Assembly (NCBI GenBank): GCA_903822545.1
Contig: CAIJPN010000182.1
Location: 1-64,000, forward strand
Origin: an uncultured Anaerolineae bacterium
GTDB taxonomy: Bacteria; Chloroflexota; Anaerolineae; Anaerolineales; Villigracilaceae
Direction: 5' to 3'
Length of the DNA stretch: 64,000 bases
Position 1 is the stretch's first letter. Every line of letters starts with the position of its first letter. The position numbers and the translations under genes are program-made. Below the pieces are notes generated by a model. It saw only the letters and a program-made list of their open reading frames with translations. It ran no database searches and was not told the origin of the DNA. Shown in pieces: positions 1 to 64,000 of the stretch.

Positions 1-1095
1 GCCAAACGTGACCTGGATGACCTGCTCAACTCCACCACCAGCCAGGCTGAAGCCGAACAAGCCATTGCAGATGCCAAACTGGCCGTCGAAGATGCCCAAA
101 ACGATGTCTATCGGATCAGCTACCCGCGCGCATCAGATACGCTCATCCAAAATGCCCAGGCCAACATCGACCTGGGCAAACAAAAAGTGGCGCGCATGTC
201 TGATATTTACCGCAAATATGCCCGCCGGCCGGATGGCGACCCTGATAAAGCCGCCGCCCTTGCCAGCCTGACCAGCGCCCAGTTGGAATTGAACGACCTG
301 ATCTCCACCTACAACTGGTACACTGGCGGAGTGGCAGACCTCGACGCTGAAAAATTCCGCGCCACCCTGGCTGTGGCCCAGGCCCAACTGGCAGATGCCG
401 AACGACAACTGGAACTGGTCAAAAACGGCCCCAACCCTGATGATGTCGCCGCCGCTGAAGCAAAAATCACCTCCATCCAGGGCATCATCAACCAGGCAGT
501 GATAACCGCCCCGTTTAATGGCGTCATCACCCAGGCCGATGCCCAGCCCGGAGACATGGTATCCAACGGCACCAATGCTTTCCGCCTCGACAACCTGGAA
601 CACCTGCTCGTCGATGTAAATGTGTCCGAAGTGGATATCAACAAAATCATCATCGGGCAAACCGCCACCCTCGAGTTTGATGCCGCCAACGGCAAGGTTT
701 ACAACGGCCAAGTGGTTAAAATCAACCTGGCGGGTGATACCAGCGGCAACACTGTCAATTTCACGGCCACCGTGGAGATTACCGATGCTGATGAACTGGT
801 CAAACCCGGCATGACCGCCAATGTCACTATTGTGGTCAAAGAACTGAAGAATGCCCTGCTGCTACCCAATCGCGCCATCACCATGGTGGATGGTGTTCGC
901 AGTGTTTACGTGCTGCGCCTGGGTGTTATGACCGCCGTTCCGGTGGAAATCGGCTCGGCATCGGATACCGTTAGTGAAGTGCTCGGCGGCGGGTTGCAGT
1001 CTGGTGATACGGTTGTACTCAACCCCACCAGCGCCATAACCACCACATCCACAGGTTTCCGTGGCCCAGGCTTCCTTATGGGCGGCGGGCGCTAG
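1..1095 (+). CDS. Periplasmic adaptor subunit of a MacAB-type efflux system (HlyD family), 5' truncated
   Basis: The frame is open from base 1 with no start, so the N-terminus (signal or membrane anchor, first half of the hairpin) lies outside the window. The visible 364 residues start inside a long helical coiled coil rich in Ala, Gln and Asp. They continue into a lipoyl/barrel-sandwich segment (around VITAPFNGVITQADAQPGD), a beta-barrel domain, and a membrane-proximal end with a Gly-rich tail. This order is typical of RND/MacA membrane-fusion proteins, which link an inner-membrane transporter to an outer component. The next two genes are a MacB-type ATPase and permease, 11 nt downstream and then overlapping. 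The exported substrate cannot be read from sequence. In a Chloroflexota cell, with no classical outer membrane, the adaptor's partner is unclear. Confidence 0.85.
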   Translation, partial: AKRDLDDLLNSTTSQAEAEQAIADAKLAVEDAQNDVYRISYPRASDTLIQNAQANIDLGKQKVARMSDIYRKYARRPDGDPDKAAALASLTSAQLELNDLISTYNWYTGGVADLDAEKFRATLAVAQAQLADAERQLELVKNGPNPDDVAAAEAKITSIQGIINQAVITAPFNGVITQADAQPGDMVSNGTNAFRLDNLEHLLVDVNVSEVDINKIIIGQTATLEFDAANGKVYNGQVVKINLAGDTSGNTVNFTATVEITDADELVKPGMTANVTIVVKELKNALLLPNRAITMVDGVRSVYVLRLGVMTAVPVEIGSASDTVSEVLGGGLQSGDTVVLNPTSAITTTSTGFRGPGFLMGGGR

Positions 1096-1106
1096 ACGAG
1101 GCAAAA

Positions 1107-1790
1107 ATGCGTGAAGAAGTCATTTCTGCCCGAAACCTGACCAAGGTTTATAAGATGGGCGACCAGGAAGTTCACGCTTTGCGTGGGCTGACCACCAGTG
1201 TCTATCGTGGCGAGGTGGTTGCTATTATGGGGCCATCCGGGTCGGGAAAATCAACCCTGATGAACATCCTTGGTTGCCTTGATCACCCCACCGCTGGCGA
1301 ATATATTCTCGATGGCGAGGAAGTCTCGCAGCTGCGCGATGACCAGCTTGCCAGCGTGCGCAACCGCAAAGTGGGTTTCGTTTTCCAGTCTTTCAACCTG
1401 CTTTCGCGCCAGAGCGCCCTTTCTAACGTGGAACTGCCCCTGCGCTACTCAGGGAAAACCACTGGCCGCCGTGAACGCGCCCGCGCTGCCCTCGAATCGG
1501 TTGGCCTGGCAGATCGCATGAACCACCGCCCCTACGAACTTTCGGGCGGGCAGCAGCAGCGGGTGGCGATTGCCCGCTCCCTGGTCAACGAACCGGCCAT
1601 CATCATGGCTGATGAACCCACCGGCAACCTGGATTCGAAAGTCGGACAGGAAATTATGGACTTGCTGCTGAACCTGAACAAAGATCGTGGCACCACCCTG
1701 ATTATCGTTACCCACGACCCCAAAGTGGCCGCACAGACCGGGCGCACCATCCGCATCCGCGACGGTGTGGTGGAGGAGAGCGGTTTATGA
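1107..1790 (+). CDS. MacB/LolD-type ABC transporter ATP-binding protein
   Basis: A 227-residue ABC ATPase, full length for the family. It has Walker A GPSGSGKST near residue 42, a Q-loop (FVFQSFNLL), the signature LSGGQQQR, Walker B IIMADEPTGNLDS, and the switch histidine in VTHD. The DEPTGNLDS extension is typical of the MacB/LolD/FtsE branch that energises FtsX-like permeases. It starts at the ATG 11 nt after the adaptor stop, behind a weak ACGAGG ribosome site. Its last 4 nt (ATGA) overlap the permease start, so the two are likely translationally coupled. Role: ATP hydrolysis on the cytoplasmic face to drive the permease encoded next. Confidence 0.95.
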   Translation: MREEVISARNLTKVYKMGDQEVHALRGLTTSVYRGEVVAIMGPSGSGKSTLMNILGCLDHPTAGEYILDGEEVSQLRDDQLASVRNRKVGFVFQSFNLLSRQSALSNVELPLRYSGKTTGRRERARAALESVGLADRMNHRPYELSGGQQQRVAIARSLVNEPAIIMADEPTGNLDSKVGQEIMDLLLNLNKDRGTTLIIVTHDPKVAAQTGRTIRIRDGVVEESGL

Positions 1791-3025
1791 GCATCGCGCA
1801 GGTATTTATCGAAGCATTGGAAAGCCTGAACAGCAATAAATTGCGTTCCGGGCTGACGATTTTGGGCATTGTCATCGGTGTGGCGGCGGTGATCGCCATG
1901 TTGTCGGTTGGGCAGGGTGCGCAGTCCTCCATCACCAATTCAATTAACGGCATCGGCACCAATGTGCTTTTCGTTTTCTCTGGCGGACGCCCCAGCCGCG
2001 ATGGCCCGCCCCAGACCAGCAACCGCCGCCTGACGATGGAAGATGCCGAAGCGCTGATCGATCCCATCGCTGCGCCTTCGGTGGCGGCAGTTTCAGCGGT
2101 GATCCAGGCCAGTGCAACGGCCTCGGCGGAGGGGCAGAGTTCCAGCACCAGCGTCAACGGAGTCACAGCCAATTATGACGAGATCCGCAACGAGACAGTG
2201 GCCGAAGGCCAATTCATCAGCGAAGAGCATGTAACCGGGCATAGCACGGTAGCCGTCATTGGCCCAGAACTGGCAGATGCCCTTTTCGGCACCCACACTG
2301 ATATTGTTGGCAAAAAAATCCGGTTGGATGACAAACCTTTTCGCATTATCGGCGTGCTCGCATCAAAAGGCGGCTCATCGATGGGCAGTTCGGATAACCA
2401 GATCATCATCCCACTGACGACTGCCCGCGATCGCATTGCTAATCGCGGTGGCAGCAATGTGGATACGATTTATGTGCAATCGACCAGCGCCGAAGCCACC
2501 ACCAGCGCACAGGATGAGATTACTGCCATCCTGCGCGCCCGTCACCGCACGGTGGAAGGGGAGGATGATTTCAGCGTTTTTTCGCAGCAGGATATGCTCG
2601 CCACGGCTTCATCTGTCACTGGCATTCTGACGGTTTTCCTGGGCGGGATCGCAGCCATCTCGCTGCTGGTCGGTGGGATCGGCATTATGAATATTATGCT
2701 GGTCTCGGTGGCCGAGCGCACCCGCGAAATTGGCCTGCGCAAAGCCCTGGGCGCGCGCAAACGCGACATTTTGACCCAATTCCTGACCGAATCGCTGCTC
2801 CTGAGCCTGCTTGGCGGGCTGATTGGCGTTGCCTTCGGCTGGGGCATCGCCCAGATCGTTGGGCAGGTGGCCGCATCCACCGGCAACAGCTTCACACCCG
2901 ATGTGCGTCTCAGCTCTGTGCTGCTCGCGACCCTGTTCTCGGCTGGCATTGGCCTGTTCTTTGGCATTTATCCGGCCAACCGCGCTGCCAGCCTCGAGCC
3001 GGTGGAAGCGCTGCGCTACGAGTAA
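1787..3025 (+). CDS. MacB-like FtsX-family ABC permease
   Basis: A 412-residue permease of the four-helix MacB type. It has an N-terminal amphipathic stretch and TM1 (residues about 20-45, LTILGIVIGVAAVIAML), then a large extracytoplasmic MacB periplasmic core domain (about 50-270). Three C-terminal TM helices follow (about 283-310, 335-360, 373-395), with the conserved RTREIGLRKALGARK motif between the second and third. It overlaps the ATPase gene by 4 nt. MacB-type proteins act as mechanotransmitters that export peptides, lipoproteins or drugs through the adaptor. Together with the two upstream genes it forms a complete transporter minus the outer channel. The following two-component genes may sense the same envelope stress. 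Confidence 0.93.
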   Translation: MSIAQVFIEALESLNSNKLRSGLTILGIVIGVAAVIAMLSVGQGAQSSITNSINGIGTNVLFVFSGGRPSRDGPPQTSNRRLTMEDAEALIDPIAAPSVAAVSAVIQASATASAEGQSSSTSVNGVTANYDEIRNETVAEGQFISEEHVTGHSTVAVIGPELADALFGTHTDIVGKKIRLDDKPFRIIGVLASKGGSSMGSSDNQIIIPLTTARDRIANRGGSNVDTIYVQSTSAEATTSAQDEITAILRARHRTVEGEDDFSVFSQQDMLATASSVTGILTVFLGGIAAISLLVGGIGIMNIMLVSVAERTREIGLRKALGARKRDILTQFLTESLLLSLLGGLIGVAFGWGIAQIVGQVAASTGNSFTPDVRLSSVLLATLFSAGIGLFFGIYPANRAASLEPVEALRYE

Positions 3026-3032
3026 ATTTAGC

Positions 3033-3090
3033 ATGCAGAATGCAGAATGATGAATATAATTCTGCATTCTGCATTCATCATTCTGCATTC
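3033..3090. repeat. Nested palindrome with two mutually exclusive perfect stems
   Basis: This short intergenic stretch is built from AATGCAGAAT-type units. Bases 3033-3048 pair perfectly with 3059-3074 (16 bp), while 3038-3054 pair perfectly with 3074-3090 (17 bp). The second stem shares bases with the first, so only one can form at a time. There is no T-tract, so it is not a standard terminator. It lies 7 nt after the permease stop and 5 nt before the regulator ATG, where a simple ribosome site would be expected. Confidence 0.85.
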
Positions 3091-3095
3091 CAAAA

Positions 3096-3773
3096 ATGAG
3101 CAAAAAAATCCTTGTTGTTGATGATGAACCCAAAATCGTGGAAATCTGCCACGACTACCTGAAAGCCTCCGGTTTCGACGTGCTTTCGGCGGGCGACGGC
3201 ATGAAAGGCCTGGCCCTGGCGCGCCGCGAAAAACCCGATCTCATCATCCTCGACCTGATGCTGCCCGGCATGGACGGGCTGGATGTCTGCCGCGCCCTGC
3301 GCCGCGAAAGCGAAGTGCCCATCATCATGCTCACCGCGCGTGTAGAAGAAACCGACAAACTCATCGGCATCGAACTGGGCGCAGATGACTACATCACCAA
3401 ACCGTTCAGCCCGCGCGAACTGGTAGCGCGTGTGCGTATGGTGCTGCGCCGCAGCGGCGGCGACCCGTCTGGCGAAATGCTGCGCGCCGGTGAAGTCACC
3501 CTCGACCGCGACCGTTACGAAGCCAGCCTGCCCGAAAAAACCATCAACTTGACCCCCACCGAATTTGAAATCCTGTCCACGCTCATGAGCCAGCCGGGGC
3601 GCATCTTCTCACGCGCCCAACTCCTCAACGCGGCGCGCGGCATCTCCTTCGAGAGCTACGAACGCGCCATCGACAGCCACATCCGCAACCTGCGCCGCAA
3701 ACTTGAAACCGAAGACGGCCAGCCTCGCTACATCGTCACCGTGCATGGTGTCGGCTACAAATTTGTGCCATGA
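3096..3773 (+). CDS. OmpR/PhoB-family response regulator
   Basis: A 225-residue regulator with an N-terminal receiver (about 1-118) and a C-terminal winged-helix DNA-binding domain (about 127-224). The phosphoacceptor is Asp53 in IILDLMLPG; acidic DDE residues lie near the N-terminus, with the conserved Thr (MLTA) and Lys (TKPFSPRE). The C-terminal segment has the usual recognition-helix region and the final VHGVGYKF wing. Its last base pairs overlap the sensor kinase start (ATGA), which marks kinase and regulator as a coupled pair. It probably controls the upstream export genes, but no operator can be assigned. Confidence 0.96.
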   Translation: MSKKILVVDDEPKIVEICHDYLKASGFDVLSAGDGMKGLALARREKPDLIILDLMLPGMDGLDVCRALRRESEVPIIMLTARVEETDKLIGIELGADDYITKPFSPRELVARVRMVLRRSGGDPSGEMLRAGEVTLDRDRYEASLPEKTINLTPTEFEILSTLMSQPGRIFSRAQLLNAARGISFESYERAIDSHIRNLRRKLETEDGQPRYIVTVHGVGYKFVP

Positions 3774-5125
3774 AACACCCAGAAACCGTTGCCTCCATTC
3801 GAAACCGATTATTCCTGCTGCTGCTGCGCGCCTTTACGCTTGTCGTCAGCATCCTGCTGGTATTTGTGCTGGCCGTCACCGCCTTTTTTGCCTACTTTCC
3901 CAGCCGCTTCAACCCGCTCGACCGCATCCCCCTGATAGACCGGTTGACCACCTACTATCGTATTTCTGGCACGCTCGCCGGCGCAGAAAGCATCATGCCG
4001 CCCATCTCGCGTGAATTTGGCGATGAACTCTGGCAATCCGCCACCCTGCTTGACGATCAAAACCGCATATTGGTCTACCAGGGCCAGACCGGCGGCCCTT
4101 ATGTGGGACAGTTTTACATCCCTGGCGCGCAAGACACCATCATCCCGCTCAAAATCGAAGGTGAAATCATTGGCGCGCTTGTCTTTGATCAGGGGATGCG
4201 CCCCATCGAAAGCCGCAACCGTGCCAGCTTCCTCACCCCGGTCATCTTTATCTCCATCTTCCTCGCCATCCTTACGGTTTTAATTGGACTTTTGCTCACC
4301 CGCCGCTTCGTCATGCCACTCTCTGAAGTGATTGCCGCCGCCCGCGCATTGGCCGCCGGGGACCTGACGACCCGTGTGCCTGTTTCTGGCCCCGATGACA
4401 TGCGCGCCCTCTCTGACACATTCAACCACATGGCCGAGGCCCTTGAACGCTCAGACAGCGAACGCCGCAACATGCTGGCCGACATCGCTCACGAACTGCG
4501 CACCCCGCTGACAGTCATCCGCGGCAAACTGGAAGGCATCCTTGATGGCGTCTACCCACCCGATGAAGATCACGTTGTCCCGGTGCTGGAAGAAACCTTC
4601 CTGCTCGAGCGGCTGGTCGAAGACCTGCGGCTTTTAACCCTGGCGGAGAGTCGCCAGCTGCCCTTTGAGTACCGCGATGTGGATGTCAATCTCCTGGCTG
4701 CCAAAGTGGCCGGGTTGTTCCAGTGCGAAGCCGAAGAGAAGGGTATCCGCCTGGGTGTGGAAACTGCCCCTGGAACAGCATCTGCGCAGATCGACCCGCA
4801 GCGCAGCGAACAGGTGTTGGGCAACATCGTCAGCAATGCCCTGCGCTACACCCCCGAGGGCGGCGATGTCAATTTAACGGTCACAAAAGAGCCAGGGCAG
4901 ATTGTCTTGTCGGTCAGCGATAACGGCCCCGGCCTGCCGAGTCAGGATATTCCCCATATGTTCGACCGTTTCTGGCGCGGCGAAAAATCTCGTTCGCGCG
5001 CTTCCGGCGGGGCCGGGTTGGGGCTGGCAATCGCCCGCCAGCTTGTCGAAGCCCAGGGCGGCGAAATCCACGCCGAAAACCTGCCCGAAAAAGGCTTGAA
5101 GGTGCGAATTTCGTTCCCGGCATAA
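3770..5125 (+). CDS. Sensor histidine kinase with HAMP domain
   Basis: A 451-residue membrane kinase. TM1 is near residues 14-43, followed by an extracytoplasmic sensor region to about 158, TM2 near 160-185, and a HAMP linker. The HisKA phosphoacceptor is His241 in DIAHELRTPLT. The HATPase domain carries the N box (NIVSNALRY), G1 (DNGPGL), an F-box region (MFDRFWRG) and G2 (GGAGLGLAI). It overlaps the response regulator by 4 nt and is its likely phosphodonor. The extracytoplasmic region is short and has no recognisable ligand domain, so the stimulus is unknown. Confidence 0.95.
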   Translation: MKHPETVASIRNRLFLLLLRAFTLVVSILLVFVLAVTAFFAYFPSRFNPLDRIPLIDRLTTYYRISGTLAGAESIMPPISREFGDELWQSATLLDDQNRILVYQGQTGGPYVGQFYIPGAQDTIIPLKIEGEIIGALVFDQGMRPIESRNRASFLTPVIFISIFLAILTVLIGLLLTRRFVMPLSEVIAAARALAAGDLTTRVPVSGPDDMRALSDTFNHMAEALERSDSERRNMLADIAHELRTPLTVIRGKLEGILDGVYPPDEDHVVPVLEETFLLERLVEDLRLLTLAESRQLPFEYRDVDVNLLAAKVAGLFQCEAEEKGIRLGVETAPGTASAQIDPQRSEQVLGNIVSNALRYTPEGGDVNLTVTKEPGQIVLSVSDNGPGLPSQDIPHMFDRFWRGEKSRSRASGGAGLGLAIARQLVEAQGGEIHAENLPEKGLKVRISFPA

Positions 5126-5165
5126 CGCAAATTGGCAGTTTGCGCCACCACGAGCAATTTGCTCG
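5126..5165. repeat. Two small adjacent hairpins after the kinase gene
   Basis: CGCAAA at 5126-5131 pairs with TTTGCG at 5139-5144, and CGAGC at 5151-5155 pairs with GCTCG at 5161-5165. Neither is followed by a T-tract. They resemble the AAATC/GATTT-type palindromes seen elsewhere in the window and separate the two-component genes from the next transcription unit. Confidence 0.45.
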
Positions 5166-5178
5166 GCAAATCGGGCTG

Positions 5179-5184
5179 TATAAT
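5179..5184 (+). promoter_or_regulatory. Possible -10 box (TATAAT) for the methyltransferase-glycosyltransferase gene
   Basis: A perfect TATAAT lies 28 nt before the chosen ATG at 5213. No good -35 hexamer is found at 16-18 nt; TTGCTC lies 14 nt upstream. A start site near 5191 would give a leader of about 22 nt. Confidence 0.4.
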
Positions 5185-5212
5185 AGGGGACATCTTACTC
5201 TGGGAAAATCTA

Positions 5213-6640
5213 ATGCCTGTCCAAAACGACCGTAAAAATTATGTTGACCATCGTCGCGCTCATTGGGAGAATATCGCCTGCACGCGCCCGCCCGAGACTT
5301 TTTTTAGCCGCGAATACCACCGCCGCCTGCGTGAGCTGTTCAGCCTGGCGATTTCGCCGGGGCAGCGCGTGCTCGAAATTGGCTGTGGCAATGGCGACCT
5401 GCTGGCCGCCGTGAAGCCAGCCCAGGGTGTGGGCGTTGATTTTTCGCTTGAGATGTTGGCATTGGCCCGCCAGCGTCATCCTGGTTTGACTTTTCTCGAA
5501 GCCGATGCGCACGAACTGGCGCTGACCGGGCCTTTCGATGCCATTATTCTCTCAGACTTGTTCAACGATGTCTGGGATGTGCAAACTGTGCTGGAGCGGC
5601 TGCGCCCGCTGTGTCACCCTGGTACGCGCCTGGTGCTGAACAGTCACAGCCGGGTTTACCAGCCCGCGCTGGTGGCTGCCGGGAGCCTGGGGCTGGCGCG
5701 CCAGCTTTTGCCGCAAAACTGGCTGACGCCCGAAGATATCACCAACCTGCTATACCTGGCTGGGTTTGAAGTCATCCGGCTGGAAAAGGAAATCTTGCTG
5801 CCGCTGCCGGTTCCGCTGCTGCGCGAGTTTTGCAACAAAATCCTGATCAAACTCTGGCCGTTCAGCGCCTTTGCCTGGACAAACCTGTTCGTGGCGCGAC
5901 TTGCCCCGCAGGTGGCAGCGCCAACTTCGGTCAGCGTCATCATCCCGGCGCGCAACGAGGCCGGGAACATCGAGGCGGCTTTCCAGCGCGTGCCCAAAAT
6001 GGGCAGCCATACCGAAATCATTTTCGTGGAGGGCCACTCGAAAGATGATACCTACGCCACCATCGAGCGCGCCATCGCTGCCCACCCCGAATGGGATGCC
6101 AAAGTGTTCAAACAGCCCGGCAAAGGCAAGGCCGACGCTATGCGCCTGGGCTACGAAAAAGCCAGCGGCCAGGTGCTGATGATTTTGGATGCCGATCTGA
6201 CCGTCCGCCCGGAGGATTTGCCGCGGTTTTATGATGCGCTGGTCAGTGGGCGCGGCGAGTTCATTAACGGCGTGCGGCTGGTTTACCCGATGCAGGAACA
6301 GGCCATGCGCTTCCTGAACTTGCTCGGCAACAAATTTTTCAGCCTGGCCTTTTCGTGGCTGTTGGGACAGCCCATCAAGGATACATTGTGCGGCACAAAA
6401 GTGCTCTACCGCCGCGATTATGACCGCATCGCCGCCAACCGCGCCTACTTTGGCGATTTCGATCCGTTTGGCGATTTTGACCTGATCTTTGGCGCCGCCA
6501 AACAAAACCTGAAGATCGTTGACCTGCCCATCCGTTACCAGGAACGCACCTATGGCCAGACCAACATTGACCGTTGGCGGCACGGGGTTTTACTCTTCCG
6601 CATGTTGGCGATCGCGGCGTTCCGGTTGAAATTTATCTAA
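5213..6640 (+). CDS. Fusion of SAM-dependent methyltransferase and family 2 glycosyltransferase
   Basis: The ATG at 5213 (MPVQNDRKNYVDHRRAHWE) is preferred over an in-frame upstream start because it lies after the TATAAT box. The protein is 475 residues. The N-terminal half is a class I methyltransferase with motif I VLEIGCGNGD near residues 52-61 and a downstream LVLNSHSRV strand. From about residue 238 a GT-A fold begins (VSVIIPARNEAGNIEAAF), with the ILDADLTV metal-binding Asp near 323 and an RYQERTYGQTNI motif near the C-terminus, as in dolichol-phosphate-mannose-synthase-like GT2 enzymes. Acceptor and sugar are unknown. UDP-GlcNAc 2-epimerase starts 2 nt downstream, which suggests a cell-surface glycan role. 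Confidence 0.88.
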   Translation: MPVQNDRKNYVDHRRAHWENIACTRPPETFFSREYHRRLRELFSLAISPGQRVLEIGCGNGDLLAAVKPAQGVGVDFSLEMLALARQRHPGLTFLEADAHELALTGPFDAIILSDLFNDVWDVQTVLERLRPLCHPGTRLVLNSHSRVYQPALVAAGSLGLARQLLPQNWLTPEDITNLLYLAGFEVIRLEKEILLPLPVPLLREFCNKILIKLWPFSAFAWTNLFVARLAPQVAAPTSVSVIIPARNEAGNIEAAFQRVPKMGSHTEIIFVEGHSKDDTYATIERAIAAHPEWDAKVFKQPGKGKADAMRLGYEKASGQVLMILDADLTVRPEDLPRFYDALVSGRGEFINGVRLVYPMQEQAMRFLNLLGNKFFSLAFSWLLGQPIKDTLCGTKVLYRRDYDRIAANRAYFGDFDPFGDFDLIFGAAKQNLKIVDLPIRYQERTYGQTNIDRWRHGVLLFRMLAIAAFRLKFI

Positions 6641-6642
6641 AC

Positions 6643-7860
6643 ATGAACAAAATTCGCGTTCTCTCTGTTATCGGCACGCGCCCCGAGGCCGTCAAAATGG
6701 CCCCGGTGGTGCAAAAACTGCGCCAGACGCCCGGCATCGAGTCCATCGTCTGCGTCACCGCCCAGCACAGGGAAATGCTCGACCAGGTGCTCAACCTGTT
6801 CGACATCGTTCCAGATATTGACCTCGACCTGATGAAGCCGGATCAATCGCTGGCGCAGATCACCGCCGCCATTTTTAGCAATCTCGACCCGGTGCTGAAA
6901 TCGGTTAAACCAGATTGGCTGCTGGCCCAGGGTGATACCACCACCGTTATGGCCTCGGCGCTGCTGGCGTATTACAACCGCGTCCAATTCGGGCATGTGG
7001 AGGCCGGGCTGCGTACCGGCGACAAATTCCAGCCGTTCCCCGAGGAGATCAACCGCATGGTGGCCGGGGTGGCCGCCGACCTGCACTTCGCGCCGACCGA
7101 GTGGTCGAAGCAAAACCTGCTCAAAGAGAATATCCCGGTAGAGAAAATCATCGTCACCGGAAACCCGGTCATCGATGCGCTGCGCCAGGTGGCCGAAAAG
7201 CCCCAGCCGCAAGAAGTGAGCGGGATTTTGGAGAAAATCGGGATGCCGCCCTCACCCTCCGCCCTCCCCCGGCAGGGGATGGGACTTAACTCCCCTCTCC
7301 CTGCGGGAGAGGGGCCGGGGGTGAGGGAAAAGCGCCTGATTTTGGTTACAGCCCATCGCCGGGAGAATTTTGGGAAGCCGCTCGAGCAGGTTTGTGCCGC
7401 GCTGAAAACCCTGGCCGAAGCTGGCGAGGGCAAAATCCAGGTGGTCTACCCGGTGCATCTCAACCCCAACGTGCAGAATATCGTGTACCCGCGCCTTTCG
7501 GGCGTCTCGAACATTACCCTGCTGCCGCCGCTAGATTACCTGCCGATGGTGCACCTGATGAAGTGCGCCACACTCGTCCTGACCGATTCGGGCGGGATAC
7601 AGGAGGAAGCGCCCGGTTTTGGCGTGCCGGTGCTGGTGATGCGCGCCACCACCGAGCGCCCCGAAGGTGTGGCGGCAGGAACCGTCAAACTGGTTGGTAC
7701 CGATGCGGAGAAAATCGTCAGCGAGGCGCGGTTGTTGCTGGATAATCCCGAGGAATATGCCAAAATGGCGCAAGCAGCCAATCCGTATGGCGATGGTCAG
7801 GCTGCCGGGCGGATTGTGGATGCGCTGTTGGGTTGTGGAGGATCTAAAGGGGCAGATTAG
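6643..7860 (+). CDS. wecB: UDP-N-acetylglucosamine 2-epimerase (non-hydrolysing)
   Basis: Interconverts UDP-GlcNAc and UDP-ManNAc for surface polysaccharides. The 405 residues begin at MNKIRVLSVIGTRPEAVKM (ATG 6643). Family hallmarks include the GTRPEAVKM loop, TAQHREM, HVEAGLRTG, PEEINR, TAHRREN, and the nucleotide-binding TDSGGIQEEAPGFG and TTERPEGV motifs. Typical enzymes have about 375 residues. The excess is explained by a Pro/Gly-rich insert between VSGILEKIGM and LILVTAHRR, which is the translation of a GC-rich palindromic repeat (7249-7327). The frame is kept, so the protein is probably functional with a surface loop added between the two Rossmann domains. Confidence 0.94.
   Translation: MNKIRVLSVIGTRPEAVKMAPVVQKLRQTPGIESIVCVTAQHREMLDQVLNLFDIVPDIDLDLMKPDQSLAQITAAIFSNLDPVLKSVKPDWLLAQGDTTTVMASALLAYYNRVQFGHVEAGLRTGDKFQPFPEEINRMVAGVAADLHFAPTEWSKQNLLKENIPVEKIIVTGNPVIDALRQVAEKPQPQEVSGILEKIGMPPSPSALPRQGMGLNSPLPAGEGPGVREKRLILVTAHRRENFGKPLEQVCAALKTLAEAGEGKIQVVYPVHLNPNVQNIVYPRLSGVSNITLLPPLDYLPMVHLMKCATLVLTDSGGIQEEAPGFGVPVLVMRATTERPEGVAAGTVKLVGTDAEKIVSEARLLLDNPEEYAKMAQAANPYGDGQAAGRIVDALLGCGGSKGAD
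7249..7327. repeat. GC-rich palindromic repeat inserted in frame in wecB
   Basis: The element runs from CCCTCACCC to GGGTGAGGG, complementary ends, with an inner CCCCTCTCCC/GGGAGAGGGG hairpin. Its left end is identical over more than 20 bases to the element at 25688-25805, which lies between genes. Read in the wecB frame it gives a Pro/Gly-rich peptide including SPLPAGEGPGVRE. Confidence 0.9.
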
Positions 7861-7992
7861 TATCCATAACGGTGGCAACAGTCAGGGCGGCAATTTGGAT
7901 AACAAGGTCGTATTTGATTTCTTTGAAGGGAATTGAATTTGGCTTTTGTTGTACAATAAATTCAGGATTTGTTGGTTTGTTATTTGTAGGAG

Positions 7993-10908
7993 ATGGATAT
8001 GATTGAGCCCTGGGCCTCCAATGATCGTGAGATGGCGTATCCATGGGGGGAAGTTTACCGGCTGATGTTTGAGCAAGCCGGTGAGGGGATTTTTTTGTCC
8101 GATGAGCATGGGCGTTTTGAAGAAGTTAACCCGCGCGGTTGTAAGATGCTGGGCTATTCACGCGATGAGTTGCTGAAAAAATCGATCTCTGATCTGGTTG
8201 ATACTGATGATTTGAAAGCCCTGCCATTGCAATTTGCCCAATTGAGGCAAGATAAGGCATTTGTGATTGAGCGGATCCTACAGCGCAAGGATGGCGCTCG
8301 TATTTATGCCGAAATTACCGGGACAATCGTGTCGGATGGGCATATCCTGGGGATGGTGCGCGATATTAGTGAGCGCAAAAAGGCTGAAGCGGCGCTGGCT
8401 GAGAGTGAGCAGTTGTACCGGGAGTTGTTTGAGTTGGAGTCGGATGCGATTTTCCTGGCAGACGTGGAAAGCGGCCAGGTGCTGATGGCAAATGGGGCAA
8501 CAGCCAAGTTGTATGGCTACACGGTGGAAGAATTCTTGAAGTTGAAAACTGTGGACTTTTCGGCAGAACCTGAGCATACCCGCCAGGCCATCCAGGCATC
8601 TAAAAATACCAACCAGGTGGTAAAAATCCCGGTGCGCTATCACTGCCGGAAGGATGGCACGATTTTCCCGGTGGAATTGACAGCACGTTTTTTTATGCGC
8701 AACGGGCGCAGTGTGCATATTACTGCCATCCGCGATATTACTGAGCGGTTGCGTGCTGAACAGGCTTTGAAAGAAAGCGAACTGCGCTATCGCTCAATTG
8801 TGCAGATGGCGCTTGATGGGTTTATGTTAATTGACCGCGAAGGGAAAATCAGGGAGGTGAACGAAGCCTATTGCCGCATGTCGGGTTATTCTGAGACCGA
8901 GCTGCTGAAAATGTCGCTGTTTAATCTGGAAGCGAAAGAAGATGCGCGGGACACCCAGAAGCATATCCAAAAAATCATTGAGGCTGGCTTCGATCAGTTT
9001 GAATCGATCCATCACCGTAAAAATGGCAGCAGCTTTTATGTAGAAGTGAGCACAATTTTCCTGCCGGTCAGCGGTGGGCTGTTTTTCTCGTTTTTACATG
9101 ATGTGAGCGACCGCAAACATATGGAAATGAATCTGAAAAAGAATGAATCCCTGATGCGGTTGGTGCTGGATAACAGCCCGGTGTTCATTTCGTATGTGCG
9201 CGCCAGTGATTTGACCTATGAGTTCGCCAATAGACAATACCAGATTGGGTTTGGCAAAAGTAAAGAGGAGATTATCGGCAAAACAGTGCGCGAATTGATC
9301 GGTGATAAGGGTTATGAGATTGCCAAACCGTACATCGAACGGGCGCTGGCAGGCGAGACTACCTGGTATGAAAATATCTTCAACCTGACTTATGGCAAGC
9401 GTTTAGTGCGCTTGAATTATGTGCCATACATTGATGGCGATAGTGCCAAAGGGATTGTGGTGATGGGGCATGACATCACCGATATGCGCGAGGCCCAGGA
9501 GACCGTTCGTACCAGTGAGGAGAAGTTCTCGCGGGTTTTTAAATATGCGCCGATCTTGATCACCATCTCAGAGTTGGAAACTGGCAAGTACCTGGATATC
9601 AATGATAAATTTGTGGAAATTTCGGGGTTCGCCCGCGAAGAGATCATAGGAAAAACATCTACAGAAATAGGCTGGATTGGGATGGAAGATCGCGCCCGGC
9701 TGCTGGAACAATTCAAACAGGATGGGCACATCGTTAACATGGAGCTGGTGCTGCATCCCAAATCTGGGCATAATATTATCTGCCTGTACAACGGCGAAAT
9801 CATCCAGATTGATGGCAAAGCACGCCTGCTCTCAATGGCGCAAGATATCACCGAGCGCAAGCGAGCTGAAGAAACCCTGCGTGATAGCGAATACCTGCTC
9901 AGGGAAGCCCAAAAAGCCGGGAAGTTCGGCCACTATGTCTTTTATATCCAGTCGAATGAGTGGAAAAGCTCTGACCTGTTGGACATCATGTTTGGAATTG
10001 ATAGCAACTACCCGCATACTGCACAGGGCTGGATCGACATTGTTCACCCTGATGAGCGCCGCGAGATGAGCGAGTACCTGGGCAACCACATCCTGGGGAT
10101 GGGCCAGAACTTTAACCGTGAATATCGCATCCAGCGAGTCGTAGATGGGCAGGTACGCTGGGTTCACGGGCTGGGCAAACTTGAATATGATCAGGTGGGC
10201 CGGCCTGCCCGGCTGATCGGTACCATTCAGGATATTACCGACCGAAAATCTGCCGAAACCCTGCTGAAAACGGCTTACAATGAAAAAGAAACCCTGCTGC
10301 GAGAGTTGTATCATCGCACCAAGAACAATATGCAGGTGATCAGCTCTTTGCTGGGTCTTGAAAGTGACAAGGTGAACAACCCTCAAGTGTATAGTATTTT
10401 CAAGGATATGGAAAACCGCATCAAGTCGATGGCACTGGTGCACCAGATGTTGTACCAATCCCAAAACCTGTCCAGTATTAACCTGAAAGAGTATATTGAA
10501 GACCTGACGGGGTTGCTCATCCAGAGTTATGAGATAGAATCGAATCGAATTAAGCTCAGGTTGGTTGCTGAAGATGTTCCGGTGCAGATCGATACTGCCA
10601 TTCCTTGTGGCTTGTTGATTAATGAATTGGTTTCAAACGCATTCAAGCATGCATTCCCCGAAAATCGTTCTGGAAAGATTACAATAACTCTACGGCAGTC
10701 CCCAGAACATGATATTAAGATAAAAGTATCAGATAATGGAATTGGTGTGCCTCCCGAATTCGATTTTCGCGAGCAAGAGAGCCTGGGGATGCAGACAATC
10801 CTGGCGCTTGGAGAACATCAACTGCAAGGGAAAGTTACTTTTACGAACAAAGCCGGTGTATCGTGTTTAATCGAGTTTCGGGACGATATTTATGATGCAA
10901 GGATCTAA
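7993..10908 (+). CDS. Multi-PAS sensor histidine kinase, HisKA_2 type
   Basis: A 971-residue cytoplasmic kinase with no membrane segment. I count about six PAS domains in series: roughly 20-140, 142-260, 265-375, 385-500, 505-620 and 630-755, several ending in DIT/DIS-ERK linkers. A HisKA_2 domain follows with phosphoacceptor His774 in LYHRTKNNMQVIS, then a HATPase domain (NELVSNAFKHAF, DNGIGVPPEF). It may start at 7999 instead, since the GGAG ribosome site touches the first ATG. The receiver-only gene follows 3 nt later and a second kinase of the same class follows that. The number of PAS domains suggests integration of several small-molecule or redox cues. The signals are unknown. Confidence 0.93.
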   Translation: MDMIEPWASNDREMAYPWGEVYRLMFEQAGEGIFLSDEHGRFEEVNPRGCKMLGYSRDELLKKSISDLVDTDDLKALPLQFAQLRQDKAFVIERILQRKDGARIYAEITGTIVSDGHILGMVRDISERKKAEAALAESEQLYRELFELESDAIFLADVESGQVLMANGATAKLYGYTVEEFLKLKTVDFSAEPEHTRQAIQASKNTNQVVKIPVRYHCRKDGTIFPVELTARFFMRNGRSVHITAIRDITERLRAEQALKESELRYRSIVQMALDGFMLIDREGKIREVNEAYCRMSGYSETELLKMSLFNLEAKEDARDTQKHIQKIIEAGFDQFESIHHRKNGSSFYVEVSTIFLPVSGGLFFSFLHDVSDRKHMEMNLKKNESLMRLVLDNSPVFISYVRASDLTYEFANRQYQIGFGKSKEEIIGKTVRELIGDKGYEIAKPYIERALAGETTWYENIFNLTYGKRLVRLNYVPYIDGDSAKGIVVMGHDITDMREAQETVRTSEEKFSRVFKYAPILITISELETGKYLDINDKFVEISGFAREEIIGKTSTEIGWIGMEDRARLLEQFKQDGHIVNMELVLHPKSGHNIICLYNGEIIQIDGKARLLSMAQDITERKRAEETLRDSEYLLREAQKAGKFGHYVFYIQSNEWKSSDLLDIMFGIDSNYPHTAQGWIDIVHPDERREMSEYLGNHILGMGQNFNREYRIQRVVDGQVRWVHGLGKLEYDQVGRPARLIGTIQDITDRKSAETLLKTAYNEKETLLRELYHRTKNNMQVISSLLGLESDKVNNPQVYSIFKDMENRIKSMALVHQMLYQSQNLSSINLKEYIEDLTGLLIQSYEIESNRIKLRLVAEDVPVQIDTAIPCGLLINELVSNAFKHAFPENRSGKITITLRQSPEHDIKIKVSDNGIGVPPEFDFREQESLGMQTILALGEHQLQGKVTFTNKAGVSCLIEFRDDIYDARI

Positions 10909-10911
10909 TCA

Positions 10912-11286
10912 ATGGCGATTAAGAAAAAAGTCCTCGTAGTTGAAGATGAAGCCCTCGTTGCGATGTTGTTGACCAAAAATTTGCGCGCAATGGGTTTTGA
11001 TGTGTGTGGCACGATTGCCAGCGGAGAAGAGGCTGTGCAGGTCGCGCGCGCCAAAAAGCCGGATATTATCATCATGGATCGCCGCTTGGCTGGAAAATTG
11101 GATGGGTTGGATGCCTCCCGCCAGATTCGACAGTTTACCCAGATCCCTATTGTTTTTGTGACAGGTTACATAGATGAAAAAATCAACCTGGAAATTGATC
11201 AGATCCAGCCAGCCATGTATCTCATCAAACCAGTGCCAATCAACGAGATCAAATCTGCTATCGACGAGATGATCGGCACTGGTTGA
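10912..11286 (+). CDS. Receiver-only response regulator
   Basis: A 124-residue CheY-like receiver with no output domain. It has the acidic pocket VVEDEA, a phosphoacceptor Asp in IIIMDRRL, Thr in FVTGY, and Lys in LIKPVP. It starts 3 nt after one HisKA_2 kinase and ends where the next begins, so it is probably the shared phosphoacceptor of both. Without an effector domain it must act by protein-protein contact or in a phosphorelay. Confidence 0.93.
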   Translation: MAIKKKVLVVEDEALVAMLLTKNLRAMGFDVCGTIASGEEAVQVARAKKPDIIIMDRRLAGKLDGLDASRQIRQFTQIPIVFVTGYIDEKINLEIDQIQPAMYLIKPVPINEIKSAIDEMIGTG

Positions 11287-11300
11287 AAGCGCCCAAAAAG

Positions 11301-14102
11301 ATGCATACAAAATTTAGTGAAAAGGTTTCCGCAGTCATTTTTTCTGAATGGGGGAAGTTGTTGGGAATTGCGGTATTGTATTATTTGGTGGCATATTTGG
11401 GACGTTTTTTTGTGGCACAGCCTGAATCGGTGGCTACTGTCTGGCCGGTCAGCGGTTTGGGGTTATCGATTTTATTGCTGCGTGAACGTAAATATTGGGG
11501 ACAGGTTATTTTTGTTATTTTCCTGACAAATCTAATTAGCAATTCCACCGCGGGCTTTTCGCTGCCTGTCAGCCTGGGATTAAGTGTTACCAACTGTGCC
11601 GAAAGTTTCCTCTCTGCCTGGATGATACGCTGGTTAAGCAGGGAGCGGATTGCCTTTGACCGCTTTCGTGACCTGTGGGCGTTGGTCAGCGCAAGCGTTT
11701 TTACCAATGCCCTCACCGGTGTGTTTGGGGCAGCCGTATTTACCCTCGGGTTGGGTTATTCCTTCTGGCAGACCTGGCTGGTTTGGTGGGTGGCCGATGG
11801 CTTGGGGATGATATTGATCACACCCCTGGTGATTACCTGGACTTCAGGCGAGCCTTTCCTGCACAAACCCAGGCGGGTTTATTTGGAAAGCTCCCTGGTG
11901 CTGGTGGGAATCATGCTGGTGACGATCGTCATTTTCAGCCCCTTTGGCAACACCAACCTGCCCTACCTGCACAGCTACACAATTTTCCCGCTGCTCATCT
12001 GGTCTGCGCTGCGCCTGCCCACCCGCCACGTTACACTGGGATTGGTTATCCTGGCGATTCTCAGTGTTTCTCAGACTGTGTACATGGGTGGCGCGCGCGA
12101 ATTTATTGAAGCTGCCTCCCATCTGCGTGTCCTGATGCTGCAACTCTTCCTGATTGTGGCCTGTTTCTCCACGCTGGCGCTGCATCTTGTGGTTATTGAA
12201 CGCCAGCGTAGCGAAGAAAGATTGCGCGAAAGCGAAGAACGTTTTTCGCACATGCTCACCACCTCCCTGGATGGAGTTTGGATCGGGAACGCCAGTCGCG
12301 TCACCACCTTTGTCAACGACCGTTTTTGTGAGATGCTGGGATACACAACCGATGAACTGGTTGGACAACCGCTGCGAGATTTCATCCTGCCAGAAGATCG
12401 CCAGGTCAGTGACCAGCAGATTGATCTGCGCCGGCAAGGGGATTCAACCATCTATGAACTCAGATTTTGCCAGAAAAATGGGGGCATCATCTGGTTCCGT
12501 ATTTCGGCTACGCCTGTCTTTGAAAAAAATGGGGAATTCGCTGGATCCTTTGGTATATTCAGCAATATCACCGAGCGAAAACAGGAAGAAGAAGTTCGGG
12601 CAGCGCGCCTGCGCCTGCTCGAATTTGCTGAAACCCATTCCCTGGATGAGTTGCTCCAAAACACCCTGGATGAAGCCGAAAAACTCTCGCACAGCCAGAT
12701 TGGCTTCTATCACTTTGTCGATGACGACCAGCTTTCCCTCACCCTGCAAAACTGGTCTACCAACACCATCAAACATATGTGCACCGCCGAAGGCAAAGGC
12801 AAACACTATGCCATCAACCTGGCGGGGGTCTGGGTGGACTGTGTCCATACCCGCACTCCTATCATCCATAATGATTATGCCAGCCTGACCCATCGCAAAG
12901 GATTGCCTGAAGGCCACGCCCCGGTCATCCGTGAACTGGTGGTGCCTGTATTGCGTGGTGAGAAAATCGTTGCCATCTTGGGAGTAGGTAACAAAGAACA
13001 GGATTACAACGACAAAGATATCGAAATGGTTAACATGCTGGCCGACCTGGGATGGGAAATCACCGAGCGCAAACGTACCCAGTATGCCTTGCAACAGGCC
13101 AACGAACACATGTCAGCCACCCTCGATGCCCTGCCTGACCTGATGTTCCAGGTGGATCACAAGTACTGTATCACAGACTATCACACACCCTTCCACGAAA
13201 CCCTGTACTTTGCCCCCGAGAAATTCCTGGGTGAAGATTTCCGCCAGTTGCTGCCCGAACCAGCTGCCGGGCTGTTGGCCGCAGCCATTACAGAGAGCTT
13301 TGAAACCGGCTTTTCGCGTGGAACTATCTATTCGCTTGAAATCAGGGGGCAATTGCGCTGGTTTGAGATCACCGCTGCACGCCGGGGCAAGCATGATTCG
13401 GCTCATACCAGCAGTGTGGCACTCATCCGTGATATCACCGAGCGTAAAGTTGCCGCCGAACAGCTCGAAAATGCGCTCTCAGACAAAGAAGCCCTGCTGC
13501 GTGAACTTTACCACCGCACCAAAAACAATATGCAAGTCATCAGCGCCATGCTGGCCCTGCAAGCTGAGAACCTGACCGACGAAAAAGCCACCCAAATCTT
13601 TCAGGATGTGGGCAGCAAAATCCAGTCTATGGCCATTGTCCACCAGATGCTTTATCGCTCCCAGAACCTGTCCAGCATCGACCTGAAAGAATACATCAGC
13701 GCCCTGTCTGACCTGCTCATCAGCACCTACCGCGTCCGCAGCCACTGCAACCGGGTGGATATCCTGGCAGAAAGCATTTCCGCATCCATCGACATCGCCA
13801 TCCCCTGCGGCCTGATGGTTAACGAACTCATCACCAACGCCCTCAAATACGCCTTCCCGGCGCACCATCCTGGCCAACTCACTGTCCGGCTTGAAAGCCG
13901 GCCTGACAACAACATCTTCATCGAAGTTTCCGATAACGGCATCGGCTTCCCGCCCGGTTACGATGTTGAACAGGCCACCACGCTTGGGCTGCAAACCGTC
14001 ATTGCCCTGGGGCAGCACCAGCTACAAGGCAAAGTCAACATCTTCAGCGGTAACGGTGTCACCTGCCAGGTCGAATTCCCCAATAACCACGCCCATACCT
14101 GA
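11301..14102 (+). CDS. Membrane-bound MASE1-PAS-GAF-PAS sensor histidine kinase, HisKA_2 type
   Basis: About 933 residues. The N-terminal 300 residues form a MASE1-like sensor with about eight TM helices (ATVWPVSGLGLSILL, WWVADGLGMILITPLV). A PAS domain follows (about 310-430), then a GAF domain (about 440-590, including MCTAEGKGKHYAI and THRKGLPEGH), a second PAS (about 600-715), and HisKA_2 with its His near 738 in LYHRTKNNMQVISAM. The HATPase domain contains NELITNALKYAF. A TTG at 11283 overlapping the receiver stop is an alternative start; the ATG at 11301 is used here. The catalytic half is closely similar to the kinase at 7993, which suggests duplication around the receiver gene. Confidence 0.9.
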   Translation: MHTKFSEKVSAVIFSEWGKLLGIAVLYYLVAYLGRFFVAQPESVATVWPVSGLGLSILLLRERKYWGQVIFVIFLTNLISNSTAGFSLPVSLGLSVTNCAESFLSAWMIRWLSRERIAFDRFRDLWALVSASVFTNALTGVFGAAVFTLGLGYSFWQTWLVWWVADGLGMILITPLVITWTSGEPFLHKPRRVYLESSLVLVGIMLVTIVIFSPFGNTNLPYLHSYTIFPLLIWSALRLPTRHVTLGLVILAILSVSQTVYMGGAREFIEAASHLRVLMLQLFLIVACFSTLALHLVVIERQRSEERLRESEERFSHMLTTSLDGVWIGNASRVTTFVNDRFCEMLGYTTDELVGQPLRDFILPEDRQVSDQQIDLRRQGDSTIYELRFCQKNGGIIWFRISATPVFEKNGEFAGSFGIFSNITERKQEEEVRAARLRLLEFAETHSLDELLQNTLDEAEKLSHSQIGFYHFVDDDQLSLTLQNWSTNTIKHMCTAEGKGKHYAINLAGVWVDCVHTRTPIIHNDYASLTHRKGLPEGHAPVIRELVVPVLRGEKIVAILGVGNKEQDYNDKDIEMVNMLADLGWEITERKRTQYALQQANEHMSATLDALPDLMFQVDHKYCITDYHTPFHETLYFAPEKFLGEDFRQLLPEPAAGLLAAAITESFETGFSRGTIYSLEIRGQLRWFEITAARRGKHDSAHTSSVALIRDITERKVAAEQLENALSDKEALLRELYHRTKNNMQVISAMLALQAENLTDEKATQIFQDVGSKIQSMAIVHQMLYRSQNLSSIDLKEYISALSDLLISTYRVRSHCNRVDILAESISASIDIAIPCGLMVNELITNALKYAFPAHHPGQLTVRLESRPDNNIFIEVSDNGIGFPPGYDVEQATTLGLQTVIALGQHQLQGKVNIFSGNGVTCQVEFPNNHAHT

Positions 14103-14105
14103 AAT

Positions 14106-15281
14106 ATGCAAATCCTCACTGTTGATATTGGCACTGGCACGCAAGATATTTGCCTGCACAACACCCGTCTCGATCCCGAAAACGGATTCAAACTCATCCT
14201 GCCCTCGCCCACCATGATGGTGCACCGGCGCATTCGGGCCGCCACCCAAAAACGACACACCCTCATCCTGGATGGCGTCACCATGGGCGGCGGGCCGTGC
14301 CAGTGGGCTGCCCAGGAACACATCCGCGCCGGGCTGCCCATTTTTGCCACGCCAGATGCCGCTCGAACCTTCAACGATGAATTGGAAAAAGTGGAACGCC
14401 TCGGCATCCGCATCGTTTCTGAAAACGAAGCGCAGCAGCTCACCCGAACATCCTCCAGTGCAGATTCAACCACCCGTATCCGCCTCGCCGATTTCGATCT
14501 TGACTCCATCCTCCAGACATTCCAGCATTTCCACATTCCGCTCGATGACCTGGCCGCCATTGCCGTAGCCGTTTTTGACCACGGGAATGCCCCCGCCGGG
14601 ATTTCAGATCGCCAATTCCGCTTCGATTACCTTGATGAGCGTTTGCGCATCTCCAACCGCCTCTCCACCTTTGCCTTCCTCGCGTCAGACATCCCGGCCA
14701 GCATGACCCGCCTGCAAGCCGTCGCCGCCAGCGCCCGCAGCCTGCCTGCCCCGCTGATCGTGATGGATACTGCTCCTGCCGCCATCCTCGGCGCGATCTT
14801 TGACCCGGTGGTGGCCGCCCGTCCATGTAAAATCATTGCCAACATTGGTAACTTCCACTGCCTGGCCTTCCGCCTGGGACAAAATAGTCAGGTGGAGGGG
14901 CTTTTTGAGCATCACACCGGCGAAGTTACGCGCCCCAAACTGGAAACCTACCTGCGCGCCCTCGCCGCTGGGACGCTTACCCACACTGACATCTTCAACG
15001 ATATGGGACACGGCGCGCTCGTCTACCGCCAAACCCCGCTCGAACTGGATCCGGCTTCGTGGCAGGTTGCCGTCACCGGGCCGCGCCGCAGCCTGCTGAC
15101 CGATTCTGCCACTGCGCAACCATCCAGCCTCAAACATTACTCCGCCACCCCCTTCGGCGATATGATGCTCTCTGGAAATTTTGGTATGCTCGCCGCCACT
15201 GCCGACCTGCTTCCCAACCTTGGGGATGAAATCCGGGCATCGCTTGGCCACGCTCGTGGCATCGCCCCCTGGGATGTGTAA
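14106..15281 (+). CDS. DUF1786 family protein (ASKHA-like fold)
   Basis: A 391-residue protein starting MQILTVDIGTGTQDI 3 nt after the kinase stop. The DIGTGTQD phosphate-binding loop and later MDTAPAAILGA and NIGNFHCLAF segments resemble an actin/hexokinase-type nucleotide fold and match the COG4012/DUF1786 family as I recall it. That family is sometimes labelled 'pyruvate formate-lyase activating enzyme related', but there is no CxxxCxxC radical-SAM motif here, so the label is not supported. Function unknown. Confidence 0.8.
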   Translation: MQILTVDIGTGTQDICLHNTRLDPENGFKLILPSPTMMVHRRIRAATQKRHTLILDGVTMGGGPCQWAAQEHIRAGLPIFATPDAARTFNDELEKVERLGIRIVSENEAQQLTRTSSSADSTTRIRLADFDLDSILQTFQHFHIPLDDLAAIAVAVFDHGNAPAGISDRQFRFDYLDERLRISNRLSTFAFLASDIPASMTRLQAVAASARSLPAPLIVMDTAPAAILGAIFDPVVAARPCKIIANIGNFHCLAFRLGQNSQVEGLFEHHTGEVTRPKLETYLRALAAGTLTHTDIFNDMGHGALVYRQTPLELDPASWQVAVTGPRRSLLTDSATAQPSSLKHYSATPFGDMMLSGNFGMLAATADLLPNLGDEIRASLGHARGIAPWDV

Positions 15282-15309
15282 TCAACCAATCAAAACGGTA
15301 TCCTGGCGG

Positions 15310-15543
15310 TTAGCGCAGTTCCAAAACCACCTGTAGGGCTGCCCAGCACATCATCAGCCCAAAGCTGACCTGCGCAACTATCGTCGCCGCAAAAAAAGCC
15401 GGGGATTTTTTCAAGCTGACATCTCTTCCGCCTGCATTGGCCACACCCGTTTTGATGGCTTTTGCCGCCGAAAAGAACAGCCAGCCGCCCAACAGGGTCA
15501 TTGCAACCGCCAACACCAACCGCGAAATGATCAAGAACGTCAT
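15310..15543 (-). CDS. Small two-TM membrane protein
   Basis: A 77-residue protein beginning MTFLIISRLVLAVAM, with hydrophobic helices near residues 3-25 and 48-72 separated by a short basic loop. Its ATG overlaps the stop of the DUF2905 gene by 4 nt, so it is the last cistron of the ruvB operon. No family recognised. Confidence 0.7.
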   Translation of the reverse strand: MTFLIISRLVLAVAMTLLGGWLFFSAAKAIKTGVANAGGRDVSLKKSPAFFAATIVAQVSFGLMMCWAALQVVLELR

Positions 15544-15767
15544 TTGTTAAAAAAACGCCCAATTAAGTTCAAAACCAGCGAAAGCACCACCGATACAAGA
15601 ATGGATGTCGTCACTGGGAAATAGAACGAGCCATTCTGCCCCTCGATGCGAATATCCCCCGGCAGCCGCCCCAGCGGCAGGCCAAATTTGTTGACGACAA
15701 AAATCGCCGCTCCCAACAGGAAGATAACAATTCCGGCCAGCATCAGGGTACGAGAGAGATTATCCAT
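15540..15767 (-). CDS. DUF2905 small membrane protein
   Basis: A 75-residue protein with TM helices near 7-28 and 49-72 and the central LGRLPGDIRIEG motif that defines DUF2905. It starts 3 nt after the ruvB stop codon. Genes of this family often accompany ruvB in Chloroflexota and Firmicutes, but no function has been established. Nothing here ties it directly to recombination beyond co-transcription. Confidence 0.88.
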   Translation of the reverse strand: MDNLSRTLMLAGIVIFLLGAAIFVVNKFGLPLGRLPGDIRIEGQNGSFYFPVTTSILVSVVLSLVLNLIGRFFNK

Positions 15768-15770
15768 CGA

Positions 15771-16808
15771 TTACAACAGCCTTGGCTGCTCCCCGTTTTC
15801 GGGGTAAGCTGCGCCGAGGTGGGCGTAGGCTGAACGGGTGGCCACGCGCCCCTGCGGGGTGCGATCGATAAAGCCCAATTGCAGCAAGTAAGGTTCCACC
15901 ACATCCATAATGGTGTCAGACTCTTCGCTGATGGCCGCGGCGATGGTGTTCAGCCCCACCGGGCCGCCATTGTACTTCTCGATGATGGCTTTCAGCACGC
16001 GCCGATCCACATCATCCAGCCCCAGCGGGTCAACCTGCATCAGGTCGAGCGCGGCAGCGGCGATTTCGCGGGTGATGCGGCCTGTGCCGCGTACCTGGGC
16101 ATAATCGCGGGAGCGGCGCAGCAGGCGCAGGGCAATGCGGGGCGTGCCGCGCGCCCGGCGGGCCACTTCTGAGATGCCGTCTTCATCGGCGGTCACCTTC
16201 AACATCCCGGTGGCGCGGCGGACGATGGACTCCATGGCCGGCAGGTCGTAATAGTCGAGGCGGTATACTGCCCCAAAACGGGCGCGCAGTGGGGCGGTGA
16301 CCAGCGCCAGCCGGGTGGTTGCCCCGATAACGGAAAAACGCGGCAGCTTGAGCCGGATCGAGCGGGCAGAAGGCCCTTTGCCAATGATAATATCCAGCGC
16401 AAAATCTTCCATCGCCGGGTAAAGCACTTCCTCCACCGCCCGCCCCAGCCGGTGGATTTCATCGATAAAGAGAATATCGCCCGCCCGCAGGTTGGTCAGG
16501 ATGGCCGCCAGGTCGCCCGCGCGCTCGATGGCCGGGCCGGAGGTGATCTTGATGTTGACATCCATCTCGTTGGCGAGCACATGCGCCAGGGTGGTTTTGC
16601 CCAGCCCTGGCGGGCCGTAAAAAAGCACATGGTCAAGCGACTCGCCGCGCCCTTTGGCAGCGGCGAGCAGGATGGCCAGGTTTTCTTTCACCTGATCCTG
16701 GCCGATCAGGTCGGCCAGCTTTTGCGGACGCAGGGCGTGATCGACGCGGTCATCGGGTTTGGCCTGCGGGTCAACGGGGCGGTTGGCGGGGGGCTGTTTT
16801 TCGGTCAT
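15771..16808 (-). CDS. ruvB: Holliday junction branch-migration ATPase RuvB
   Basis: A 345-residue AAA+ motor that drives branch migration with RuvA. It shows the N-terminal [19 protein letters not shown] segment, Walker [18 protein letters not shown], Walker [10 protein letters not shown], sensor 1 [18 protein letters not shown] with the arginine finger region, and a C-terminal winged helix ending in [13 protein letters not shown]. Length is typical. ruvA and ruvC are not adjacent. A TATAAT box 7 nt before the ATG implies a leaderless message; two small membrane genes follow in the same operon. Confidence 0.98.
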
Positions 16809-16815
16809 ATGTTCG

Positions 16816-16821
16816 ATTATA
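16816..16821 (-). promoter_or_regulatory. -10 box for ruvB, leaderless spacing
   Basis: On the minus strand TATAAT ends 7 nt before the ruvB ATG (16808), so transcription should begin at or next to the start codon. No Shine-Dalgarno sequence is present. Confidence 0.6.
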
Positions 16822-16847
16822 CCGCCTGTGAGCGCCCAAATTGAGGC

Positions 16848-16878
16848 TTGACGCTACCCCGAAAAGTCAGTATATAAT
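16848..16878 (+). promoter_or_regulatory. Promoter of the cyanophycinase operon
   Basis: TTGACG (16848-16853) and TATAAT (16873-16878) are spaced by 19 nt. The -10 lies 7 nt before the ATG at 16886. Overlapping it is the small inverted repeat ATACCC-GCGAT-GGGTAT (16877-16893), a possible operator. It is divergent from the ruvB promoter 27 nt away. Confidence 0.6.
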
Positions 16879-16885
16879 ACCCGCG

Positions 16886-17767
16886 ATGGGTATAAAAACC
16901 CATTCACTGATTTCCAAAAGGCGGCCCCATGTACACATCCAAACCCATCCAGGCGCAGCCATGACGGTGCTAATTCCGATTGGCGGCAACATTAGCAAGA
17001 ACAACCCGGCAGTGCTGCGCGAGTTCGTGCGGCGCGCAGGCGGATCAGCGGCGCAGATCATCATCCTGCCGCAAGCTTCGGCCCAGGCCGATACCGGGCC
17101 ATATTACATCCAGGCTTTTATGGATTTGGGCGTGCGCCACGCTGAAAGCCTGGATTTCCACACCCGGGCAGAAGCGGCGTCTGAACATTTTCTCGCGGCG
17201 ATTGGGGCCGCCACCGGGATTTTTATCACGGGCGGAGCCCAGATGCGTTTAACCACGCTGATTGGCGGGACTCCGCTGGCAGTGGCCCTGAAAAACGCCT
17301 TCGAGCGCGGCGTCCCAATTGGCGGCACCAGCGCCGGGGCAGCGGTGATGCCCCGCGTGATGACCGCCTATGGAAAAAGCGGCCCAACCCCACGCGACCA
17401 CATCGCCCAGTTTGTGCCCGGCCTGGGGCTGACGGAGCATTTCGCCATCGACCAGCACTTTCGGCAGCGCGACCGGCTGGGACGGTTGTTGTACGTCATC
17501 ACCACCATGCCGGGGTTGGTGGGGCTGGGCATTGATGAAGATACCGCCGCTGTCATCGAGGATGATGAATCGATAACGGTATACGGCTCGGGGGCGGTCA
17601 CGATCGTGGATGGGAGCGGCATCACAGCCACAGACGCGGCTGAGATTGAAAACGGCGGCCCGCTGGCAGTCGCAGATATCCACCTGCATATTTTGACCAG
17701 CGGCTGCACCTTTGACCTGCGCACCCGTAAAGTTTCCATCCCCATCAAGCTCTCGCCGGATGATTAG
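16886..17767 (+). CDS. Cyanophycinase-like peptidase (S51 family)
   Basis: Cyanophycinases cleave the Asp-Arg polymer cyanophycin to beta-Asp-Arg dipeptides. The core begins IPIGGNISKNN. It has the GGAQMRL segment, the nucleophile elbow GGTSAGAAVM with the catalytic Ser, and the downstream HFRQRDRLGRL and GLGIDEDTAA motifs of the family. The start at 16886 (293 residues) is chosen because the -10 box is 7 nt away, as in other leaderless genes here. The ATG at 16961 (268 residues, starting MTVLIPIGG) fits the conserved core more tightly and cannot be excluded. No cyanophycin synthetase is present in the window. The next gene overlaps by 8 nt. Confidence 0.88.
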   Translation: MGIKTHSLISKRRPHVHIQTHPGAAMTVLIPIGGNISKNNPAVLREFVRRAGGSAAQIIILPQASAQADTGPYYIQAFMDLGVRHAESLDFHTRAEAASEHFLAAIGAATGIFITGGAQMRLTTLIGGTPLAVALKNAFERGVPIGGTSAGAAVMPRVMTAYGKSGPTPRDHIAQFVPGLGLTEHFAIDQHFRQRDRLGRLLYVITTMPGLVGLGIDEDTAAVIEDDESITVYGSGAVTIVDGSGITATDAAEIENGGPLAVADIHLHILTSGCTFDLRTRKVSIPIKLSPDD

Positions 17768-18812
17768 CCACAAAATTGGAGCAACGCCCCTGAAAACCAT
17801 CACCCTGTCTGCCATTCGTATGGATGCTGCGCCAGCGGCGACCTCCGCCCGGCTGGAACGCGCCGAAAAACTGGTAGCGCAGGCCGCTGCCAGGGGCGCG
17901 GAACTGGCTGTGCTGCCGGAAGTCTTCAACACCGGCTATGAGTATCACGATGCCAACTATGCTCTGGCCGAGCCGCTGGATGGCGAAACTGTCTCGTGGA
18001 TGAAATTGGCGGCGCGGAAGCACAACCTTTACCTGGCGGGTGGTTTCCTGCTGCGTGATGCAGGTGATATCTATAACTGCATGGCGCTGGTTTCGCCCAG
18101 CGGGCAGTTGTGGCGCTACGAAAAAACCTATCCGTGGGCCTGGGAACGCGCTTACTTCAGGCCGGGGCGCACCGGCCCTGTGGTGGCAGAAACGGAACTG
18201 GGCAAATTCGGCCTGATGATCTGCTGGGACAGCGGTCACGCCAGGCTGTGGGCCCGGTATGCGGGCAAGGTGGATGCCATGCTGGTGAGCAGCTGCCCAC
18301 CGCTTGTTCATCACCTGGAGTATCATCTCCCGGATGGGCCGGTGGTATCCAATGAGCACCTGGGGCCAGTCATAGAACAGATTTACAACAACAGCGGCAT
18401 GATTTTTGGCGAGTTTTTCCGGCGGCAGGTGAGCTGGTTGGGCGTCCCGGCGGTGAATACCACGGGCGGCGGCGTTTTCCGCTCAAAACTGCCGCGCCCG
18501 AGGCTTTCGCTGGCGATTTTGCTGGCTGCCCGCCCCGATTTGTGGAAATATCTCCTGCGCGCCGCGGATGTGACAGTAATGTGCGGCTATTTCGACGAGA
18601 CTTTTGTGGCAGATGCGCAAGGCCGGGTGCTGGCACACACCAGCCTGGATGGGGATGATCTGACGCTGGCGCAGGTTGCGCTGGCAGACCAGGCTCCTGC
18701 CCCGAGGCTGCCCCAGCCGCCCATTGAGCTTTCCCCGCTGACCTTCCTGGCGGATGCGGCCAGCAATGCTTTGCTGGTGAATTATTACGATGCGCGCAAG
18801 AACCCGCGCTAA
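17760..18812 (+). CDS. Carbon-nitrogen hydrolase (nitrilase superfamily)
   Basis: About 350 residues from the ATG at 17760, which overlaps the end of the cyanophycinase gene. The catalytic Glu-Lys-Cys triad is visible: Glu in AVLPEVFNTGYE, Lys in WRYEKTYPWAWE, and Cys in GLMICWDSGHARLW. Such enzymes hydrolyse amides, nitriles or carbamoyl groups. The Trp-rich region after the Lys and the about 60-residue insertion after the Cys do not match a subfamily I can name. The overlap with cyanophycinase suggests linked nitrogen-storage or amide metabolism, which is inference only. Confidence 0.87.
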   Translation: MISHKIGATPLKTITLSAIRMDAAPAATSARLERAEKLVAQAAARGAELAVLPEVFNTGYEYHDANYALAEPLDGETVSWMKLAARKHNLYLAGGFLLRDAGDIYNCMALVSPSGQLWRYEKTYPWAWERAYFRPGRTGPVVAETELGKFGLMICWDSGHARLWARYAGKVDAMLVSSCPPLVHHLEYHLPDGPVVSNEHLGPVIEQIYNNSGMIFGEFFRRQVSWLGVPAVNTTGGGVFRSKLPRPRLSLAILLAARPDLWKYLLRAADVTVMCGYFDETFVADAQGRVLAHTSLDGDDLTLAQVALADQAPAPRLPQPPIELSPLTFLADAASNALLVNYYDARKNPR

Positions 18813-18834
18813 CCCCGATTTATTCCCAAAAGCG

Positions 18835-19245
18835 ATGACAGAACCAACTTTTCCTTGTCCTGCCTGTGGTGGCCCGCTCCAACCCGAACCAAACCGCGAT
18901 TCGATGTCCTGTGCCTATTGTGGCGCGGCTGTTTCCATCCCAGAGCTGCTGCGTTGGACGAAGATCACAACTTCGAAACCTGTAGAGAAACCCAGGTTTG
19001 ACCCGTTTGCGGCGGCCCATAAAGCCGTCACGCCTGAATTACGCCAGAAAACCATCCAGCAAAACCAGCGGGTGGCCGACATCTTGCGTAAGGTGGAGCC
19101 AGTGGCGAATACGGCTTATCGTGGTTACTTTTGGTGGGTTTTGTTGAAGGGGCTGATGGTGCCGGGGGTTTTGTTGCTTGTCTCGATCTGTTGTGTGGTG
19201 ACGCTGGTAACCGGCGGGGTGATCTGGTTTTTGTCCAGCCGGTGA
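18835..19245 (+). CDS. Zinc-ribbon protein with C-terminal membrane helix
   Basis: A 136-residue protein starting MTEPTFPCPACGG, with two Cys pairs, CPAC and CAYC, about 19 residues apart that form a zinc ribbon. A charged helical linker follows, then a C-terminal TM segment (about residues 105-132, MVPGVLLLVSICCVVTLVTGG). The start at 18835 avoids the upstream in-frame ATG inside the preceding gene. Function unknown. Confidence 0.75.
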   Translation: MTEPTFPCPACGGPLQPEPNRDSMSCAYCGAAVSIPELLRWTKITTSKPVEKPRFDPFAAAHKAVTPELRQKTIQQNQRVADILRKVEPVANTAYRGYFWWVLLKGLMVPGVLLLVSICCVVTLVTGGVIWFLSSR

Positions 19246-19288
19246 ACGGCTGTGGATGTTTGGCATCCGTTCGTCTTGAGAATTTAAC

Positions 19289-19320
19289 AAAAAGACCGGG
19301 AGATTAGCCCCGGTCTTTTT
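19289..19320. terminator. Bidirectional intrinsic terminator
   Basis: AAAAAGACCGGG at 19289-19300 and CCCGGTCTTTTT at 19308-19319 (or shifted by one) form a strong stem with A- and T-tracts on both sides. It sits between converging genes. Confidence 0.9.
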
Positions 19321-19337
19321 GTGTGGCGCGGTTGGTT

Positions 19338-19565
19338 TTAATCGTCATCGCCCAGCGCGGCGATGGCGCGCAGCAGGCCAAAGACCAGCACGCCCAGTTT
19401 GATACCTTCGGTGATGGTCAGGGTGCTTTCGCGCTCTTTTTTTGCGGCGCGGCGACGCAGCAGCATGGCGGCAACCAATCCGGCTCCGGCACCCACCAGC
19501 GCGCCGACCACAATGGGGTTGACGGATGAATTTTTTCTGACTTGGATTTCTTCTTTCTTTGGCAT
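19338..19565 (-). CDS. Small single-TM protein
   Basis: A 75-residue protein with a charged N-terminus, a Gly/Ala-rich membrane segment (about residues 16-36) followed by an RRRAAKKERE basic-acidic patch, and a second weakly hydrophobic stretch. A strong AAAGGAG ribosome site lies 9 nt before the ATG. It is 6 nt downstream of the next membrane gene and likely co-transcribed. No family recognised. Confidence 0.7.
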   Translation of the reverse strand: MPKKEEIQVRKNSSVNPIVVGALVGAGAGLVAAMLLRRRAAKKERESTLTITEGIKLGVLVFGLLRAIAALGDDD

Positions 19566-19571
19566 GTGGTA

Positions 19572-20000
19572 TTACTCCTTTTCGCGGCTCAGGAAGCCGA
19601 TGAGCATTTCAATCCAGGCCCTGATTTTGAGCACTGGCTCGACCAGGCTGTCGGCCCACTGGCCGATTTTAGCATCAAAGTAGAGCGCGTACTGTTGCAC
19701 CAGGCCGGTATAGCGCGGGGTGACTTTGAGCAGTTTTGCCAGCCCGTAAACGCTGCCAACTACCAGCGCCAATTGCACCAGCATCCCGAACATGGTTGGG
19801 ATGACAAGCCAGATGGTGCTGATGGCGGCCCAGCGGCCAACATCACCGCCATCGCGGAAGGTGGCGACACCCACCAGCACAGCAACGGCCAGCCCTAGCA
19901 TGGTAGCCAGCACAACCGGCATGAGAATGTTCCAGTAAAACTGGCGGCGGTGCTTGACGATGCTTTCACGGTCAGGTTGGGGAATGGGGAGTTTGTCCAT
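19572..20000 (-). CDS. Membrane protein of unknown function
   Basis: A 142-residue protein with TM helices near residues 24-46 and 60-88, and an amphipathic C-terminal region (YALYFDAKIGQWADSLVEPVLKIRAW). No recognised domain. The ATG at 20000 lies 6 nt after a TATAAT box, a leaderless arrangement. The small TM protein at 19338-19565 follows in the same operon. Confidence 0.7.
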   Translation of the reverse strand: MDKLPIPQPDRESIVKHRRQFYWNILMPVVLATMLGLAVAVLVGVATFRDGGDVGRWAAISTIWLVIPTMFGMLVQLALVVGSVYGLAKLLKVTPRYTGLVQQYALYFDAKIGQWADSLVEPVLKIRAWIEMLIGFLSREKE

Positions 20001-20006
20001 GCCTTA

Positions 20007-20012
20007 ATTATA
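20007..20012 (-). promoter_or_regulatory. -10 box, leaderless spacing
   Basis: TATAAT on the minus strand, separated by 6 nt from the ATG at 20000; no ribosome site in between. Confidence 0.55.
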
Positions 20013-20110
20013 CCCGCCGGGATGCATAAATGCGCTGGTTTCTTTGGTGGGAACGCGCATTTTTTGCGTTGATATTAAAAACGGGCTCTCCCGTTCATAA
20101 TGGGGAACGG

Positions 20111-20204
20111 GTAGGGGCGACCCGCCCCGTGCGAAAAATCGTGGTTTTGTGCTTGAATTCCCTGCAAAAATGCGCCTGTTTATGCTTTGAAGGGTTGCCC
20201 CTAC
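20111..20204. repeat. Long-loop inverted repeat of the GTAGGG family
   Basis: GTAGGGGCGACCC at 20111-20123 pairs with GGGTTGCCCCTAC at 20192-20204 (one mismatch) across a 68-nt loop. No gene is seen between 20001 and 20284; the space holds this repeat and the hairpin at 20240-20268. Confidence 0.75.
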
Positions 20205-20239
20205 AGATTTTCACACCAAAAACGGTAGAGCCTAAAAAC

Positions 20240-20268
20240 GTATGGGCGCAGCAGCGCTGCGCCCATAC
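20240..20268 (-). terminator. Perfect 13-bp hairpin with T-tract behind the malic enzyme gene
   Basis: GTATGGGCGCAGC (20240-20252) and GCTGCGCCCATAC (20256-20268) pair perfectly around a 3-nt loop. Read on the minus strand it lies 16 nt after the malic enzyme stop and is followed by GTTTTTAGG, so it can act as its intrinsic terminator. It resembles the GTAGGG/CCCTAC palindromes elsewhere. Confidence 0.75.
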
Positions 20269-20284
20269 CAATTGGGGAATGAGA

Positions 20285-22552
20285 TTATTTGCGGTTCAGC
20301 GCATCCATCACTGCGACAGCGGCGATTTCAACGATGTCGTTGACTTCGTCACCGGTCTGGATGACGTGGATGGGCGCGCCCGTGCCGAGCAGGATCGGGC
20401 CAATTGCTTTGGCGTTGCCCAGGCGAGAGAGCAGTTTGTAGGCGATGTTGGCGCTTTCTAGCGAGGGGAAGACCAGCACGTTGGCATCCTTTACAGTGCT
20501 GAACGGGTAGCGTTCATCCACCATTTCGGGCACAACGGCGGTATCGGCCTGCATCTCACCATCGACGGGGTAGTCGGGGTTGCGCGATTTGATGAGTTCA
20601 ACGGCCCGGCGGACTTTGTCTGAGAGCGGGTGCGGTGTGGAGCCGAAGTTGGAGAACGAGAGGAAGGCTACGCGTGGTTCCACTTCCATTTGCCGGGCGA
20701 AGTTGGCTGCCAGGCAGGCGATTTCTGCCAGGTCTTCTGCGCTTGGGTCGATGTTGACAGTGGCGTCGGTGAAGAAGTAGGTTTTATCGCCAGAGACGAT
20801 GATGTAGACACCGGCAGCGCGGGTGGCGCCTTTGGCTGTGTGGTGGATTTGCAGGGCGGGGCGGATAACTTCGGGGTAGTCGTAAGTCAGGCCGGAGACG
20901 AAAGCATCAGCGTCACCCAATTTGACCATCATCGAGCCGAATACGTTCGGGTCAAGGATGCGCTTGTAGGCGTCTACCATCACAATGCCTTTGCGGTTGC
21001 GCAGGCTGTAATAGGCTTCGGCGTATTTGTCTGAATCATCGAAGTGGGCAGGGTCAACCACTTTGGGTTTGAAATCGAGGCTGAGCAGCTTGATCTTTTC
21101 TTTGATGACTTCAGCGTTGCCGATCAGGATCGGGGTGGCGATGCCTTCTTCCTTGACCTGGAAGGCGGCGCGGATGATCTTGGTTTCTTCGCCTTCACCG
21201 AAGGCCACGCGTTTGGTGCCTTTGCTGGCCTTGGCTTTGTTCATGATGAAGTAGCGCACCTGCTCGCCCTTGCCGAGACGGTAGGCAAGCTGTTCGCGGT
21301 ACTCTTCGATGTCGATCTTTTTGCGCGCCACGCCGGTTTCCATGGCCATTTGGGCCACAGCCGGGGCTTCCCACAGCAGTACGCGCGGGTCGAGCGGTTT
21401 GGGGATGATGTATTCGGGGCCGAGTTTCATGCTTTCGACGCCGTAGGCGCGTAAGACAGAGTCGGGTACGTCTTCTTTTGCCAGCCGGGAAAGTGCCTGG
21501 GATGCGGCAAATTTCATCTCTTCGTTGATGGCGCGGGCGCGGACATCCAGCGCGCCACGGAAGATGAATGGGAAACCGAGCACGTTGTTAACCTGGTTGG
21601 GGTAGTCTGAGCGGCCTGTGGCGACGATGGAATCGGGGCAGGCTTCTTTGGCCAGTTCGTATTTGATTTCGGGGTCGGGGTTGGCCATGGCGAAGATGAT
21701 CGGGCGTTCGGCCATGGTTTTTACCATTTCAGGAGTGAGCACGTTGGCAACGGATAGTCCGTAGAACACATCTGCGCCGCGCACGGCATCGGCCAGGGTG
21801 CGATGACCTTTGTCATCTACCGCCAGTTTGTCCTTGTATTTGTTCATGCCTTCCTGGCGGCCTTTATAGACTACGCCGCGTGTATCGCAAAGCATGATGT
21901 TTTCGCGTTTTACGCCCCAGCGGATGGCAAGTTCGGCGCACGAGATGGCCGAAGCGCCTGCGCCAGAGATGACGATGCGGATATCTTCGTGTTTTTTGCC
22001 GATGATTTCCAGTGAGTTAGCCAGGGCTGCCGAGGAGATGATGGCGGTGCCGTGCTGGTCATCATGGAATACGGGAATATCCAGGATTTTTTTGAGTTCT
22101 TCTTCGATGTAGAAACATTCTGGGGCTTTGATGTCTTCGAGGTTGATGCCGCCAAAAGTGGGGGCGATGCAGCGCGCTACGTTGATGATTTCATCTGGGT
22201 CGTGGCTGTTCACTTCGATGTCGAATACATCTACATCTGCAAACTTTTTGAACAATACACCTTTGCCTTCCATCACTGGCTTGCCAGCCAAAGCGCCCCG
22301 GTCGCCCAGTCCCAGGATAGCAGTTCCGTTTGATAAAACGGCCACCAGGTTGCCTTTGGATGTATATTCGTAAGCTGTTTCCGGGTCTTTTTCAATTTCC
22401 AGAACCGGATGCGCCACGCCCGGAGAGTATGCCAGGCTCAGGTCGCGTTGGGTGTCCATGGGTTTGGTGGGTACAACTGCGATCTTTCCCGGTTTGCCCT
22501 TGAGATGATGATACTCAAGTGCATCTTCACGGGTTACACTGATTTTTGCCAT
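20285..22552 (-). CDS. maeB: NADP-dependent malic enzyme with C-terminal phosphotransacetylase-like domain
   Basis: Oxidative decarboxylation of malate to pyruvate with NADP. The 755 residues start [20 protein letters not shown], 8 nt after a GGAGGAACG ribosome site. The N-terminal 430 residues are the malic enzyme part, with SLAYSPGVA, the metal and substrate motif HDDQHGTAI, and the nucleotide-binding [15 protein letters not shown]. The C-terminal 320 residues are the phosphotransacetylase-like domain ([30 protein letters not shown]) that in other MaeB proteins gives acetyl-CoA control rather than catalysis. Length matches the family. It stands alone between a terminator-like hairpin and repeats. 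Confidence 0.97.
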
Positions 22553-22696
22553 GATCGTTCCTCCTGAAGGGATAGAAAAACAGAATTTGTTGCCAGCTTG
22601 TTCATTATTGCACAATTTTTTGTGCCGGGATAGTAAATTTTGTCACGTTTTGATGTGATGTAGGGCAGGATTTCTCTTGCCTGGTCATCTAAAAAA

Positions 22697-22724
22697 GTAG
22701 GGCGAGATGATCATCTCGCCCTAC
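22697..22724 (-). terminator. Perfect 28-nt palindrome acting as terminator of the acylase gene
   Basis: GTAGGGCGAGATGA and its exact complement form 14-bp arms with no spacer. On the minus strand it lies 20 nt after the acylase stop and runs into TTTTTTAG, as expected for an intrinsic terminator. It belongs to the same family as the repeat at 47739-47766. Confidence 0.8.
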
Positions 22725-22744
22725 GAACAGATTCGGGGTGGTGG

Positions 22745-25324
22745 TTACGGCACCAGCGTTAGGTGGCCTTCGGCATCCGCCTTGACTGAATCCTGGTTCC
22801 AGTGCATTGGATAGTACTGGATGTTACGCCACAGGTCGGCCATGTCGATGTAGTGCGGGTTGTCGATGTGGCCCGATTCGCCGGTGGTGTGGACGGTGAT
22901 GGAGTTGTCGAGATTGCTCATATCCACGATCATGCGCATGGAGGGCAGCCAGTTGACCTGGAAGGATGTGCCCACATCCCAGCCGGTGGCATTGACGATG
23001 GCGGAGCCACCGGCGGTTTGGAATGGCCCGCGGTTGAGCAGGTTTTCGATTGGTCCGATGCCCGATTTACCCAGCGATTGGTTGGCGAAGGTGACGGTGT
23101 GCAATGCGCCCCAGGTGGGCCACTTGCCCGTATCGCTGCTGTAATCCTTCTCCAGCTTTGTCACGGCCTCGGCAAAAGCGGCCTGGAAGATGTCATCGCG
23201 GGTTTCAACCTTCTCTTTGGTCGATTTATCATCCCACCACTGCGAGTTGGGCTGCGGGATGGTGTTGCGCAGAACCTGGTACCAGCGGTCGCCGCCTGCT
23301 GGCTGGTATTTCTCGGGAATGGCTTCATCATTGAAGGTTTTTTGCAGCAAGACCCACCAGAAATTCTCAAAAACGGCGGCGGGCTGCGAATCCATATCGT
23401 TGTAGCGGTTCCAGTTTTTGAGCATGTCCAGGGCTTTGGCCTGGTTGGGTGTGCCACTTTGAATATTGAGCGCATCCAGCACCGGCAGCAGCGATTCGGC
23501 GTTCAAATTGTGGTTATCGCCCTGCATTTTTTGGATGTAGGCCATGTCAATTTTGCCGGGCGCTTTGGTCAGCATGTCGGTGATTTCCTGGGCGCGGAAG
23601 CCGTAGTCCCAATCCTGGGTGATCAGGTGCGGGTAATCATCGGGGTTGACCTGGTTGTTGGCGGTGACGATGTAACCGGCGGGTGGGTTGAATGTGTAGG
23701 GCAGCTCTTCAAATGGGATGTAGCCCGTCCAGTCGTATTCATCCGTCCAGCCGGGTACGGGCAGGCGGCCATCGCCATTTTTGCGCATGGGGATTCTGCC
23801 GGGCATCTGGTAACCGATGTTGCCATCTATATCTGCGTAGAGCAGGTTTTGGGCCGGGACGATGAAGTGCGAACCGGCCAGGCGGAATTCCTGCCAGTTT
23901 TGGGCGTTGTTGAACTCCCAGATGGCTTCAAAAACGCTGCCTGGCTCCAGTGCCGTCCAGCGCAGGGCCACGGCGTAGGTTTCGGGCAGTTCGATTCCGG
24001 CGTTGTCTTTGAATTTAAACGGGGTGGCCTCGGCCTCGGTTTTGTCGCTTAATGCGCCATAAGTATCGGAAATGACCGGCCCAAAGCGGGAGACGCGCAC
24101 TTTGAGTTTTTGCGTATCCCCGCCTGCTACCGTTATATTTTCTTCCCGAAGCTGGAAGTCTACCCACTGACCATTGAATTCGTACTGGTGCGGGTTTTGC
24201 GGGTTGACTTTGAGAATGTAAAGATCCATGACATCTGGCCCAACGTTGGTGAAACCCCAGGCGATACGGTCGTTATGGCCGATGACCACGCCCGGCACAC
24301 CCGCGAAGCTGAATCCGGCCACTTTGAGCGGGCAGGCATCGGTATGCGGCTGGCAGTGCAGGCCAACCTGGTACCAGATGGAGGGCATCTGGCTGCTCAG
24401 GTGCGGGTCGTTTGCCAGCAGGGGCATGCCGGTATTTGTCAGTTTGCCCGAAATTGCCCAGCTGTTCGATCCAATTTCGGGGCTGGCAGGGCCAAGCACA
24501 GAGTCGAGCGCACCTAAATTAACGGATGCAGCTTGCAGGGCGGTTGAAATCCGCGCGGAATCAGGCAGGGAGGTGATCTGCGCCGGTTTGGCGGGCAGGC
24601 TTCCAGCGTTGGAAAAATCCCCAATTTCCGTGACGATACGCGGGTGATCGGCGGGGTAGGGCGGGAAGAGTTCGTTGACCTGTTCGAGGCTGAAGCTTTT
24701 GAGCAGCACGGCGCGTTCGATTTCTTCGCCCATGTTGCCGCGCAGGTCCCAGGCCATGGCTTTGGCCCAGGTGAGCGAGTGGATGGGAGACCATGCTTCA
24801 ATTTTGTAGCTGGGCGAGATCAGGCCGAGGATGCTGTATTCGAAGCTGAGTTCGACCGGTTTGCGGTTGGCGATGTAGGCGTTGACGCCTTCGGTGTAGC
24901 TGTCGAGGATGGTGCGCGATTCGGTTGTGAGCTCTTTGTATTCCTGTTCGGCAATCTGACGCCAGCCGAGGGTGCGCAGGAATTGGTCGGTTTCGAGCTG
25001 GCTTTTGCCGAACATTTCGGAGAGCCGCCCCGAGCCGATGTGCCGCCAGAAATCCATTTGCCAGAAGCGATCCTGGGCGTGGATGTAGCCCTGGGCCATG
25101 AACAGGTCGTGGAGCGTGCTGGCGTAGATGTGCGGGATGCCCATTTTGTCGCGGTAGACATCAACGGTGGCGTTGAGGCCAGGGAGTTTGAGCTGGCCAT
25201 CGATGGTGGGGTAGGATTGGGTTTTGGCGTTGTTGATGCTCAGGATGAGCGTGGGCGGGATGGCGATGACTGCGATGAGCAGGGCGAACAGGATTCCGGT
25301 GGCGATCCGGCGTATTTTGGGCAT
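22745..25324 (-). CDS. Penicillin acylase family protein (Ntn hydrolase)
   Basis: An 859-residue precursor starting MPKIRRIATGILFALLIAV, with a strong AAGGAG ribosome site and an N-terminal signal or anchor helix (about 6-28). Family marks include the alpha-chain segment DVYRDKMGIPHIYA, HAQDRFWQMDFWRH, and the autoprocessing site GSNSWAISGKL, where the Ser after the cleaved Gly would become the N-terminal nucleophile. NDPHL and the downstream beta-chain NAQNWQEFR are also present. Such enzymes cleave amides including beta-lactams and N-acyl homoserine lactones outside the cytoplasmic membrane. The substrate cannot be predicted. Confidence 0.93.
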   Translation of the reverse strand: MPKIRRIATGILFALLIAVIAIPPTLILSINNAKTQSYPTIDGQLKLPGLNATVDVYRDKMGIPHIYASTLHDLFMAQGYIHAQDRFWQMDFWRHIGSGRLSEMFGKSQLETDQFLRTLGWRQIAEQEYKELTTESRTILDSYTEGVNAYIANRKPVELSFEYSILGLISPSYKIEAWSPIHSLTWAKAMAWDLRGNMGEEIERAVLLKSFSLEQVNELFPPYPADHPRIVTEIGDFSNAGSLPAKPAQITSLPDSARISTALQAASVNLGALDSVLGPASPEIGSNSWAISGKLTNTGMPLLANDPHLSSQMPSIWYQVGLHCQPHTDACPLKVAGFSFAGVPGVVIGHNDRIAWGFTNVGPDVMDLYILKVNPQNPHQYEFNGQWVDFQLREENITVAGGDTQKLKVRVSRFGPVISDTYGALSDKTEAEATPFKFKDNAGIELPETYAVALRWTALEPGSVFEAIWEFNNAQNWQEFRLAGSHFIVPAQNLLYADIDGNIGYQMPGRIPMRKNGDGRLPVPGWTDEYDWTGYIPFEELPYTFNPPAGYIVTANNQVNPDDYPHLITQDWDYGFRAQEITDMLTKAPGKIDMAYIQKMQGDNHNLNAESLLPVLDALNIQSGTPNQAKALDMLKNWNRYNDMDSQPAAVFENFWWVLLQKTFNDEAIPEKYQPAGGDRWYQVLRNTIPQPNSQWWDDKSTKEKVETRDDIFQAAFAEAVTKLEKDYSSDTGKWPTWGALHTVTFANQSLGKSGIGPIENLLNRGPFQTAGGSAIVNATGWDVGTSFQVNWLPSMRMIVDMSNLDNSITVHTTGESGHIDNPHYIDMADLWRNIQYYPMHWNQDSVKADAEGHLTLVP

Positions 25325-25475
25325 GTTCTTCTCCTTTGGGCGATTTTGCCGCTGGAACACAGCGGCGGGGGTAATAATCTGGCAAAATCTTAACGCGAAT
25401 TGGCGCTCGTCTGACGAATTACACAGGTTTCTCCCAAAACCTGTTGGTGACTCCACTGCAAAAAAGCTTTTTTAC

Positions 25476-25562
25476 CGCAGAGCGCGCAGGGAACGCTGAG
25501 ATTCTTTTGATAACAAGCCAATTCTTCGCGGACTTTGCATTGTTATCTCTGCGCGCTCTGCG
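25476..25562. repeat. Inverted repeat with 14-bp perfect arms
   Basis: CGCAGAGCGCGCAG at 25476-25489 pairs with CTGCGCGCTCTGCG at 25549-25562. Imperfect complementarity continues outward (ACCG with CGGT near 25570). A decayed relative (ATCTCTGCGTGCTCC) lies near 61914-61928. Confidence 0.8.
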
Positions 25563-25687
25563 TTCTCGGCGGTTAAAATTTTTTGCAGTTACTACTTGGC
25601 GTAATTCGGAAATTCGCGCAATTCGCGTTAGAAGTTTCTGGGTAGTTAACACCGCAGATGGCAAAGCGGGGCGCGGTGAGGAATTCT

Positions 25688-25805
25688 CCCTCACCCTCCG
25701 CCCTCCCCCGGTGGGGGAGGGGACTTTGCTCCTCAGCCTGCCATCCCCGGCGGTGAAGGGACTTTTGCTCCCCTCCCCCGCCGGGGGAGGGGCCGGGGGT
25801 GAGGG
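25688..25805. repeat. GC-rich composite palindrome, CCCTCACCC...GGGTGAGGG
   Basis: A 118-bp element with complementary ends, an internal CCCCCGGTGGGGG hairpin and a second CCCCTCCCCC/GGGGGAGGGG hairpin. Its left end matches that of the element translated inside wecB. It lies just after the stop of the flippase-like gene on the minus strand. Confidence 0.88.
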
Positions 25806-25810
25806 CGTTT

Positions 25811-28348
25811 CTACAACCTTACTTTTTCCCGGTTCAGCTCCAGCGCTTCATGGATGGCAATCTCGCGGATGGTGATGGGGAAGCGGCCCGTCAGCGGGCT
25901 GAGGCGGGCGGAGAGTTGCGAGGGCCAATAGATGAGGCCGTAGGCCAGCCAGCGGAAGAATCCACAGGTATCGACGGCTTCTTTTAGCTCGGTCAGGGTG
26001 GCGGTGTCCCAGCCGCCGAACAGGCCATAGAAGAAGTTGAAAAGTGGGAAACTGGGCAGGATGCCGAGGAAGAAGATCAAAACACTGGTCAGCTCGTCGT
26101 TCTGCCAGATGAGGCCGGTCAGCCAGCGCAGCACCATGTAATGGGTAACGGTAGCCAGCAGCGGGGCGGTTAATCCCTGCCAGGGGTAGAAGCGCAGTGT
26201 GAAACAAGTCTGGCTGGAGATGAAATAGGTTACCAATCCCTTCGTGCACATCCCCACCAGGTAGGCGGCGATCAGCCCCGTCACCTGGAAGCGTTCGATC
26301 AGCAGGAATCCCAATGCCAGGCGGATGACTTGCTCACAGGTGATCAGGATGGATTTAAGATAGGGTTTGTTCGCGCCAAGCTGCACCTGGTCGCCGACCC
26401 ACGAGAAGTATTGCAGCGCGCCCCAGATCGTCAGCGGGAAGATGTAAATGGCGGCGCGCTCGAATTCGGCGCCGGTGGAACCCAGGATGAAGCGGTCGGC
26501 TACTGCCAGCAGCACGGCGGCGATAAATCCGCTGACCATGCCGCCGTATTTGTAAAACATCATGGCGTAATACTGCGCCAGGATCTTTTTGCCGCCCGAA
26601 ACCGCTTCCGAGATGGCCGGCATAACGCTATCGCCGAGTGTGGCGACCACGTTGAAGGCGAAAACGAAGTTTTGCGCCATGACCCAGTTGCCCCAGATTT
26701 CGGCGTAGTTGATCAGCCGCGTTTGGGTGATGGCGATTTCTCCGGCCTGCCCGGCGGCCCAGGCTGCCGAGCCAATCATCTCGAAAACGCCGAACTTGAA
26801 GCTGGTTTTGACCACGTCCCAGTCAAAATGCGCCAGGAAGAGCAGTCGCGGGTTGTAGCCGATGCGCCGGTAAAGCCAGAAGCCCCACAGGAAAGTCAGC
26901 AGTTCGGCGGCGTAGGCGGCAATGCCCAGCCCCAGCAATCCGCCGGTGGCCCCGCCAAAAATCGGGTGTGACTTGCCCCACGCATAGGCCAGCGCCACAA
27001 AAATCGGCTGGACAATCATTGGCAGGAGCACCTGCTGGCCAATATCGAGAATGCGGCTGAAGTCGGTGCGCTGGAACCCGTTGAAGCTGTGCCTGAAAAC
27101 CAGGTAAAAGCCCGGAAGCTGGATGCAGGCATGGATAATGATGCTCCAGGCGTAGAGCGCATAGGCCGAATCTGGCACCCAGGTGCCCGCCAGTGCCACC
27201 ACAATCGCCACCTGCACCGCGCCCGAGAGCAACTGCCACCACACAAATACCTGCCCAAACTGAATGCCCTTGCGCGGGTCTTTGACGCGGTATTCCGAAA
27301 GGTACTTGACGAAGGCGATGCTGGTGCCCATATCAAAAAACTGCCAGGCCAGCGCAAAAAACTGCGTTACACGCCCCCAAATGCCCAACGCCTGTGCCGA
27401 TGGCAGGATGTAGGTTGGCAGGATCATATTCTGGTAAATAATCAGCGGGATGAAGAGCACCAGCCCCATACTAAGCGCCACCAAAAAGCCGCCCAGCGGC
27501 CTGTGAAAACCGACATTTTCCCAGTCGGTCTGCTCCTCGCGTTCAACAAAACTGGCCCGATCAGAGACAATCCCATCCAGCGCTTCGGGGTGAGCCTTGC
27601 TGTAGCGCCGCACCAGGAAAAACGCCCCAAAAGCCGAAACTACCAGAAGCGTCATCACCGTCAGCAAAATCGCCTGGTCGGCGGCGTGCGGCACCGGGCT
27701 GGCCGGGTAAGCCGCAAAACTGAGCGGTGTCGCGCCGCCCGCCCGCATCGTCAGAGCATACACCAGGTAATTGAAGTACGCCCACTCCTGGATTTGCGGG
27801 TTGGCCTCGCCCAGCAGCGCCGTCCACACAAAAATGCGCTGGCCGCGCGCCCACAGCATCCAACTGCCGTCCTCGTAGGCCACCACCAGCGGCTGCACAG
27901 ACGACATTGGCGTCACCATCTCCCAGCGCTCGCGGATCTGCGGTGCACTGTTCCACAGGATACCGGTGGCAAGCGGATCGTCAACTTCCAGCTCGGTTAG
28001 GGAAATGGGGGATGTTTTAATCTGGAGCATGACCGGCACCCCGGTCAGCTTTGCCACTGTATCTCGATCCGTTTGTGGGCCGGCGAAAAACACCAACCCG
28101 GCACCTGCCGCGATGCGCGAAGGAATTTCATCGCCCTGTGGCGCTTCACCGTTCAAAAAAAACACATCCGCCTGGGCCGGGTCGCTCACAAACTCAAACG
28201 TTGCGGCTGGGGCCAGCTCCAGCGCGCGCCAGACCGAATCCTTTGCCCCCACATAATACACGCGGAGAGTTTCCCCCGCTGCCCCGGCAGGAGCGGCCAG
28301 CCCAAGCAGCACCAAACCAATTACCAACGCAAAAATGAATTTTTGCAT
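25811..28348 (-). CDS. Large flippase-like membrane protein with N-terminal extracytoplasmic domain
   Basis: An 845-residue protein. Residues 1-23 form a signal peptide (FALVIGLVLLGLAAPAGAAG). Residues about 25-205 form a soluble domain with LRVYYVGAKD, ADVFFLNGEAP and GAGLVFFAGPQ, recalling glutamine-amidotransferase-like or DUF4350-type folds. A TM helix (about 228-250) follows, then a cytoplasmic linker and from about 290 on a set of 12 or so TM helices resembling the MOP/polysaccharide-transporter superfamily (Wzx-like flippases). The combination is unusual. A role in moving a lipid-linked sugar or envelope component is inferred from the membrane part only. Confidence 0.7.
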   Translation of the reverse strand: MQKFIFALVIGLVLLGLAAPAGAAGETLRVYYVGAKDSVWRALELAPAATFEFVSDPAQADVFFLNGEAPQGDEIPSRIAAGAGLVFFAGPQTDRDTVAKLTGVPVMLQIKTSPISLTELEVDDPLATGILWNSAPQIRERWEMVTPMSSVQPLVVAYEDGSWMLWARGQRIFVWTALLGEANPQIQEWAYFNYLVYALTMRAGGATPLSFAAYPASPVPHAADQAILLTVMTLLVVSAFGAFFLVRRYSKAHPEALDGIVSDRASFVEREEQTDWENVGFHRPLGGFLVALSMGLVLFIPLIIYQNMILPTYILPSAQALGIWGRVTQFFALAWQFFDMGTSIAFVKYLSEYRVKDPRKGIQFGQVFVWWQLLSGAVQVAIVVALAGTWVPDSAYALYAWSIIIHACIQLPGFYLVFRHSFNGFQRTDFSRILDIGQQVLLPMIVQPIFVALAYAWGKSHPIFGGATGGLLGLGIAAYAAELLTFLWGFWLYRRIGYNPRLLFLAHFDWDVVKTSFKFGVFEMIGSAAWAAGQAGEIAITQTRLINYAEIWGNWVMAQNFVFAFNVVATLGDSVMPAISEAVSGGKKILAQYYAMMFYKYGGMVSGFIAAVLLAVADRFILGSTGAEFERAAIYIFPLTIWGALQYFSWVGDQVQLGANKPYLKSILITCEQVIRLALGFLLIERFQVTGLIAAYLVGMCTKGLVTYFISSQTCFTLRFYPWQGLTAPLLATVTHYMVLRWLTGLIWQNDELTSVLIFFLGILPSFPLFNFFYGLFGGWDTATLTELKEAVDTCGFFRWLAYGLIYWPSQLSARLSPLTGRFPITIREIAIHEALELNREKVRL

Positions 28349-28396
28349 AAAAATAGAATCCTGCCTGCACCCGCCGGGAGTGGCTGGAAGCCGGTT

Positions 28397-29632
28397 TTAC
28401 CCTTTGAGGCAAACCAATCCCTTCAGGTATGCACCCTCCGGGAAGTTCAGCGCCACGGGATGATCAACATCCTGCGTCATCGAGCGCACGATTTTGGCAT
28501 CTATACCGGCATCCAGCGCCGCCGACGCCACGATTTTCTGGAACAGCCCGGCATCGATGCCGCCCGAGCACGAAAACGTCAGCAGCAGGCCGCCGGGGCG
28601 CAGCAATTTGAAGGCCAGCAGGTTAATATCCTTGTAGCCGCGCGCAGCCTTCTCGGCCTGGGCGGCAGTGGGGGCAAATTTGGGGGGATCGAGGATGATC
28701 ATATCGAAAGAGCGATTCTCATCCCTGAATTTTCGCAGCACGAAGAAAACATCACCTTCGAGCCAATCTGCCCTGTCTGCGGGCAGGCCGTTTAAAGAGA
28801 TGTTCTCCCGCCCGAGCGCCAGCGCATCGCTGGAAGAATCAACCGATAGCACGCTTTTTGCGCCGCCTGCCAGCGCATGAACGCTAAACCCGCCAGTGTA
28901 GCAAAAACAATTAAGCACATCGCGCCCCAAGGCCAGAGTCCCGGCCAGGTGACGGTTGGCGCGCTGGTCGAGGTAAAAGCCGGTTTTGTGGCCGGTTTCG
29001 ATGTTGACGTTGAATTTCAGGCCATACTCCGTCAGGGGAAAAACGAAAGAGGAAAGGTTGCCGCGCAAGAGACCGTTGCGACTTGGCAGGCCTTCCAACT
29101 CGCGCACATCGGCGTCAGAGCGCTCATAGATGGCGGTGGCGCCGGTTTCTTCCAGCAGCAAGTCGGCCAGGGTTTCGCGCCAAAAGTCTGAGCCAGCGGT
29201 GAGCGATTGGAGTACGAGTGTCTCTCCATAACGGTCAACGATCAGGCCGGGCAGTTGGTCTGATTCAGCGTGGATGAGTCGAACTGAATCGGTAACGGCT
29301 TTCACCCCTTCGCCTATCTTCCAGGGGGAGATGGGTTGGGGTAAGGGGGCCAGCCCCAGGGCCGAGCGGTTTTGCAGCGCAGCCCGGATGCGGCGGCGGA
29401 AAAAATCCACATCCACGGTTTCCTTGGGGTTGAAGCTCCACATCCGCGCCCTGATTTGTGATGCCGGGCTGTAGGCGGCGCGGCCCAGCAATTCGCGGCG
29501 TGCCGAGAGCACATCCACCGTTTCGCCGGTTTGCGGGCTGCCGATGACTTTGTCGATTGCGCCGGAGAAAACCCAGGGGTGGCGGCGCAGGAGTGATTTT
29601 TCACGATCGGGTTTAAGGGTGATTTGAGGCAT
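28397..29632 (-). CDS. rlmI: Class I SAM-dependent rRNA methyltransferase, RlmI-like
   Basis: A 411-residue protein with an N-terminal PUA-like domain (LLRRHPWVFSGAIDKV), a central domain, and a methyltransferase core. The SAM-binding region is in DVLNCFCYTGGFSVHALAGGA, with LSVDSSSDAL after it, and the catalytic motif is MIILDPPKFAP. In E. coli RlmI makes m5C1962 in 23S rRNA. The conserved Cys in the FTFSCSG-like motif (LLLTFSCSGGIDA) fits an m5C enzyme. Symbol given by family resemblance. Confidence 0.85.
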   Translation of the reverse strand: MPQITLKPDREKSLLRRHPWVFSGAIDKVIGSPQTGETVDVLSARRELLGRAAYSPASQIRARMWSFNPKETVDVDFFRRRIRAALQNRSALGLAPLPQPISPWKIGEGVKAVTDSVRLIHAESDQLPGLIVDRYGETLVLQSLTAGSDFWRETLADLLLEETGATAIYERSDADVRELEGLPSRNGLLRGNLSSFVFPLTEYGLKFNVNIETGHKTGFYLDQRANRHLAGTLALGRDVLNCFCYTGGFSVHALAGGAKSVLSVDSSSDALALGRENISLNGLPADRADWLEGDVFFVLRKFRDENRSFDMIILDPPKFAPTAAQAEKAARGYKDINLLAFKLLRPGGLLLTFSCSGGIDAGLFQKIVASAALDAGIDAKIVRSMTQDVDHPVALNFPEGAYLKGLVCLKG

Positions 29633-29677
29633 GAGGTGAGTTTATCACAGGTGTTTGTGGCGCGGGCCGGGTGAAAA

Positions 29678-29686
29678 TGCTATACT
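29678..29686 (+). promoter_or_regulatory. Extended -10 promoter TGCTATACT
   Basis: TG-n-TATACT at 29678-29686, with a predicted start near 29693. An AAGGAG ribosome site at 29697-29702 precedes the ATG at 29709. Confidence 0.55.
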
Positions 29687-29708
29687 TACGCCGTTCAAGG
29701 AGTGAGAT

Positions 29709-30068
29709 ATGCCAGAAAAACCCAATGCTGAACAGGAACGCTTGATGAAGCTGCGCGAGAAGCAGATTTCTGCGCGCGACCCGATGGTTAAGACCCGTAA
29801 GAAGCAGCATGCTTTTGCCGAGCGCGAGCGCCGGGTTGGCCGCAGCTTTTCATTTGGGGAGATGTGGACTGGGCTGCCCAACCGCTGGAAGGGGTTTTAT
29901 ATTTCGCTGGGGCTGGGGTTGCTGGTGCTTTTTATTATCATCCGGTTGTGGGATTCGCCTATGGCACTGGTGGTGGGTGGTGGTGTAACGCTGTTGTTTG
30001 TGATTGTTGGGATCATCACGGGCAATGCCTTCGATGTGCGCGATGAGCTTAATCGCTTGATCAAGTAG
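29709..30068 (+). CDS. Small membrane protein of unknown function
   Basis: A 119-residue protein. The first 60 residues are charged and probably helical (LMKLREKQISARDPMV), followed by two TM helices near 63-80 and 86-105 and a short acidic tail. An extended -10 and a clear AAGGAG site support expression. No family recognised. Confidence 0.72.
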   Translation: MPEKPNAEQERLMKLREKQISARDPMVKTRKKQHAFAERERRVGRSFSFGEMWTGLPNRWKGFYISLGLGLLVLFIIIRLWDSPMALVVGGGVTLLFVIVGIITGNAFDVRDELNRLIK

Positions 30069-30168
30069 CCCGGTGTTTGTTTCGATGCCAGCCTTTGTCT
30101 GGGCCTGGTGGCGTCATTGCGAGGCCTTTTTGGCGTGACGGCCATGCCCTGCAAGTAAAGGATATTTC

Positions 30169-30825
30169 ATGTTTAAACCTGTTCGTTGGAAGACATTCCC
30201 GCAGGATTTCCTGCGAATCCAGGCCGGATTTTTGGTTTTCGGCTTTGCTATTGCGATGATGATCCGCGCTAACCTGGGCACCAGTGCCTGGGCTGTGCTG
30301 GAGGTGGCGTTCTCCAATCTCACCGGGCTGACGCCTGGAACGTGGAGCATCCTGGTAGGTTTTGGGGTGCTGACGTTGGCGCTGGCGCTGAAAGAAAAAA
30401 TCGGCTGGGGCACGCTGGCGAATATCCTGTTTATTGGGCCGTGGGAAGACTTGGGGCTGTGGCTGGTTCCATCGGTAAAAGATAACCTGCCAGTGCAAGC
30501 CGCCATGCTGATGGTGGCAGTGGTGATGATGGGCATGGCCAGCGCCATTTATATCGGTGTGGATGCGGGTGCGGGGCCGCGCGATAGCCTGATGCTGGCG
30601 ATCAAACGCAGCACCGGCTGGAGTATTCGCCGGGCGCGCATTACCATCGAAATCCTGGTGGTGGTCATCGGCTGGCTGCTGGATGGGCCGGTGGGCATTG
30701 GCACGGTCATTTTTGCGCTGTTGATCGGTAATTTTGTGCAGTGGGGGTTCAAGCTGCTGCATGTTAACCCGCATCGTGAAGAAGAAACCGTGGCCGCGGA
30801 GTCTGCGGGCGGGGTGGCTGATTAA
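30169..30825 (+). CDS. YczE/YyaS/YitT-family membrane protein
   Basis: A 218-residue protein with about five TM helices. The region FAIAMMIRANLGTSAWAVLE and the later IYIGVDAGAGPRDSLMLA-type motif are characteristic of the YczE/YitT group, which has no settled function (YczE in Bacillus affects surfactin-related processes). An AAAGGA ribosome site precedes the ATG. The next membrane gene starts 4 nt after its stop. Confidence 0.8.
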   Translation: MFKPVRWKTFPQDFLRIQAGFLVFGFAIAMMIRANLGTSAWAVLEVAFSNLTGLTPGTWSILVGFGVLTLALALKEKIGWGTLANILFIGPWEDLGLWLVPSVKDNLPVQAAMLMVAVVMMGMASAIYIGVDAGAGPRDSLMLAIKRSTGWSIRRARITIEILVVVIGWLLDGPVGIGTVIFALLIGNFVQWGFKLLHVNPHREEETVAAESAGGVAD

Positions 30826-30829
30826 TCCG

Positions 30830-31609
30830 GTGAGTAGTTTCGTTTTCATTCTCAAATTGATCTTAACGCCAGCCCTGATCGGCACGGCCAGCCTGGCAGG
30901 GCGAAAATGGGGGCCAGCCATCAGCGGCTGGTTGATCGGGCTGCCGCTGACCACCGGCCCGGTGATTTTCTTCCTGGCGCTCCAGCATGGGCCAGATTAT
31001 GCGGCTTCTGCCGCGCTGGGAACTTTATCTGGCGGGATCGCTCTTTCGGCTTTTACGTTTGGTTATGCCTGGTTGGCGCAGCGGTTCCGCTGGCCGGTGG
31101 CGGTCTTTTTGAGCGGGGCCATTCACCTTACGCTGACTTTTTTCCTGCAAAAGGTTACATTTGCTCCAATCCCTTTGTTTTTTGCGATCATCCTCCTGCT
31201 GGTGGTAACCCTGCGCAGCCTGCCGCGCATGCCGGAGGGTGACCAGCAGCAGGAGCAGCTGCCGCTTCCTGGCTGGGATTTACCAGCCCGCATGATCGTC
31301 GCCACCACGGTGGTGCTCTCGCTGACGGGTTTTTCCACACTGCTTGGGCCGCGTCTCACCGGGCTGCTGGCGACTTTCCCGGTGTATACCAGCATCCTGG
31401 CGGCGTTTGCGCAGCATTTGCAAGGGCCGCGTGCGGTTTTGCGGGTTTTGCAAGGTGTGCTGGCCGGGCTGTTCTCTTTCGCCTTCTTTTTCATTACGCT
31501 GACGCTGGCGCTGCCCGTGTTTGGCACGTTCAGCGCGTTTTTGAGTGCGATAACTGCGGCAGTGGCGGCCCAGTTTGGGTCATTGTTTGCGCTGCGGCGC
31601 ATGGGATAA
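30830..31609 (+). CDS. Polytopic membrane protein of unknown function
   Basis: About 259 residues from a GTG at 30830, 4 nt after the YczE-like stop. An in-frame region upstream is open but lies inside that gene. It has seven or eight TM segments in two halves with similar motifs (GPAISGWLIGLPLTTGPV in the first, GPRLTGLLATFPVYTSIL in the second), which suggests an internal duplication. The two halves are split by a hydrophilic PEGDQQQEQLPLPG loop. The repeated glycine-proline motifs are typical of small transporters, but no substrate can be given. Confidence 0.65.
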   Translation: MSSFVFILKLILTPALIGTASLAGRKWGPAISGWLIGLPLTTGPVIFFLALQHGPDYAASAALGTLSGGIALSAFTFGYAWLAQRFRWPVAVFLSGAIHLTLTFFLQKVTFAPIPLFFAIILLLVVTLRSLPRMPEGDQQQEQLPLPGWDLPARMIVATTVVLSLTGFSTLLGPRLTGLLATFPVYTSILAAFAQHLQGPRAVLRVLQGVLAGLFSFAFFFITLTLALPVFGTFSAFLSAITAAVAAQFGSLFALRRMG

Positions 31610-31720
31610 ATTTACCAGGATGTTGTTTCCAATCGGTTCCGGCGTTTCTCCCATTTTTTTAGGGATGGCAAACGGCCATTTGATTTTCATCTCAAATGTG
31701 CTTTCAATCGTAGTTCAGTA

Positions 31721-31726
31721 TATAAT
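31721..31726 (+). promoter_or_regulatory. -10 box, leaderless spacing
   Basis: TATAAT followed by 6 nt and then the ATG at 31733. There is no room for a ribosome site, so a leaderless transcript is likely. Confidence 0.6.
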
Positions 31727-31732
31727 TTAGAC

Positions 31733-32434
31733 ATGAGCCATGCCCTGACGCTTTACCGCTTGCAACAAACCGATAGCCGCATCGACCAGGCCCGTTCACG
31801 CCTGAAAATTATTCACGAGACGCTGGAAAATGATGCAGCGCTCAAGGCTGCCCGTGAAAGGTTGGAAAAAGCCCGCGGGGAAGTCCAGGCAATTGAGCGG
31901 AATCTGCGCGAGGCCGAGATGATTGTCAAAGGTCAGCAGATCAAGATCGAGCAGACTGAATCCAGCATGTACAGCGGCAGAATCCAAAATCCCAAAGAGT
32001 TACAAGATTTGCAGAAAGATTCAGCCTCGCTCAAGCGTCATCTCCAAACGCTGGAAGAGCGTGAACTGGAAGTGATGCTGGAACTGGATACCGCCCGAGA
32101 GGAGCTGGGTGCTGCTCAAAAAGCGTTCAACCTGGCTCAATCACAGGCCGCCACCCAGAATGCTGTGTTGCTCGGAGAGCAAGCCAACCTGATCAAAGAT
32201 ACCGAGCGCCTGGCGGCAGAGCGCAACGCCATTACAGATACCATTGATCCCGGCGACCTGGCATTGTATACCCAGATCCGCGAACAGCGACGTGGGGTGG
32301 CGGTTGCGCTATCCAGTGATAATGCCTGCGAGGCCTGCGGGGCGGTGATGACCCCTGCCCAGGCCCAGGCTGTGCGGATTTCACCACAACTATCCCGCTG
32401 CCAATCATGTGGCAGGATTTTGTTCAGTAAGTAG
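31733..32434 (+). CDS. Coiled-coil protein with C-terminal C4 zinc ribbon
   Basis: A 233-residue protein. Residues 1-180 form a long antiparallel coiled coil, with a tip near SSMYSGRIQNPKELQDLQKD. The last 45 residues hold a zinc ribbon with CEACG and CQSCGR pairs. This is the zf-RING_7/COG1579 family found widely in bacteria; the Chlamydia homologue CT398 binds sigma54 and secretion proteins. Its precise role here is unknown. The NACHT-like gene follows 26 nt downstream. Confidence 0.88.
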   Translation: MSHALTLYRLQQTDSRIDQARSRLKIIHETLENDAALKAARERLEKARGEVQAIERNLREAEMIVKGQQIKIEQTESSMYSGRIQNPKELQDLQKDSASLKRHLQTLEERELEVMLELDTAREELGAAQKAFNLAQSQAATQNAVLLGEQANLIKDTERLAAERNAITDTIDPGDLALYTQIREQRRGVAVALSSDNACEACGAVMTPAQAQAVRISPQLSRCQSCGRILFSK

Positions 32435-32460
32435 GGCCGGGGAACCGGAGAAGGCCAGCC

Positions 32461-35082
32461 ATGAAAATTCCCTCCATCCAAGCTTTTTCGTTCTGGGTCG
32501 GTTTCATTGTTGCCTCGGTGTTTTGGTGGATCATTTATTTCTCCAAGCCGATGTTCAACCAGCTGATGGAAGCCCTGCGCAAACAGCGTGAGGAAGCCAA
32601 GCAGCGCGCCGATACCACCTTTGAGGATACTTATCGCAAACTGGTCTACAAGCGCAGCCAGGAAATGCACCTGGCCTCCTCGTTGTTTGCGCTGGATGAG
32701 ATTGTGGAAACGCCCCGGCTCTTGGCCCCGCCCGTCCAGGTGGAACCGGGGATGCAGCCATATCACGATCCGTTGATCAACCAGAGCATTCCCTATATGC
32801 TCAGCTGGCCCGAAGTGGCTGCCACTTACCATGCGCCCACGCTTACCATCCCGCAGGCCATGTCCAATGGCATCAACCTTGCCATATTGGGACAGCCCGG
32901 CAGCGGGCGCAGTGTGGCCCTGGCGCACCTGGCCGCACAGATCGTCAACCGCCACCCGGATGTGGAGAGCCTGCACGATTACATCCCCTTCTTGTTGCAT
33001 GTGGCTGACCTGGGGCTGCCCATCCCCGAATCAAAAAAGCCCGAAGACCTGATCAAACCGTTTTCACAACACGTTTCTGATTTTGCCCCGGTCTTTGCCC
33101 TGCCGCGGGTGGGCAATTTTGTCCAGTTTGCCTTTCAAAGCGGGCGCGCGCTGATCCTTTTAGATGGGGTGGATGAACTGCCCCAGCCGGATGTGCAAAC
33201 CGTTTCGACATTCCTGCGCCAGCTGATTCGCGCCTACCCCAAAACCCGTATCGTTACAACCGTTTCGACAGAGTATATCGACGGCCTGGCCGGGATCGGG
33301 TTTGTGCCGCTAGCCATCATGCCCTGGCACCCCGAACAGCAAAAACGTTTTCTCGACCGGTGGGCCGCGCTGTGGAAAAAGTATGTTTCGATGGAAATCT
33401 GGGCGCAAACTACTGATAACGTTGACCCGCTCCTGGTTTATCGCTGGCTGGCTGTTGATAATGCCGGGTTAAGCCCGCTGGAATATACACTTAAAATCTG
33501 GGGCGCATATGCCGGGGATATGCGCGGCGCCCGCCCGGTGGACTTTATCGAAACCCACCTGCGCCGGTTGACGCCCGCGCAATCACCTTTTGAAGCGTTG
33601 GAAGTCATTGGGATGCAATCCATGGTCAACGCCCAGGCGATCTTCGATGGGCGCGCAGCCAAAGAGTGGGTCAAAGCCTATGAACCGGCTCCCGTGCCTG
33701 AGAGCCCTGCCCCGCCCACAAGCACAGAACCCGCACCCGCCGCGGATACTGCCCCCGATGCAGAAGCAGCCCCCGCAACAGAAGCCACAGCCGGGGCGGA
33801 AAAACCCGCGCCGAACCCTGCCAAAGACGCGAAAAAGCCTGTCAAGAAAAGTGATTCCAGCGCAGCGCAGTCTTCCGTTTCCGGCCTGGTCGGCCAATTG
33901 GTGCAGACCGGCCTGCTGGTGGAACATCCCGGCAGCCGCATGCGCTTTGCGCACCCCATTTTTGCCAGCCTGCTGGCCGGGCGCGGTTTGAAAACCTACA
34001 ACGCCCCTGAGCCAATGCTCAAACAACCCGTCTGGAGTGGCCAGGTGCAGACCCTGCGCTATATTGCCGCGCTTGGTGATGCCACCACCATCGTCAACCG
34101 CCTGCTTGAACAGCAAGATTACATGCTCAACCGCCCCTGGCTCGTGACCGCCCGCCTGCTCAAAGATGCGCCGCGCACGGCGCCCTGGCGCGGCACGGTG
34201 ATGAGTGTGCTGGTTGGCCTCTTGCAGGATGATGAACTGCCGATTGGTATGCGTGCCCAGGTGGCAGCCGCTTTTGCCCTGAGCGGCGATCCTGGCGCAG
34301 CGCCGCTCTTCCGGCAGCTGGCCATGTCTCCATCCTCTGGGCTGCGCCACCTGGCGGCCCTGGGCGCGGGCATTTTGCGTGATACCAAAGCTGTAGATGC
34401 GCTGGCCGCAATCGCCCACAACACCACCGGCCCTGCCCGCGCCGCTGCTTGCATGGCGCTGGTCGAAATCGGCACGCCGCCCGCGCTGGAAGCAGTGGCC
34501 ATTGGCCTGATGCGCGGCGACGACGAGTTCCGTGTGGCCGCCGCTGAATCCCTGGCCAACCACCATGGCGAAGGCCGCGATGCCCTGCGCGAAGGCGTTA
34601 CCGGGCCAGATATTCTCATGCGGCGCGCCATTGTATTCGGCCTGGCTCGCATCGACGAACCCTGGGCGCGCGAACTGCTCGCCAAAGTCCAGGTGGATGA
34701 TGACCAGAGCGTGGTGCGCAACGCCGCTGTCGAAATGATCGCCAACGCCCAGCGCCCCAACCCGCGCATCCCCAAACGACTGACAGCCCCCTCAGAAACC
34801 CCCTGGGTGCTCGAATTTGCCGCCAAGTACGGCATCGGCGTTGTGCCCGGCCAGCCTGCCACCGACCTGTTCCTGCTCGCCATCAAAGAAAAAGAGGCCG
34901 ATTTGCGCAGCGCGGCGCTCAACTACCTGCGCTATTCGCCCAACGAAGGCGTTATTTCTGGCCTGTACCAGCTCTACTATGGCGCAGACTTGCAGGCGCG
35001 TGAACAAGTTTACGAAATTCTCTCTGAAATGGCACTCACCGGCCTATCACTTCCTAACCCCAAACAATTCGGACTCGGATAA
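32461..35082 (+). CDS. Membrane-anchored NACHT-like NTPase with HEAT repeats
   Basis: An 873-residue protein. An N-terminal TM helix (about 7-27) is followed by a basic helical linker and a STAND/NACHT-type NTPase domain (about 130-360). The P-loop is GQPGSGRSVAL near 141-151, with Arg where Lys is usual. Walker B is LILLDGVDELPQ, the typical NACHT form, followed by sensor-like TRIVTTVSTEY. A low-complexity Pro/Ala/Glu/Lys linker lies at about 403-465, then a winged-helix-like segment, and HEAT repeats fill about 575-770 (LRHLAALGAGIL, ARAAACMALVEIG, FRVAAAESLANH). It may be a membrane sensor or scaffold. Bacterial NACHT proteins include antiphage factors, but no effector domain is seen here. 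Confidence 0.82.
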   Translation: MKIPSIQAFSFWVGFIVASVFWWIIYFSKPMFNQLMEALRKQREEAKQRADTTFEDTYRKLVYKRSQEMHLASSLFALDEIVETPRLLAPPVQVEPGMQPYHDPLINQSIPYMLSWPEVAATYHAPTLTIPQAMSNGINLAILGQPGSGRSVALAHLAAQIVNRHPDVESLHDYIPFLLHVADLGLPIPESKKPEDLIKPFSQHVSDFAPVFALPRVGNFVQFAFQSGRALILLDGVDELPQPDVQTVSTFLRQLIRAYPKTRIVTTVSTEYIDGLAGIGFVPLAIMPWHPEQQKRFLDRWAALWKKYVSMEIWAQTTDNVDPLLVYRWLAVDNAGLSPLEYTLKIWGAYAGDMRGARPVDFIETHLRRLTPAQSPFEALEVIGMQSMVNAQAIFDGRAAKEWVKAYEPAPVPESPAPPTSTEPAPAADTAPDAEAAPATEATAGAEKPAPNPAKDAKKPVKKSDSSAAQSSVSGLVGQLVQTGLLVEHPGSRMRFAHPIFASLLAGRGLKTYNAPEPMLKQPVWSGQVQTLRYIAALGDATTIVNRLLEQQDYMLNRPWLVTARLLKDAPRTAPWRGTVMSVLVGLLQDDELPIGMRAQVAAAFALSGDPGAAPLFRQLAMSPSSGLRHLAALGAGILRDTKAVDALAAIAHNTTGPARAAACMALVEIGTPPALEAVAIGLMRGDDEFRVAAAESLANHHGEGRDALREGVTGPDILMRRAIVFGLARIDEPWARELLAKVQVDDDQSVVRNAAVEMIANAQRPNPRIPKRLTAPSETPWVLEFAAKYGIGVVPGQPATDLFLLAIKEKEADLRSAALNYLRYSPNEGVISGLYQLYYGADLQAREQVYEILSEMALTGLSLPNPKQFGLG

Positions 35083-35084
35083 CC

Positions 35085-36425
35085 ATGCTCATCACCAACG
35101 CCACACTTGTCACCTGGGGCAAACCCAATCAAATCCTGCCCAACCACGCCCTCCTGGTGGATGAAGATGGATTCATCGCCGCGCTGGGGCCGGATTCCGT
35201 GATGCGCTCAACCTACCCAGACGCCTCGCTGTTTGATGCCAAAAACCAGCTTGTCCTCCCCGGCAATATCTGCGCCCACACACACTTCTACGGCGCTTTC
35301 GCGCGCGGCATGGCCATCCCCGGCGCTGCTCCCGCCGCCTTTGCAGAGATCCTGCAAAAGCTGTGGTGGCCGCTGGATAAATCCCTCGATGAAGCCGACA
35401 TCCGCTACTCCGCCCTGCCCTGCCTGCTAGATGCCATCCGCCACGGCACCACCACCCTGTTCGACCATCATGCCTCGCCCAACGCCATCGACGGCTCCCT
35501 GGACATCATCGCCGAAACAATCCAGCAGGCTGGCGTACGCGCCGTGCTGTGCTACGAAGTCACCGACCGAGATGGCCCCGAGCGCATGCAAGCCGGCATC
35601 CGCGAAAACGTGCGTTTCATCGAAAAAGCTCGCGCCGAAAAATCTCCCATGCTGGCCGCAACTTTCGGCTTGCACGCCGCCCTGACGCTTTCTGATAAAA
35701 CACTGGAACAGTGCCGCGCCGCTGCCCCCACCGGGACAGGTTTCCACACCCACCTTTCTGAAAGCGCCGATGATGGCCTTTCCGTCCAGCAAAAAGCTGG
35801 GATGCGCCCGGTGGCCTGGCTCGACAAATATGGCTTGCTCGGCCCCAACAGTATCGCCGCGCACTGTGTCCATCTCAGCCAGGAAGAGCGCGAAATCCTG
35901 GCAAAGACCGGCACCTGGGTCACCCACCAACCGCGCTCGAATATGAACAATGCCGTTGGCGTCTCGCCGGTTGAAAAATATCTCGAAATGGGCATCAAAG
36001 TCTGCCTGGGCAACGATGGCTTCTCCAACGCCATGTGGGAAGAATGGAAAGCCGCCTACCTGCTGCACAAGATCGACCAGCGCGACCCGCGCGCCATGGG
36101 TGGCTACACCGTCACCGATATGGCCATCTACAACAACGCCGCGCTGGCAAATACCTTCTTCCCCGTGGAAGTTGGCGAACTGAAAGTTGGCGCTGTGGCC
36201 GACCTGATGTTCGTGGACTACGACGCCCCCACCCCGCTGACGGCTGGCAACCTGCCCTGGCACATCCTGTTCGGTTTCCGCGACAGTATGGTCACCACCA
36301 CCATTGCCCAGGGCAAAATCCTGATGAAAGACCGCCAGTTGACCACGCTCGACGAAAAAGAAATTGCCGCCAAATCACGTGAACTGGCAGCCAAAGTCTG
36401 GCAAAAATACAACCAAAAATTCTAA
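35085..36425 (+). CDS. ssnA: Putative aminohydrolase SsnA
   Basis: A 446-residue metal-dependent amidohydrolase. It starts 2 nt after the NACHT-like gene. The motifs are HTHFYGAFARG (metal ligands), LWWPLDKSLDEADIRYSAL, FDHHASPNAIDGSLD, HTHLSE, HCVHLSQEE and GNDGFSN, which match the SsnA family rather than generic cytosine deaminases. SsnA is linked by context in other genomes to selenium-dependent molybdenum hydroxylases and purine breakdown, but its reaction is unproven. No such hydroxylase lies in this window. The following gene is an F420-linked reductase. Confidence 0.85.
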   Translation: MLITNATLVTWGKPNQILPNHALLVDEDGFIAALGPDSVMRSTYPDASLFDAKNQLVLPGNICAHTHFYGAFARGMAIPGAAPAAFAEILQKLWWPLDKSLDEADIRYSALPCLLDAIRHGTTTLFDHHASPNAIDGSLDIIAETIQQAGVRAVLCYEVTDRDGPERMQAGIRENVRFIEKARAEKSPMLAATFGLHAALTLSDKTLEQCRAAAPTGTGFHTHLSESADDGLSVQQKAGMRPVAWLDKYGLLGPNSIAAHCVHLSQEEREILAKTGTWVTHQPRSNMNNAVGVSPVEKYLEMGIKVCLGNDGFSNAMWEEWKAAYLLHKIDQRDPRAMGGYTVTDMAIYNNAALANTFFPVEVGELKVGAVADLMFVDYDAPTPLTAGNLPWHILFGFRDSMVTTTIAQGKILMKDRQLTTLDEKEIAAKSRELAAKVWQKYNQKF

Positions 36426-36458
36426 ACCCCGAACTCCAGCGTCTCCAGATGTTGGAAG

Positions 36459-36480
36459 TCAAAAATCGGGAGATTTTTGA
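36459..36480. repeat. Short palindrome of the AAATC/GATTT family
   Basis: TCAAAAATC (36459-36467) pairs with GATTTTTGA (36472-36480) around GGGA. It lies between ssnA and the F420 reductase gene, 18 nt before the latter's ATG. Confidence 0.75.
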
Positions 36481-36497
36481 TCCCAAAAAGGAAAAAC

Positions 36498-37172
36498 ATG
36501 ACCGACACCCCCATCACCCTCGCCGTGCTCGGCGGAACTGGAAAAGAAGGCAAAGGACTGGCATTTCGCTGGGCCAGGGCTGGATACAACGTGATCATCG
36601 GCAGCCGCGCAGCTGAAAAAGCTGAAGCTGCCGCCGCCGAACTGACTGAGATGCTGGCTGGCAAAGCCTCTGTCAGCGGCATGGATAACCTGGCAGCGGC
36701 GCAAAAAGCCAGCTTGTGTGTGTTGACGGTACCTTATTCAGCTCACAAAGATACCCTTTTAGCGGTCAAAGACGCTTTGCAGGGCAAAATCCTGGTGGAT
36801 GTGACCGTGCCGCTCGTCCCGCCGAAAGTGGCCAAAGTGCAGATGCCCCCGGCGGGCAGTTCTGCCCAAGAAGCGGTGGAAATCCTCGGGGAGGGCGTCC
36901 AGGTTGTGGATGCTTTCCAAAATATCTCTTACGAACACCTGCTGCATGGCGAAGACGTGCCCTGTGATGTGCTCGTGATGGGCACATCCAAAGCCGCGCG
37001 TGAGGAAGTGCTCAAACTGGTGGCTGCCGCTGGTTTGACCGGTTGGGATGCCGGCCCGATTGAAAATTCGGTGGTGGTGGAAGGCCTGACCAGCGTGTTG
37101 ATCCACCTTAACAAAACTTATGGCTCCACCCATGCCGGGATCAAGCTGACCGGGCTTTCACCCAAGCAATAA
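36498..37172 (+). CDS. npdG: NADPH-dependent F420 reductase
   Basis: About 224 residues from the ATG at 36498, behind AAAAAGGA (a TTG 21 nt upstream is less likely). The N-terminal GGTGKEGKGLAFRWARAGY is the F420/NADP-binding fingerprint of the Npd family, and IGSRAAEKA carries the Ser-Arg pair that selects NADP. Later QNISYEHLLHG and CDVLVMGTSKAAREEV segments fit the family. It moves hydride between NADPH and coenzyme F420, so the host probably makes F420. A terminator follows. Confidence 0.9.
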   Translation: MTDTPITLAVLGGTGKEGKGLAFRWARAGYNVIIGSRAAEKAEAAAAELTEMLAGKASVSGMDNLAAAQKASLCVLTVPYSAHKDTLLAVKDALQGKILVDVTVPLVPPKVAKVQMPPAGSSAQEAVEILGEGVQVVDAFQNISYEHLLHGEDVPCDVLVMGTSKAAREEVLKLVAAAGLTGWDAGPIENSVVVEGLTSVLIHLNKTYGSTHAGIKLTGLSPKQ

Positions 37173-37228
37173 TGCGCGGCCACCTCCAGACGCGAACGCA
37201 GAAAATTTATTTTCAACCCTAAACGAAG

Positions 37229-37270
37229 CTGGCTCCTCCGTCTTTTTGGGAAACGGATGAGCCAGTTTTT
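37229..37270 (+). terminator. Intrinsic terminator after the F420 reductase gene
   Basis: CTGGCTC (37229-37235) pairs with GAGCCAG (37259-37265), extended by CCGT/ACGG inside, and is followed by TTTTT. Confidence 0.75.
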
Positions 37271-37287
37271 AACCCTGAAAGGAAACT

Positions 37288-37818
37288 ATGTCTAGACTTG
37301 CCGGAAAAAAGATCGCCGTCCTGGTTGCCGAGGGCGCAGAAGACCTGGAATTTTATGTGCCCATGATGCGCCTGCAAGAAGAAGGCGCAGAAGTGCTGCC
37401 TGCCGGGCTGGATTTGAAACCCGTGCGCGGCAAAAACGGGCTGGAAATTAAGCCGAGTGTAACCATCGACTCGCTCAACGCGGACGAGTTGTTTGCGCTG
37501 CTGTTGCCGGGCGGATGGGCCCCCGATAAGCTGCGTCGCTACCCGGTGGTGACTGAACTGGTAAGCAAGGTTAACGCCAGCGGCAAGGTGATCGGCATCA
37601 TTTGCCATGGCGGGTTGATCGCCATCTCGGCCAGGATCGTAGCCGGGCACCGCGCTACAGGTTCTCTGGGGATCAAAGATGACCTGGTGAATGCCGGGGC
37701 CACCTGGGTGGATGAACCCGCCTTTCGAGATGGCAACCAGGTGTGGGGGCGGGTAGTGGCAGACATCCCCGCTTTTTGCCGGGAACTGGTTGCGGCGCTG
37801 GTCGAATCTGCCGGATGA
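37288..37818 (+). CDS. DJ-1/PfpI family protein
   Basis: A 176-residue protein with the glutamine-amidotransferase-like fold. It has KIAVLVAEGAEDLEF at the N-terminus, the conserved Glu in that strand, and the nucleophile elbow VIGIICHGGLIAIS with the catalytic Cys and following His. Length is typical of PfpI/YraA. The residues LLPGGWAPDKLRR between them are also family-typical. Members act as deglycases, proteases or chaperones; which applies is not clear. The dhaR-like gene begins 15 nt later behind its own -10 box. Confidence 0.88.
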   Translation: MSRLAGKKIAVLVAEGAEDLEFYVPMMRLQEEGAEVLPAGLDLKPVRGKNGLEIKPSVTIDSLNADELFALLLPGGWAPDKLRRYPVVTELVSKVNASGKVIGIICHGGLIAISARIVAGHRATGSLGIKDDLVNAGATWVDEPAFRDGNQVWGRVVADIPAFCRELVAALVESAG

Positions 37819-37820
37819 GA

Positions 37821-37826
37821 TAAAAT
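37821..37826 (+). promoter_or_regulatory. -10 box for the dhaR-like gene, leaderless spacing
   Basis: TAAAAT followed by 7 nt and then the ATG at 37834. No ribosome site is present. Confidence 0.45.
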
Positions 37827-37833
37827 TCCAATC

Positions 37834-39858
37834 ATGTCCTCATCTGAAACTGCCCCCGCCAATATTCGCATTGATTCTGAAGAATACCAGCGCGCCATGT
37901 TGGCTGCATGGAAAAAATTTACCACCACCCAGCAGCTCGACCCAATTGTGCCGCCGGTGATTGCCACATCCTGGCGGCGCTCATGGGGTAAGGTTAACCC
38001 GAATAACAACATCGAGTTTGCCCAGATGAGTAGCGATTACCTGCTGGCTTCGCAAACTGCCAGTTTTGACCTGATGGCAGTGGCGCGGCCTGTGATGGAA
38101 GATATTTACCAGTGCGTGATGGCCTCGGGTACTGTGCTGGTGCTGACTAATAGTGTGGGCTGTGTGTTGGATATGATTGGCGACCCGGACGTGCTGCGTG
38201 TGATGGGAACCTGGGGGGCACAATTGGGCAGCATCCTTGCAGAAGAGCAGATCGGGACATCCTCCTTTGGCCTGGCTCTGACAGAGCGTATGCCCGTACA
38301 AGTGGCGGGCAGCGAACATTTTGTGAGCCAGTTCCATGTGGCCACCGGGGCGGCCGCACCGATTTTTGATGCCAGCGGGCATCTGCTCGGCGTGCTTGGG
38401 CTGGTCATGCCCATTGAGCGCTACCACATCCACTCGTTGGGGCTGGTAGTGGGCGCCGCGCGCGCCATCGAAAGCCAGCGCCAATCTGACCAACTGATGG
38501 CGGAGCAAAACAGTCACCTGGCCCAGGTCAATGCCATCCTTTCAGCCATCTCCGATGGCATCCTGGTTTGGCGCGCCGATTACGTGCTGGTACATGCCAA
38601 TCAGGCTGCCAGCCAGATGCTCGGCATCCCAACCCACTCGATGATGGGCAAGCCCGCCGATACGCTCTTCATCATCCCTGGCTTTGTGCGCAAGGCCGTG
38701 CTGCGCCGCAAGCCGCTGGTGGATGTGGAAGGGGTCATCATCATTGGCGAACGCACCATCAACTTCCTCATCAGCCTCGATTTCGTCTACCAGAACAAAA
38801 GCATATTGCAATGGATCATCGTCACCCTGCGCCCCGAGAAAAAAATCCGCATGTTGGTGCAGCGCCAGGTGGGGGCCAATGCCGCCCTGACGCTCAACGA
38901 CATTCCCGGCGAGGCCCCGCAGATGCAGCGCGTGCGCCATTTCGTGCGCTCGGCAGCCGGGGCGCAGGCCAGCATCCTCATCCGCGGTGAGGTGGGAACC
39001 GGTAAAAATGCCCTGGCCAGCGCCATCCACAACGCGGGGCCGCGCCGCGAAGGCCCATTTGTCATCTTCGCCTGCTCATCGGTGCCCAACGAACTGGTCA
39101 TCAACGAACTGCTCGGCTTCGATGAAGGCAGCGAACATAAAGGTGTCAGCGTCAGTGGGCGCCCCAGCAAATTTGAGCTGGCGCAGGGAGGCACGCTTTT
39201 CTTCCAGGATGTGGATGCGCTGCCGCTGGAAGCCCAAACGGTTTTATTGAATGCGCTCGAACTGGGCGTGATCCAACGCCTGGGCAGCCGCCGCGCCATT
39301 GAGATTGATAGCCGCGTCATCGCTTCGACCTCCGCCAACATGGAGAGTTTGATCTCCCAGGGAGTATTTCGCCCCGACCTGTACTACCGTTTAAGCACCT
39401 TTGCCATCACCCTGCCGCCGCTGCGCGAACGTCCGCGCGACATCCCACTGGTGGTGGAACGCATCTTAACGCGTTTCTCGCAGCAGCTCGGTTACAACGT
39501 TTCAGTGGCAACCGATGTGATGGAAACGCTGAAAAAATATCCCTGGCCCGGCAACATCCGCGAGGTGGAGTCGGTGCTTGGGCGGGCTGCCACCCAGGTG
39601 GCGACCACCGGCGGGCAAATTGAGATGATGCACATCCCCGGGTATGTGCGCAATACCCACCTGGTGCAGCCCAGCCTCGAATCGCTGCCCACAGTCAATT
39701 CCCTGGATGATGTGGAGCGCGAAACCATCCTTCGGGTGGCGCAATCCTGCCGGGGCAACGTCAGCCGCATGGCCGAAGTGTTGGGCATTGGCCGCACTAC
39801 ACTGTGGCGAAAACTTAAGACCTATTCGGTTGATCCTGAAGAGTACCGGCGGCATTAG
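37834..39858 (+). CDS. dhaR: DhaR-like transcriptional regulator with GAF, PAS, AAA+ and Fis domains
   Basis: A 674-residue regulator. An N-terminal GAF-like sensor (about 60-210) and a PAS domain (about 228-330) precede an AAA+ domain (about 350-570) and a Fis-type helix-turn-helix at the end (GNVSRMAEVLGIGRTTLWRKL). The P-loop is GEVGTGKNALASAI. The sigma54-contact GAFTGA loop is absent (residues there read GFDEGSEHKGV), and Walker B is FFQDVDAL instead of FLDEI. This fits DhaR/AcoR relatives that no longer work with sigma54. In E. coli DhaR is switched by DhaK and DhaL and uses a sigma70 promoter. It most likely controls the glycerol/dihydroxyacetone genes that follow. Confidence 0.88.
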   Translation: MSSSETAPANIRIDSEEYQRAMLAAWKKFTTTQQLDPIVPPVIATSWRRSWGKVNPNNNIEFAQMSSDYLLASQTASFDLMAVARPVMEDIYQCVMASGTVLVLTNSVGCVLDMIGDPDVLRVMGTWGAQLGSILAEEQIGTSSFGLALTERMPVQVAGSEHFVSQFHVATGAAAPIFDASGHLLGVLGLVMPIERYHIHSLGLVVGAARAIESQRQSDQLMAEQNSHLAQVNAILSAISDGILVWRADYVLVHANQAASQMLGIPTHSMMGKPADTLFIIPGFVRKAVLRRKPLVDVEGVIIIGERTINFLISLDFVYQNKSILQWIIVTLRPEKKIRMLVQRQVGANAALTLNDIPGEAPQMQRVRHFVRSAAGAQASILIRGEVGTGKNALASAIHNAGPRREGPFVIFACSSVPNELVINELLGFDEGSEHKGVSVSGRPSKFELAQGGTLFFQDVDALPLEAQTVLLNALELGVIQRLGSRRAIEIDSRVIASTSANMESLISQGVFRPDLYYRLSTFAITLPPLRERPRDIPLVVERILTRFSQQLGYNVSVATDVMETLKKYPWPGNIREVESVLGRAATQVATTGGQIEMMHIPGYVRNTHLVQPSLESLPTVNSLDDVERETILRVAQSCRGNVSRMAEVLGIGRTTLWRKLKTYSVDPEEYRRH

Positions 39859-39922
39859 TACTTTTGGGAGCCAAATTACAAAAACAGCAGGAAATTATTC
39901 CATTTTGAAACAGTGGTGATTT

Positions 39923-39951
39923 AAAAAATGTTCCAGTGTGGAACATTTTTT
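39923..39951. promoter_or_regulatory. Palindromic operator candidate, also terminator-like
   Basis: TGTTCCA-GTG-TGGAACA (39929-39945) is flanked by A6 and T6. Its centre is about 59 nt upstream of the start site predicted from the promoter at 39962-39989, a common activator position. It also lies 65 nt after the dhaR stop and could end that transcript as a bidirectional terminator. Confidence 0.6.
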
Positions 39952-39961
39952 ATGTTTAATT

Positions 39962-39989
39962 TTGAGAATCTGGGGGTATCTCATAAAAT
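39962..39989 (+). promoter_or_regulatory. Sigma70-like promoter of the glycerol/dihydroxyacetone operon
   Basis: TTGAGA (39962-39967) and TAAAAT (39984-39989) with a 16-nt spacer. The predicted start near 39996 leaves a leader of about 160 nt before the glycerol channel gene. I do not recognise a riboswitch in that leader. Confidence 0.6.
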
Positions 39990-40158
39990 AAATAAGTATG
40001 CTCTTTGTGTTTATCCTAGGATTTATTTTGCAAAAATGACTTTTTGTCCGCACTGCGAAAGGAGAAATCAACTTCCCGCAAATAAACACATACGCGTTTT
40101 CGGCCCCATACACACCCCGTAATTCAACCCCCCCAAATTCTGATTAAGGAGAAAAACC

Positions 40159-40857
40159 ATGTTTCTTGCTGAACTCTTTGGCACAATGACACTGATCGTC
40201 CTCGGTGACGGCGTTGTCGCGAACGTCCTGCTCAACAAATCCAAAGGCCAGAACTCTGGCTGGATCGTCATCACCGCTGGTTGGGCCTTCGCGGTTATGA
40301 GTGGTATTTTTGTTGCCACCGCCATGGGCGGCCCTGGCAGCCTCAACCCGGCTTTCCAGATTTCCTCCATGGTGCAGGGCGGTGACTTCAACGCTGCGTT
40401 GATGAACCTGCTCGGCGAGTTCGTGGGCGCGTTTGTTGGCGCTGTCCTGGTCTGGTTGCTCTACCTGCCCCACTGGGAAGTTACCTCCGATGCTGGCCTC
40501 AAGCTGGCTGTGTTCTCCACCGGCCCGGCCATCCGCAACCCCGGCCTGAACCTGCTCACCGAAATCATCGCCACCTTCATGCTCGGCCTGGTTGCTTCCG
40601 CCATCCCGGCTGCTGTTGGTGCCACTGGCATGAGCGCCTTTGTTGTTGGTATGGTCATCTGGTCGATGGGTCTCTCCCTGGGCGGCCCCACTGGTTATGC
40701 CCTCAATCCTGCTCGTGACCTCGGCCCCCGCATTGCTCACTTTGTCCTGCCGATCCCTGGCAAGGGCGATAGTGACTGGGGATACTCCTGGGTTCCCGTT
40801 GTTGGCCCGATCATCGGCGCAGTGCTTGCCGGTTTCGTCACCAAGATGCTCTTCTAA
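40159..40857 (+). CDS. glpF: Glycerol uptake facilitator (aquaglyceroporin)
   Basis: A 232-residue MIP channel with six TM helices and two pore half-helices. The first NPA motif is NPAFQ, the second NPARDLGPRIAH, in which Asp after NPAR is the mark of glycerol-conducting members. It has a clear TAAGGAG ribosome site. It admits glycerol, which GlpK (42715) and, after oxidation, DhaKL would phosphorylate. It is the first gene of the operon. Confidence 0.94.
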   Translation: MFLAELFGTMTLIVLGDGVVANVLLNKSKGQNSGWIVITAGWAFAVMSGIFVATAMGGPGSLNPAFQISSMVQGGDFNAALMNLLGEFVGAFVGAVLVWLLYLPHWEVTSDAGLKLAVFSTGPAIRNPGLNLLTEIIATFMLGLVASAIPAAVGATGMSAFVVGMVIWSMGLSLGGPTGYALNPARDLGPRIAHFVLPIPGKGDSDWGYSWVPVVGPIIGAVLAGFVTKMLF

Positions 40858-40900
40858 AAACCCGCGCCAGCTTTCCTGGACAGGTGTGAGGTACTGAGTT

Positions 40901-41902
40901 ATGAAAAAACTGATTAATAAGCCAGAAGATGTTGTCCGTGAAGAATTGGAAGGCATCGCTTATGCCCACGGCGACCTTGTAAAAGTCCACTACGATCCGA
41001 ATTTTATTGTGCGCGCCGATGGCCCCATCAAAGGCAAAGTGGGCGTCATCTCTGGTGGTGGCTCAGGCCATGAACCCATGCACGGCGGTTTTGTTGGAAT
41101 GGGCATGTTGGATGCCGCCTGTCCCGGCGCAGTTTTCACATCACCCACACCGGATCAAATGCTTGAAGCGACCAAAGCCGTCAATGGCGGCGCTGGTGTG
41201 CTGCACATCGTCAAGAACTACACTGGCGATATCATGAACTTCGAAATGGCTGCCGACCTGGCCCGTGCCGAAGGAATTGAAGTCGAAGCAGTAGTAACCG
41301 ATGATGACGTGGCCGTCAAAGACAGCCTCTACACAGCTGGCCGCCGCGGCGTGGGCGTCACCGTCCTTGCCGAAAAACTGTGCGGAGCCGCCGCAGAACA
41401 GCGGCGCTCACTTAAGGATGTAGCCGATGTCTGCCGCAAGGCCAAGAACCTGGGCCGCACCATGGGCATGGCGTTGACTTCTTGCACCGTTCCGCATGTC
41501 GGCAAGCCCACGTTTGATCTGCCCGAAGACCAGATGGAAATCGGCATTGGTATTCATGGCGAACCTGGCCGTGTGCGCATGCCGCTCAAACCCGTCGATG
41601 AAATCGTTGAAATGCTCATGGAGCCCATCATCAGCGACATTCCCTACAAGAGTGGCGATGAAGTGCTTCTGTTCGTCAACGGCATGGGCGGAACCCCACT
41701 GGTTGAGCTTTACATTATTTATCGCAAAGCCTATGAGATCGCCAACAAACACGGTCTCAAGGTTGTCCGCAACCTGATTGGCCCGTACATCACCAGCCTC
41801 GAGATGGCCGGAACTTCCATCACTCTGCTCAAGATGGATGACGACATGCTCAAGCTGTGGGATGCCCCTGTTAAGACCCCTGGTTTGCGCTGGGGTGTGT
41901 AA
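40901..41902 (+). CDS. dhaK: Dihydroxyacetone kinase subunit DhaK
   Basis: A 333-residue substrate-binding subunit. It has the [16 protein letters not shown] motif, and His219 in [13 protein letters not shown] is the residue that forms a hemiaminal with dihydroxyacetone in the family. Length is close to the 356 residues of E. coli DhaK. It binds DHA and takes phosphate from ADP/ATP held by DhaL. Its unphosphorylated or substrate-free form may also regulate the DhaR-like protein, as in E. coli; that is inference here. Confidence 0.97.
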
Positions 41903-41969
41903 ACCGAATACTTTTTTCAGCCAGGGCGGTCGTATGGCCGCCCTGGCGTTGCCAACGGAGTAATTGAAT

Positions 41970-42608
41970 ATGTCCATCACCCGTGATGATGCTCTGGCCT
42001 GGATCAAAGCCGTTGCCGGTGTAATCAACACCAACAGCACCTACCTGACCCAACTTGATGCGGCGATTGGCGATGCTGATCATGGCGCTAACATGGATCG
42101 TGGTTTCAAAGCTGTTTTGAACAAAATGCCCGAAATCAGCGACAAAGATATCGGCACGATCTTCAAAACTACCGGGATGACATTGATTTCCACCGTTGGC
42201 GGGGCTGGCGGCCCGTTATATGGCACTTTCTTCCTGCAAGCGGGTACAAAAACGGTCGGCAAGATGGAACTCAGCCTGAGCGATTGGGCTGAAGCCCTCG
42301 AATCGGCCTTGAGCGGTGTCTTGATGCGTGGCAAAGCCGAATTAGGCGACAAAACCATGGTAGATGCCCTCACCCCGGCAGTCAACGCCCTCAAACAGGC
42401 CATCAAAGATAACCAGCCCATTAACAAAGCCCTCGGGCTTTCAGCAGAAGCAGCAAAAGCAGGCATGGAAGGTACCATTCCCTTGGTGGCGCGCAAAGGC
42501 CGAGCCAGTTACCTGGGCGAACGCAGCGCCGGTCACCAAGACCCCGGGGCGACATCCACTTATTTGATCTTAAATGCCGCCGCCGAAACCTGGAAAGAGG
42601 TTGCCTGA
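41970..42608 (+). CDS. dhaL: Dihydroxyacetone kinase subunit DhaL
   Basis: About 212 residues from the ATG at 41970, 9 nt after CGGAG; a TTG 6 nt upstream is less likely. It is an all-helical nucleotide-binding subunit. The LDAAIGDADHGANMDRG motif carries the three Asp ligands of the two Mg ions that hold ADP. The DhaL-type C-terminal region KGRASYLGERSAGHQDPGA is intact. In PTS-linked kinases ADP stays bound and is rephosphorylated by DhaM, which is encoded at the end of this operon. Confidence 0.97.
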   Translation: MSITRDDALAWIKAVAGVINTNSTYLTQLDAAIGDADHGANMDRGFKAVLNKMPEISDKDIGTIFKTTGMTLISTVGGAGGPLYGTFFLQAGTKTVGKMELSLSDWAEALESALSGVLMRGKAELGDKTMVDALTPAVNALKQAIKDNQPINKALGLSAEAAKAGMEGTIPLVARKGRASYLGERSAGHQDPGATSTYLILNAAAETWKEVA

Positions 42609-42714
42609 CCTTGCCCCTGCCAGAGTCACCGACTTTGACATCACAGCAAATTCACCCGCGTGGTGGTTTGCGTAATCTTATTCCCTCTTCAAAATTTCCC
42701 CGGAGGAATCGAAA

Positions 42715-44211
42715 ATGGCTAAATATGCAGCAGCAGTTGATCAGGGCACTACCAGCACCCGTTTCATGATCTTTGACTACGCGGGCAAGGTTGTTGCCAT
42801 CGACCAGAAAGAACACGAACAGATTTTCCCCAAGCCAGGTTGGGTCGAGCACAACCCGCTTGAAATCTGGCAGCGCACCCAGGAAGTCATCGACGGCGCA
42901 CTCAAGAAGAGTGGTGTAGATCCCAAAGATATCGCTGCGGTTGGCATCACCAACCAGCGCGAAACCACCGTTGTGTGGGAACGCGCCACCGGCAAGCCCG
43001 TCTACAATGCCATCGTCTGGCAGGACACCCGCACCGATGCCATCTGCAATGAACTTGCCAAAGATGGCGGCCAGGATCGTTTCCGCGAGAAAGTCGGCCT
43101 GCCCCTGGCCACCTATTTCTCCGGCCCCAAGATCAAATGGGTACTCGATAACGTCCCCGGTGCCCGCGAAAAAGCTGAAAAGGGCGAAGTGCTCTTCGGC
43201 AATATTGACACCTGGGTTATCTGGAACCTGACCGGCGGCCCGAACGGCGGCGTACACGTCACCGACGTTTCCAATGCCTCCCGCACCATGCTCATGAACC
43301 TCGAGACCCTCGACTGGGATCCCGATATGCTCAAAGCCATGGGCATCCCCCATGCCATGCTGCCTCGCGTCCGCGCCTCCGCCGAAGTCTACGGCAAGGC
43401 AGTCGGCTCCCTGAGCGGCATCCCCGTTGCCGGTGACCTCGGCGACCAGCAGGCCGCCCTCTTCGGCCAGACCTGCTTCAGCGCTGGCGAAGCCAAGAAC
43501 ACCTATGGCACCGGCTGCTTCATGCTCCTCAACACCGGCACCAAGCCCGTGCAGTCCAAGAACGGCCTGCTCACCACCCTGGGCTACAAGATCGGCAATG
43601 AACCCGCCGTATACTGCCTCGAAGGCTCCATCGCCATCACCGGCGCCCTCGTCCAGTGGCTGCGCGACAACCTGAAATTCTTCGATTTCTCCAAGCACAT
43701 CGAAGAATATGCCAAGGCCGTTCCCGATAGCGGCGGCGTCTACTTCGTGCCCGCCTTCTCTGGCCTGTTCGCTCCCTACTGGAAGAGCGACGCCCGCGGC
43801 GCCATCGTTGGCCTGACCCGCTTCGTCACCCGCGAGCACATCGCCCGCGCTGCCCTCGAAGCCACCGCCTACCAGACTCGCGAAGTGCTCGATGCCATGA
43901 ACGCCGACTCCGGCGTTCCGCTGACCGCCCTCAAAGTCGACGGCGGCATGGTCTTCAACGACCTGCTCATGCAGTTCCAGGCCGACATCCTCGGCGTGCC
44001 CGTCATCCGCCCGACCGTTGCCGAAACCACCGCCCTCGGCGCAGCCTATGCCGCCGGTCTGGCCGTTGGCTTCTGGGCCAAGGTTGAAGATCTGCGCGCC
44101 AACTGGGGCAAAGACAAGGAATGGGACCCCAAGATGGATGCAGAAGAACGCGGCAAGCTCTACAAGGGCTGGAAGAAAGCCGTCACCCGCACCTTCGACT
44201 GGGTTGAATAA
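42715..44211 (+). CDS. glpK: Glycerol kinase
   Basis: A 498-residue FGGY-family kinase converting glycerol and ATP to sn-glycerol 3-phosphate. It starts after a CGGAGGAATCG site. Motifs are [14 protein letters not shown] at the ATP-binding N-terminus, [35 protein letters not shown] and the C-terminal [18 protein letters not shown]. It feeds the GlpA-like dehydrogenase encoded downstream. Its codon use is strongly biased to C/G-ending codons compared with its neighbours, which hints at high expression. A strong terminator follows it. Confidence 0.98.
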
Positions 44212-44228
44212 CCCTACGTAACATCCCC

Positions 44229-44274
44229 GAGGGGGTGGGCAAGAGCAAGCCGCTCGCCCGCCCCCTCTTTTTTT
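44229..44274 (+). terminator. Strong intrinsic terminator after glpK
   Basis: GAGGGGGTGGGC (44229-44240) pairs with GCCCGCCCCCTC (44256-44267; one G-T pair) and is followed by a run of T. It would separate glpF-dhaKL-glpK from the downstream genes or act as a partial attenuator. Confidence 0.9.
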
Positions 44275-44282
44275 AGAACCCC

Positions 44283-44897
44283 ATGCCACCTGACCTGCCG
44301 AACACTACCTGGGAAAGCATGTATGCCCCCTACGACCAGGCAACCTACCAATCCGTTTTGCAGCAAATCATGTTGGGGGAAGTAATCCTGGATATCGGCG
44401 CCGGGGATTTGCGCCTGGCCCGACAAATGGCAAACCTCGCCCGGAAAGTGTACGCCCTTGAAATCGCCCCGGAGCTTTTCTCCCGCGCAATCGAGCAAAA
44501 GCCCCTGCCCGAGAACATCATCCCAATCTGCGCCGATGCCCGTAGTTGGGATTTCCCATGCGACATCACCACCGGCATCCTGCTGATGCGGCACTGCACC
44601 CACTTCCAGCTTTACGCTGAAAAACTGCTGGCATCTGGCGCCCAAAGACTCATTACCAACGCCCGCTGGGGCATGGCTGTCGAAACCATCCACCTGGACG
44701 CGCCGCGCATCGAATACAAAGACCTCCAGCTTGGCTGGTACGCCTGCTGGTGCGGCAGCACCGGCTTCAAACCCGGCCTCGCCCACTTATTGACCGAAGA
44801 ACTGACCTCCTGCACCTTTGAAGTTGATGCCTGCCCCAACTGTTCAGCCCGAAAGGCAAAATCACCAGATTTTGCGCAAAAACTCCACTCGGCATAA
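44283..44897 (+). CDS. Small SAM-dependent methyltransferase-like protein
   Basis: A 204-residue protein with a class I methyltransferase fold: motif I VILDIGAGDLRLARQMA near residues 34-50, then VYALEIAPELFSRA (acidic ribose-binding residue) and ICADARSWDFP. The C-terminal part has CWCGSTGF and CPNCSA, possible metal-binding Cys pairs. It resembles the N-terminal core of rRNA adenine dimethyltransferase-type proteins but is shorter. The start has no ribosome site. Its last codons read through an AAAATC/GATTTT palindrome. Why it lies in a glycerol locus is not known. Confidence 0.72.
   Translation: MPPDLPNTTWESMYAPYDQATYQSVLQQIMLGEVILDIGAGDLRLARQMANLARKVYALEIAPELFSRAIEQKPLPENIIPICADARSWDFPCDITTGILLMRHCTHFQLYAEKLLASGAQRLITNARWGMAVETIHLDAPRIEYKDLQLGWYACWCGSTGFKPGLAHLLTEELTSCTFEVDACPNCSARKAKSPDFAQKLHSA
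44856..44875. repeat. Palindrome within the 3' end of the methyltransferase gene
   Basis: GCAAAATC (44856-44863) and GATTTTGC (44868-44875) form perfect 8-bp arms around ACCA. It is translated (AKSPDFAQ) in the last 20 residues of the protein. Confidence 0.75.
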
Positions 44898-44918
44898 CTT
44901 CCCAACCCAGACCATTCA

Positions 44919-44936
44919 CGGGCCTTGCCCGTTTTT
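44919..44936 (+). terminator. Small intrinsic terminator
   Basis: CGGGC-CTT-GCCCG followed by TTTTT (44919-44936), 21 nt after the methyltransferase stop. Confidence 0.6.
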
Positions 44937-44943
44937 GCACACC

Positions 44944-44973
44944 GGGCTTCAAAATCGCATGATTTTACAGCCC
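44944..44973. repeat. Hairpin of the AAATC/GATTT family upstream of glpA
   Basis: GGGCT/AGCCC outer arms and AAAATC-GCAT-GATTTT inner arms. It lies 25 nt before the GlpA start codon. Confidence 0.7.
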
Positions 44974-44998
44974 CAAAATACATAGAACCGGAGTTACC

Positions 44999-46165
44999 AT
45001 GACCAAACCACATGCCATCATCATCGGAGCAGGGTTTACCGGCGTGGCTACCGCGCACGACCTGGCTTTGCGCGGATTTGATGTGACCGTCGTCGAACGC
45101 GGCGATATTTGCAACGGTACATCTGGCCGCACCCACGGCTTGCTCCACAGCGGCGGACGCTACGCCGTCAAAGACAAAGAATCGGCCATCGAGTGCATCG
45201 ACGAGAACACCATCCTGCGCAAGATCGTCCCGCAAGTCATCGAACCCAATGGCGGCCTGTTCATCGCCATCGAAGAAGGCGACCTGGCTTACGCCGAGCA
45301 ATTCATCGAAAGCTGCGAAGAATGCCACATCCAGCTCGATGAGTTGACCCCCCAGCAGGCGCTCAAGCTCGAGCCGAACATCAACCCCAAAGTGTTGAGC
45401 GCTTTCATCATCCCCGATGGAACCTTCGATCCGCTGCGCCTGGCGCTGGCTTTTGCCGGTACCGCCAAACACAACGGCGCGAAATTCCGCACCTACACCG
45501 AAGTGCAGGGGCTGCTGACAGATGGAAAAGGCACCGTCACCGGCATCAAAGTGCTCGACCGGGCTTCCAATAAATCACAAGAACTCCACGCCGATGTGGT
45601 CGTCAACGCCACCGGCGCCTGGGCCGGGCAGATCACCGGCATGGCCGGGCTGGATGCGCCCGTCAAACCCACCCCCGGCATCATGGTGGCCTACGACCAG
45701 CGCTTCGTCCAGCGCGCCATCAACCGCCTGAATGTGCCTGGCGATGGCGACATTGTGCTGCCCCAGCGCCGCATGGTTGTGGTCGGCACCACATCCTTCG
45801 ATGCTGAAAATCCCGATTACATCCCCGTGACCGATGAGCAGATCAAGATCATGCTCGATCGTGGCAGCGAACTCATCCCCGGCATCCGCAACGCCAAACC
45901 GCGCGGCATCTACATGGCCACCCGCCCGCTGGTTGGCGGCGGCTCGGGACGCAGCATCGCCCGCACCTTCAAGTGCTACGACCACAAAGAAACCCACGGC
46001 ATCGATGGTCTGGTCACAATCACCGGCGGCAAAGCCACCACCCTGCGCGCCATGGCCGAAAAGACCGCCGATGTAGTTTGCGCCAAACTGGGAGTCACCA
46101 CCGCCTGCGTCACCAAAGAGACTCCGCTTCTCTCGTACCGCCAGTATTACACCATTCCCAACTAA
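44999..46165 (+). CDS. glpA: GlpA-type glycerol-3-phosphate dehydrogenase flavoprotein, short form
   Basis: A 388-residue FAD-dependent oxidoreductase of the DAO fold that would oxidise glycerol 3-phosphate to dihydroxyacetone phosphate. The FAD fingerprint is IIIGAGFTGVATAHDLALRG, then VVERGDICNGTSGRTHGLLHSGGRYAV, the signature of anaerobic GlpA. The usual C-terminal BFD-like [2Fe-2S] domain of GlpA (E. coli protein about 540 residues) is absent. Instead the next gene, 11 nt away, encodes an SDH-type iron-sulfur subunit. glpB and glpC are not present. This suggests that electrons pass from FAD directly to the SdhB-like protein. A GGAG ribosome site precedes the ATG. Confidence 0.92.
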   Translation: MTKPHAIIIGAGFTGVATAHDLALRGFDVTVVERGDICNGTSGRTHGLLHSGGRYAVKDKESAIECIDENTILRKIVPQVIEPNGGLFIAIEEGDLAYAEQFIESCEECHIQLDELTPQQALKLEPNINPKVLSAFIIPDGTFDPLRLALAFAGTAKHNGAKFRTYTEVQGLLTDGKGTVTGIKVLDRASNKSQELHADVVVNATGAWAGQITGMAGLDAPVKPTPGIMVAYDQRFVQRAINRLNVPGDGDIVLPQRRMVVVGTTSFDAENPDYIPVTDEQIKIMLDRGSELIPGIRNAKPRGIYMATRPLVGGGSGRSIARTFKCYDHKETHGIDGLVTITGGKATTLRAMAEKTADVVCAKLGVTTACVTKETPLLSYRQYYTIPN

Positions 46166-46176
46166 GGAGAAGCGCC

Positions 46177-46905
46177 ATGACCGAAAAATGGAACATCACC
46201 CTGCGAGTTTCCCGCCAAAAAGATACCGAAAACCAGCATTTTGACGACTTCAAAATGGAAGTCAACCCCGATGAATACGTGCTCGACGCGGTAGAACGCG
46301 TCTGGGCCTTCATGGATCGCACCCTGTGCTACCGCCACGCCTGCCACCACTCCACCTGCGGCGCCTGCGGTATGCGCGTCAACGGCGTAGAAAAACTGAC
46401 CTGTATTACCCCCATTCGTGCCGTTACCAGCAACGGCGCCACGCTCAAAGTTGAACCGCTGCGCAATTTCCCGGTCGTCAGCGATCTGGCTGTGGATATG
46501 GGCGCTTTCTACCGCAAAATGGAAGTAGTCAGCGCCCGCGCCGTGCTGCCCATCACCGAAGCCGAGATCGAGAACCCTGCTACTAACTGGCCCCAGAATG
46601 ATGCCCAATTCCTGCGCCTGAGCGACTGCCTGGAATGCGGATTGTGCATCAGTGCCTGCCCCGTAGCCGCCACCAGCCCCGAGTATCTTGGCCCGGCTCC
46701 CCTGGCCGCTGCCCAGGATGTGGGCATCCACCGCAACCCCGAATTGCTCGGCATCGTCGATTGCGAAGATGGCGTCTGGCGCTGCCACAGCGCCTTTGAG
46801 TGTACAGCCGTCTGCCCTTCCTTCGTCGATCCCGCACGTCGAATCATGGCCCTGCGCACACAGGTTATCGGCGCGAAGCTGGGCAAACTCTTCGGCAAGG
46901 CCTGA
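46177..46905 (+). CDS. Succinate dehydrogenase/fumarate reductase-type iron-sulfur subunit
   Basis: About 242 residues starting MTEKWNITLRVSRQ (ATG 46177, GGAG site). An N-terminal ferredoxin domain has C-HHST-C-GA-C-(11)-C for [2Fe-2S]. The C-terminal domain has CLECGLCISACP and CHSAFECTAVCP for [4Fe-4S] and [3Fe-4S] clusters, with the same spacing as SdhB/FrdB. All eleven expected Cys are present. It is flanked by glpA and two cytochrome b-type anchors. No SdhA/FrdA gene is in the window. Its most likely partner is the GlpA-like flavoprotein. Confidence 0.93.
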   Translation: MTEKWNITLRVSRQKDTENQHFDDFKMEVNPDEYVLDAVERVWAFMDRTLCYRHACHHSTCGACGMRVNGVEKLTCITPIRAVTSNGATLKVEPLRNFPVVSDLAVDMGAFYRKMEVVSARAVLPITEAEIENPATNWPQNDAQFLRLSDCLECGLCISACPVAATSPEYLGPAPLAAAQDVGIHRNPELLGIVDCEDGVWRCHSAFECTAVCPSFVDPARRIMALRTQVIGAKLGKLFGKA

Positions 46906-46918
46906 TGGAGTCGAAATC

Positions 46919-47302
46919 ATGAACAACCAACCTTCTGCAAACAAATTTTGGGCCTGGTTCAACCCCATGGGCCGCCAGGTAGGCGGCTGGGCCTTCATCC
47001 TAAACCGCATCACCGCCCTCGGCCTGACCTTTTACCTGTTCCTGCACCTGATTGTGCTCAACCAGCTTGCGCAAGGCCCCGCAGCCTATGGCGGCTTCAT
47101 CGCCCTGACGGAGAATCCCATCGTCAAACTGGGTGAGTTGCTGGTTGTCGCTGCAGCCATCATGCACGGGCTGAACGGCATCCGCATTATTTTCACCAGC
47201 TTTGGCATCGGTGTCACCCGCCAAAAAGAGCTTTTCTATGGCTTTATGGTGGTTGCGCTGGTTGCCATCCTGTTTTTCGCCGCCCGCATGTATATGGGAT
47301 AA
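46919..47302 (+). CDS. Succinate dehydrogenase-type cytochrome b anchor subunit (SdhC-like)
   Basis: A 127-residue protein starting at the ATG at 46919. It has three TM helices (about 24-47, 66-88, 100-124). The SdhC pattern is visible: GGWAFILNRITALGL (Ser/Arg-type quinone region), His in FLHLIVLNQ and a second His in AIMHGLNGIRIIF, matching the H-x3-G-x-R heme b ligand motif. It would anchor the iron-sulfur subunit and pass electrons to menaquinone. Confidence 0.85.
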   Translation: MNNQPSANKFWAWFNPMGRQVGGWAFILNRITALGLTFYLFLHLIVLNQLAQGPAAYGGFIALTENPIVKLGELLVVAAAIMHGLNGIRIIFTSFGIGVTRQKELFYGFMVVALVAILFFAARMYMG

Positions 47303-47306
47303 CCCT

Positions 47307-47702
47307 ATGACCACACCCACTACCTTCAAACCCGTTTCTGCCCCGCGCCCAGGCGAAAATTCCACACTCTGGCTCATCAAAATTGCCACCGGGCCGGTGC
47401 TGGTGCTGGTGTTAATCCTGCACTTCACTGTCAACCATTACCTGGGCAGCATGTCTTCCGGCTTGATGACTTATGATGATGTTATTCAGTACTTCCAAAA
47501 CCCCATCATCCCGGCCATCGAGATTTTGTTTCTCATCACCGTGGTCAGCCATTGCCTGATCGGCCTGCGCGGCATCATCCTCGACCTGAACCCCTCGCGC
47601 AGCGTACTCAACATCACCACATGGGCTTTGGTTATTCTCGGTGTTTCATCGGTTGTTTATGGCATCTGGCTGGCGCTAACTATCGCATCCAAAAGCGTTT
47701 AA
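47307..47702 (+). CDS. Succinate dehydrogenase-type cytochrome b anchor subunit (SdhD-like)
   Basis: A 131-residue protein starting at the ATG at 47307, 4 nt after the SdhC-like stop. Three TM helices lie near 23-43, 68-90 and 104-126. Histidines occur in LILHFTVNHYLG and in VVSHCLIGLRGIILD, the latter matching the SdhD/FrdD H-x3-G-R pattern. With SdhC it completes a di-subunit membrane anchor. Confidence 0.83.
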   Translation: MTTPTTFKPVSAPRPGENSTLWLIKIATGPVLVLVLILHFTVNHYLGSMSSGLMTYDDVIQYFQNPIIPAIEILFLITVVSHCLIGLRGIILDLNPSRSVLNITTWALVILGVSSVVYGIWLALTIASKSV

Positions 47703-47738
47703 CTGCTTCAATAAAATTGATTTTGTCCATCCCCATCG

Positions 47739-47766
47739 GTAGGGCAAGATAACCATCTTGCCCTAC
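47739..47766. repeat. GTAGGG/CCCTAC palindrome inside the operon
   Basis: GTAGGGCAAGAT (47739-47750) pairs perfectly with ATCTTGCCCTAC (47755-47766) around AACC. There is no T-tract on either side. It separates the sdhD-like and dhaM genes and matches the palindrome at 22697-22724 in most positions. Confidence 0.85.
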
Positions 47767-47792
47767 ATCATTCACATATTCTCCGAGGATTT

Positions 47793-50276
47793 ATGGTTGG
47801 ATTGGTACTCGTTTCTCATAGCCGCGCCCTGGCCGATGCTTTAGTCGGGCTATTACGCCAGGTGGCCTCGCCCAACCTGCCGGTAGTGGTTGCCGCTGGC
47901 ATTGGCGATGATCGCCGCGAGTTTGGCACAGACGCTGTTGAAATCATGGAGGCCATCCAATCCGTTTACACCGATGACGGTGTGCTGGTGTTAATGGATT
48001 TGGGCAGTGCCGTGCTCAGTGCCGAGATGGCGCTGGATTTCCTGCCCGATGAAATGAAAACCAATATCCGTTTTTGCGCTGCGCCCATGGTGGAAGGGGC
48101 TGTGGCCGCTGCCGTCCAAATTGGGTTGAATAGCGATTTGGATACGGTCTGTCGTGAGGCGAATGAAGCCCTCGCCCCCAAACGGCAGCATCTCGGGTTG
48201 GAATTGAACGAACCAACCGCCCTGATCGTGCCAACCGTTGAATCGGCTGAATCCATCACCCTGACTCTTACCAACCTGCACGGCCTGCACGCCCGCCCGG
48301 CCGCCAAATTCGTCCAGGCGGCGGCAGGATTCAAGGCCACCATCACCGTCAGCAACCTGACGAACGGCAAAGGCCCGGTTTCGGCGCGCAGCCTGAATGC
48401 CGTGGCTACGCTGGGGGCGATTGAGAATCACCAGATCCGCATCAGTGCATCGGGTGAGGGCGCTGCTAAAGCGTTGGAGACGCTCAAAGTGCTGGTGGAA
48501 GCCAATTTTGGCGAAGCGCCCGCTGCCACAGCCGCTATCACGCCCAAAATAATGGAAGCGCGCCCCCAGGGCGGAATCCCCATCTCAGAAGGAGTCGCGC
48601 TCGCGCCGTTGTATCGCTACCAGCCGCCGACCCCGCCCATTCCCGATTCTCCAGCCGAAAACCTGGAAGCTGAATGGCAGCGTTTGCAAGATGCCATTGC
48701 CGCCACATCCAGCGATATTGCTCGCCGTGCCCGGCAGCTAAAACAGACTATCGGCGTGGACGAAGCCGCCATTTTTGATGCCCACGCGCTGATCTTGCAG
48801 GACCCCGACCTGGCCGATTCCGTCCGTGAAGGTATTTTTGCGCGCCGCGAAAACGCCGCCCGCGCCTGGGACACAGCCATCGCCGCCGCAGTGCGCAGTT
48901 TTCGGGCGCTGGAGGATGCCTATTTGCAGGCCCGCGCCGTGGATGTGGAAGATGTGGGGCGGCAGGTGTTGTTTGCGCTTTCGGACAAAAGCGCCGCTGC
49001 GCCGCTGGTTTTTGCGCAGCCGGTGATTTTGTACGCCGCTGACCTGACCCCCACCGAAACTTCGCAGTTGGATATGAAAATGGTGCTCGGCATCATCACG
49101 ACGGGCGGCGGGCCGACCTCGCACAGCGCCATCCTTTCGCGCGCGCTGGGCATCCCGGCGGTGGCGGGGGTGGGTGCCCTGCTGGAACAGCATCCCGATG
49201 GCATTTTGACCGGGCTGGATGGTTTTTCTGGCGAAGTTTGGCTGAACCCGGCCCCCGAACTGGTCTCAACCCTGGAAAAGCGCCGCGCCGAATGGCTGGT
49301 GGGCCGCGAAAAGCTGCAACAGGCCAGCCACGCCCTGGCCGTAACCAAAGATGGCCGCCGCGTGGAAGTTTTTGCCAACCTGGGCGGCCTGGCCGATGCC
49401 CGCGCTGCGCTCGAAAATGGCGCGGAAGGCTGTGGCCTGCTGCGCACCGAGTTCCTGTTCCTGACGCGCGATACTGCCCCAGGTGAGGAGGAGCAGTATG
49501 CCTTGCTGCGCCAGATTTTTGAGACGATGGGCGCAGCCTGCCCCGTGACCACCCGCACGCTGGATGTGGGCGGCGACAAAGAACTGCCGTATATCCATCT
49601 GCCGGTGGAGCCCAACCCGTTCCTGGGGGTGCGTGCGCTGCGCCTGTCGCTGGCGCGGCCAGAGCTGTTCATGCCGCAGTTGCGCGCCATCTTGCGCGCT
49701 GCCGATGGCCTGCCTTGCCGTATCATGTTCCCAATGGTGGCGGATGTGAACGAAATCCGCCAGGCGCGCCAGTGGGTGGAAAAAGCCCACGCCGAGTTGG
49801 AAATCGAAAAAATAGCCCACGCCTGGCCGGTAGAATTGGGCATTATGGTGGAAATCCCCTCGGCGGCGCTGCTCAGCCCGGTGTTGGCCCGCGAAGTGGA
49901 CTTTTTCTCTATCGGCACCAACGACCTGACGCAGTACACATTGGCCGCCGAACGCGGCAACCCGGCGCTCTCTCACCTGGCAGACGGGTTGCACCCGGCG
50001 GTCTTGAAATTGATCAAAACGGTTGCAGATGCCGCCCACCAGGCCGGGAAATGGGCCGGGATTTGTGGCGAACTGGGCGGCGATGCCGAAGCCGCCCCGG
50101 TGCTGGTCGGCCTGGGCGTGGATGAACTCAGCCTGAACCCGGCGGGCATCCCGCGCATCAAAGCTGTCCTGCGCGAGTGGACAGTGGATGCCGCCCAGGC
50201 GCTGGCCCAGCGCGCGCTGGAGTGTGCCACCAGCGCGGATGTGCGCATGCTGGTGCGCCAGTCTGCCAGTTCTTGA
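47793..50276 (+). CDS. dhaM: DhaM-HPr-enzyme I fusion, PTS phosphodonor for dihydroxyacetone kinase
   Basis: An 827-residue protein with three parts. Residues 1-130 are a mannose-type EIIA (DhaM) domain with active His9 in LVLVSHSRALAD. Residues about 150-240 are HPr with His166 in LHGLHARPAAKF. Residues about 258-827 are a complete enzyme I with phospho-His444 in TGGGPTSHSAILSR, a PEP-binding barrel (LLRTEFLFL, FSIGTNDLTQYTLAAERGN) and catalytic Cys758 in AGICGELGGDA. E. coli DhaM has EIIA, HPr and only the N-terminal part of EI, so this full-length version can take phosphate from PEP by itself and hand it to ADP on DhaL. It lies at the end of the glycerol genes behind a GAGGA site. Confidence 0.95.
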   Translation: MVGLVLVSHSRALADALVGLLRQVASPNLPVVVAAGIGDDRREFGTDAVEIMEAIQSVYTDDGVLVLMDLGSAVLSAEMALDFLPDEMKTNIRFCAAPMVEGAVAAAVQIGLNSDLDTVCREANEALAPKRQHLGLELNEPTALIVPTVESAESITLTLTNLHGLHARPAAKFVQAAAGFKATITVSNLTNGKGPVSARSLNAVATLGAIENHQIRISASGEGAAKALETLKVLVEANFGEAPAATAAITPKIMEARPQGGIPISEGVALAPLYRYQPPTPPIPDSPAENLEAEWQRLQDAIAATSSDIARRARQLKQTIGVDEAAIFDAHALILQDPDLADSVREGIFARRENAARAWDTAIAAAVRSFRALEDAYLQARAVDVEDVGRQVLFALSDKSAAAPLVFAQPVILYAADLTPTETSQLDMKMVLGIITTGGGPTSHSAILSRALGIPAVAGVGALLEQHPDGILTGLDGFSGEVWLNPAPELVSTLEKRRAEWLVGREKLQQASHALAVTKDGRRVEVFANLGGLADARAALENGAEGCGLLRTEFLFLTRDTAPGEEEQYALLRQIFETMGAACPVTTRTLDVGGDKELPYIHLPVEPNPFLGVRALRLSLARPELFMPQLRAILRAADGLPCRIMFPMVADVNEIRQARQWVEKAHAELEIEKIAHAWPVELGIMVEIPSAALLSPVLAREVDFFSIGTNDLTQYTLAAERGNPALSHLADGLHPAVLKLIKTVADAAHQAGKWAGICGELGGDAEAAPVLVGLGVDELSLNPAGIPRIKAVLREWTVDAAQALAQRALECATSADVRMLVRQSASS

Positions 50277-50372
50277 GTTTTGTTTCTGGTCGATTGTGGG
50301 ATTCATTTGTTGCCTGGGGGATAAAAGCCTTTGAAAGTTGTGATATAACTCGCTTCCAAAGTGAGTTGACTT

Positions 50373-52049
50373 ATGAATTTCCCCGAACCAATCTATAAAA
50401 ATGCCCTGTCTGATTTCCATGACGCCCGCCGTAAAGCCTCCATGCAGGAGGTGTTGGCGCGGCTGACTGGCAAATCAAACGAACTGCTTTCTTTTGATGA
50501 AGTTGCCTCCAAGCTCAAACTTAACGCGCGCAGTGAGCGCGGTGTGTATGAGATTCCACTCAAAGCCATTGTTGGCAGCGTCGGCCGCTATACTGATTTC
50601 ACCCGCACCTTCCTGCCGCGCGGAACCACGAATCAAGAGCGCTGGGCGCGCGTCAAAGCCGTCATCGACAATCCCTCCGGCCCTGGCTGGCCGCCGATTG
50701 AAGTCTATAAAGTCGGTGAAGTTTATTTTGTGCTGGATGGCAACCATCGCGTTTCGGTGGCCCGCCAGGAAGGCTTTGAGCACATCGAAGCGCATGTGAT
50801 TGAGATCAAAACCAGCGTATCCCTTACCCCTGACATCCAGCCCGATGACCTGATCATCAAAGCCGAATATGCCGGTTTCCTGGAAGAAACTAACATCCTC
50901 GCCCTGCGCCCCGGCATTGACCTGAGCGTGACCGTCCCTGGGCAGTATAACAAGCTGCGCGAGCATATCGCCGTTCACCAGTATTACATGGGCATCGATT
51001 TCCAACGCGAAATCCCTTATCCTGAGGCGCTGAGCCACTGGTACCACAACGTTTATGCGCCGATGGTGGAATCGATCCGCGAACGGGGGCTGTTGCGCTG
51101 GTTTCCAGGTCGCACCGAAACAGATATGTACCTGTGGGTCTCGGAACATCGCGCTGCGCTGGAGGCTGAACTGGGCTGGAATATCCGCCCCGATAATGTC
51201 ATCACCGCCCTGGCTGCGCGCGAACACCCGCAGGTGGAAAGCGAGGCCGCCGAACCTGGACATTGGCGTGCCACCCGCATCCTTGACCGTTACACGGATC
51301 GTTTATTCCGTGAAATCCTGGTTTCCGTCAACGGTTCACCTGAGAGCTGGCAGGCGCTCGAACAGGCCATTATCATTGCTCATCGTGAAAAGGCAGAATT
51401 GCACGGCCTGCATATTGTGGCTTCACGTGGCGAAATCGAAAGCCCGCAGGCGCTCAAAGTGCAGGAAACCTTCAACCAGCGCTGCCAGGCTGCCGGATTA
51501 AGTGGAAAACTTGCCATCGAACAGGGCGACATTGCCAGCCAGGTTTGTGCCCGCGCCCTGCTGGCTGACCTGGCTGTGCTGAATGTGGCCCACCCGCCCC
51601 CAGAAGGGCTTGCCAGCCTGGCATCTGGCTTGCGCACCATCATCTGGAAGTCCGCCCGGCCCATTCTTACTGTTCCAGACACGGCCAGCCCGATGGATAA
51701 TGCCCTGGTGGCTTTTGATGGCAGTGTTCGCGCGCGTGAAGCGCTTTTTGTGGCTGCCTACCTGGCCGAGCAGTGGAAAACCAAACTGACAGTTGCCACT
51801 GCCGCCAGCGACACACCTGCCAATGCCCAGGATTATGCCCGCGAATATCTTACCCTGCATGAAATCCCCGCCGATTTCTTGACCATCGATGGCCCTGCTG
51901 ATACCCTGCTCGATATTATCCAGCAGCGGGAGATCAACCTGGTTTTAATGGGCAGCTATGGCGGCTCTGCCTGGCAGGAACTCATTATCGGCAGCGTTGT
52001 CAACCTGATGCTGCGCAAAGCCACCTGCCCGCTCCTGATTTGCCGGTGA
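50373..52049 (+). CDS. ParB/DUF4032-like domain protein fused to tandem universal stress domains
   Basis: A 558-residue protein. Residues about 50-150 resemble a ParB/sulfiredoxin-like fold, with IPLKAIVGSVGRY, PPIEVYKVGEVYFVLDGNHR and VSVARQEG. Residues about 190-290 resemble DUF4032 (SHWYHNVYAPMVESIRERG, FPGRTETDMYLWV). Residues about 305-558 are two universal stress protein domains; the second ends in LVLMGSYGGSAWQELIIGSV, matching the G-x2-G-x9-G-S ATP-binding pattern. The first USP part lacks a clear loop of this kind. The fusion suggests a nucleotide-dependent stress regulator, but function is unknown. Confidence 0.82.
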   Translation: MNFPEPIYKNALSDFHDARRKASMQEVLARLTGKSNELLSFDEVASKLKLNARSERGVYEIPLKAIVGSVGRYTDFTRTFLPRGTTNQERWARVKAVIDNPSGPGWPPIEVYKVGEVYFVLDGNHRVSVARQEGFEHIEAHVIEIKTSVSLTPDIQPDDLIIKAEYAGFLEETNILALRPGIDLSVTVPGQYNKLREHIAVHQYYMGIDFQREIPYPEALSHWYHNVYAPMVESIRERGLLRWFPGRTETDMYLWVSEHRAALEAELGWNIRPDNVITALAAREHPQVESEAAEPGHWRATRILDRYTDRLFREILVSVNGSPESWQALEQAIIIAHREKAELHGLHIVASRGEIESPQALKVQETFNQRCQAAGLSGKLAIEQGDIASQVCARALLADLAVLNVAHPPPEGLASLASGLRTIIWKSARPILTVPDTASPMDNALVAFDGSVRAREALFVAAYLAEQWKTKLTVATAASDTPANAQDYAREYLTLHEIPADFLTIDGPADTLLDIIQQREINLVLMGSYGGSAWQELIIGSVVNLMLRKATCPLLICR

Positions 52050-52265
52050 ACAGACTGTTCCGCCCACCTTCAAAAGTGGCATGGGATTCTGGAAACCATC
52101 AAATTGGAACCCTTCTCTCCCTGGAAGGTGTGCCTGCCAGATATGCTGGTTCATCACAGAAATTCTCAGGGAGCCTGGGGCCTGATACCAGATGGATTGA
52201 TGTAAAATCATACCAGCCGGGCTGCAACAGGCTGCCTGGCAATTCCAACTGAAGGAGAAACCCCC

Positions 52266-52649
52266 ATGAGCGTACGCAACATTGTTACAACCGAAAAAGC
52301 CCCCAAAGCGATAGGCCCCTATTCCGTTGCCATCCAGACGGATGGTTTTGTCTTCTGTTCCGGCCAGCTTGGGCTGGATCCTGCCACTGGTGACCTGGTC
52401 GCGGCTGATGTCGAGTCGCAAACCCGCCAGTCGCTGACCAACCTGAAGAACGTGCTCGAATCCGCCGGTTCGGGACTGGAAAAAGTCGTCAAAACCACCG
52501 TGTTCCTGAAAGATATGGCCGACTTCCCCAAGATGAACGCCATCTACGGCGAATTTTTCTCATCCAACCCTCCAGCGCGCTCGACTGTGGCGGTGGCAGG
52601 ATTGCCCAAGGGTGGCCTGGTTGAGATCGAAGCTACCGCACTGCGCTAA
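52266..52649 (+). CDS. ridA: RidA family enamine/imine deaminase
   Basis: A 127-residue protein of typical length. It hydrolyses reactive enamine/imine intermediates released by PLP enzymes. Family motifs are KAPKAIGPYSVAI, FCSGQLGLDPATG, ENVL-like LKNVLESAGSGLEKVVKTTVFLKDM, and the C-terminal PARSTVAVAGLPKGGLVEIEATA, which contains the conserved Arg for substrate carboxylate binding. A GAAGGAG ribosome site lies 8 nt upstream. Confidence 0.95.
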   Translation: MSVRNIVTTEKAPKAIGPYSVAIQTDGFVFCSGQLGLDPATGDLVAADVESQTRQSLTNLKNVLESAGSGLEKVVKTTVFLKDMADFPKMNAIYGEFFSSNPPARSTVAVAGLPKGGLVEIEATALR

Positions 52650-52747
52650 AATAGCCTGTGTCAAATCAGAGCGCCCGGCATTCCAGGGCGCGGGAACTTA
52701 TCTGTGCGCATAATGGTAAAATTAGTGCTCATTGCACCGCAGGACAG

Positions 52748-52773
52748 GGCAGCCAGTTTATTCTCTGGCTGCC
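52748..52773. other. 9-bp perfect hairpin of unknown role
   Basis: GGCAGCCAG (52748-52756) pairs with CTGGCTGCC (52765-52773). There is no T-tract. The space 52650-52867 otherwise shows no gene. Confidence 0.5.
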
Positions 52774-52867
52774 GCTAAAAAGCTAAATCCAATTTTAAAC
52801 ATCGCTCTCGCCCTGCCGAGCTCCTTTTGTTGGGAGAAAAGCCAGGATTGAGTGAAAAATCGGCCGC

Positions 52868-53179
52868 ATGCCTTCAATCGTATCCGTCATGGAGCCCTGT
52901 TACAACGAACAAAAACGCATCCGTTTTTTGATGGATGCGATTTTTGCGCAAACCAACCCACATTCCCTGCTGGATGTTATCGATAATGATGCCCATTGCG
53001 TGGCGAAAGCTGTCTGTGCGAGGCAATCCTATTTTATGCAATTGACGCTTGGCGCGCTCGTACCACAGCAGACAGGCCAGTTTTCGCTGGGGGGTGGGCT
53101 GCTGCTGGTCATTTTTGTGATGAATTTTGCATGGGCTGGCGGCTTTTTGTGGAGTATGCTAGTTGGAGCGAGGAAGTAA
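52868..53179 (+). pseudogene. Internally deleted glycosyltransferase remnant
   Basis: A 103-residue frame. Residues 1-32 read like the first strand and helix of a family 2 glycosyltransferase (SIVSVMEPCYNEQKRIRFLM and AIFAQTN), but the nucleotide-sugar and DXD regions are missing. Residues about 60-103 look like the C-terminal membrane tail of such an enzyme (LLLVIFVMNFAWAGGFLW). The simplest reading is a large in-frame deletion that joined both ends. It lies at the head of a polysaccharide gene cluster. Confidence 0.55.
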
Positions 53180-53184
53180 TCCAC

Positions 53185-54606
53185 ATGGCAAATGATCCTG
53201 TCACCAGACCAATCATCCGTTTACGCCCCGGCGAGCAGCGCTCGATCCTTTTCATTGGCGATTTTCTGGTGGCGGCTGCAGCGGTTTTTGTGGGGATTTA
53301 TATCTGGTCGTTGGGCGATCCCTGGGTGAAATTTTCTTTCGAATTTTTCCGCCTGCGTGTACCCTGGTGGTTTTATGGCATCCCGGCGCTGTGGCTGGCG
53401 ATGCTGATTGACATCTACGAACTGCATCGCGCCGCTAACTGGCGGCGGACGGTGCGTTCGGTTTCGCTGGCGGTGATGGTAGGTATCATCGTTTATGCGC
53501 TGATTTATTTCACGTCCAGCCCCGGCGAACTCAACCGGCGCGGTGTGGCTGGGTTTTTGGCGGCAGCTTATCTGCTGACCCTTTTGTGGCGCTGGATTTA
53601 CATCCGTTTTTATACCGATTCCAGCGTTTCACGACGTTTCTTGATCGTGGGCGCCGGGGAAAACGGCAAAACCATGGCGCAGATTTACAACCAGCTCAAC
53701 CCGCCGCCTTTCAAGTTACTTGGATTCATCGATGATGACGAGAAGAAAATCCGCACAATGGTGGAAGGTTTTCGCGTCATCGCTGGCAGTGACCAGCTTT
53801 TGTCCATTATTGACCAGCTTAATGTTACCGATCTGATCATTTCAATTACCGGCGAAATGCGCGGCGAGACTTTCCAGACCCTGCTGGATGCGCAGGAGCG
53901 CGGGGTTGAGATTACCCGGATGCCGATCTTGTACGAGGAACTTTTGGGCCGTGTGCCGATCCACCACCTGGAATCGGACTGGGTCATTCGCTCGTTTGTG
54001 GATGAAGCCCGCTCTGGCGGTTTTTACGAGCTGGGCAAACGTGCCCTGGATATTGTCGGCGGACTGGTCGGGTCGGTCATCTGCATCGCGCTGCTGCCAT
54101 TCATCGGCCTGGCCACCCTTATCGATAGCGGCTGGCCGATCTTCTACTCGCAGGAACGCCTGGGCCAGGGTGGCAAACCTTACATGATGATCAAATTTCG
54201 CACCATGAAGCAGGATGCTGAAAAAGATGGCCAGGCCAAAATGGCCGGCGAGAACGACCCGCGCATCACCCGCGTGGGCAACTTCCTGCGCATTACCCGC
54301 CTCGATGAACTGCCGCAGTTCTTCAACGTTGTCAGCGGCGAGATGAGCATCGTCGGCCCGCGCGCCGAGCGCGAAAGCTGGGTCGCCACCTTCCAGAAGG
54401 AAATCCCATTCTATCGCGCCCGCCTGCTGGTCAAACCGGGCATCTCTGGTTGGGCGCAGATCAACTATGGTTACGCCTCCACCGTTGAAGATACCGGCGT
54501 CAAACTCGAATACGACCTCTACTACATCAAACACCGCTCCATCCTGATGGACATCATCATCATCTTGCGCACGATCAGCACCGTTATCAGCCGCAAAGGA
54601 AGATAA
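53185..54606 (+). CDS. Polyprenyl-phosphate sugar phosphotransferase (polyprenol glycosylphosphotransferase)
   Basis: A 473-residue protein from the ATG at 53185 (an upstream in-frame extension overlaps the remnant gene and is not used). Four N-terminal TM helices lie within residues 20-145, then a Rossmann-like CoA-binding domain (FLIVGAGENGKTMAQIYNQL). After a re-entrant helix comes the catalytic domain (KRALDIVGGLVGS, YMMIKFRTMKQDAE, ITRLDELPQFFNVVSGEMSI, VKPGISGWAQINYGYA). It transfers a sugar-1-phosphate from UDP-sugar to undecaprenyl phosphate, the first step in making a surface polysaccharide. The sugar is unknown. The next gene follows without a gap. Confidence 0.94.
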   Translation: MANDPVTRPIIRLRPGEQRSILFIGDFLVAAAAVFVGIYIWSLGDPWVKFSFEFFRLRVPWWFYGIPALWLAMLIDIYELHRAANWRRTVRSVSLAVMVGIIVYALIYFTSSPGELNRRGVAGFLAAAYLLTLLWRWIYIRFYTDSSVSRRFLIVGAGENGKTMAQIYNQLNPPPFKLLGFIDDDEKKIRTMVEGFRVIAGSDQLLSIIDQLNVTDLIISITGEMRGETFQTLLDAQERGVEITRMPILYEELLGRVPIHHLESDWVIRSFVDEARSGGFYELGKRALDIVGGLVGSVICIALLPFIGLATLIDSGWPIFYSQERLGQGGKPYMMIKFRTMKQDAEKDGQAKMAGENDPRITRVGNFLRITRLDELPQFFNVVSGEMSIVGPRAERESWVATFQKEIPFYRARLLVKPGISGWAQINYGYASTVEDTGVKLEYDLYYIKHRSILMDIIIILRTISTVISRKGR

Positions 54607-55539
54607 ATGAAAAAATACCTCGTCACCGGCGGCGCCGGGTTCATTGGCTCGCACATCGTCTGCGCCCTGCTCGAGCAGGGCGATTTTGTGCGCATTTTGG
54701 ATAACTTCTCCTCCGGCAAGCGCGAAAACGTAGCGCGAATTGCCAATTCGCCCCACCTGGAAATCCTTGAAGGCGATATCCGCAACCCCACCGAGACAGC
54801 CGCAGCCGTCAAAGACATCGACATCATCTTCCATGAAGCCGCCTTCGTTTCCGTGCCCCAGTCGATGGAAGACCCACTGCCCTGTTTCGAGATCAACCAG
54901 CGCGGCACCGAGATCGTGCTCGAATCAGCGCGCAAAGCCGGGGTGAAACGGCTCGTCCTGGCCTCGTCTGCCGCCGTTTACGGAGATTCGGATGTTCGCT
55001 GCGACGAGCTGAACCCGTTAAGACCCTTCTCCCCGTATGCGGTTTCCAAACGCGTGGATGAACTCTACGCTGAAATGTACACCCGCTCTTTCGGGCTGGA
55101 TGTGGTGGCCCTGCGCTATTTCAACGTCTACGGCCCGCGCCAGCGACCCGACAGCATGTACGCTGCCGCTGTGCCGATCTTCACCCGCCGCCTGCTGGAT
55201 GGCAAGCCCGTCACCATCTACGGCGACGGCGGCCAGACCCGCGACCTGGTTTACGTCGGTGATATCGTCCGCGCCAACCTGGCCGCCAGTGAGCATCCTG
55301 ACGCGCCGGGGCAGATTTTCAACGTCTGCACCGGTGACGAAATCCGCGTCATCGACCTGGTCGAAACCCTGATGGATTTATTCCCCAATGCCCCCACTCC
55401 CCAATTCGCCCCTGCCCGTGCCGGAGATATCTACCGCTCGGTGGGCAACCCCCAAAAAGCCGCCGAAATGCTCGGCTTTAAGACCCAAACCAGCCTGGCA
55501 GATGGTTTGAAGGCGGTGGTAGATTGGATGAAAGGCTGA
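54607..55539 (+). CDS. NAD-dependent sugar-nucleotide epimerase (extended SDR)
   Basis: A 310-residue protein with the NAD-binding GGAGFIGSHIV at the N-terminus, catalytic Ser in LASSAAVYGD and YAVSK (Tyr and Lys). RYFNVYGPRQRPD and GDGGQTRDLVYVGDIV follow, as in UDP-glucose 4-epimerase relatives including UDP-GlcNAc/GalNAc 4-epimerases. The exact sugar is uncertain. It begins right after the stop of the phosphotransferase, behind AAGGAAG. Confidence 0.92.
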   Translation: MKKYLVTGGAGFIGSHIVCALLEQGDFVRILDNFSSGKRENVARIANSPHLEILEGDIRNPTETAAAVKDIDIIFHEAAFVSVPQSMEDPLPCFEINQRGTEIVLESARKAGVKRLVLASSAAVYGDSDVRCDELNPLRPFSPYAVSKRVDELYAEMYTRSFGLDVVALRYFNVYGPRQRPDSMYAAAVPIFTRRLLDGKPVTIYGDGGQTRDLVYVGDIVRANLAASEHPDAPGQIFNVCTGDEIRVIDLVETLMDLFPNAPTPQFAPARAGDIYRSVGNPQKAAEMLGFKTQTSLADGLKAVVDWMKG

Positions 55540-55547
55540 TCTTGAGT

Positions 55548-55591
55548 CCGAAATCTCCTGATTTCGGGCTTTCCAAAGTCGGGAGACTTTG
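55548..55591. repeat. Two adjacent palindromes of the AAATC/GATTT family
   Basis: CCGAAATC/GATTTCGG (55548-55567) and CAAAGTC/GACTTTG (55574-55591), each around a 4-nt loop. They occupy the gap just before the CapD-type gene and include the best ribosome-site-like GGGAG. Confidence 0.8.
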
Positions 55592-55600
55592 AACTCCATT

Positions 55601-57469
55601 ATGAGACTTCGCAACCGTTTCGTCCTGCTCGCAGATATCCTGCTCATTGCCATCTCGGCTTTGGGCAGTTACGTTTTGCGCCTGGAACTGACCGAGGACT
55701 TTTTCCGCTTTTACCTGCAAGCCGGGCTGTGGCTGTTGGTGACGGCGTTGGTCATCAAGCCGGTTGTTTATTTCGTTTTTGGGCTATACCGGCGGCTGTG
55801 GGTTTACGCCAGCATCAACGAACTCAAACTCATCGCCCTGGCAGTGACATCTGCCTCGGTGATTGTTTCGGCAGTCAACGTAGCCCTGGCCTGGATGCAA
55901 ATCATCACCCCTGGTTTTTCGCGCTCAGCCCTGGCCATCGACTGGCTGCTCTCGCTGGTTTTCGTTGGCGGAACGCGTTTTGCGCTGCGCGCCATGGCTG
56001 AAACCTCCCTGCCGCGCGCAAAAGGCCAGGGCAAAAAGATCCTGGTTGTCGGTGCGGGCGATGCCGGGGCGCTGGTGATCAAGGAATTGCAGAAAAACCG
56101 CCAGATGAATATGGAAGTCATCGGTTTTTTGGATGACGACCCGGCCAAACAGCACCATTCCCTGCTGGGCGTGCCGGTCATCGGCAAACTGCCCGACCTT
56201 TCGATTGCTCTCGACACTCACCCGGCAGACGAAGTCATCATCGCCATCCCATCCGCGCCGGGGCGCGTTGTCCGTCTCGTGGCGGATGTCTGCCGCCTGA
56301 AAGGCGTCCCGTTCCGCACCATGCCGGGGATTTTTGAGCTGTTGGGCGGCAAAGTCAGCGTCAGCCGCCTGCGCGAAGTGGATATCACCGACCTGCTGCG
56401 CCGCGAACCCATCCGCCTCTACGACGAAGCCATCGGGGCGACGATTGCCAGGAAAACGGTACTCGTCACCGGGGCGGGCGGGTCGATTGGCCGGGAGTTG
56501 AGCCGCCAAATCGCCCGGTGGAATCCCGCTAAACTGGTTTTGCTCGGGCATGGGGAAAATTCCATTTTCGAGGCTTTGCTCGAACTCAATGCAGATTATC
56601 CCGCCCTGGAGCTGGTTCCCGTTATCGCCGACATCCGTGACGCTGGCAGGTTGGATGCCGTTTTTGGCGAACATCACCCGCAGGTGGTTTTCCACACTGC
56701 CGCGCACAAACACGTCCCGCTGATGGAAGCTAACCCGGTGGAGGCGATCACCAACAATGTGCTCGGCACGAAAAACCTGGTCGAAACAGCAGACCGGCAG
56801 CGGGTGGAGCGTTTCGTGCTGATTTCCACCGATAAAGCCGTTGCCCCCTCCAACGTTTACGGCGCGACCAAGCGCATCGCCGAGATGATCGTGCTCGATG
56901 CCGCGCGGCGCACCGGGAAGTTGTTCACAGTTGTCCGTTTTGGCAATGTGCTGGGCAGCCGCGGCAGCATCATCCCCAAGTTCAAGCACCAGATTGCCGC
57001 GGGCGGCCCGGTGACGATCACTCACCCCGATATGGAGCGTTTTTTTATGACCATCCCCGAGGCGGTTTACCTGGTGTTGCAGGCCTCGGCGTTTGGGCGC
57101 GGCGGCGATCTGTTTGTGCTGAATATGGGCAAACAGGTGCGGATTTTAGACCTGGCCGAGGATTTGATCCGCCTTTCGGGGCTGGAGCCGGGCCGCGACG
57201 TGGAAATCACCTTTACTGGCATTCGCCCCGGCGAAAAGCTGAGCGAGGTGCTCTGGGAGCCGGGTACACCGCTGGAAAAGACCGCCCACCCCGACATTTT
57301 CCGCATCGGCGACAGCCGCGATGACACTTCCGGGCTGGTTGCGGCGGTTGAGCGTCTTTCTGCGCTGGCGCGTGAAAATAACGGCGATGGAATCTCGAAA
57401 TACCTGGATGAAATCGTGCCGGGAGCACACATCCTGGGCACCAAGACCGATTTGATGGATGTTGTTTAG
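55601..57469 (+). CDS. Membrane-bound nucleoside-diphosphate-sugar dehydratase (CapD/WbpM type)
   Basis: About 622 residues from the ATG at 55601 (a TTG 12 nt upstream is possible). Four TM helices fill residues 8-125, followed by a first Rossmann domain (KKILVVGAGDAGALVIKEL) and the catalytic SDR domain (VLVTGAGGSIGRELSRQIARW, HTAAHKHVPLMEANP, STDKAVAPSNVYGATKR). The family makes 4-keto-6-deoxy UDP-sugars from UDP-GlcNAc for surface glycans. It sits in the polysaccharide cluster with the phosphotransferase and epimerase. Confidence 0.94.
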   Translation: MRLRNRFVLLADILLIAISALGSYVLRLELTEDFFRFYLQAGLWLLVTALVIKPVVYFVFGLYRRLWVYASINELKLIALAVTSASVIVSAVNVALAWMQIITPGFSRSALAIDWLLSLVFVGGTRFALRAMAETSLPRAKGQGKKILVVGAGDAGALVIKELQKNRQMNMEVIGFLDDDPAKQHHSLLGVPVIGKLPDLSIALDTHPADEVIIAIPSAPGRVVRLVADVCRLKGVPFRTMPGIFELLGGKVSVSRLREVDITDLLRREPIRLYDEAIGATIARKTVLVTGAGGSIGRELSRQIARWNPAKLVLLGHGENSIFEALLELNADYPALELVPVIADIRDAGRLDAVFGEHHPQVVFHTAAHKHVPLMEANPVEAITNNVLGTKNLVETADRQRVERFVLISTDKAVAPSNVYGATKRIAEMIVLDAARRTGKLFTVVRFGNVLGSRGSIIPKFKHQIAAGGPVTITHPDMERFFMTIPEAVYLVLQASAFGRGGDLFVLNMGKQVRILDLAEDLIRLSGLEPGRDVEITFTGIRPGEKLSEVLWEPGTPLEKTAHPDIFRIGDSRDDTSGLVAAVERLSALARENNGDGISKYLDEIVPGAHILGTKTDLMDVV

Positions 57470-57480
57470 GAGAATAGATA

Positions 57481-57514
57481 TTAGAGATTAGCTCACCAAA
57501 AATCTAATCTCTAA
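57481..57514. repeat. AT-rich inverted repeat
   Basis: TTAGAGATTAG (57481-57491) pairs perfectly with CTAATCTCTAA (57504-57514), with further partial pairing outside. It fills the space between the CapD-type gene and the first FemAB gene and has no T-tract. Confidence 0.8.
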
Positions 57515-57529
57515 AGTCTAATAGCTGAA

Positions 57530-58546
57530 ATGCCCCAGGTTTCCTTTGAGCAGTGGAAAGAATTTATAGCAAAAGCCGAAAATCCCCACATCTTGCAAAC
57601 CGCGGAGTGGGGGGAGTTGAAATCTGCCTTTGGCTGGGACGTGGCGCGGTTGGTGAATGGTGATTGGGGAGTTCAGCTTTTGTTTCGCAAACTGCCGCTC
57701 GGGTTTACGGTGGCGTATGCGCCAAAACCAGTGATAAGTGGAAAAGGGGAAGGCGAAAGCGAAAAGGACGAACAGGTTGCTCGCCAGTTTTGGCAGGAAG
57801 TGGATGCTGTTTGTCGAAAAAAACGTGCGGTTTTCTTGAAAATCGAGCCAGATTGTTGGGATACTCAACCACTCGAACTTTCCACTTTCCACCTTCCACT
57901 TTCTACTTCGCCGCACAACATCCAGCCCCCTCGCACCATTATCATTTCTCTTGAAGGTTCTGAAACTGATGTTTTGAACCGCATGAAGCAAAAATGCCGT
58001 TACAACGTGCGCCTGGCCGAGAAAAAGGGCGTTACCATCCGAAGTTGGGATGATTTGGATGGATTTCACCGCTTGATGGAAGTCACCGGCGGGCGGGATG
58101 GGTTCGGTGTTCACTCGCTGGAGTATTATCGCAAAGCCTATCAGCTTTTTCACCCGTTGGGTGTGGCCGACATCCTGGTGGCGGAGTTCGATTCCAGGCC
58201 TTTGGCGGCGCTGATGGTGTTTGCGCTTGGCAAACGCGCCTATTATCTTTATGGCGCATCCACCGACGAGGAGCGCAACCGCATGCCCACTTACCTGCTT
58301 CAGTGGCGGGCGATGCAGTGGGCGCGTGAGCGCGGTTGCAGCGAGTACGATCTGTGGGGCGTGCCGGATGAAGATGAAGCCACCCTTGAAGCGCAGTTCG
58401 AGAGCCGCCACGATGGGCTGTGGGGTGTGTATCGCTTCAAGCGCGGGTTTGGCGGCGAGGTTAAACGCGCGGCGCAGGCGCTGGATCGCGTTTATATGCC
58501 GCTGTTGTATCGTCTGTATTTGTGGCGAATGGGAAATCGGGAGTAG
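57530..58546 (+). CDS. FemAB-like peptidyl/aminoacyl transferase, first copy
   Basis: A 338-residue protein of the GNAT-like FemAB family (lipid II:glycine or alanine transferases), with HILQTAEWGELKSAFGW at the N-terminus, RMKQKCRYNVRLAEKKGV in the middle, and the final ARERGCSEYDLWGVPD and GLWGVYRFKRGFGGEV. Enzymes of this family add amino acids to the peptidoglycan stem from aminoacyl-tRNA; family members in other phyla act on other amines. Two purine/pyrimidine-strand-biased stretches interrupt the region at 57735-57770 and 57878-57912 (ELSTFHLPLSTS), which look like inserted repeats. The second copy follows 3 nt later. Confidence 0.88.
   Translation: MPQVSFEQWKEFIAKAENPHILQTAEWGELKSAFGWDVARLVNGDWGVQLLFRKLPLGFTVAYAPKPVISGKGEGESEKDEQVARQFWQEVDAVCRKKRAVFLKIEPDCWDTQPLELSTFHLPLSTSPHNIQPPRTIIISLEGSETDVLNRMKQKCRYNVRLAEKKGVTIRSWDDLDGFHRLMEVTGGRDGFGVHSLEYYRKAYQLFHPLGVADILVAEFDSRPLAALMVFALGKRAYYLYGASTDEERNRMPTYLLQWRAMQWARERGCSEYDLWGVPDEDEATLEAQFESRHDGLWGVYRFKRGFGGEVKRAAQALDRVYMPLLYRLYLWRMGNRE
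57735..57912. repeat. Purine-rich and complementary pyrimidine-rich stretches inside the FemAB gene
   Basis: A GTGGAAAAGGGGAAGG-type stretch near 57735-57770 and a CTTTCCACTTTCCACC-type stretch near 57878-57912 are partly complementary. Both are translated. They resemble decayed arms of a larger inverted repeat. Confidence 0.5.
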
Positions 58547-58549
58547 CGC

Positions 58550-59758
58550 GTGGAAAGTAGTTTTTGGAATGAAGTAATTAGCAAGTTGCCCAATCCGCAC
58601 TTCCTCCAGACCTGGGAATGGGGGCAGGTGAAGGCGAAGTATGGGTGGGAGCCAATTTACCTGACCTGGGATGACCAGGGAAAGATGAAAGAAGAAAGTG
58701 GGAAGAATCTTTCTTCTTTCATCTTTCCTGTGAAAGCGGCGGCGCTTGTGCTCAAGAAATCCGTCGTCTCACGCGGGTTGGCTGCCCGTTTGTGTATTTT
58801 ATATTGCCCCAAGGGGCCGCTGTTGGAGTGGGAAGATGTTCCGCTGCGCGAGCGGGTGCTGGACGATTTGCAGCGGTTTGCCCGTCGGCAGGGGGCGATT
58901 TTCTTGAAACTGGACCCGGATGTGGTGCTGGGGCGCGGCGTCCCGGGGGGGGATGCTGATATAACGGAGCCAGGCGGCGAGGCCGTTCGGTCGGGTTTGT
59001 CCAGCCGGGGGTGGCGGTATTCTGATGAGCAGATTCAGTTCAAGAATACGGTGATGCTTGATGTCGGGACATCCGAAGATGATATGCTGGCGCGTATGAA
59101 GCAGAAGACGCGTTATAACGTGCGGTTGGCTGCGAAAAAAGGCGTGACGGTGCGGGTAGGCAATGAAGGTGATTGGCCGATGTTGTACCGGATGTATGTG
59201 GAAACGTCGCTGCGCGATGGGTTTGTGATCCGGGATGAGGAATACTATCGGACAGTGTGGAAAATGTTTTCGAGTGTTCTGGTTGATCGTTTTTTCGAGT
59301 TGGAAGAACAGGGAAACCGAAGAACTGGAAAACAGGAAAACCCTATTGCTGAACCGTTGATCGCCGAAGTGGATGGTGAACCTGTTGCGGCGGTGTTTTT
59401 GTTTGCGTTTGCGGGGCGGGCTTATTATGTGTACGGGATGAGCCGCGAGGCGCACCGCGAGTTGATGCCGAATTATCTGCTGCAATGGGAGGCGATGCGC
59501 TGGGCCAGGGCGCATGGTTGCAGCCAGTATGATCTGTGGGGTGCGCCGGATGTTTTCGATGAGCGTGATGGTATGTGGGGTGTGTTCCGCTTTAAGGAGG
59601 GGTTGGGCGGGCAGGTGGTGCGGACGCTGGGTGCGTGGGATTTTGTGCCGAATGCGTTGTGGTATAGGCTGTATACGCAGGTGATGCCGAAGGTGCTGGA
59701 TGTGATGCGTTCTTTTGGGCGGCGGGCAACACGGAAGGTAAACGAAGGGCGCGGGTAG
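58550..59758 (+). CDS. FemAB-like peptidyl/aminoacyl transferase, second copy
   Basis: A 402-residue paralogue of the previous gene, starting with GTG 3 nt after its stop. It shares HFLQTWEWGQVKAKYGW, MLARMKQKTRYNVRLAAKKGV, and HGCSQYDLWGAPD. The extra length against copy one comes partly from translated repeats: residues around KMKEESGKNLSSFIFP encode a 20-bp perfect hairpin (58679-58728), and EEQGNRRTGKQENP near 59302-59342 is low-complexity. Tandem FemAB genes suggest two successive amino-acid additions to the interpeptide bridge, which is inference. Confidence 0.88.
   Translation: MESSFWNEVISKLPNPHFLQTWEWGQVKAKYGWEPIYLTWDDQGKMKEESGKNLSSFIFPVKAAALVLKKSVVSRGLAARLCILYCPKGPLLEWEDVPLRERVLDDLQRFARRQGAIFLKLDPDVVLGRGVPGGDADITEPGGEAVRSGLSSRGWRYSDEQIQFKNTVMLDVGTSEDDMLARMKQKTRYNVRLAAKKGVTVRVGNEGDWPMLYRMYVETSLRDGFVIRDEEYYRTVWKMFSSVLVDRFFELEEQGNRRTGKQENPIAEPLIAEVDGEPVAAVFLFAFAGRAYYVYGMSREAHRELMPNYLLQWEAMRWARAHGCSQYDLWGAPDVFDERDGMWGVFRFKEGLGGQVVRTLGAWDFVPNALWYRLYTQVMPKVLDVMRSFGRRATRKVNEGRG
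58679..58728. repeat. 20-bp perfect hairpin translated in frame in the second FemAB gene
   Basis: The arms 58679-58698 and 58709-58728 are exact complements, purine-rich then pyrimidine-rich (core AAAGATGAAAGAAGAAAG), with a 10-nt loop. It is near the start of the gene and does not break the frame. Confidence 0.9.
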
Positions 59759-59801
59759 GGCGCTTCGTTTACAAGTATTCCGGCGGGTTTGTGTTGGGGG
59801 G

Positions 59802-60005
59802 TCAGTCGAGGTGGATGGTCAGGTCGGAGCAGTCGAAGCGGTTGCCGCAGTTTTTGCAGATGACTTTGCAGTTGCGTTCTTCCATGATTGCACCGCAGAT
59901 GTCACAGGTGTAGCTGCGCCGGGTTGGGCGGGGCTGTTCTTTGGGTGTTTGGATTTCGGCGCGGGGTTTTGAAAAGCTGGTCAGGCGGCTGGCTTCTGTG
60001 TACAT
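59802..60005 (-). CDS. Small zinc-ribbon protein
   Basis: A 67-residue protein from the ATG at 60005, behind a clear AAGGAGAG site. The C-terminal half has CDICGAIM and CKNCGNRF, two CxxC pairs 15-16 residues apart that form a treble-clef or ribbon zinc site. The N-terminal half is basic and probably disordered. Function unknown. Confidence 0.75.
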   Translation of the reverse strand: MYTEASRLTSFSKPRAEIQTPKEQPRPTRRSYTCDICGAIMEERNCKVICKNCGNRFDCSDLTIHLD

Positions 60006-60025
60006 GCGGCTCTCCTTGATGAGAA

Positions 60026-60436
60026 TCACTTTCGGATGACTGGTTTGAAGAGTGAAACATCGAATTCGGCCATTCGTTGCGGGCCGAGGCGTTCGATTTC
60101 GGCGATGGCGGTTTCGAGGTCGCGGCGCAGGGCGGCTATGTCGATTCCCAGGCAGGTATCGGGGAATTTTGCCAGTTTTTTCTGGCTGCGCTGGGCCATG
60201 ATGGTTGCGCCGGGGTAGTTCTGGTGAGTGATGTGCAGGTAGGAGACGGCGGCCTGTAAAATTCCCTGGTAGAGTTCGCGGATGGGGCCGGGTTCGGCGC
60301 GCCAGGCATCTTCCAGGGCTTCGTGGGATTCAAAAAATTCGCGGGCGTTGAAAAGTTCCAGCCCGGTGAGCAGTTGCCAGGGTAGGGCTGTGGCGCTGTC
60401 AGCTTCGGGGAGGGGGTTTTGTTCGCTGGTGGACAT
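60026..60436 (-). CDS. DUF309 domain protein
   Basis: A 136-residue protein with the DUF309 core: LELFNAREFFESHEALEDAWR, then ELYQGILQAAVSYLHITHQNYPGA. The FFESHEALEDAW and QGI-QAA motifs define the family, which is all-helical and of unknown function (His/Glu suggest a metal or active site). Located 20 nt upstream of the small zinc protein on the same strand. Confidence 0.88.
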   Translation of the reverse strand: MSTSEQNPLPEADSATALPWQLLTGLELFNAREFFESHEALEDAWRAEPGPIRELYQGILQAAVSYLHITHQNYPGATIMAQRSQKKLAKFPDTCLGIDIAALRRDLETAIAEIERLGPQRMAEFDVSLFKPVIRK

Positions 60437-60444
60437 GGATATCT

Positions 60445-60498
60445 CTGCCTCCCCATCAGGGGATGGGCTTTGAACCCTTCTCCCGATGGGGGAGGCAG
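60445..60498. repeat. Inverted repeat between DUF309 and the oxoamine synthase gene
   Basis: CTGCCTCCCCATC (60445-60457) pairs with GATGGGGGAGGCAG (60485-60498) with one bulged G. Similar in style to the GC-rich element at 25688-25805. Confidence 0.75.
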
Positions 60499-60526
60499 GG
60501 AGGAGGGAGTAGGGCGCAATTTTGTA

Positions 60527-61732
60527 CTAAATGATGCCGAGGTCTTTCCCGGCTTTGCCAATGATTTCCATGGCGCGTTGGATTTCTTCAGGTTCGTGTG
60601 AGGCCAGTACTGTGGCGCGCAGCCGGGATAAGCCCTCTGGCACAGCAGGGGAAACCACCGGCAGGACGAACACATCGTTTCGTTGGCAGGCTTGTGTTAG
60701 GGCAAAGGCGCGCTCGTCGCTGCCGCAAAGCACCGGGACGATGGCTGTGGTGGTCAGCATGGTATCGAAGCCCATGTTTTTCAGGCCATGGATGAATTGG
60801 TCAGCGTTCTGGCGCAGTTTTTCGATGCGCCAGGGTTCATCGAGGATCACTTTGAAGGCTTCGTTGGCTGCGGCGGCCTGGGCAGGTGGTAGGGCCGCGG
60901 AAAAGATGTATGAGCGGGAGCCGTGTCGCAGGTATTCGATTAGTTCTTTTTTCCCGGCCACGTATCCGCCCACAGATGGGATGGTTTTGGAGAGTGTACC
61001 CATTTTGATATCCACACTGCCCCACATATCAAAATGCTCTTCGATGCCGCGCCCGGTTTTCCCGAGCACGCCAACCGAATGGGCTTCATCCATCATCAGG
61101 TAGGCGCCGTATTTTTGACAGAGTGCCACCATGCGCGGCAGGTCGATCACATCCCCATCCATGCTAAAAACTGCGTCGGCGATGACCAGTTTGGTTACGC
61201 CAGCCGGAACCTGTTGCAGGCGACGCTCGAGGTCTTCCATGTCGTTGTGCTTGAAACGCCGGAATTCGGCTCCTGACATCATGCAGCCATCGACGATGGA
61301 GGCGTGATTTAGCTTGTCAGAGAGAACGTAGTCGCCGCGCCCCATCAGGGTGGAGATGACGGTCAGGTTGGTGACGTAGCCGGATGTGTAGGTGACAGCT
61401 GCTTCGGCGTGTTTGAAATCGGCGATGGTTTGTTCAAGTTCCTGGTGAATGGTCAATGACCCGGCCAGTGAGCGGACACCGTGGGTGCCGGTGCCATAGG
61501 TGTCGATAGCGGCTTTGGCAGCGGCATTGATGCGCGGGTGGCCGATCAGGCCGAGGTAGCTGTAAGAAGCATACATTCCCATGATGCGTCCATTGACACG
61601 CACTTTTGACCCATCCAGCAGTTCTTCCACAGGCTGGTTGTAGAAATAAAAATCATGTTCCCTGGCGGCCTGGAGGCGGCTGGCCAGTACGGCCATACGC
61701 CGTGTAATGGTATCTTCGGTGTCGAAATCCAT
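60527..61732 (-). CDS. Alpha-oxoamine synthase (glycine C-acetyltransferase/AONS/SPT family)
   Basis: A 401-residue PLP enzyme that condenses an amino acid with an acyl-CoA with loss of CO2. It has YGTGTHGVRSLAGSLTIHQELE, the PLP ring-stacking and Asp region (IADAVFSMDGD, MMDEAHSVGVLGKTGRG), and the Schiff-base Lys in GTLSKTIPSVGGYVAG. Length is typical. It could be 2-amino-3-ketobutyrate CoA ligase (kbl), BioF or serine palmitoyltransferase. The threonine dehydrogenase that often goes with kbl is not next to it. A GAGGAG ribosome site precedes the ATG. Confidence 0.9.
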   Translation of the reverse strand: MDFDTEDTITRRMAVLASRLQAAREHDFYFYNQPVEELLDGSKVRVNGRIMGMYASYSYLGLIGHPRINAAAKAAIDTYGTGTHGVRSLAGSLTIHQELEQTIADFKHAEAAVTYTSGYVTNLTVISTLMGRGDYVLSDKLNHASIVDGCMMSGAEFRRFKHNDMEDLERRLQQVPAGVTKLVIADAVFSMDGDVIDLPRMVALCQKYGAYLMMDEAHSVGVLGKTGRGIEEHFDMWGSVDIKMGTLSKTIPSVGGYVAGKKELIEYLRHGSRSYIFSAALPPAQAAAANEAFKVILDEPWRIEKLRQNADQFIHGLKNMGFDTMLTTTAIVPVLCGSDERAFALTQACQRNDVFVLPVVSPAVPEGLSRLRATVLASHEPEEIQRAMEIIGKAGKDLGII

Positions 61733-61969
61733 GCAAAAACTCCTCGCAGATGAAATCTTTGGGCTAGTTTAGTCGACGCCGGGTTTTCTGTAAATGCCGG
61801 TTTCCCACTAGCGCAGGGTTTTCTGGCGGTGAGTCTACTGCAAAGGGGTAATGTTGTTGACCATTTGCATGCCTACTACAAAAAAGCTGGTTCTTTGCTG
61901 ATTTTGTACTTTTTATCTCTGCGTGCTCCATGTTTTCAATTTCTCAGGGGGATGCATCGCACTTCGATT
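61733..61969. other. Intergenic region without a gene
   Basis: No coding region seen. Near 61914-61928 lies ATCTCTGCGTGCTCC, a degraded relative of one arm of the repeat at 25476-25562. No complementary arm is found. Confidence 0.5.
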
Positions 61970-63637
61970 TTATGAAAGCCCAGCTTCGCAGAACTTGCAG
62001 CCGCGTTTTTCGGCTTCAACAATGGCCTGGTCAGATGACCAGAAGAAATTTTCTGTGCCGATTTTTTCCACCAGGCTGCCGCGTTCCAGCATCCGATAAG
62101 CGTTATCGTGCACCCCGGCGAACATCAGTGTGCCGCCCTGCTTGTGCAGGCGATCGTAGAGCTGGTGGATGACTTCCAGCCCGGATGTGTCAATGAACGA
62201 AACCCCACGCATCGAAAGGATCAGGGCGTGCGTATCGCCCAAATTGCGGAAAGCCTCGTTGAACTGCCCGGTAGCTGCAAAGAAGATTGGTCCGGTAAGA
62301 AAGGCCACGCGCACATGGCGGCATCTCCCGGCAGTTTCGATGCCTTTTTGACGCAACTTCTCAGCATCCACTTCCTGGATGTCAATATCCAGGCTGGAAA
62401 GCTGGTTCAGGAAGATTGCGCCGGTCAGGAATGTGCCGATCAGGATGGCTTGCGTCAGGTCGAGCGCCACGGTTGCCAGCATGGTGATCAGAAAAGCCGC
62501 GATGGCAGTTTTGAAGCGTTTCCCAAAAATGAAGCGAATGGCATGCCACTCGTTCATGCGTACCGCGGTTACCATCAGCACACCCGCCAGGGCTGCCAGC
62601 GGGATGCGTGCCATAATGGGGGCCAGCAGGAACATCGAGAGCAGCAGCCCGATCGCGTGGATGATGCTGACGAGACGGGTTTGCCCGCCCGATTTGATGC
62701 CCACGCTCGAGCGGGCAATTGCTGCGGTGGCCGGAACCCCGCCAAAGAACGGAATCAGCATATTCCCCACGCCCTGCGCGATGAGTTCCTGGTTGGCTTG
62801 CAGGCGCACGCCGGTCATGTTTGAGCCGACCGCGCCGCACAGCAGGCTTTCCACCGCGCCCAGGGCTGTAATGGTTAGCGCCGGGGCGATAAATTCTTGC
62901 AAACGTGCCCATGGGATGCTGGTCAGGTCGATGCGGTCGGCCAGCAGCAGTGTTTGGGGGATTTGCCCGATCTCTTTAACCTGCCAGCCAAGCAGCACGC
63001 TTGCCAGTGTGGCAAGAATGATCCCAAGTAATGAAGATGGGAAGCGCAGGTTCCATTTGGCGGGCCACAGAAGCATGCTCAGGATGACCACGCCTGCGAT
63101 GGACATGGCGTGCCAATCTGGGATGTAGCCGCCTTTGAAGTATCCTGCCAGCTTGAGCAGGGACGATTCTGCACCTTCAGTTTTTACCCCGAGAAAATTA
63201 TCGATCTGACCGATGAAAATGATTAATGCAATGCCGGATGTAAAGCCGGTGATGACTGGTGAGGGGATGAAAGCGATAAAACGTCCCAGCCGCAGTAAGC
63301 CGATGATGAGTAGCAGCACGCCGGAGATTAAACCGGCAATCCAGATGCCTTGCAGCCCATATTTTTGCACCAGCACGATCAGCACGGCGCTCATGGCCCC
63401 GGTTGGGCCGCTGATCTGGTAGGGAGCGCCCGAAAGCGCGCCGATAATAAGCCCGGCGACAATGGCGGTTACCATCCCGGCGGCGGCGCTTGCACCGGAA
63501 GCCACCCCAAAAGCCAGCGCCAATGGCAGGGCGACGGCGGCTACTGTCAGCCCGGCCAGCAGGTCTTGTTGGAATTTGGCGGCGGTATAGCCGGTAAATT
63601 CATCGATATACAGTTGTTTTAAACTTCTTCTTGGCAT
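61970..63637 (-). CDS. SulP family anion transporter with STAS domain
   Basis: A 555-residue membrane protein: about 12-14 TM helices in residues 25-430 (AGLTVAAVALPLALAFGVASG, GAPYQISGPTGAMSAVLIVLV) and a C-terminal STAS domain (about 440-545; VSFIDTSGLEVIHQLYDRLHKQ). This is the SLC26/SulP architecture for sulfate, bicarbonate or other anions. Substrate not predictable from sequence alone. An AGGAAGG ribosome site precedes the start. Confidence 0.95.
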   Translation of the reverse strand: MPRRSLKQLYIDEFTGYTAAKFQQDLLAGLTVAAVALPLALAFGVASGASAAAGMVTAIVAGLIIGALSGAPYQISGPTGAMSAVLIVLVQKYGLQGIWIAGLISGVLLLIIGLLRLGRFIAFIPSPVITGFTSGIALIIFIGQIDNFLGVKTEGAESSLLKLAGYFKGGYIPDWHAMSIAGVVILSMLLWPAKWNLRFPSSLLGIILATLASVLLGWQVKEIGQIPQTLLLADRIDLTSIPWARLQEFIAPALTITALGAVESLLCGAVGSNMTGVRLQANQELIAQGVGNMLIPFFGGVPATAAIARSSVGIKSGGQTRLVSIIHAIGLLLSMFLLAPIMARIPLAALAGVLMVTAVRMNEWHAIRFIFGKRFKTAIAAFLITMLATVALDLTQAILIGTFLTGAIFLNQLSSLDIDIQEVDAEKLRQKGIETAGRCRHVRVAFLTGPIFFAATGQFNEAFRNLGDTHALILSMRGVSFIDTSGLEVIHQLYDRLHKQGGTLMFAGVHDNAYRMLERGSLVEKIGTENFFWSSDQAIVEAEKRGCKFCEAGLS

Positions 63638-63653
63638 TTAAGCACCTTCCTGA

Positions 63654-63684
63654 CAAAAAAATCCGCGCTACGAGTAGCGCGGAT
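63654..63684 (-). terminator. Intrinsic terminator of the TPR gene
   Basis: ATCCGCGCTAC and GTAGCGCGGAT (63661-63684) form a perfect stem. Read on the minus strand it is followed by seven T and lies 64 nt after the TPR stop. Confidence 0.92.
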
Positions 63685-63748
63685 GGCAATCATACCACTG
63701 TTGATGGGTTGGTTTATTCAACCTTGAGATTTCGGGCTCCGGCCCGGG

Positions 63749-64000
63749 TTAAGGGCCTAGCGAATTTAGGCGCTCTTGCAGGGCGGGTTTTTCGGCTGCG
63801 GGGGCAGCTTCGATGGCTTTTTGCAAGTAGGCGCGTATCCCTGCCGGGTCGTTGAGCAGGCTGGATAGTTTTGCCATTTCTGCGAAAACGCGCCACTGGT
63901 AATACGCACCGCTGCCCAGGGTAGTGGCCTGGGAATAGGCGTTGAGGGCGTCTTCATATTTCCCCTGGCCCTGGTAGGCGTTCCCCAGGTTGATCCAGGC
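63749..64000 (-). CDS. Tetratricopeptide repeat protein, 5' part outside the window
   Basis: The last 83 codons of a minus-strand gene ending at a TAA at 63749-63751. The translated end begins AWINLGNAYQGQGKYEDALN and ends in ALQERLNSLGP. It shows a canonical TPR helix pair (W-LG-Y-Y-A-A spacing) and a second, weaker one. No other domain is visible; the rest lies beyond base 64000. Confidence 0.85.
   Translation of the reverse strand, partial: AWINLGNAYQGQGKYEDALNAYSQATTLGSGAYYQWRVFAEMAKLSSLLNDPAGIRAYLQKAIEAAPAAEKPALQERLNSLGP

Follow-up and report, generated by a model that had tools for sequence, protein, structure and literature searches.

The window, a 64,000-nt stretch of a contig from an uncultured Anaerolineae bacterium, carried a glpA followed by SdhB-, SdhC- and SdhD-like genes inside a glycerol cluster (Table 1), which raised the question of whether a glycerol-3-phosphate dehydrogenase flavoprotein stands in the place of SdhA. 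Very probably, glpA and its three sdh-like neighbours together code for a single membrane-bound glycerol-3-phosphate:quinone oxidoreductase with GlpA in that position.

Table 1. Genes of the glycerol cluster in the window, with their coordinates and family assignments.
Feature	Coordinates	Strand	Assignment
MIP-family channel	40159..40857	+	PF00230; no NCBIfam model above its cut-off
dhaK	40901-41902	+	dihydroxyacetone kinase subunit; TIGR02363 above cut-off
dhaL	41964-42608	+	dihydroxyacetone kinase subunit; TIGR02365 above cut-off
glpK, glycerol kinase, 498 aa	42715..44211	+	TIGR01311 756.9 bits, above cut-off; supplies glycerol-3-phosphate
methyltransferase-like gene	44283..44897	+	between glpK and glpA; PF00398, PF13649/PF08241 matches; accessory
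glpA, short form, 388 aa	44999..46165	+	FAD-dependent glycerol-3-phosphate dehydrogenase catalytic subunit; PF01266, TIGR03377 matches
sdhB-like, 242 aa	46177..46905	+	iron-sulfur subunit, GlpA-linked clade; PF13085 + PF13183; TIGR00384 above cut-off
sdhC-like, 127 aa	46919..47302	+	membrane anchor; PF01127, TIGR02970 above cut-off
sdhD-like, 131 aa	47307..47702	+	membrane anchor; PF01127 above cut-off
DhaM-HPr-EI fusion, 827 aa	47793..50276	+	TIGR02364, TIGR01003, TIGR01417 above cut-offs

The four genes followed each other on one strand with gaps of 11, 13 and 4 nt, as the sequence-only reading had reported, and neither SdhA, GlpB nor GlpC, whose absence it had noted, occurred among the cluster proteins scanned. 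That reading had also placed glpA directly downstream of glpK, which was incorrect, as the methyltransferase-like gene intervened. The GlpC profile gave six matches in the whole genome of the organism, none of them above the cut-off (best 110.4 bits vs 279.9), and a Pfam scan of nine cluster proteins found no CoxG-like family. The MIP-family channel is a probable glycerol facilitator, judging from the cluster, and the DhaM-HPr-EI fusion was assigned from its family matches as the PEP-dependent phosphoryl donor for dihydroxyacetone kinase.

The TIGR03377 GlpA model was by far the best NCBIfam model for the window GlpA, covering positions 2-379 of 530 with 444.1 bits, below the cut-off of 552.8. 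Fer2_BFD (PF04324) was not matched, in agreement with the claimed loss of the C-terminal [2Fe-2S] domain; a full-length GlpA from the same phylum, taken for comparison, did match it. Across 116 of 122 operon loci, the short GlpA had a median length of 388 aa (range 366-406 aa), vs 514-567 aa for full-length GlpA (n = 30). The six loci dropped from the length count had a GlpA of <360 aa or none, at contig edges (L049, L055, L063, L075 and L085) or with an internal stop (L129, 280 aa). A frameshift as the origin of the short window GlpA was rejected, the short form being conserved across operon loci. In the GlpA tree, the GlpA of the operon formed a clade of its own (support 100/99).

The best PDB matches of the window GlpA in Foldseek were GlpD and GlpO entries (TM 0.75-0.85 by query length). 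Residues of the glycerol-3-phosphate site, aligned with GlpD/GlpO, were nearly invariant: R54, Y55, R309 and R322 occurred in all 101 distinct sequences, and K345 in 100 of them. A GlpK match lay upstream in 71 of the best 80 of 284 named-genome loci, with that of L129 being only 28% identical; where both genes were present, glpK ended <150 nt from glpA in 36 of the 71 loci and >500 nt from it in 21. DAO-family enzymes act on many substrates, and several of them matched the window GlpA distantly. The complex could on that account be as described and oxidize another hydroxy acid or amine instead of glycerol-3-phosphate, as the score below the TIGR03377 cut-off would also allow; the lead of TIGR03377 over other models, the near-invariant site and the upstream GlpK argue against this reading, which we regard as most improbable.

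The window SdhB matched Fer2_3 and Fer4_8, both above cut-off, and contained all 11 cluster cysteines attributed to it by the sequence-only reading. Ligands for the [2Fe-2S], [4Fe-4S] and [3Fe-4S] clusters were conserved at each site in 104-106 of 106 distinct relatives; the few exceptions were due to masked letters or to a single odd end. GlpA-linked and SdhA-linked SdhB formed separate clades (100/100), and with the thresholds chosen they were split at three columns only (window H54, E72 and E208). H54 and E72 are next to the [2Fe-2S] ligands or in their midst; this split is suggestive only.

Both anchor proteins matched Sdh_cyt above the Pfam cut-off, consistent with their description as SdhC- and SdhD-like. 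Profile matches were to 6lum_C for SdhC (3.6e-22), and to 6lum_C (2.4e-11) and 6lum_D (7.8e-7) for SdhD. SdhC H43 and H83 aligned with C47 and C87, and SdhD H39 and H82 with D65 and D107, which are the bD and bP haem ligands of M. smegmatis Sdh2 (named in PMC7447783). The two SdhC histidines were present in 100 of 100 distinct sequences and the two SdhD histidines in 99 of 99. From these alignments, the anchor is predicted to carry, probably, two b haems.

The GlpA-linked type of SdhB (threshold E ≤ 5e-49) was found in 39 of 199 genomes of the host's class. The search proposed in the sequence-only reading, for glpA beside sdhBCD and no sdhA, returned the arrangement in most of the best 80 named-genome loci and in 34 of these 39 genomes, where GlpA was directly upstream; the pair was cut by a contig end in 2 and split in 3. 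In 30 loci from the class, scanned with flanks of up to 1.5 kb, SdhA gave no match. Among the best 80 of 284 named-genome loci, GlpA was present in 78, with the other 2 at contig edges, and SdhA was matched in none (flanks up to 4.5 kb); the DhaM-HPr-EI fusion was matched in 40, and a methyltransferase-like gene, before glpA or after sdhD, in 25. Control loci behaved differently, as ordinary SdhB adjoined SdhA in 17 of 17 and GlpA in none of 17, and full-length GlpA loci had SdhB in none of 30. In the reverse search from GlpA in 301 phylum genomes, this SdhB followed in 15 of 19 short-GlpA hits and did not adjoin in 4. Adjacency of GlpA and this SdhB was retained down to about 40-50% identity, with a median gap of 15 nt and overlap in 31 of 120 pairs (starts chosen by script). 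Because the arrangement recurred across class and phylum, a chance neighbourhood of glpA and sdhBCD was rejected.

Cultured members of the class include Thermanaerothrix, Bellilinea, Longilinea, Anaerolinea, Levilinea and Leptolinea. No relative of the window SdhB protein was found in the viral contigs scanned. One phylum genome, around L115, had SdhB-SdhC-SdhD fused as one protein, with the gene overlapping glpA. This SdhB stood apart from GlpA in three genomes of one family (G003, G073 and G156); for the first two, the surrounding 8 kb gave no match to sdhC or sdhD. At locus L190, which is not at a contig end, GlpA and SdhB were present and neither SdhC nor SdhD was matched.

The genome of the organism contained a complete sdhCDAB elsewhere. 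The sequence-only reading had named an sdhA lacking its own sdhBCD as contrary evidence; the SdhA found was together with its own sdhC, sdhD and sdhB. PF02910 was matched in 35 of the 39 operon genomes, although in G204 and G207 the match was not a clear SdhA; in Leptolinea tardivitalis (G204), a single 544-aa frame, NadB-like in size, accounted for the only SdhA matches (31-34% identity). SdhA was matched neither by profile nor by protein search in the operon genomes G140, G198, G184 and G081, which are given as 90-100% complete. Because the SDH of the organism was complete and no SdhA was found in these four relatives, an orphaned SDH awaiting its SdhA was rejected as an explanation of the set.

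The same results bear on the reading in which SdhBCD belong to a second SDH or fumarate reductase and use an SdhA encoded elsewhere, with GlpA a neighbour by shared regulation or chance and acting alone like GlpD. SdhB, SdhC and SdhD are complex II subunits by family, GlpA resembles GlpD in fold, and most operon genomes have a PF02910 match, all of which would suit it. We consider it very unlikely, since the SDH of the organism already has its B, C and D subunits, four operon genomes are without an SdhA match and Leptolinea tardivitalis has nothing beyond the NadB-sized frame, and the operon keeps GlpA, never SdhA, at its side in the loci scanned. The claimed replacement of SdhA by GlpA is supported by the separate SDH, by the operon genomes in which SdhA was not found, and by conservation at the glycerol-3-phosphate site, along the Fe-S wire and in the anchor ligands.

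Covariation over 100 pairs gave high scores at several sites, including SdhB positions 60, 63 and 75, which adjoin the [2Fe-2S] ligands. In the 61 loci with a full GlpK, SdhC-GlpA and GlpA-SdhB had 250 and 252 per 100,000 scores over z 6, and GlpK scored 4-7 with SdhB and GlpA. GlpA, SdhB and SdhC thus varied as a block apart from GlpK; the GlpA-SdhB covariation was not above that of SdhC-GlpA, and therefore neither contacts nor an interface were mapped. The distance correlation was 0.853 over 115 loci, as expected from shared descent.

The acceptor was claimed to be menaquinone, which was supported for the genome of the organism (menD above cut-off) and had marker support, menD or mqnA/D above cut-off, in only 4 of 17 genomes checked. 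Both markers were below cut-off in the other 13, including the isolates G199-G204. SDH is itself a quinone enzyme, and isolates G199-G203 retained a strong SdhA-type PF02910 match, so that these markers do not exclude quinone use. Locus L222 had a cysteine-rich protein in place of SdhC/D, which by eye has the look of a CCG-domain (GlpC/HdrB)-like protein, and no UbiA was matched in its genome. Together with the 13 genomes below the marker cut-offs, this locus would fit a wire ending at a soluble partner or at a haem rather than at a quinone. The invariant ligands of the membrane anchors (99-100 distinct sequences), menD in the genome of the organism and the SdhA-type matches of G199-G203 speak against such an ending, which appears very unlikely.

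In the proposed oxidoreductase, GlpA would move two electrons from the glycerol-3-phosphate made by GlpK to FAD, yielding dihydroxyacetone phosphate. From FAD, the electrons would enter the SdhB-like subunit with its [2Fe-2S], [4Fe-4S] and [3Fe-4S] clusters; the SdhC/SdhD-like anchor, probably by two b haems, would then hand them to the quinone, in this organism most likely menaquinone. The [2Fe-2S] cluster of SdhB would stand in for GlpB/GlpC and for the [2Fe-2S] domain that GlpA has lost from its C-terminus. The arrangement probably lets these bacteria feed glycerol electrons straight into the membrane. Because no biochemistry of GlpA-SdhBCD was found in the literature, we only infer the activity, together with the physical complex, the substrate, the electron path and the quinone.

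Electron transfer from glycerol-3-phosphate to menaquinone is downhill, from about -190 to -74 mV, and in succinate dehydrogenases linked to menaquinone the two haems support an uphill reaction, which raises the question of why the ligands of two haems are retained. Tentatively, and with more doubt than confidence, the enzyme may be a di-haem glycerol-3-phosphate dehydrogenase of the complex II family, whose electrons traverse the membrane by way of the two haems to reach a quinone site at its opposite face, tying the oxidation to membrane potential, unlike GlpD and GlpABC. It would then be the sole enzyme of the complex II family in cells whose genomes have no SdhA.

If the proposed oxidoreductase is real, complex II is modular, with an Fe-S and anchor part that accepts a flavoprotein of another family for another substrate, and about a fifth of the sampled class genomes have a glycerol-oxidizing respiratory enzyme. 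Annotation would change accordingly, as it is easy to mistake the operon genes for a second succinate dehydrogenase. It would also correct the view printed in PMC11962113 that canonical bacterial glpA consistently co-occurs with glpB and glpC.

The novelty implied for the arrangement did not stand, as Fig. 9b of PMC11962113 (2025) draws a predicted GlpA-SdhBCD for Thermofilum pendens, assigned, in the part of that paper available, from gene order and phylogeny. The bacterial GlpA-SdhBCD joins a kind predicted before, for which the sole earlier mention found, in that paper, concerned a few archaea. In both, glpA is followed by SdhB-, SdhC- and SdhD-like genes; the Thermofilum form is archaeal, and the two are likened by gene arrangement and not by sequence. 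The window GlpA shares its catalytic domain and glycerol cluster with GlpABC of E. coli and Haloferax but lacks the Bfd-like [2Fe-2S] domain, and has SdhBCD where GlpB and GlpC would be. As in GlpD/GlpO, it has a DAO fold and the aligned substrate residues, but not the C-terminal domain of GlpD, which has no Fe-S partner and, according to PMC11962113, uses that domain for dimers. The GlpA-CoxG of Sulfolobus acidocaldarius is likewise a GlpA-like enzyme without GlpBC and reduces quinone, but, as described in PMC11962113, it is anchored by CoxG, is active without CoxG and has no Fe-S subunit. With complex II, the window set shares an SdhB with three clusters and anchors in which all four haem ligands of di-haem Sdh2 have counterparts; the nearest solved anchors are those of M. 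smegmatis Sdh2 (6lum) and the nearest solved Fe-S subunit is E. coli FrdB (1kf6_B). It differs from complex II in its flavoprotein, a DAO-family GlpA and not SdhA, and in its predicted substrate.

On the + strand, glpA was followed by SdhB-, SdhC- and SdhD-like genes with gaps of 11, 13 and 4 nt, and the coordinates confirmed this part of the sequence-only reading. One small correction concerned the placing of glpA directly downstream of glpK, as a small methyltransferase-like gene lay in between. The glycerol/dihydroxyacetone cluster ran in the order MIP channel, DhaK, DhaL, GlpK, methyltransferase-like gene, glpA-sdhBCD and DhaM-HPr-EI fusion. Among 80 related loci, the methyltransferase-like gene was found in 25, either between glpK and glpA or after sdhD, and the DhaM-HPr-EI fusion was matched in 40.

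Genes of the glpA-sdhBCD operon and its immediate neighbours in the window
Feature	Position	Strand	Remark
methyltransferase-like gene, small	44283-44897		between glpK and glpA
glpA	44999-46165	+	TIGR03377 best match
sdhB-like	46177-46905	+	
sdhC-like	46919-47302	+	
sdhD-like	47307-47702	+	
DhaM-HPr-EI fusion, 827 aa	47793-50276		downstream of glpA-sdhBCD

The match of the window GlpA to TIGR03377 spanned positions 2-379 of 530 and scored 444.1 bits against a cut-off of 552.8. A family search gave no Fer2_BFD match in this protein, in agreement with the claim that the usual C-terminal [2Fe-2S] domain is absent (short GlpA). A Fer2_BFD match was present in one GlpA with that domain (full-length GlpA) of the same phylum, and at least four cysteines lay beyond residue 380 in all full-length proteins (30/30).

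A search with the window SdhB covered 199 class genomes (up to 14 candidates scored per genome). Among the matches listed there were two groups, one in 39 genomes at E ≤ 5e-49 (GlpA-linked SdhB; 41-100% identity) versus others at about 27-38%, which behaved as ordinary, SdhA-linked SdhB where checked. GlpA was immediately upstream of GlpA-linked SdhB in 34 of the 39 genomes (30 loci, window included, plus L214, L215, L230 and L232), two loci ended at a contig edge (L231, L233), and in three genomes of one family (G003, G073, G156; SdhB loci L218, L219, L220) this SdhB was apart from GlpA. Short GlpA was on a different contig in G003 and G073 (short GlpA loci of the family, L188 and L189), and no sdhC or sdhD match was found in the 8 kb around their split SdhB. 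An additional genome, G035, had GlpA-linked SdhB broken across two contigs, with GlpA upstream (L187, L234).

A scan of named genomes with the family alignment matched 372 stretches, 284 of them confirmed. The best 80 of the 284 loci, which are top hits to that alignment, overlap with the class set and are therefore no independent sample, had GlpA in 78, SdhC in 77, SdhD in 75, GlpK in 71 (one match only 28% identical) and SdhA in 0. GlpA was missing in L055 and L085 only, both of which begin at a contig edge. Named isolates among the best 80 were Thermanaerothrix daxensis, Bellilinea caldifistulae, Longilinea arvoryzae, Anaerolinea thermolimosa, Levilinea saccharolytica and Leptolinea tardivitalis. 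In locus L190, away from the contig end, GlpA and then GlpA-linked SdhB occurred with no SdhC or SdhD match.

Searched in 301 phylum genomes (up to four candidates scored per genome), TIGR03377 was over cut-off in 50. Nineteen hits scored 394-456 bits, mostly ending near position 380-400 of 530, and GlpA-linked SdhB came next after 15 of these 19 short GlpA (4 + 11 from two locus sets). Those with no adjoining SdhB were in G003 and G073 (split family), in G369 (L184, a distant outlier) and in G393 (L192, placed among full-length GlpA in the tree). The GlpA-SdhBCD set is not unbreakable, as seen from the split family, from L190 and from these four short GlpA. As controls, ordinary SdhB loci chosen from the class search had SdhA adjoining in 17/17 and GlpA in 0/17, and SdhB was found in 0/30 full-length GlpA loci (flanks up to 1.5 kb). 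Two full-length loci read further had another FAD protein as next gene, taken for GlpB by place; a family search of one such putative GlpB gave FAD_binding_2. A further full-length GlpA-like group (L193-L197; 374-386 bits to TIGR03377) occurred in other families of the phylum, and the four members placed in the tree did not fall in the branch shared by canonical and short GlpA.

With tree rows picked from the loci for spread, 42 GlpA-linked SdhB (three split ones included) were separated from 18 SdhA-linked SdhB by one branch (100/100). In the GlpA tree, 38 SdhB-linked rows and two split rows formed one branch (100/99); the neighbouring group contained 12 of the 30 full-length GlpA. Locus L223 and L184 had long branches and unsure placement.

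The assembly with the window (5.5 Mb, 237 contigs; stated completeness 100%, contamination 3.15%) had a complete ordinary SDH on contig C24 (L014; sdhC, sdhD, sdhA, sdhB), a second, GlpD-like protein on contig C101 (544-aa frame; labelled by similarity), one menD match over cut-off and, in a genome-wide search, no GlpC match over cut-off. The PF02910 profile search had no match in 4 of the 39 operon-holding genomes, and the own-SdhA protein search was also empty in G140, G198, G184 and G081 (stated completeness 100, 90, 93 and 90%); incomplete assemblies might conceal SdhA in some of them, less easily in all four. The own-SdhA search gave only one 544-aa frame in Leptolinea tardivitalis (31-34% identity), taken for NadB by length, and an 895-aa frame in G207 (40-46% identity). 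Judging from these searches, GlpA-SdhBCD would not need SdhA in the genome.

Neither menD nor mqnA/D was over cut-off in 13 of 17 genomes checked, and the quinone is thus settled at most for G000 (the window's genome), G184, G206 and G081; UbiA-family prenyltransferases were found in 16/17. The isolates G199-G204 (Thermanaerothrix, Bellilinea, Longilinea, Anaerolinea, Levilinea, Leptolinea) had GlpA-SdhBCD, with menD and mqnA/D not over cut-off, and five of the six had a strong SdhA-type PF02910 match.

Outside the class, 199 genomes of the phylum around locus L115 (titled Bacillota) were searched, and GlpA-linked SdhB was found at E ≤ 1e-45 in three (L115's own included), with short GlpA upstream in each. 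In one of the three, L223, SdhB-, SdhC- and SdhD-like parts were fused into one 571-aa protein encoded at 532-2244 on the - strand, with a few bases shared with glpA; the protein matched Fer2_3, Fer4_8 and, in two stretches, Sdh_cyt. In another, L222 (339-1355 and 1261-2169, - strand), a cysteine-rich protein resembling a CCG-domain protein (motifs by eye) came after GlpA and SdhB, replacing SdhC/SdhD; the genome (G651, 1.7 Mb) had no UbiA, menD or mqnA/D match. Both loci suggest that the membrane end was swapped and GlpA and SdhB were kept together.

The arrangement itself had been mentioned before, as a predicted form drawn for archaea in PMC11962113. No other paper on the pairing, and no experiment, was found in the open-licence literature searched. 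These searches likewise gave no printed account of the bacterial branch, of how widely it is spread, of its presence without SdhA or of the fused form. GlpA-SdhBCD here thus belongs to a predicted kind that had been drawn for archaea only, and is a bacterial and fairly widespread form of it.

Conservation was counted in distinct sequences from 122 operon loci, with short or absent proteins left out (GlpA 6, SdhB 1, SdhC 7, SdhD 7). Conserved residues were GlpA R54, Y55, R309 and R322 (101/101) and K345 (100/101), 11 SdhB cysteines (each in 104-106/106), SdhC R30, H43 and H83 (100/100), and SdhD H39, H44, H82 and D93 (99/99). The E. coli GlpD equivalents of the five GlpA residues hold the substrate. 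A covariation trial does not show contacts. Conserved residues in all four proteins, with the structural and Sdh2 alignments, make a path from FAD to quinone via three clusters and haem(s) the best-supported reading, in which electrons would pass from FAD to [2Fe-2S], [4Fe-4S], [3Fe-4S], haem(s) and quinone. The proposal that GlpA replaces SdhA in a putative G3P:quinone oxidoreductase was likewise supported by the conserved operon, the separate SDH, the genomes without an SdhA match and the conserved ligands.

Compared with known systems, the window GlpA model (pLDDT 88.5) was nearest to GlpD/GlpO structures, including the dihydroxyacetone phosphate complex 2r4e, and solved GlpD 3da1 and GlpO 2rgh had identical residues at all five aligned GlpA sites. 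The SdhB model (pLDDT 77.7; <50 at 123-153) had E. coli FrdB as its nearest solved structure. Both anchors were nearest to M. smegmatis Sdh2 in a profile search; according to PMC7447783, the two b haems of Sdh2 are held by D107/C87 and D65/C47, and histidines of the window (SdhC H83 and H43, SdhD H82 and H39; counted along alignments) occupy these di-haem ligand positions.
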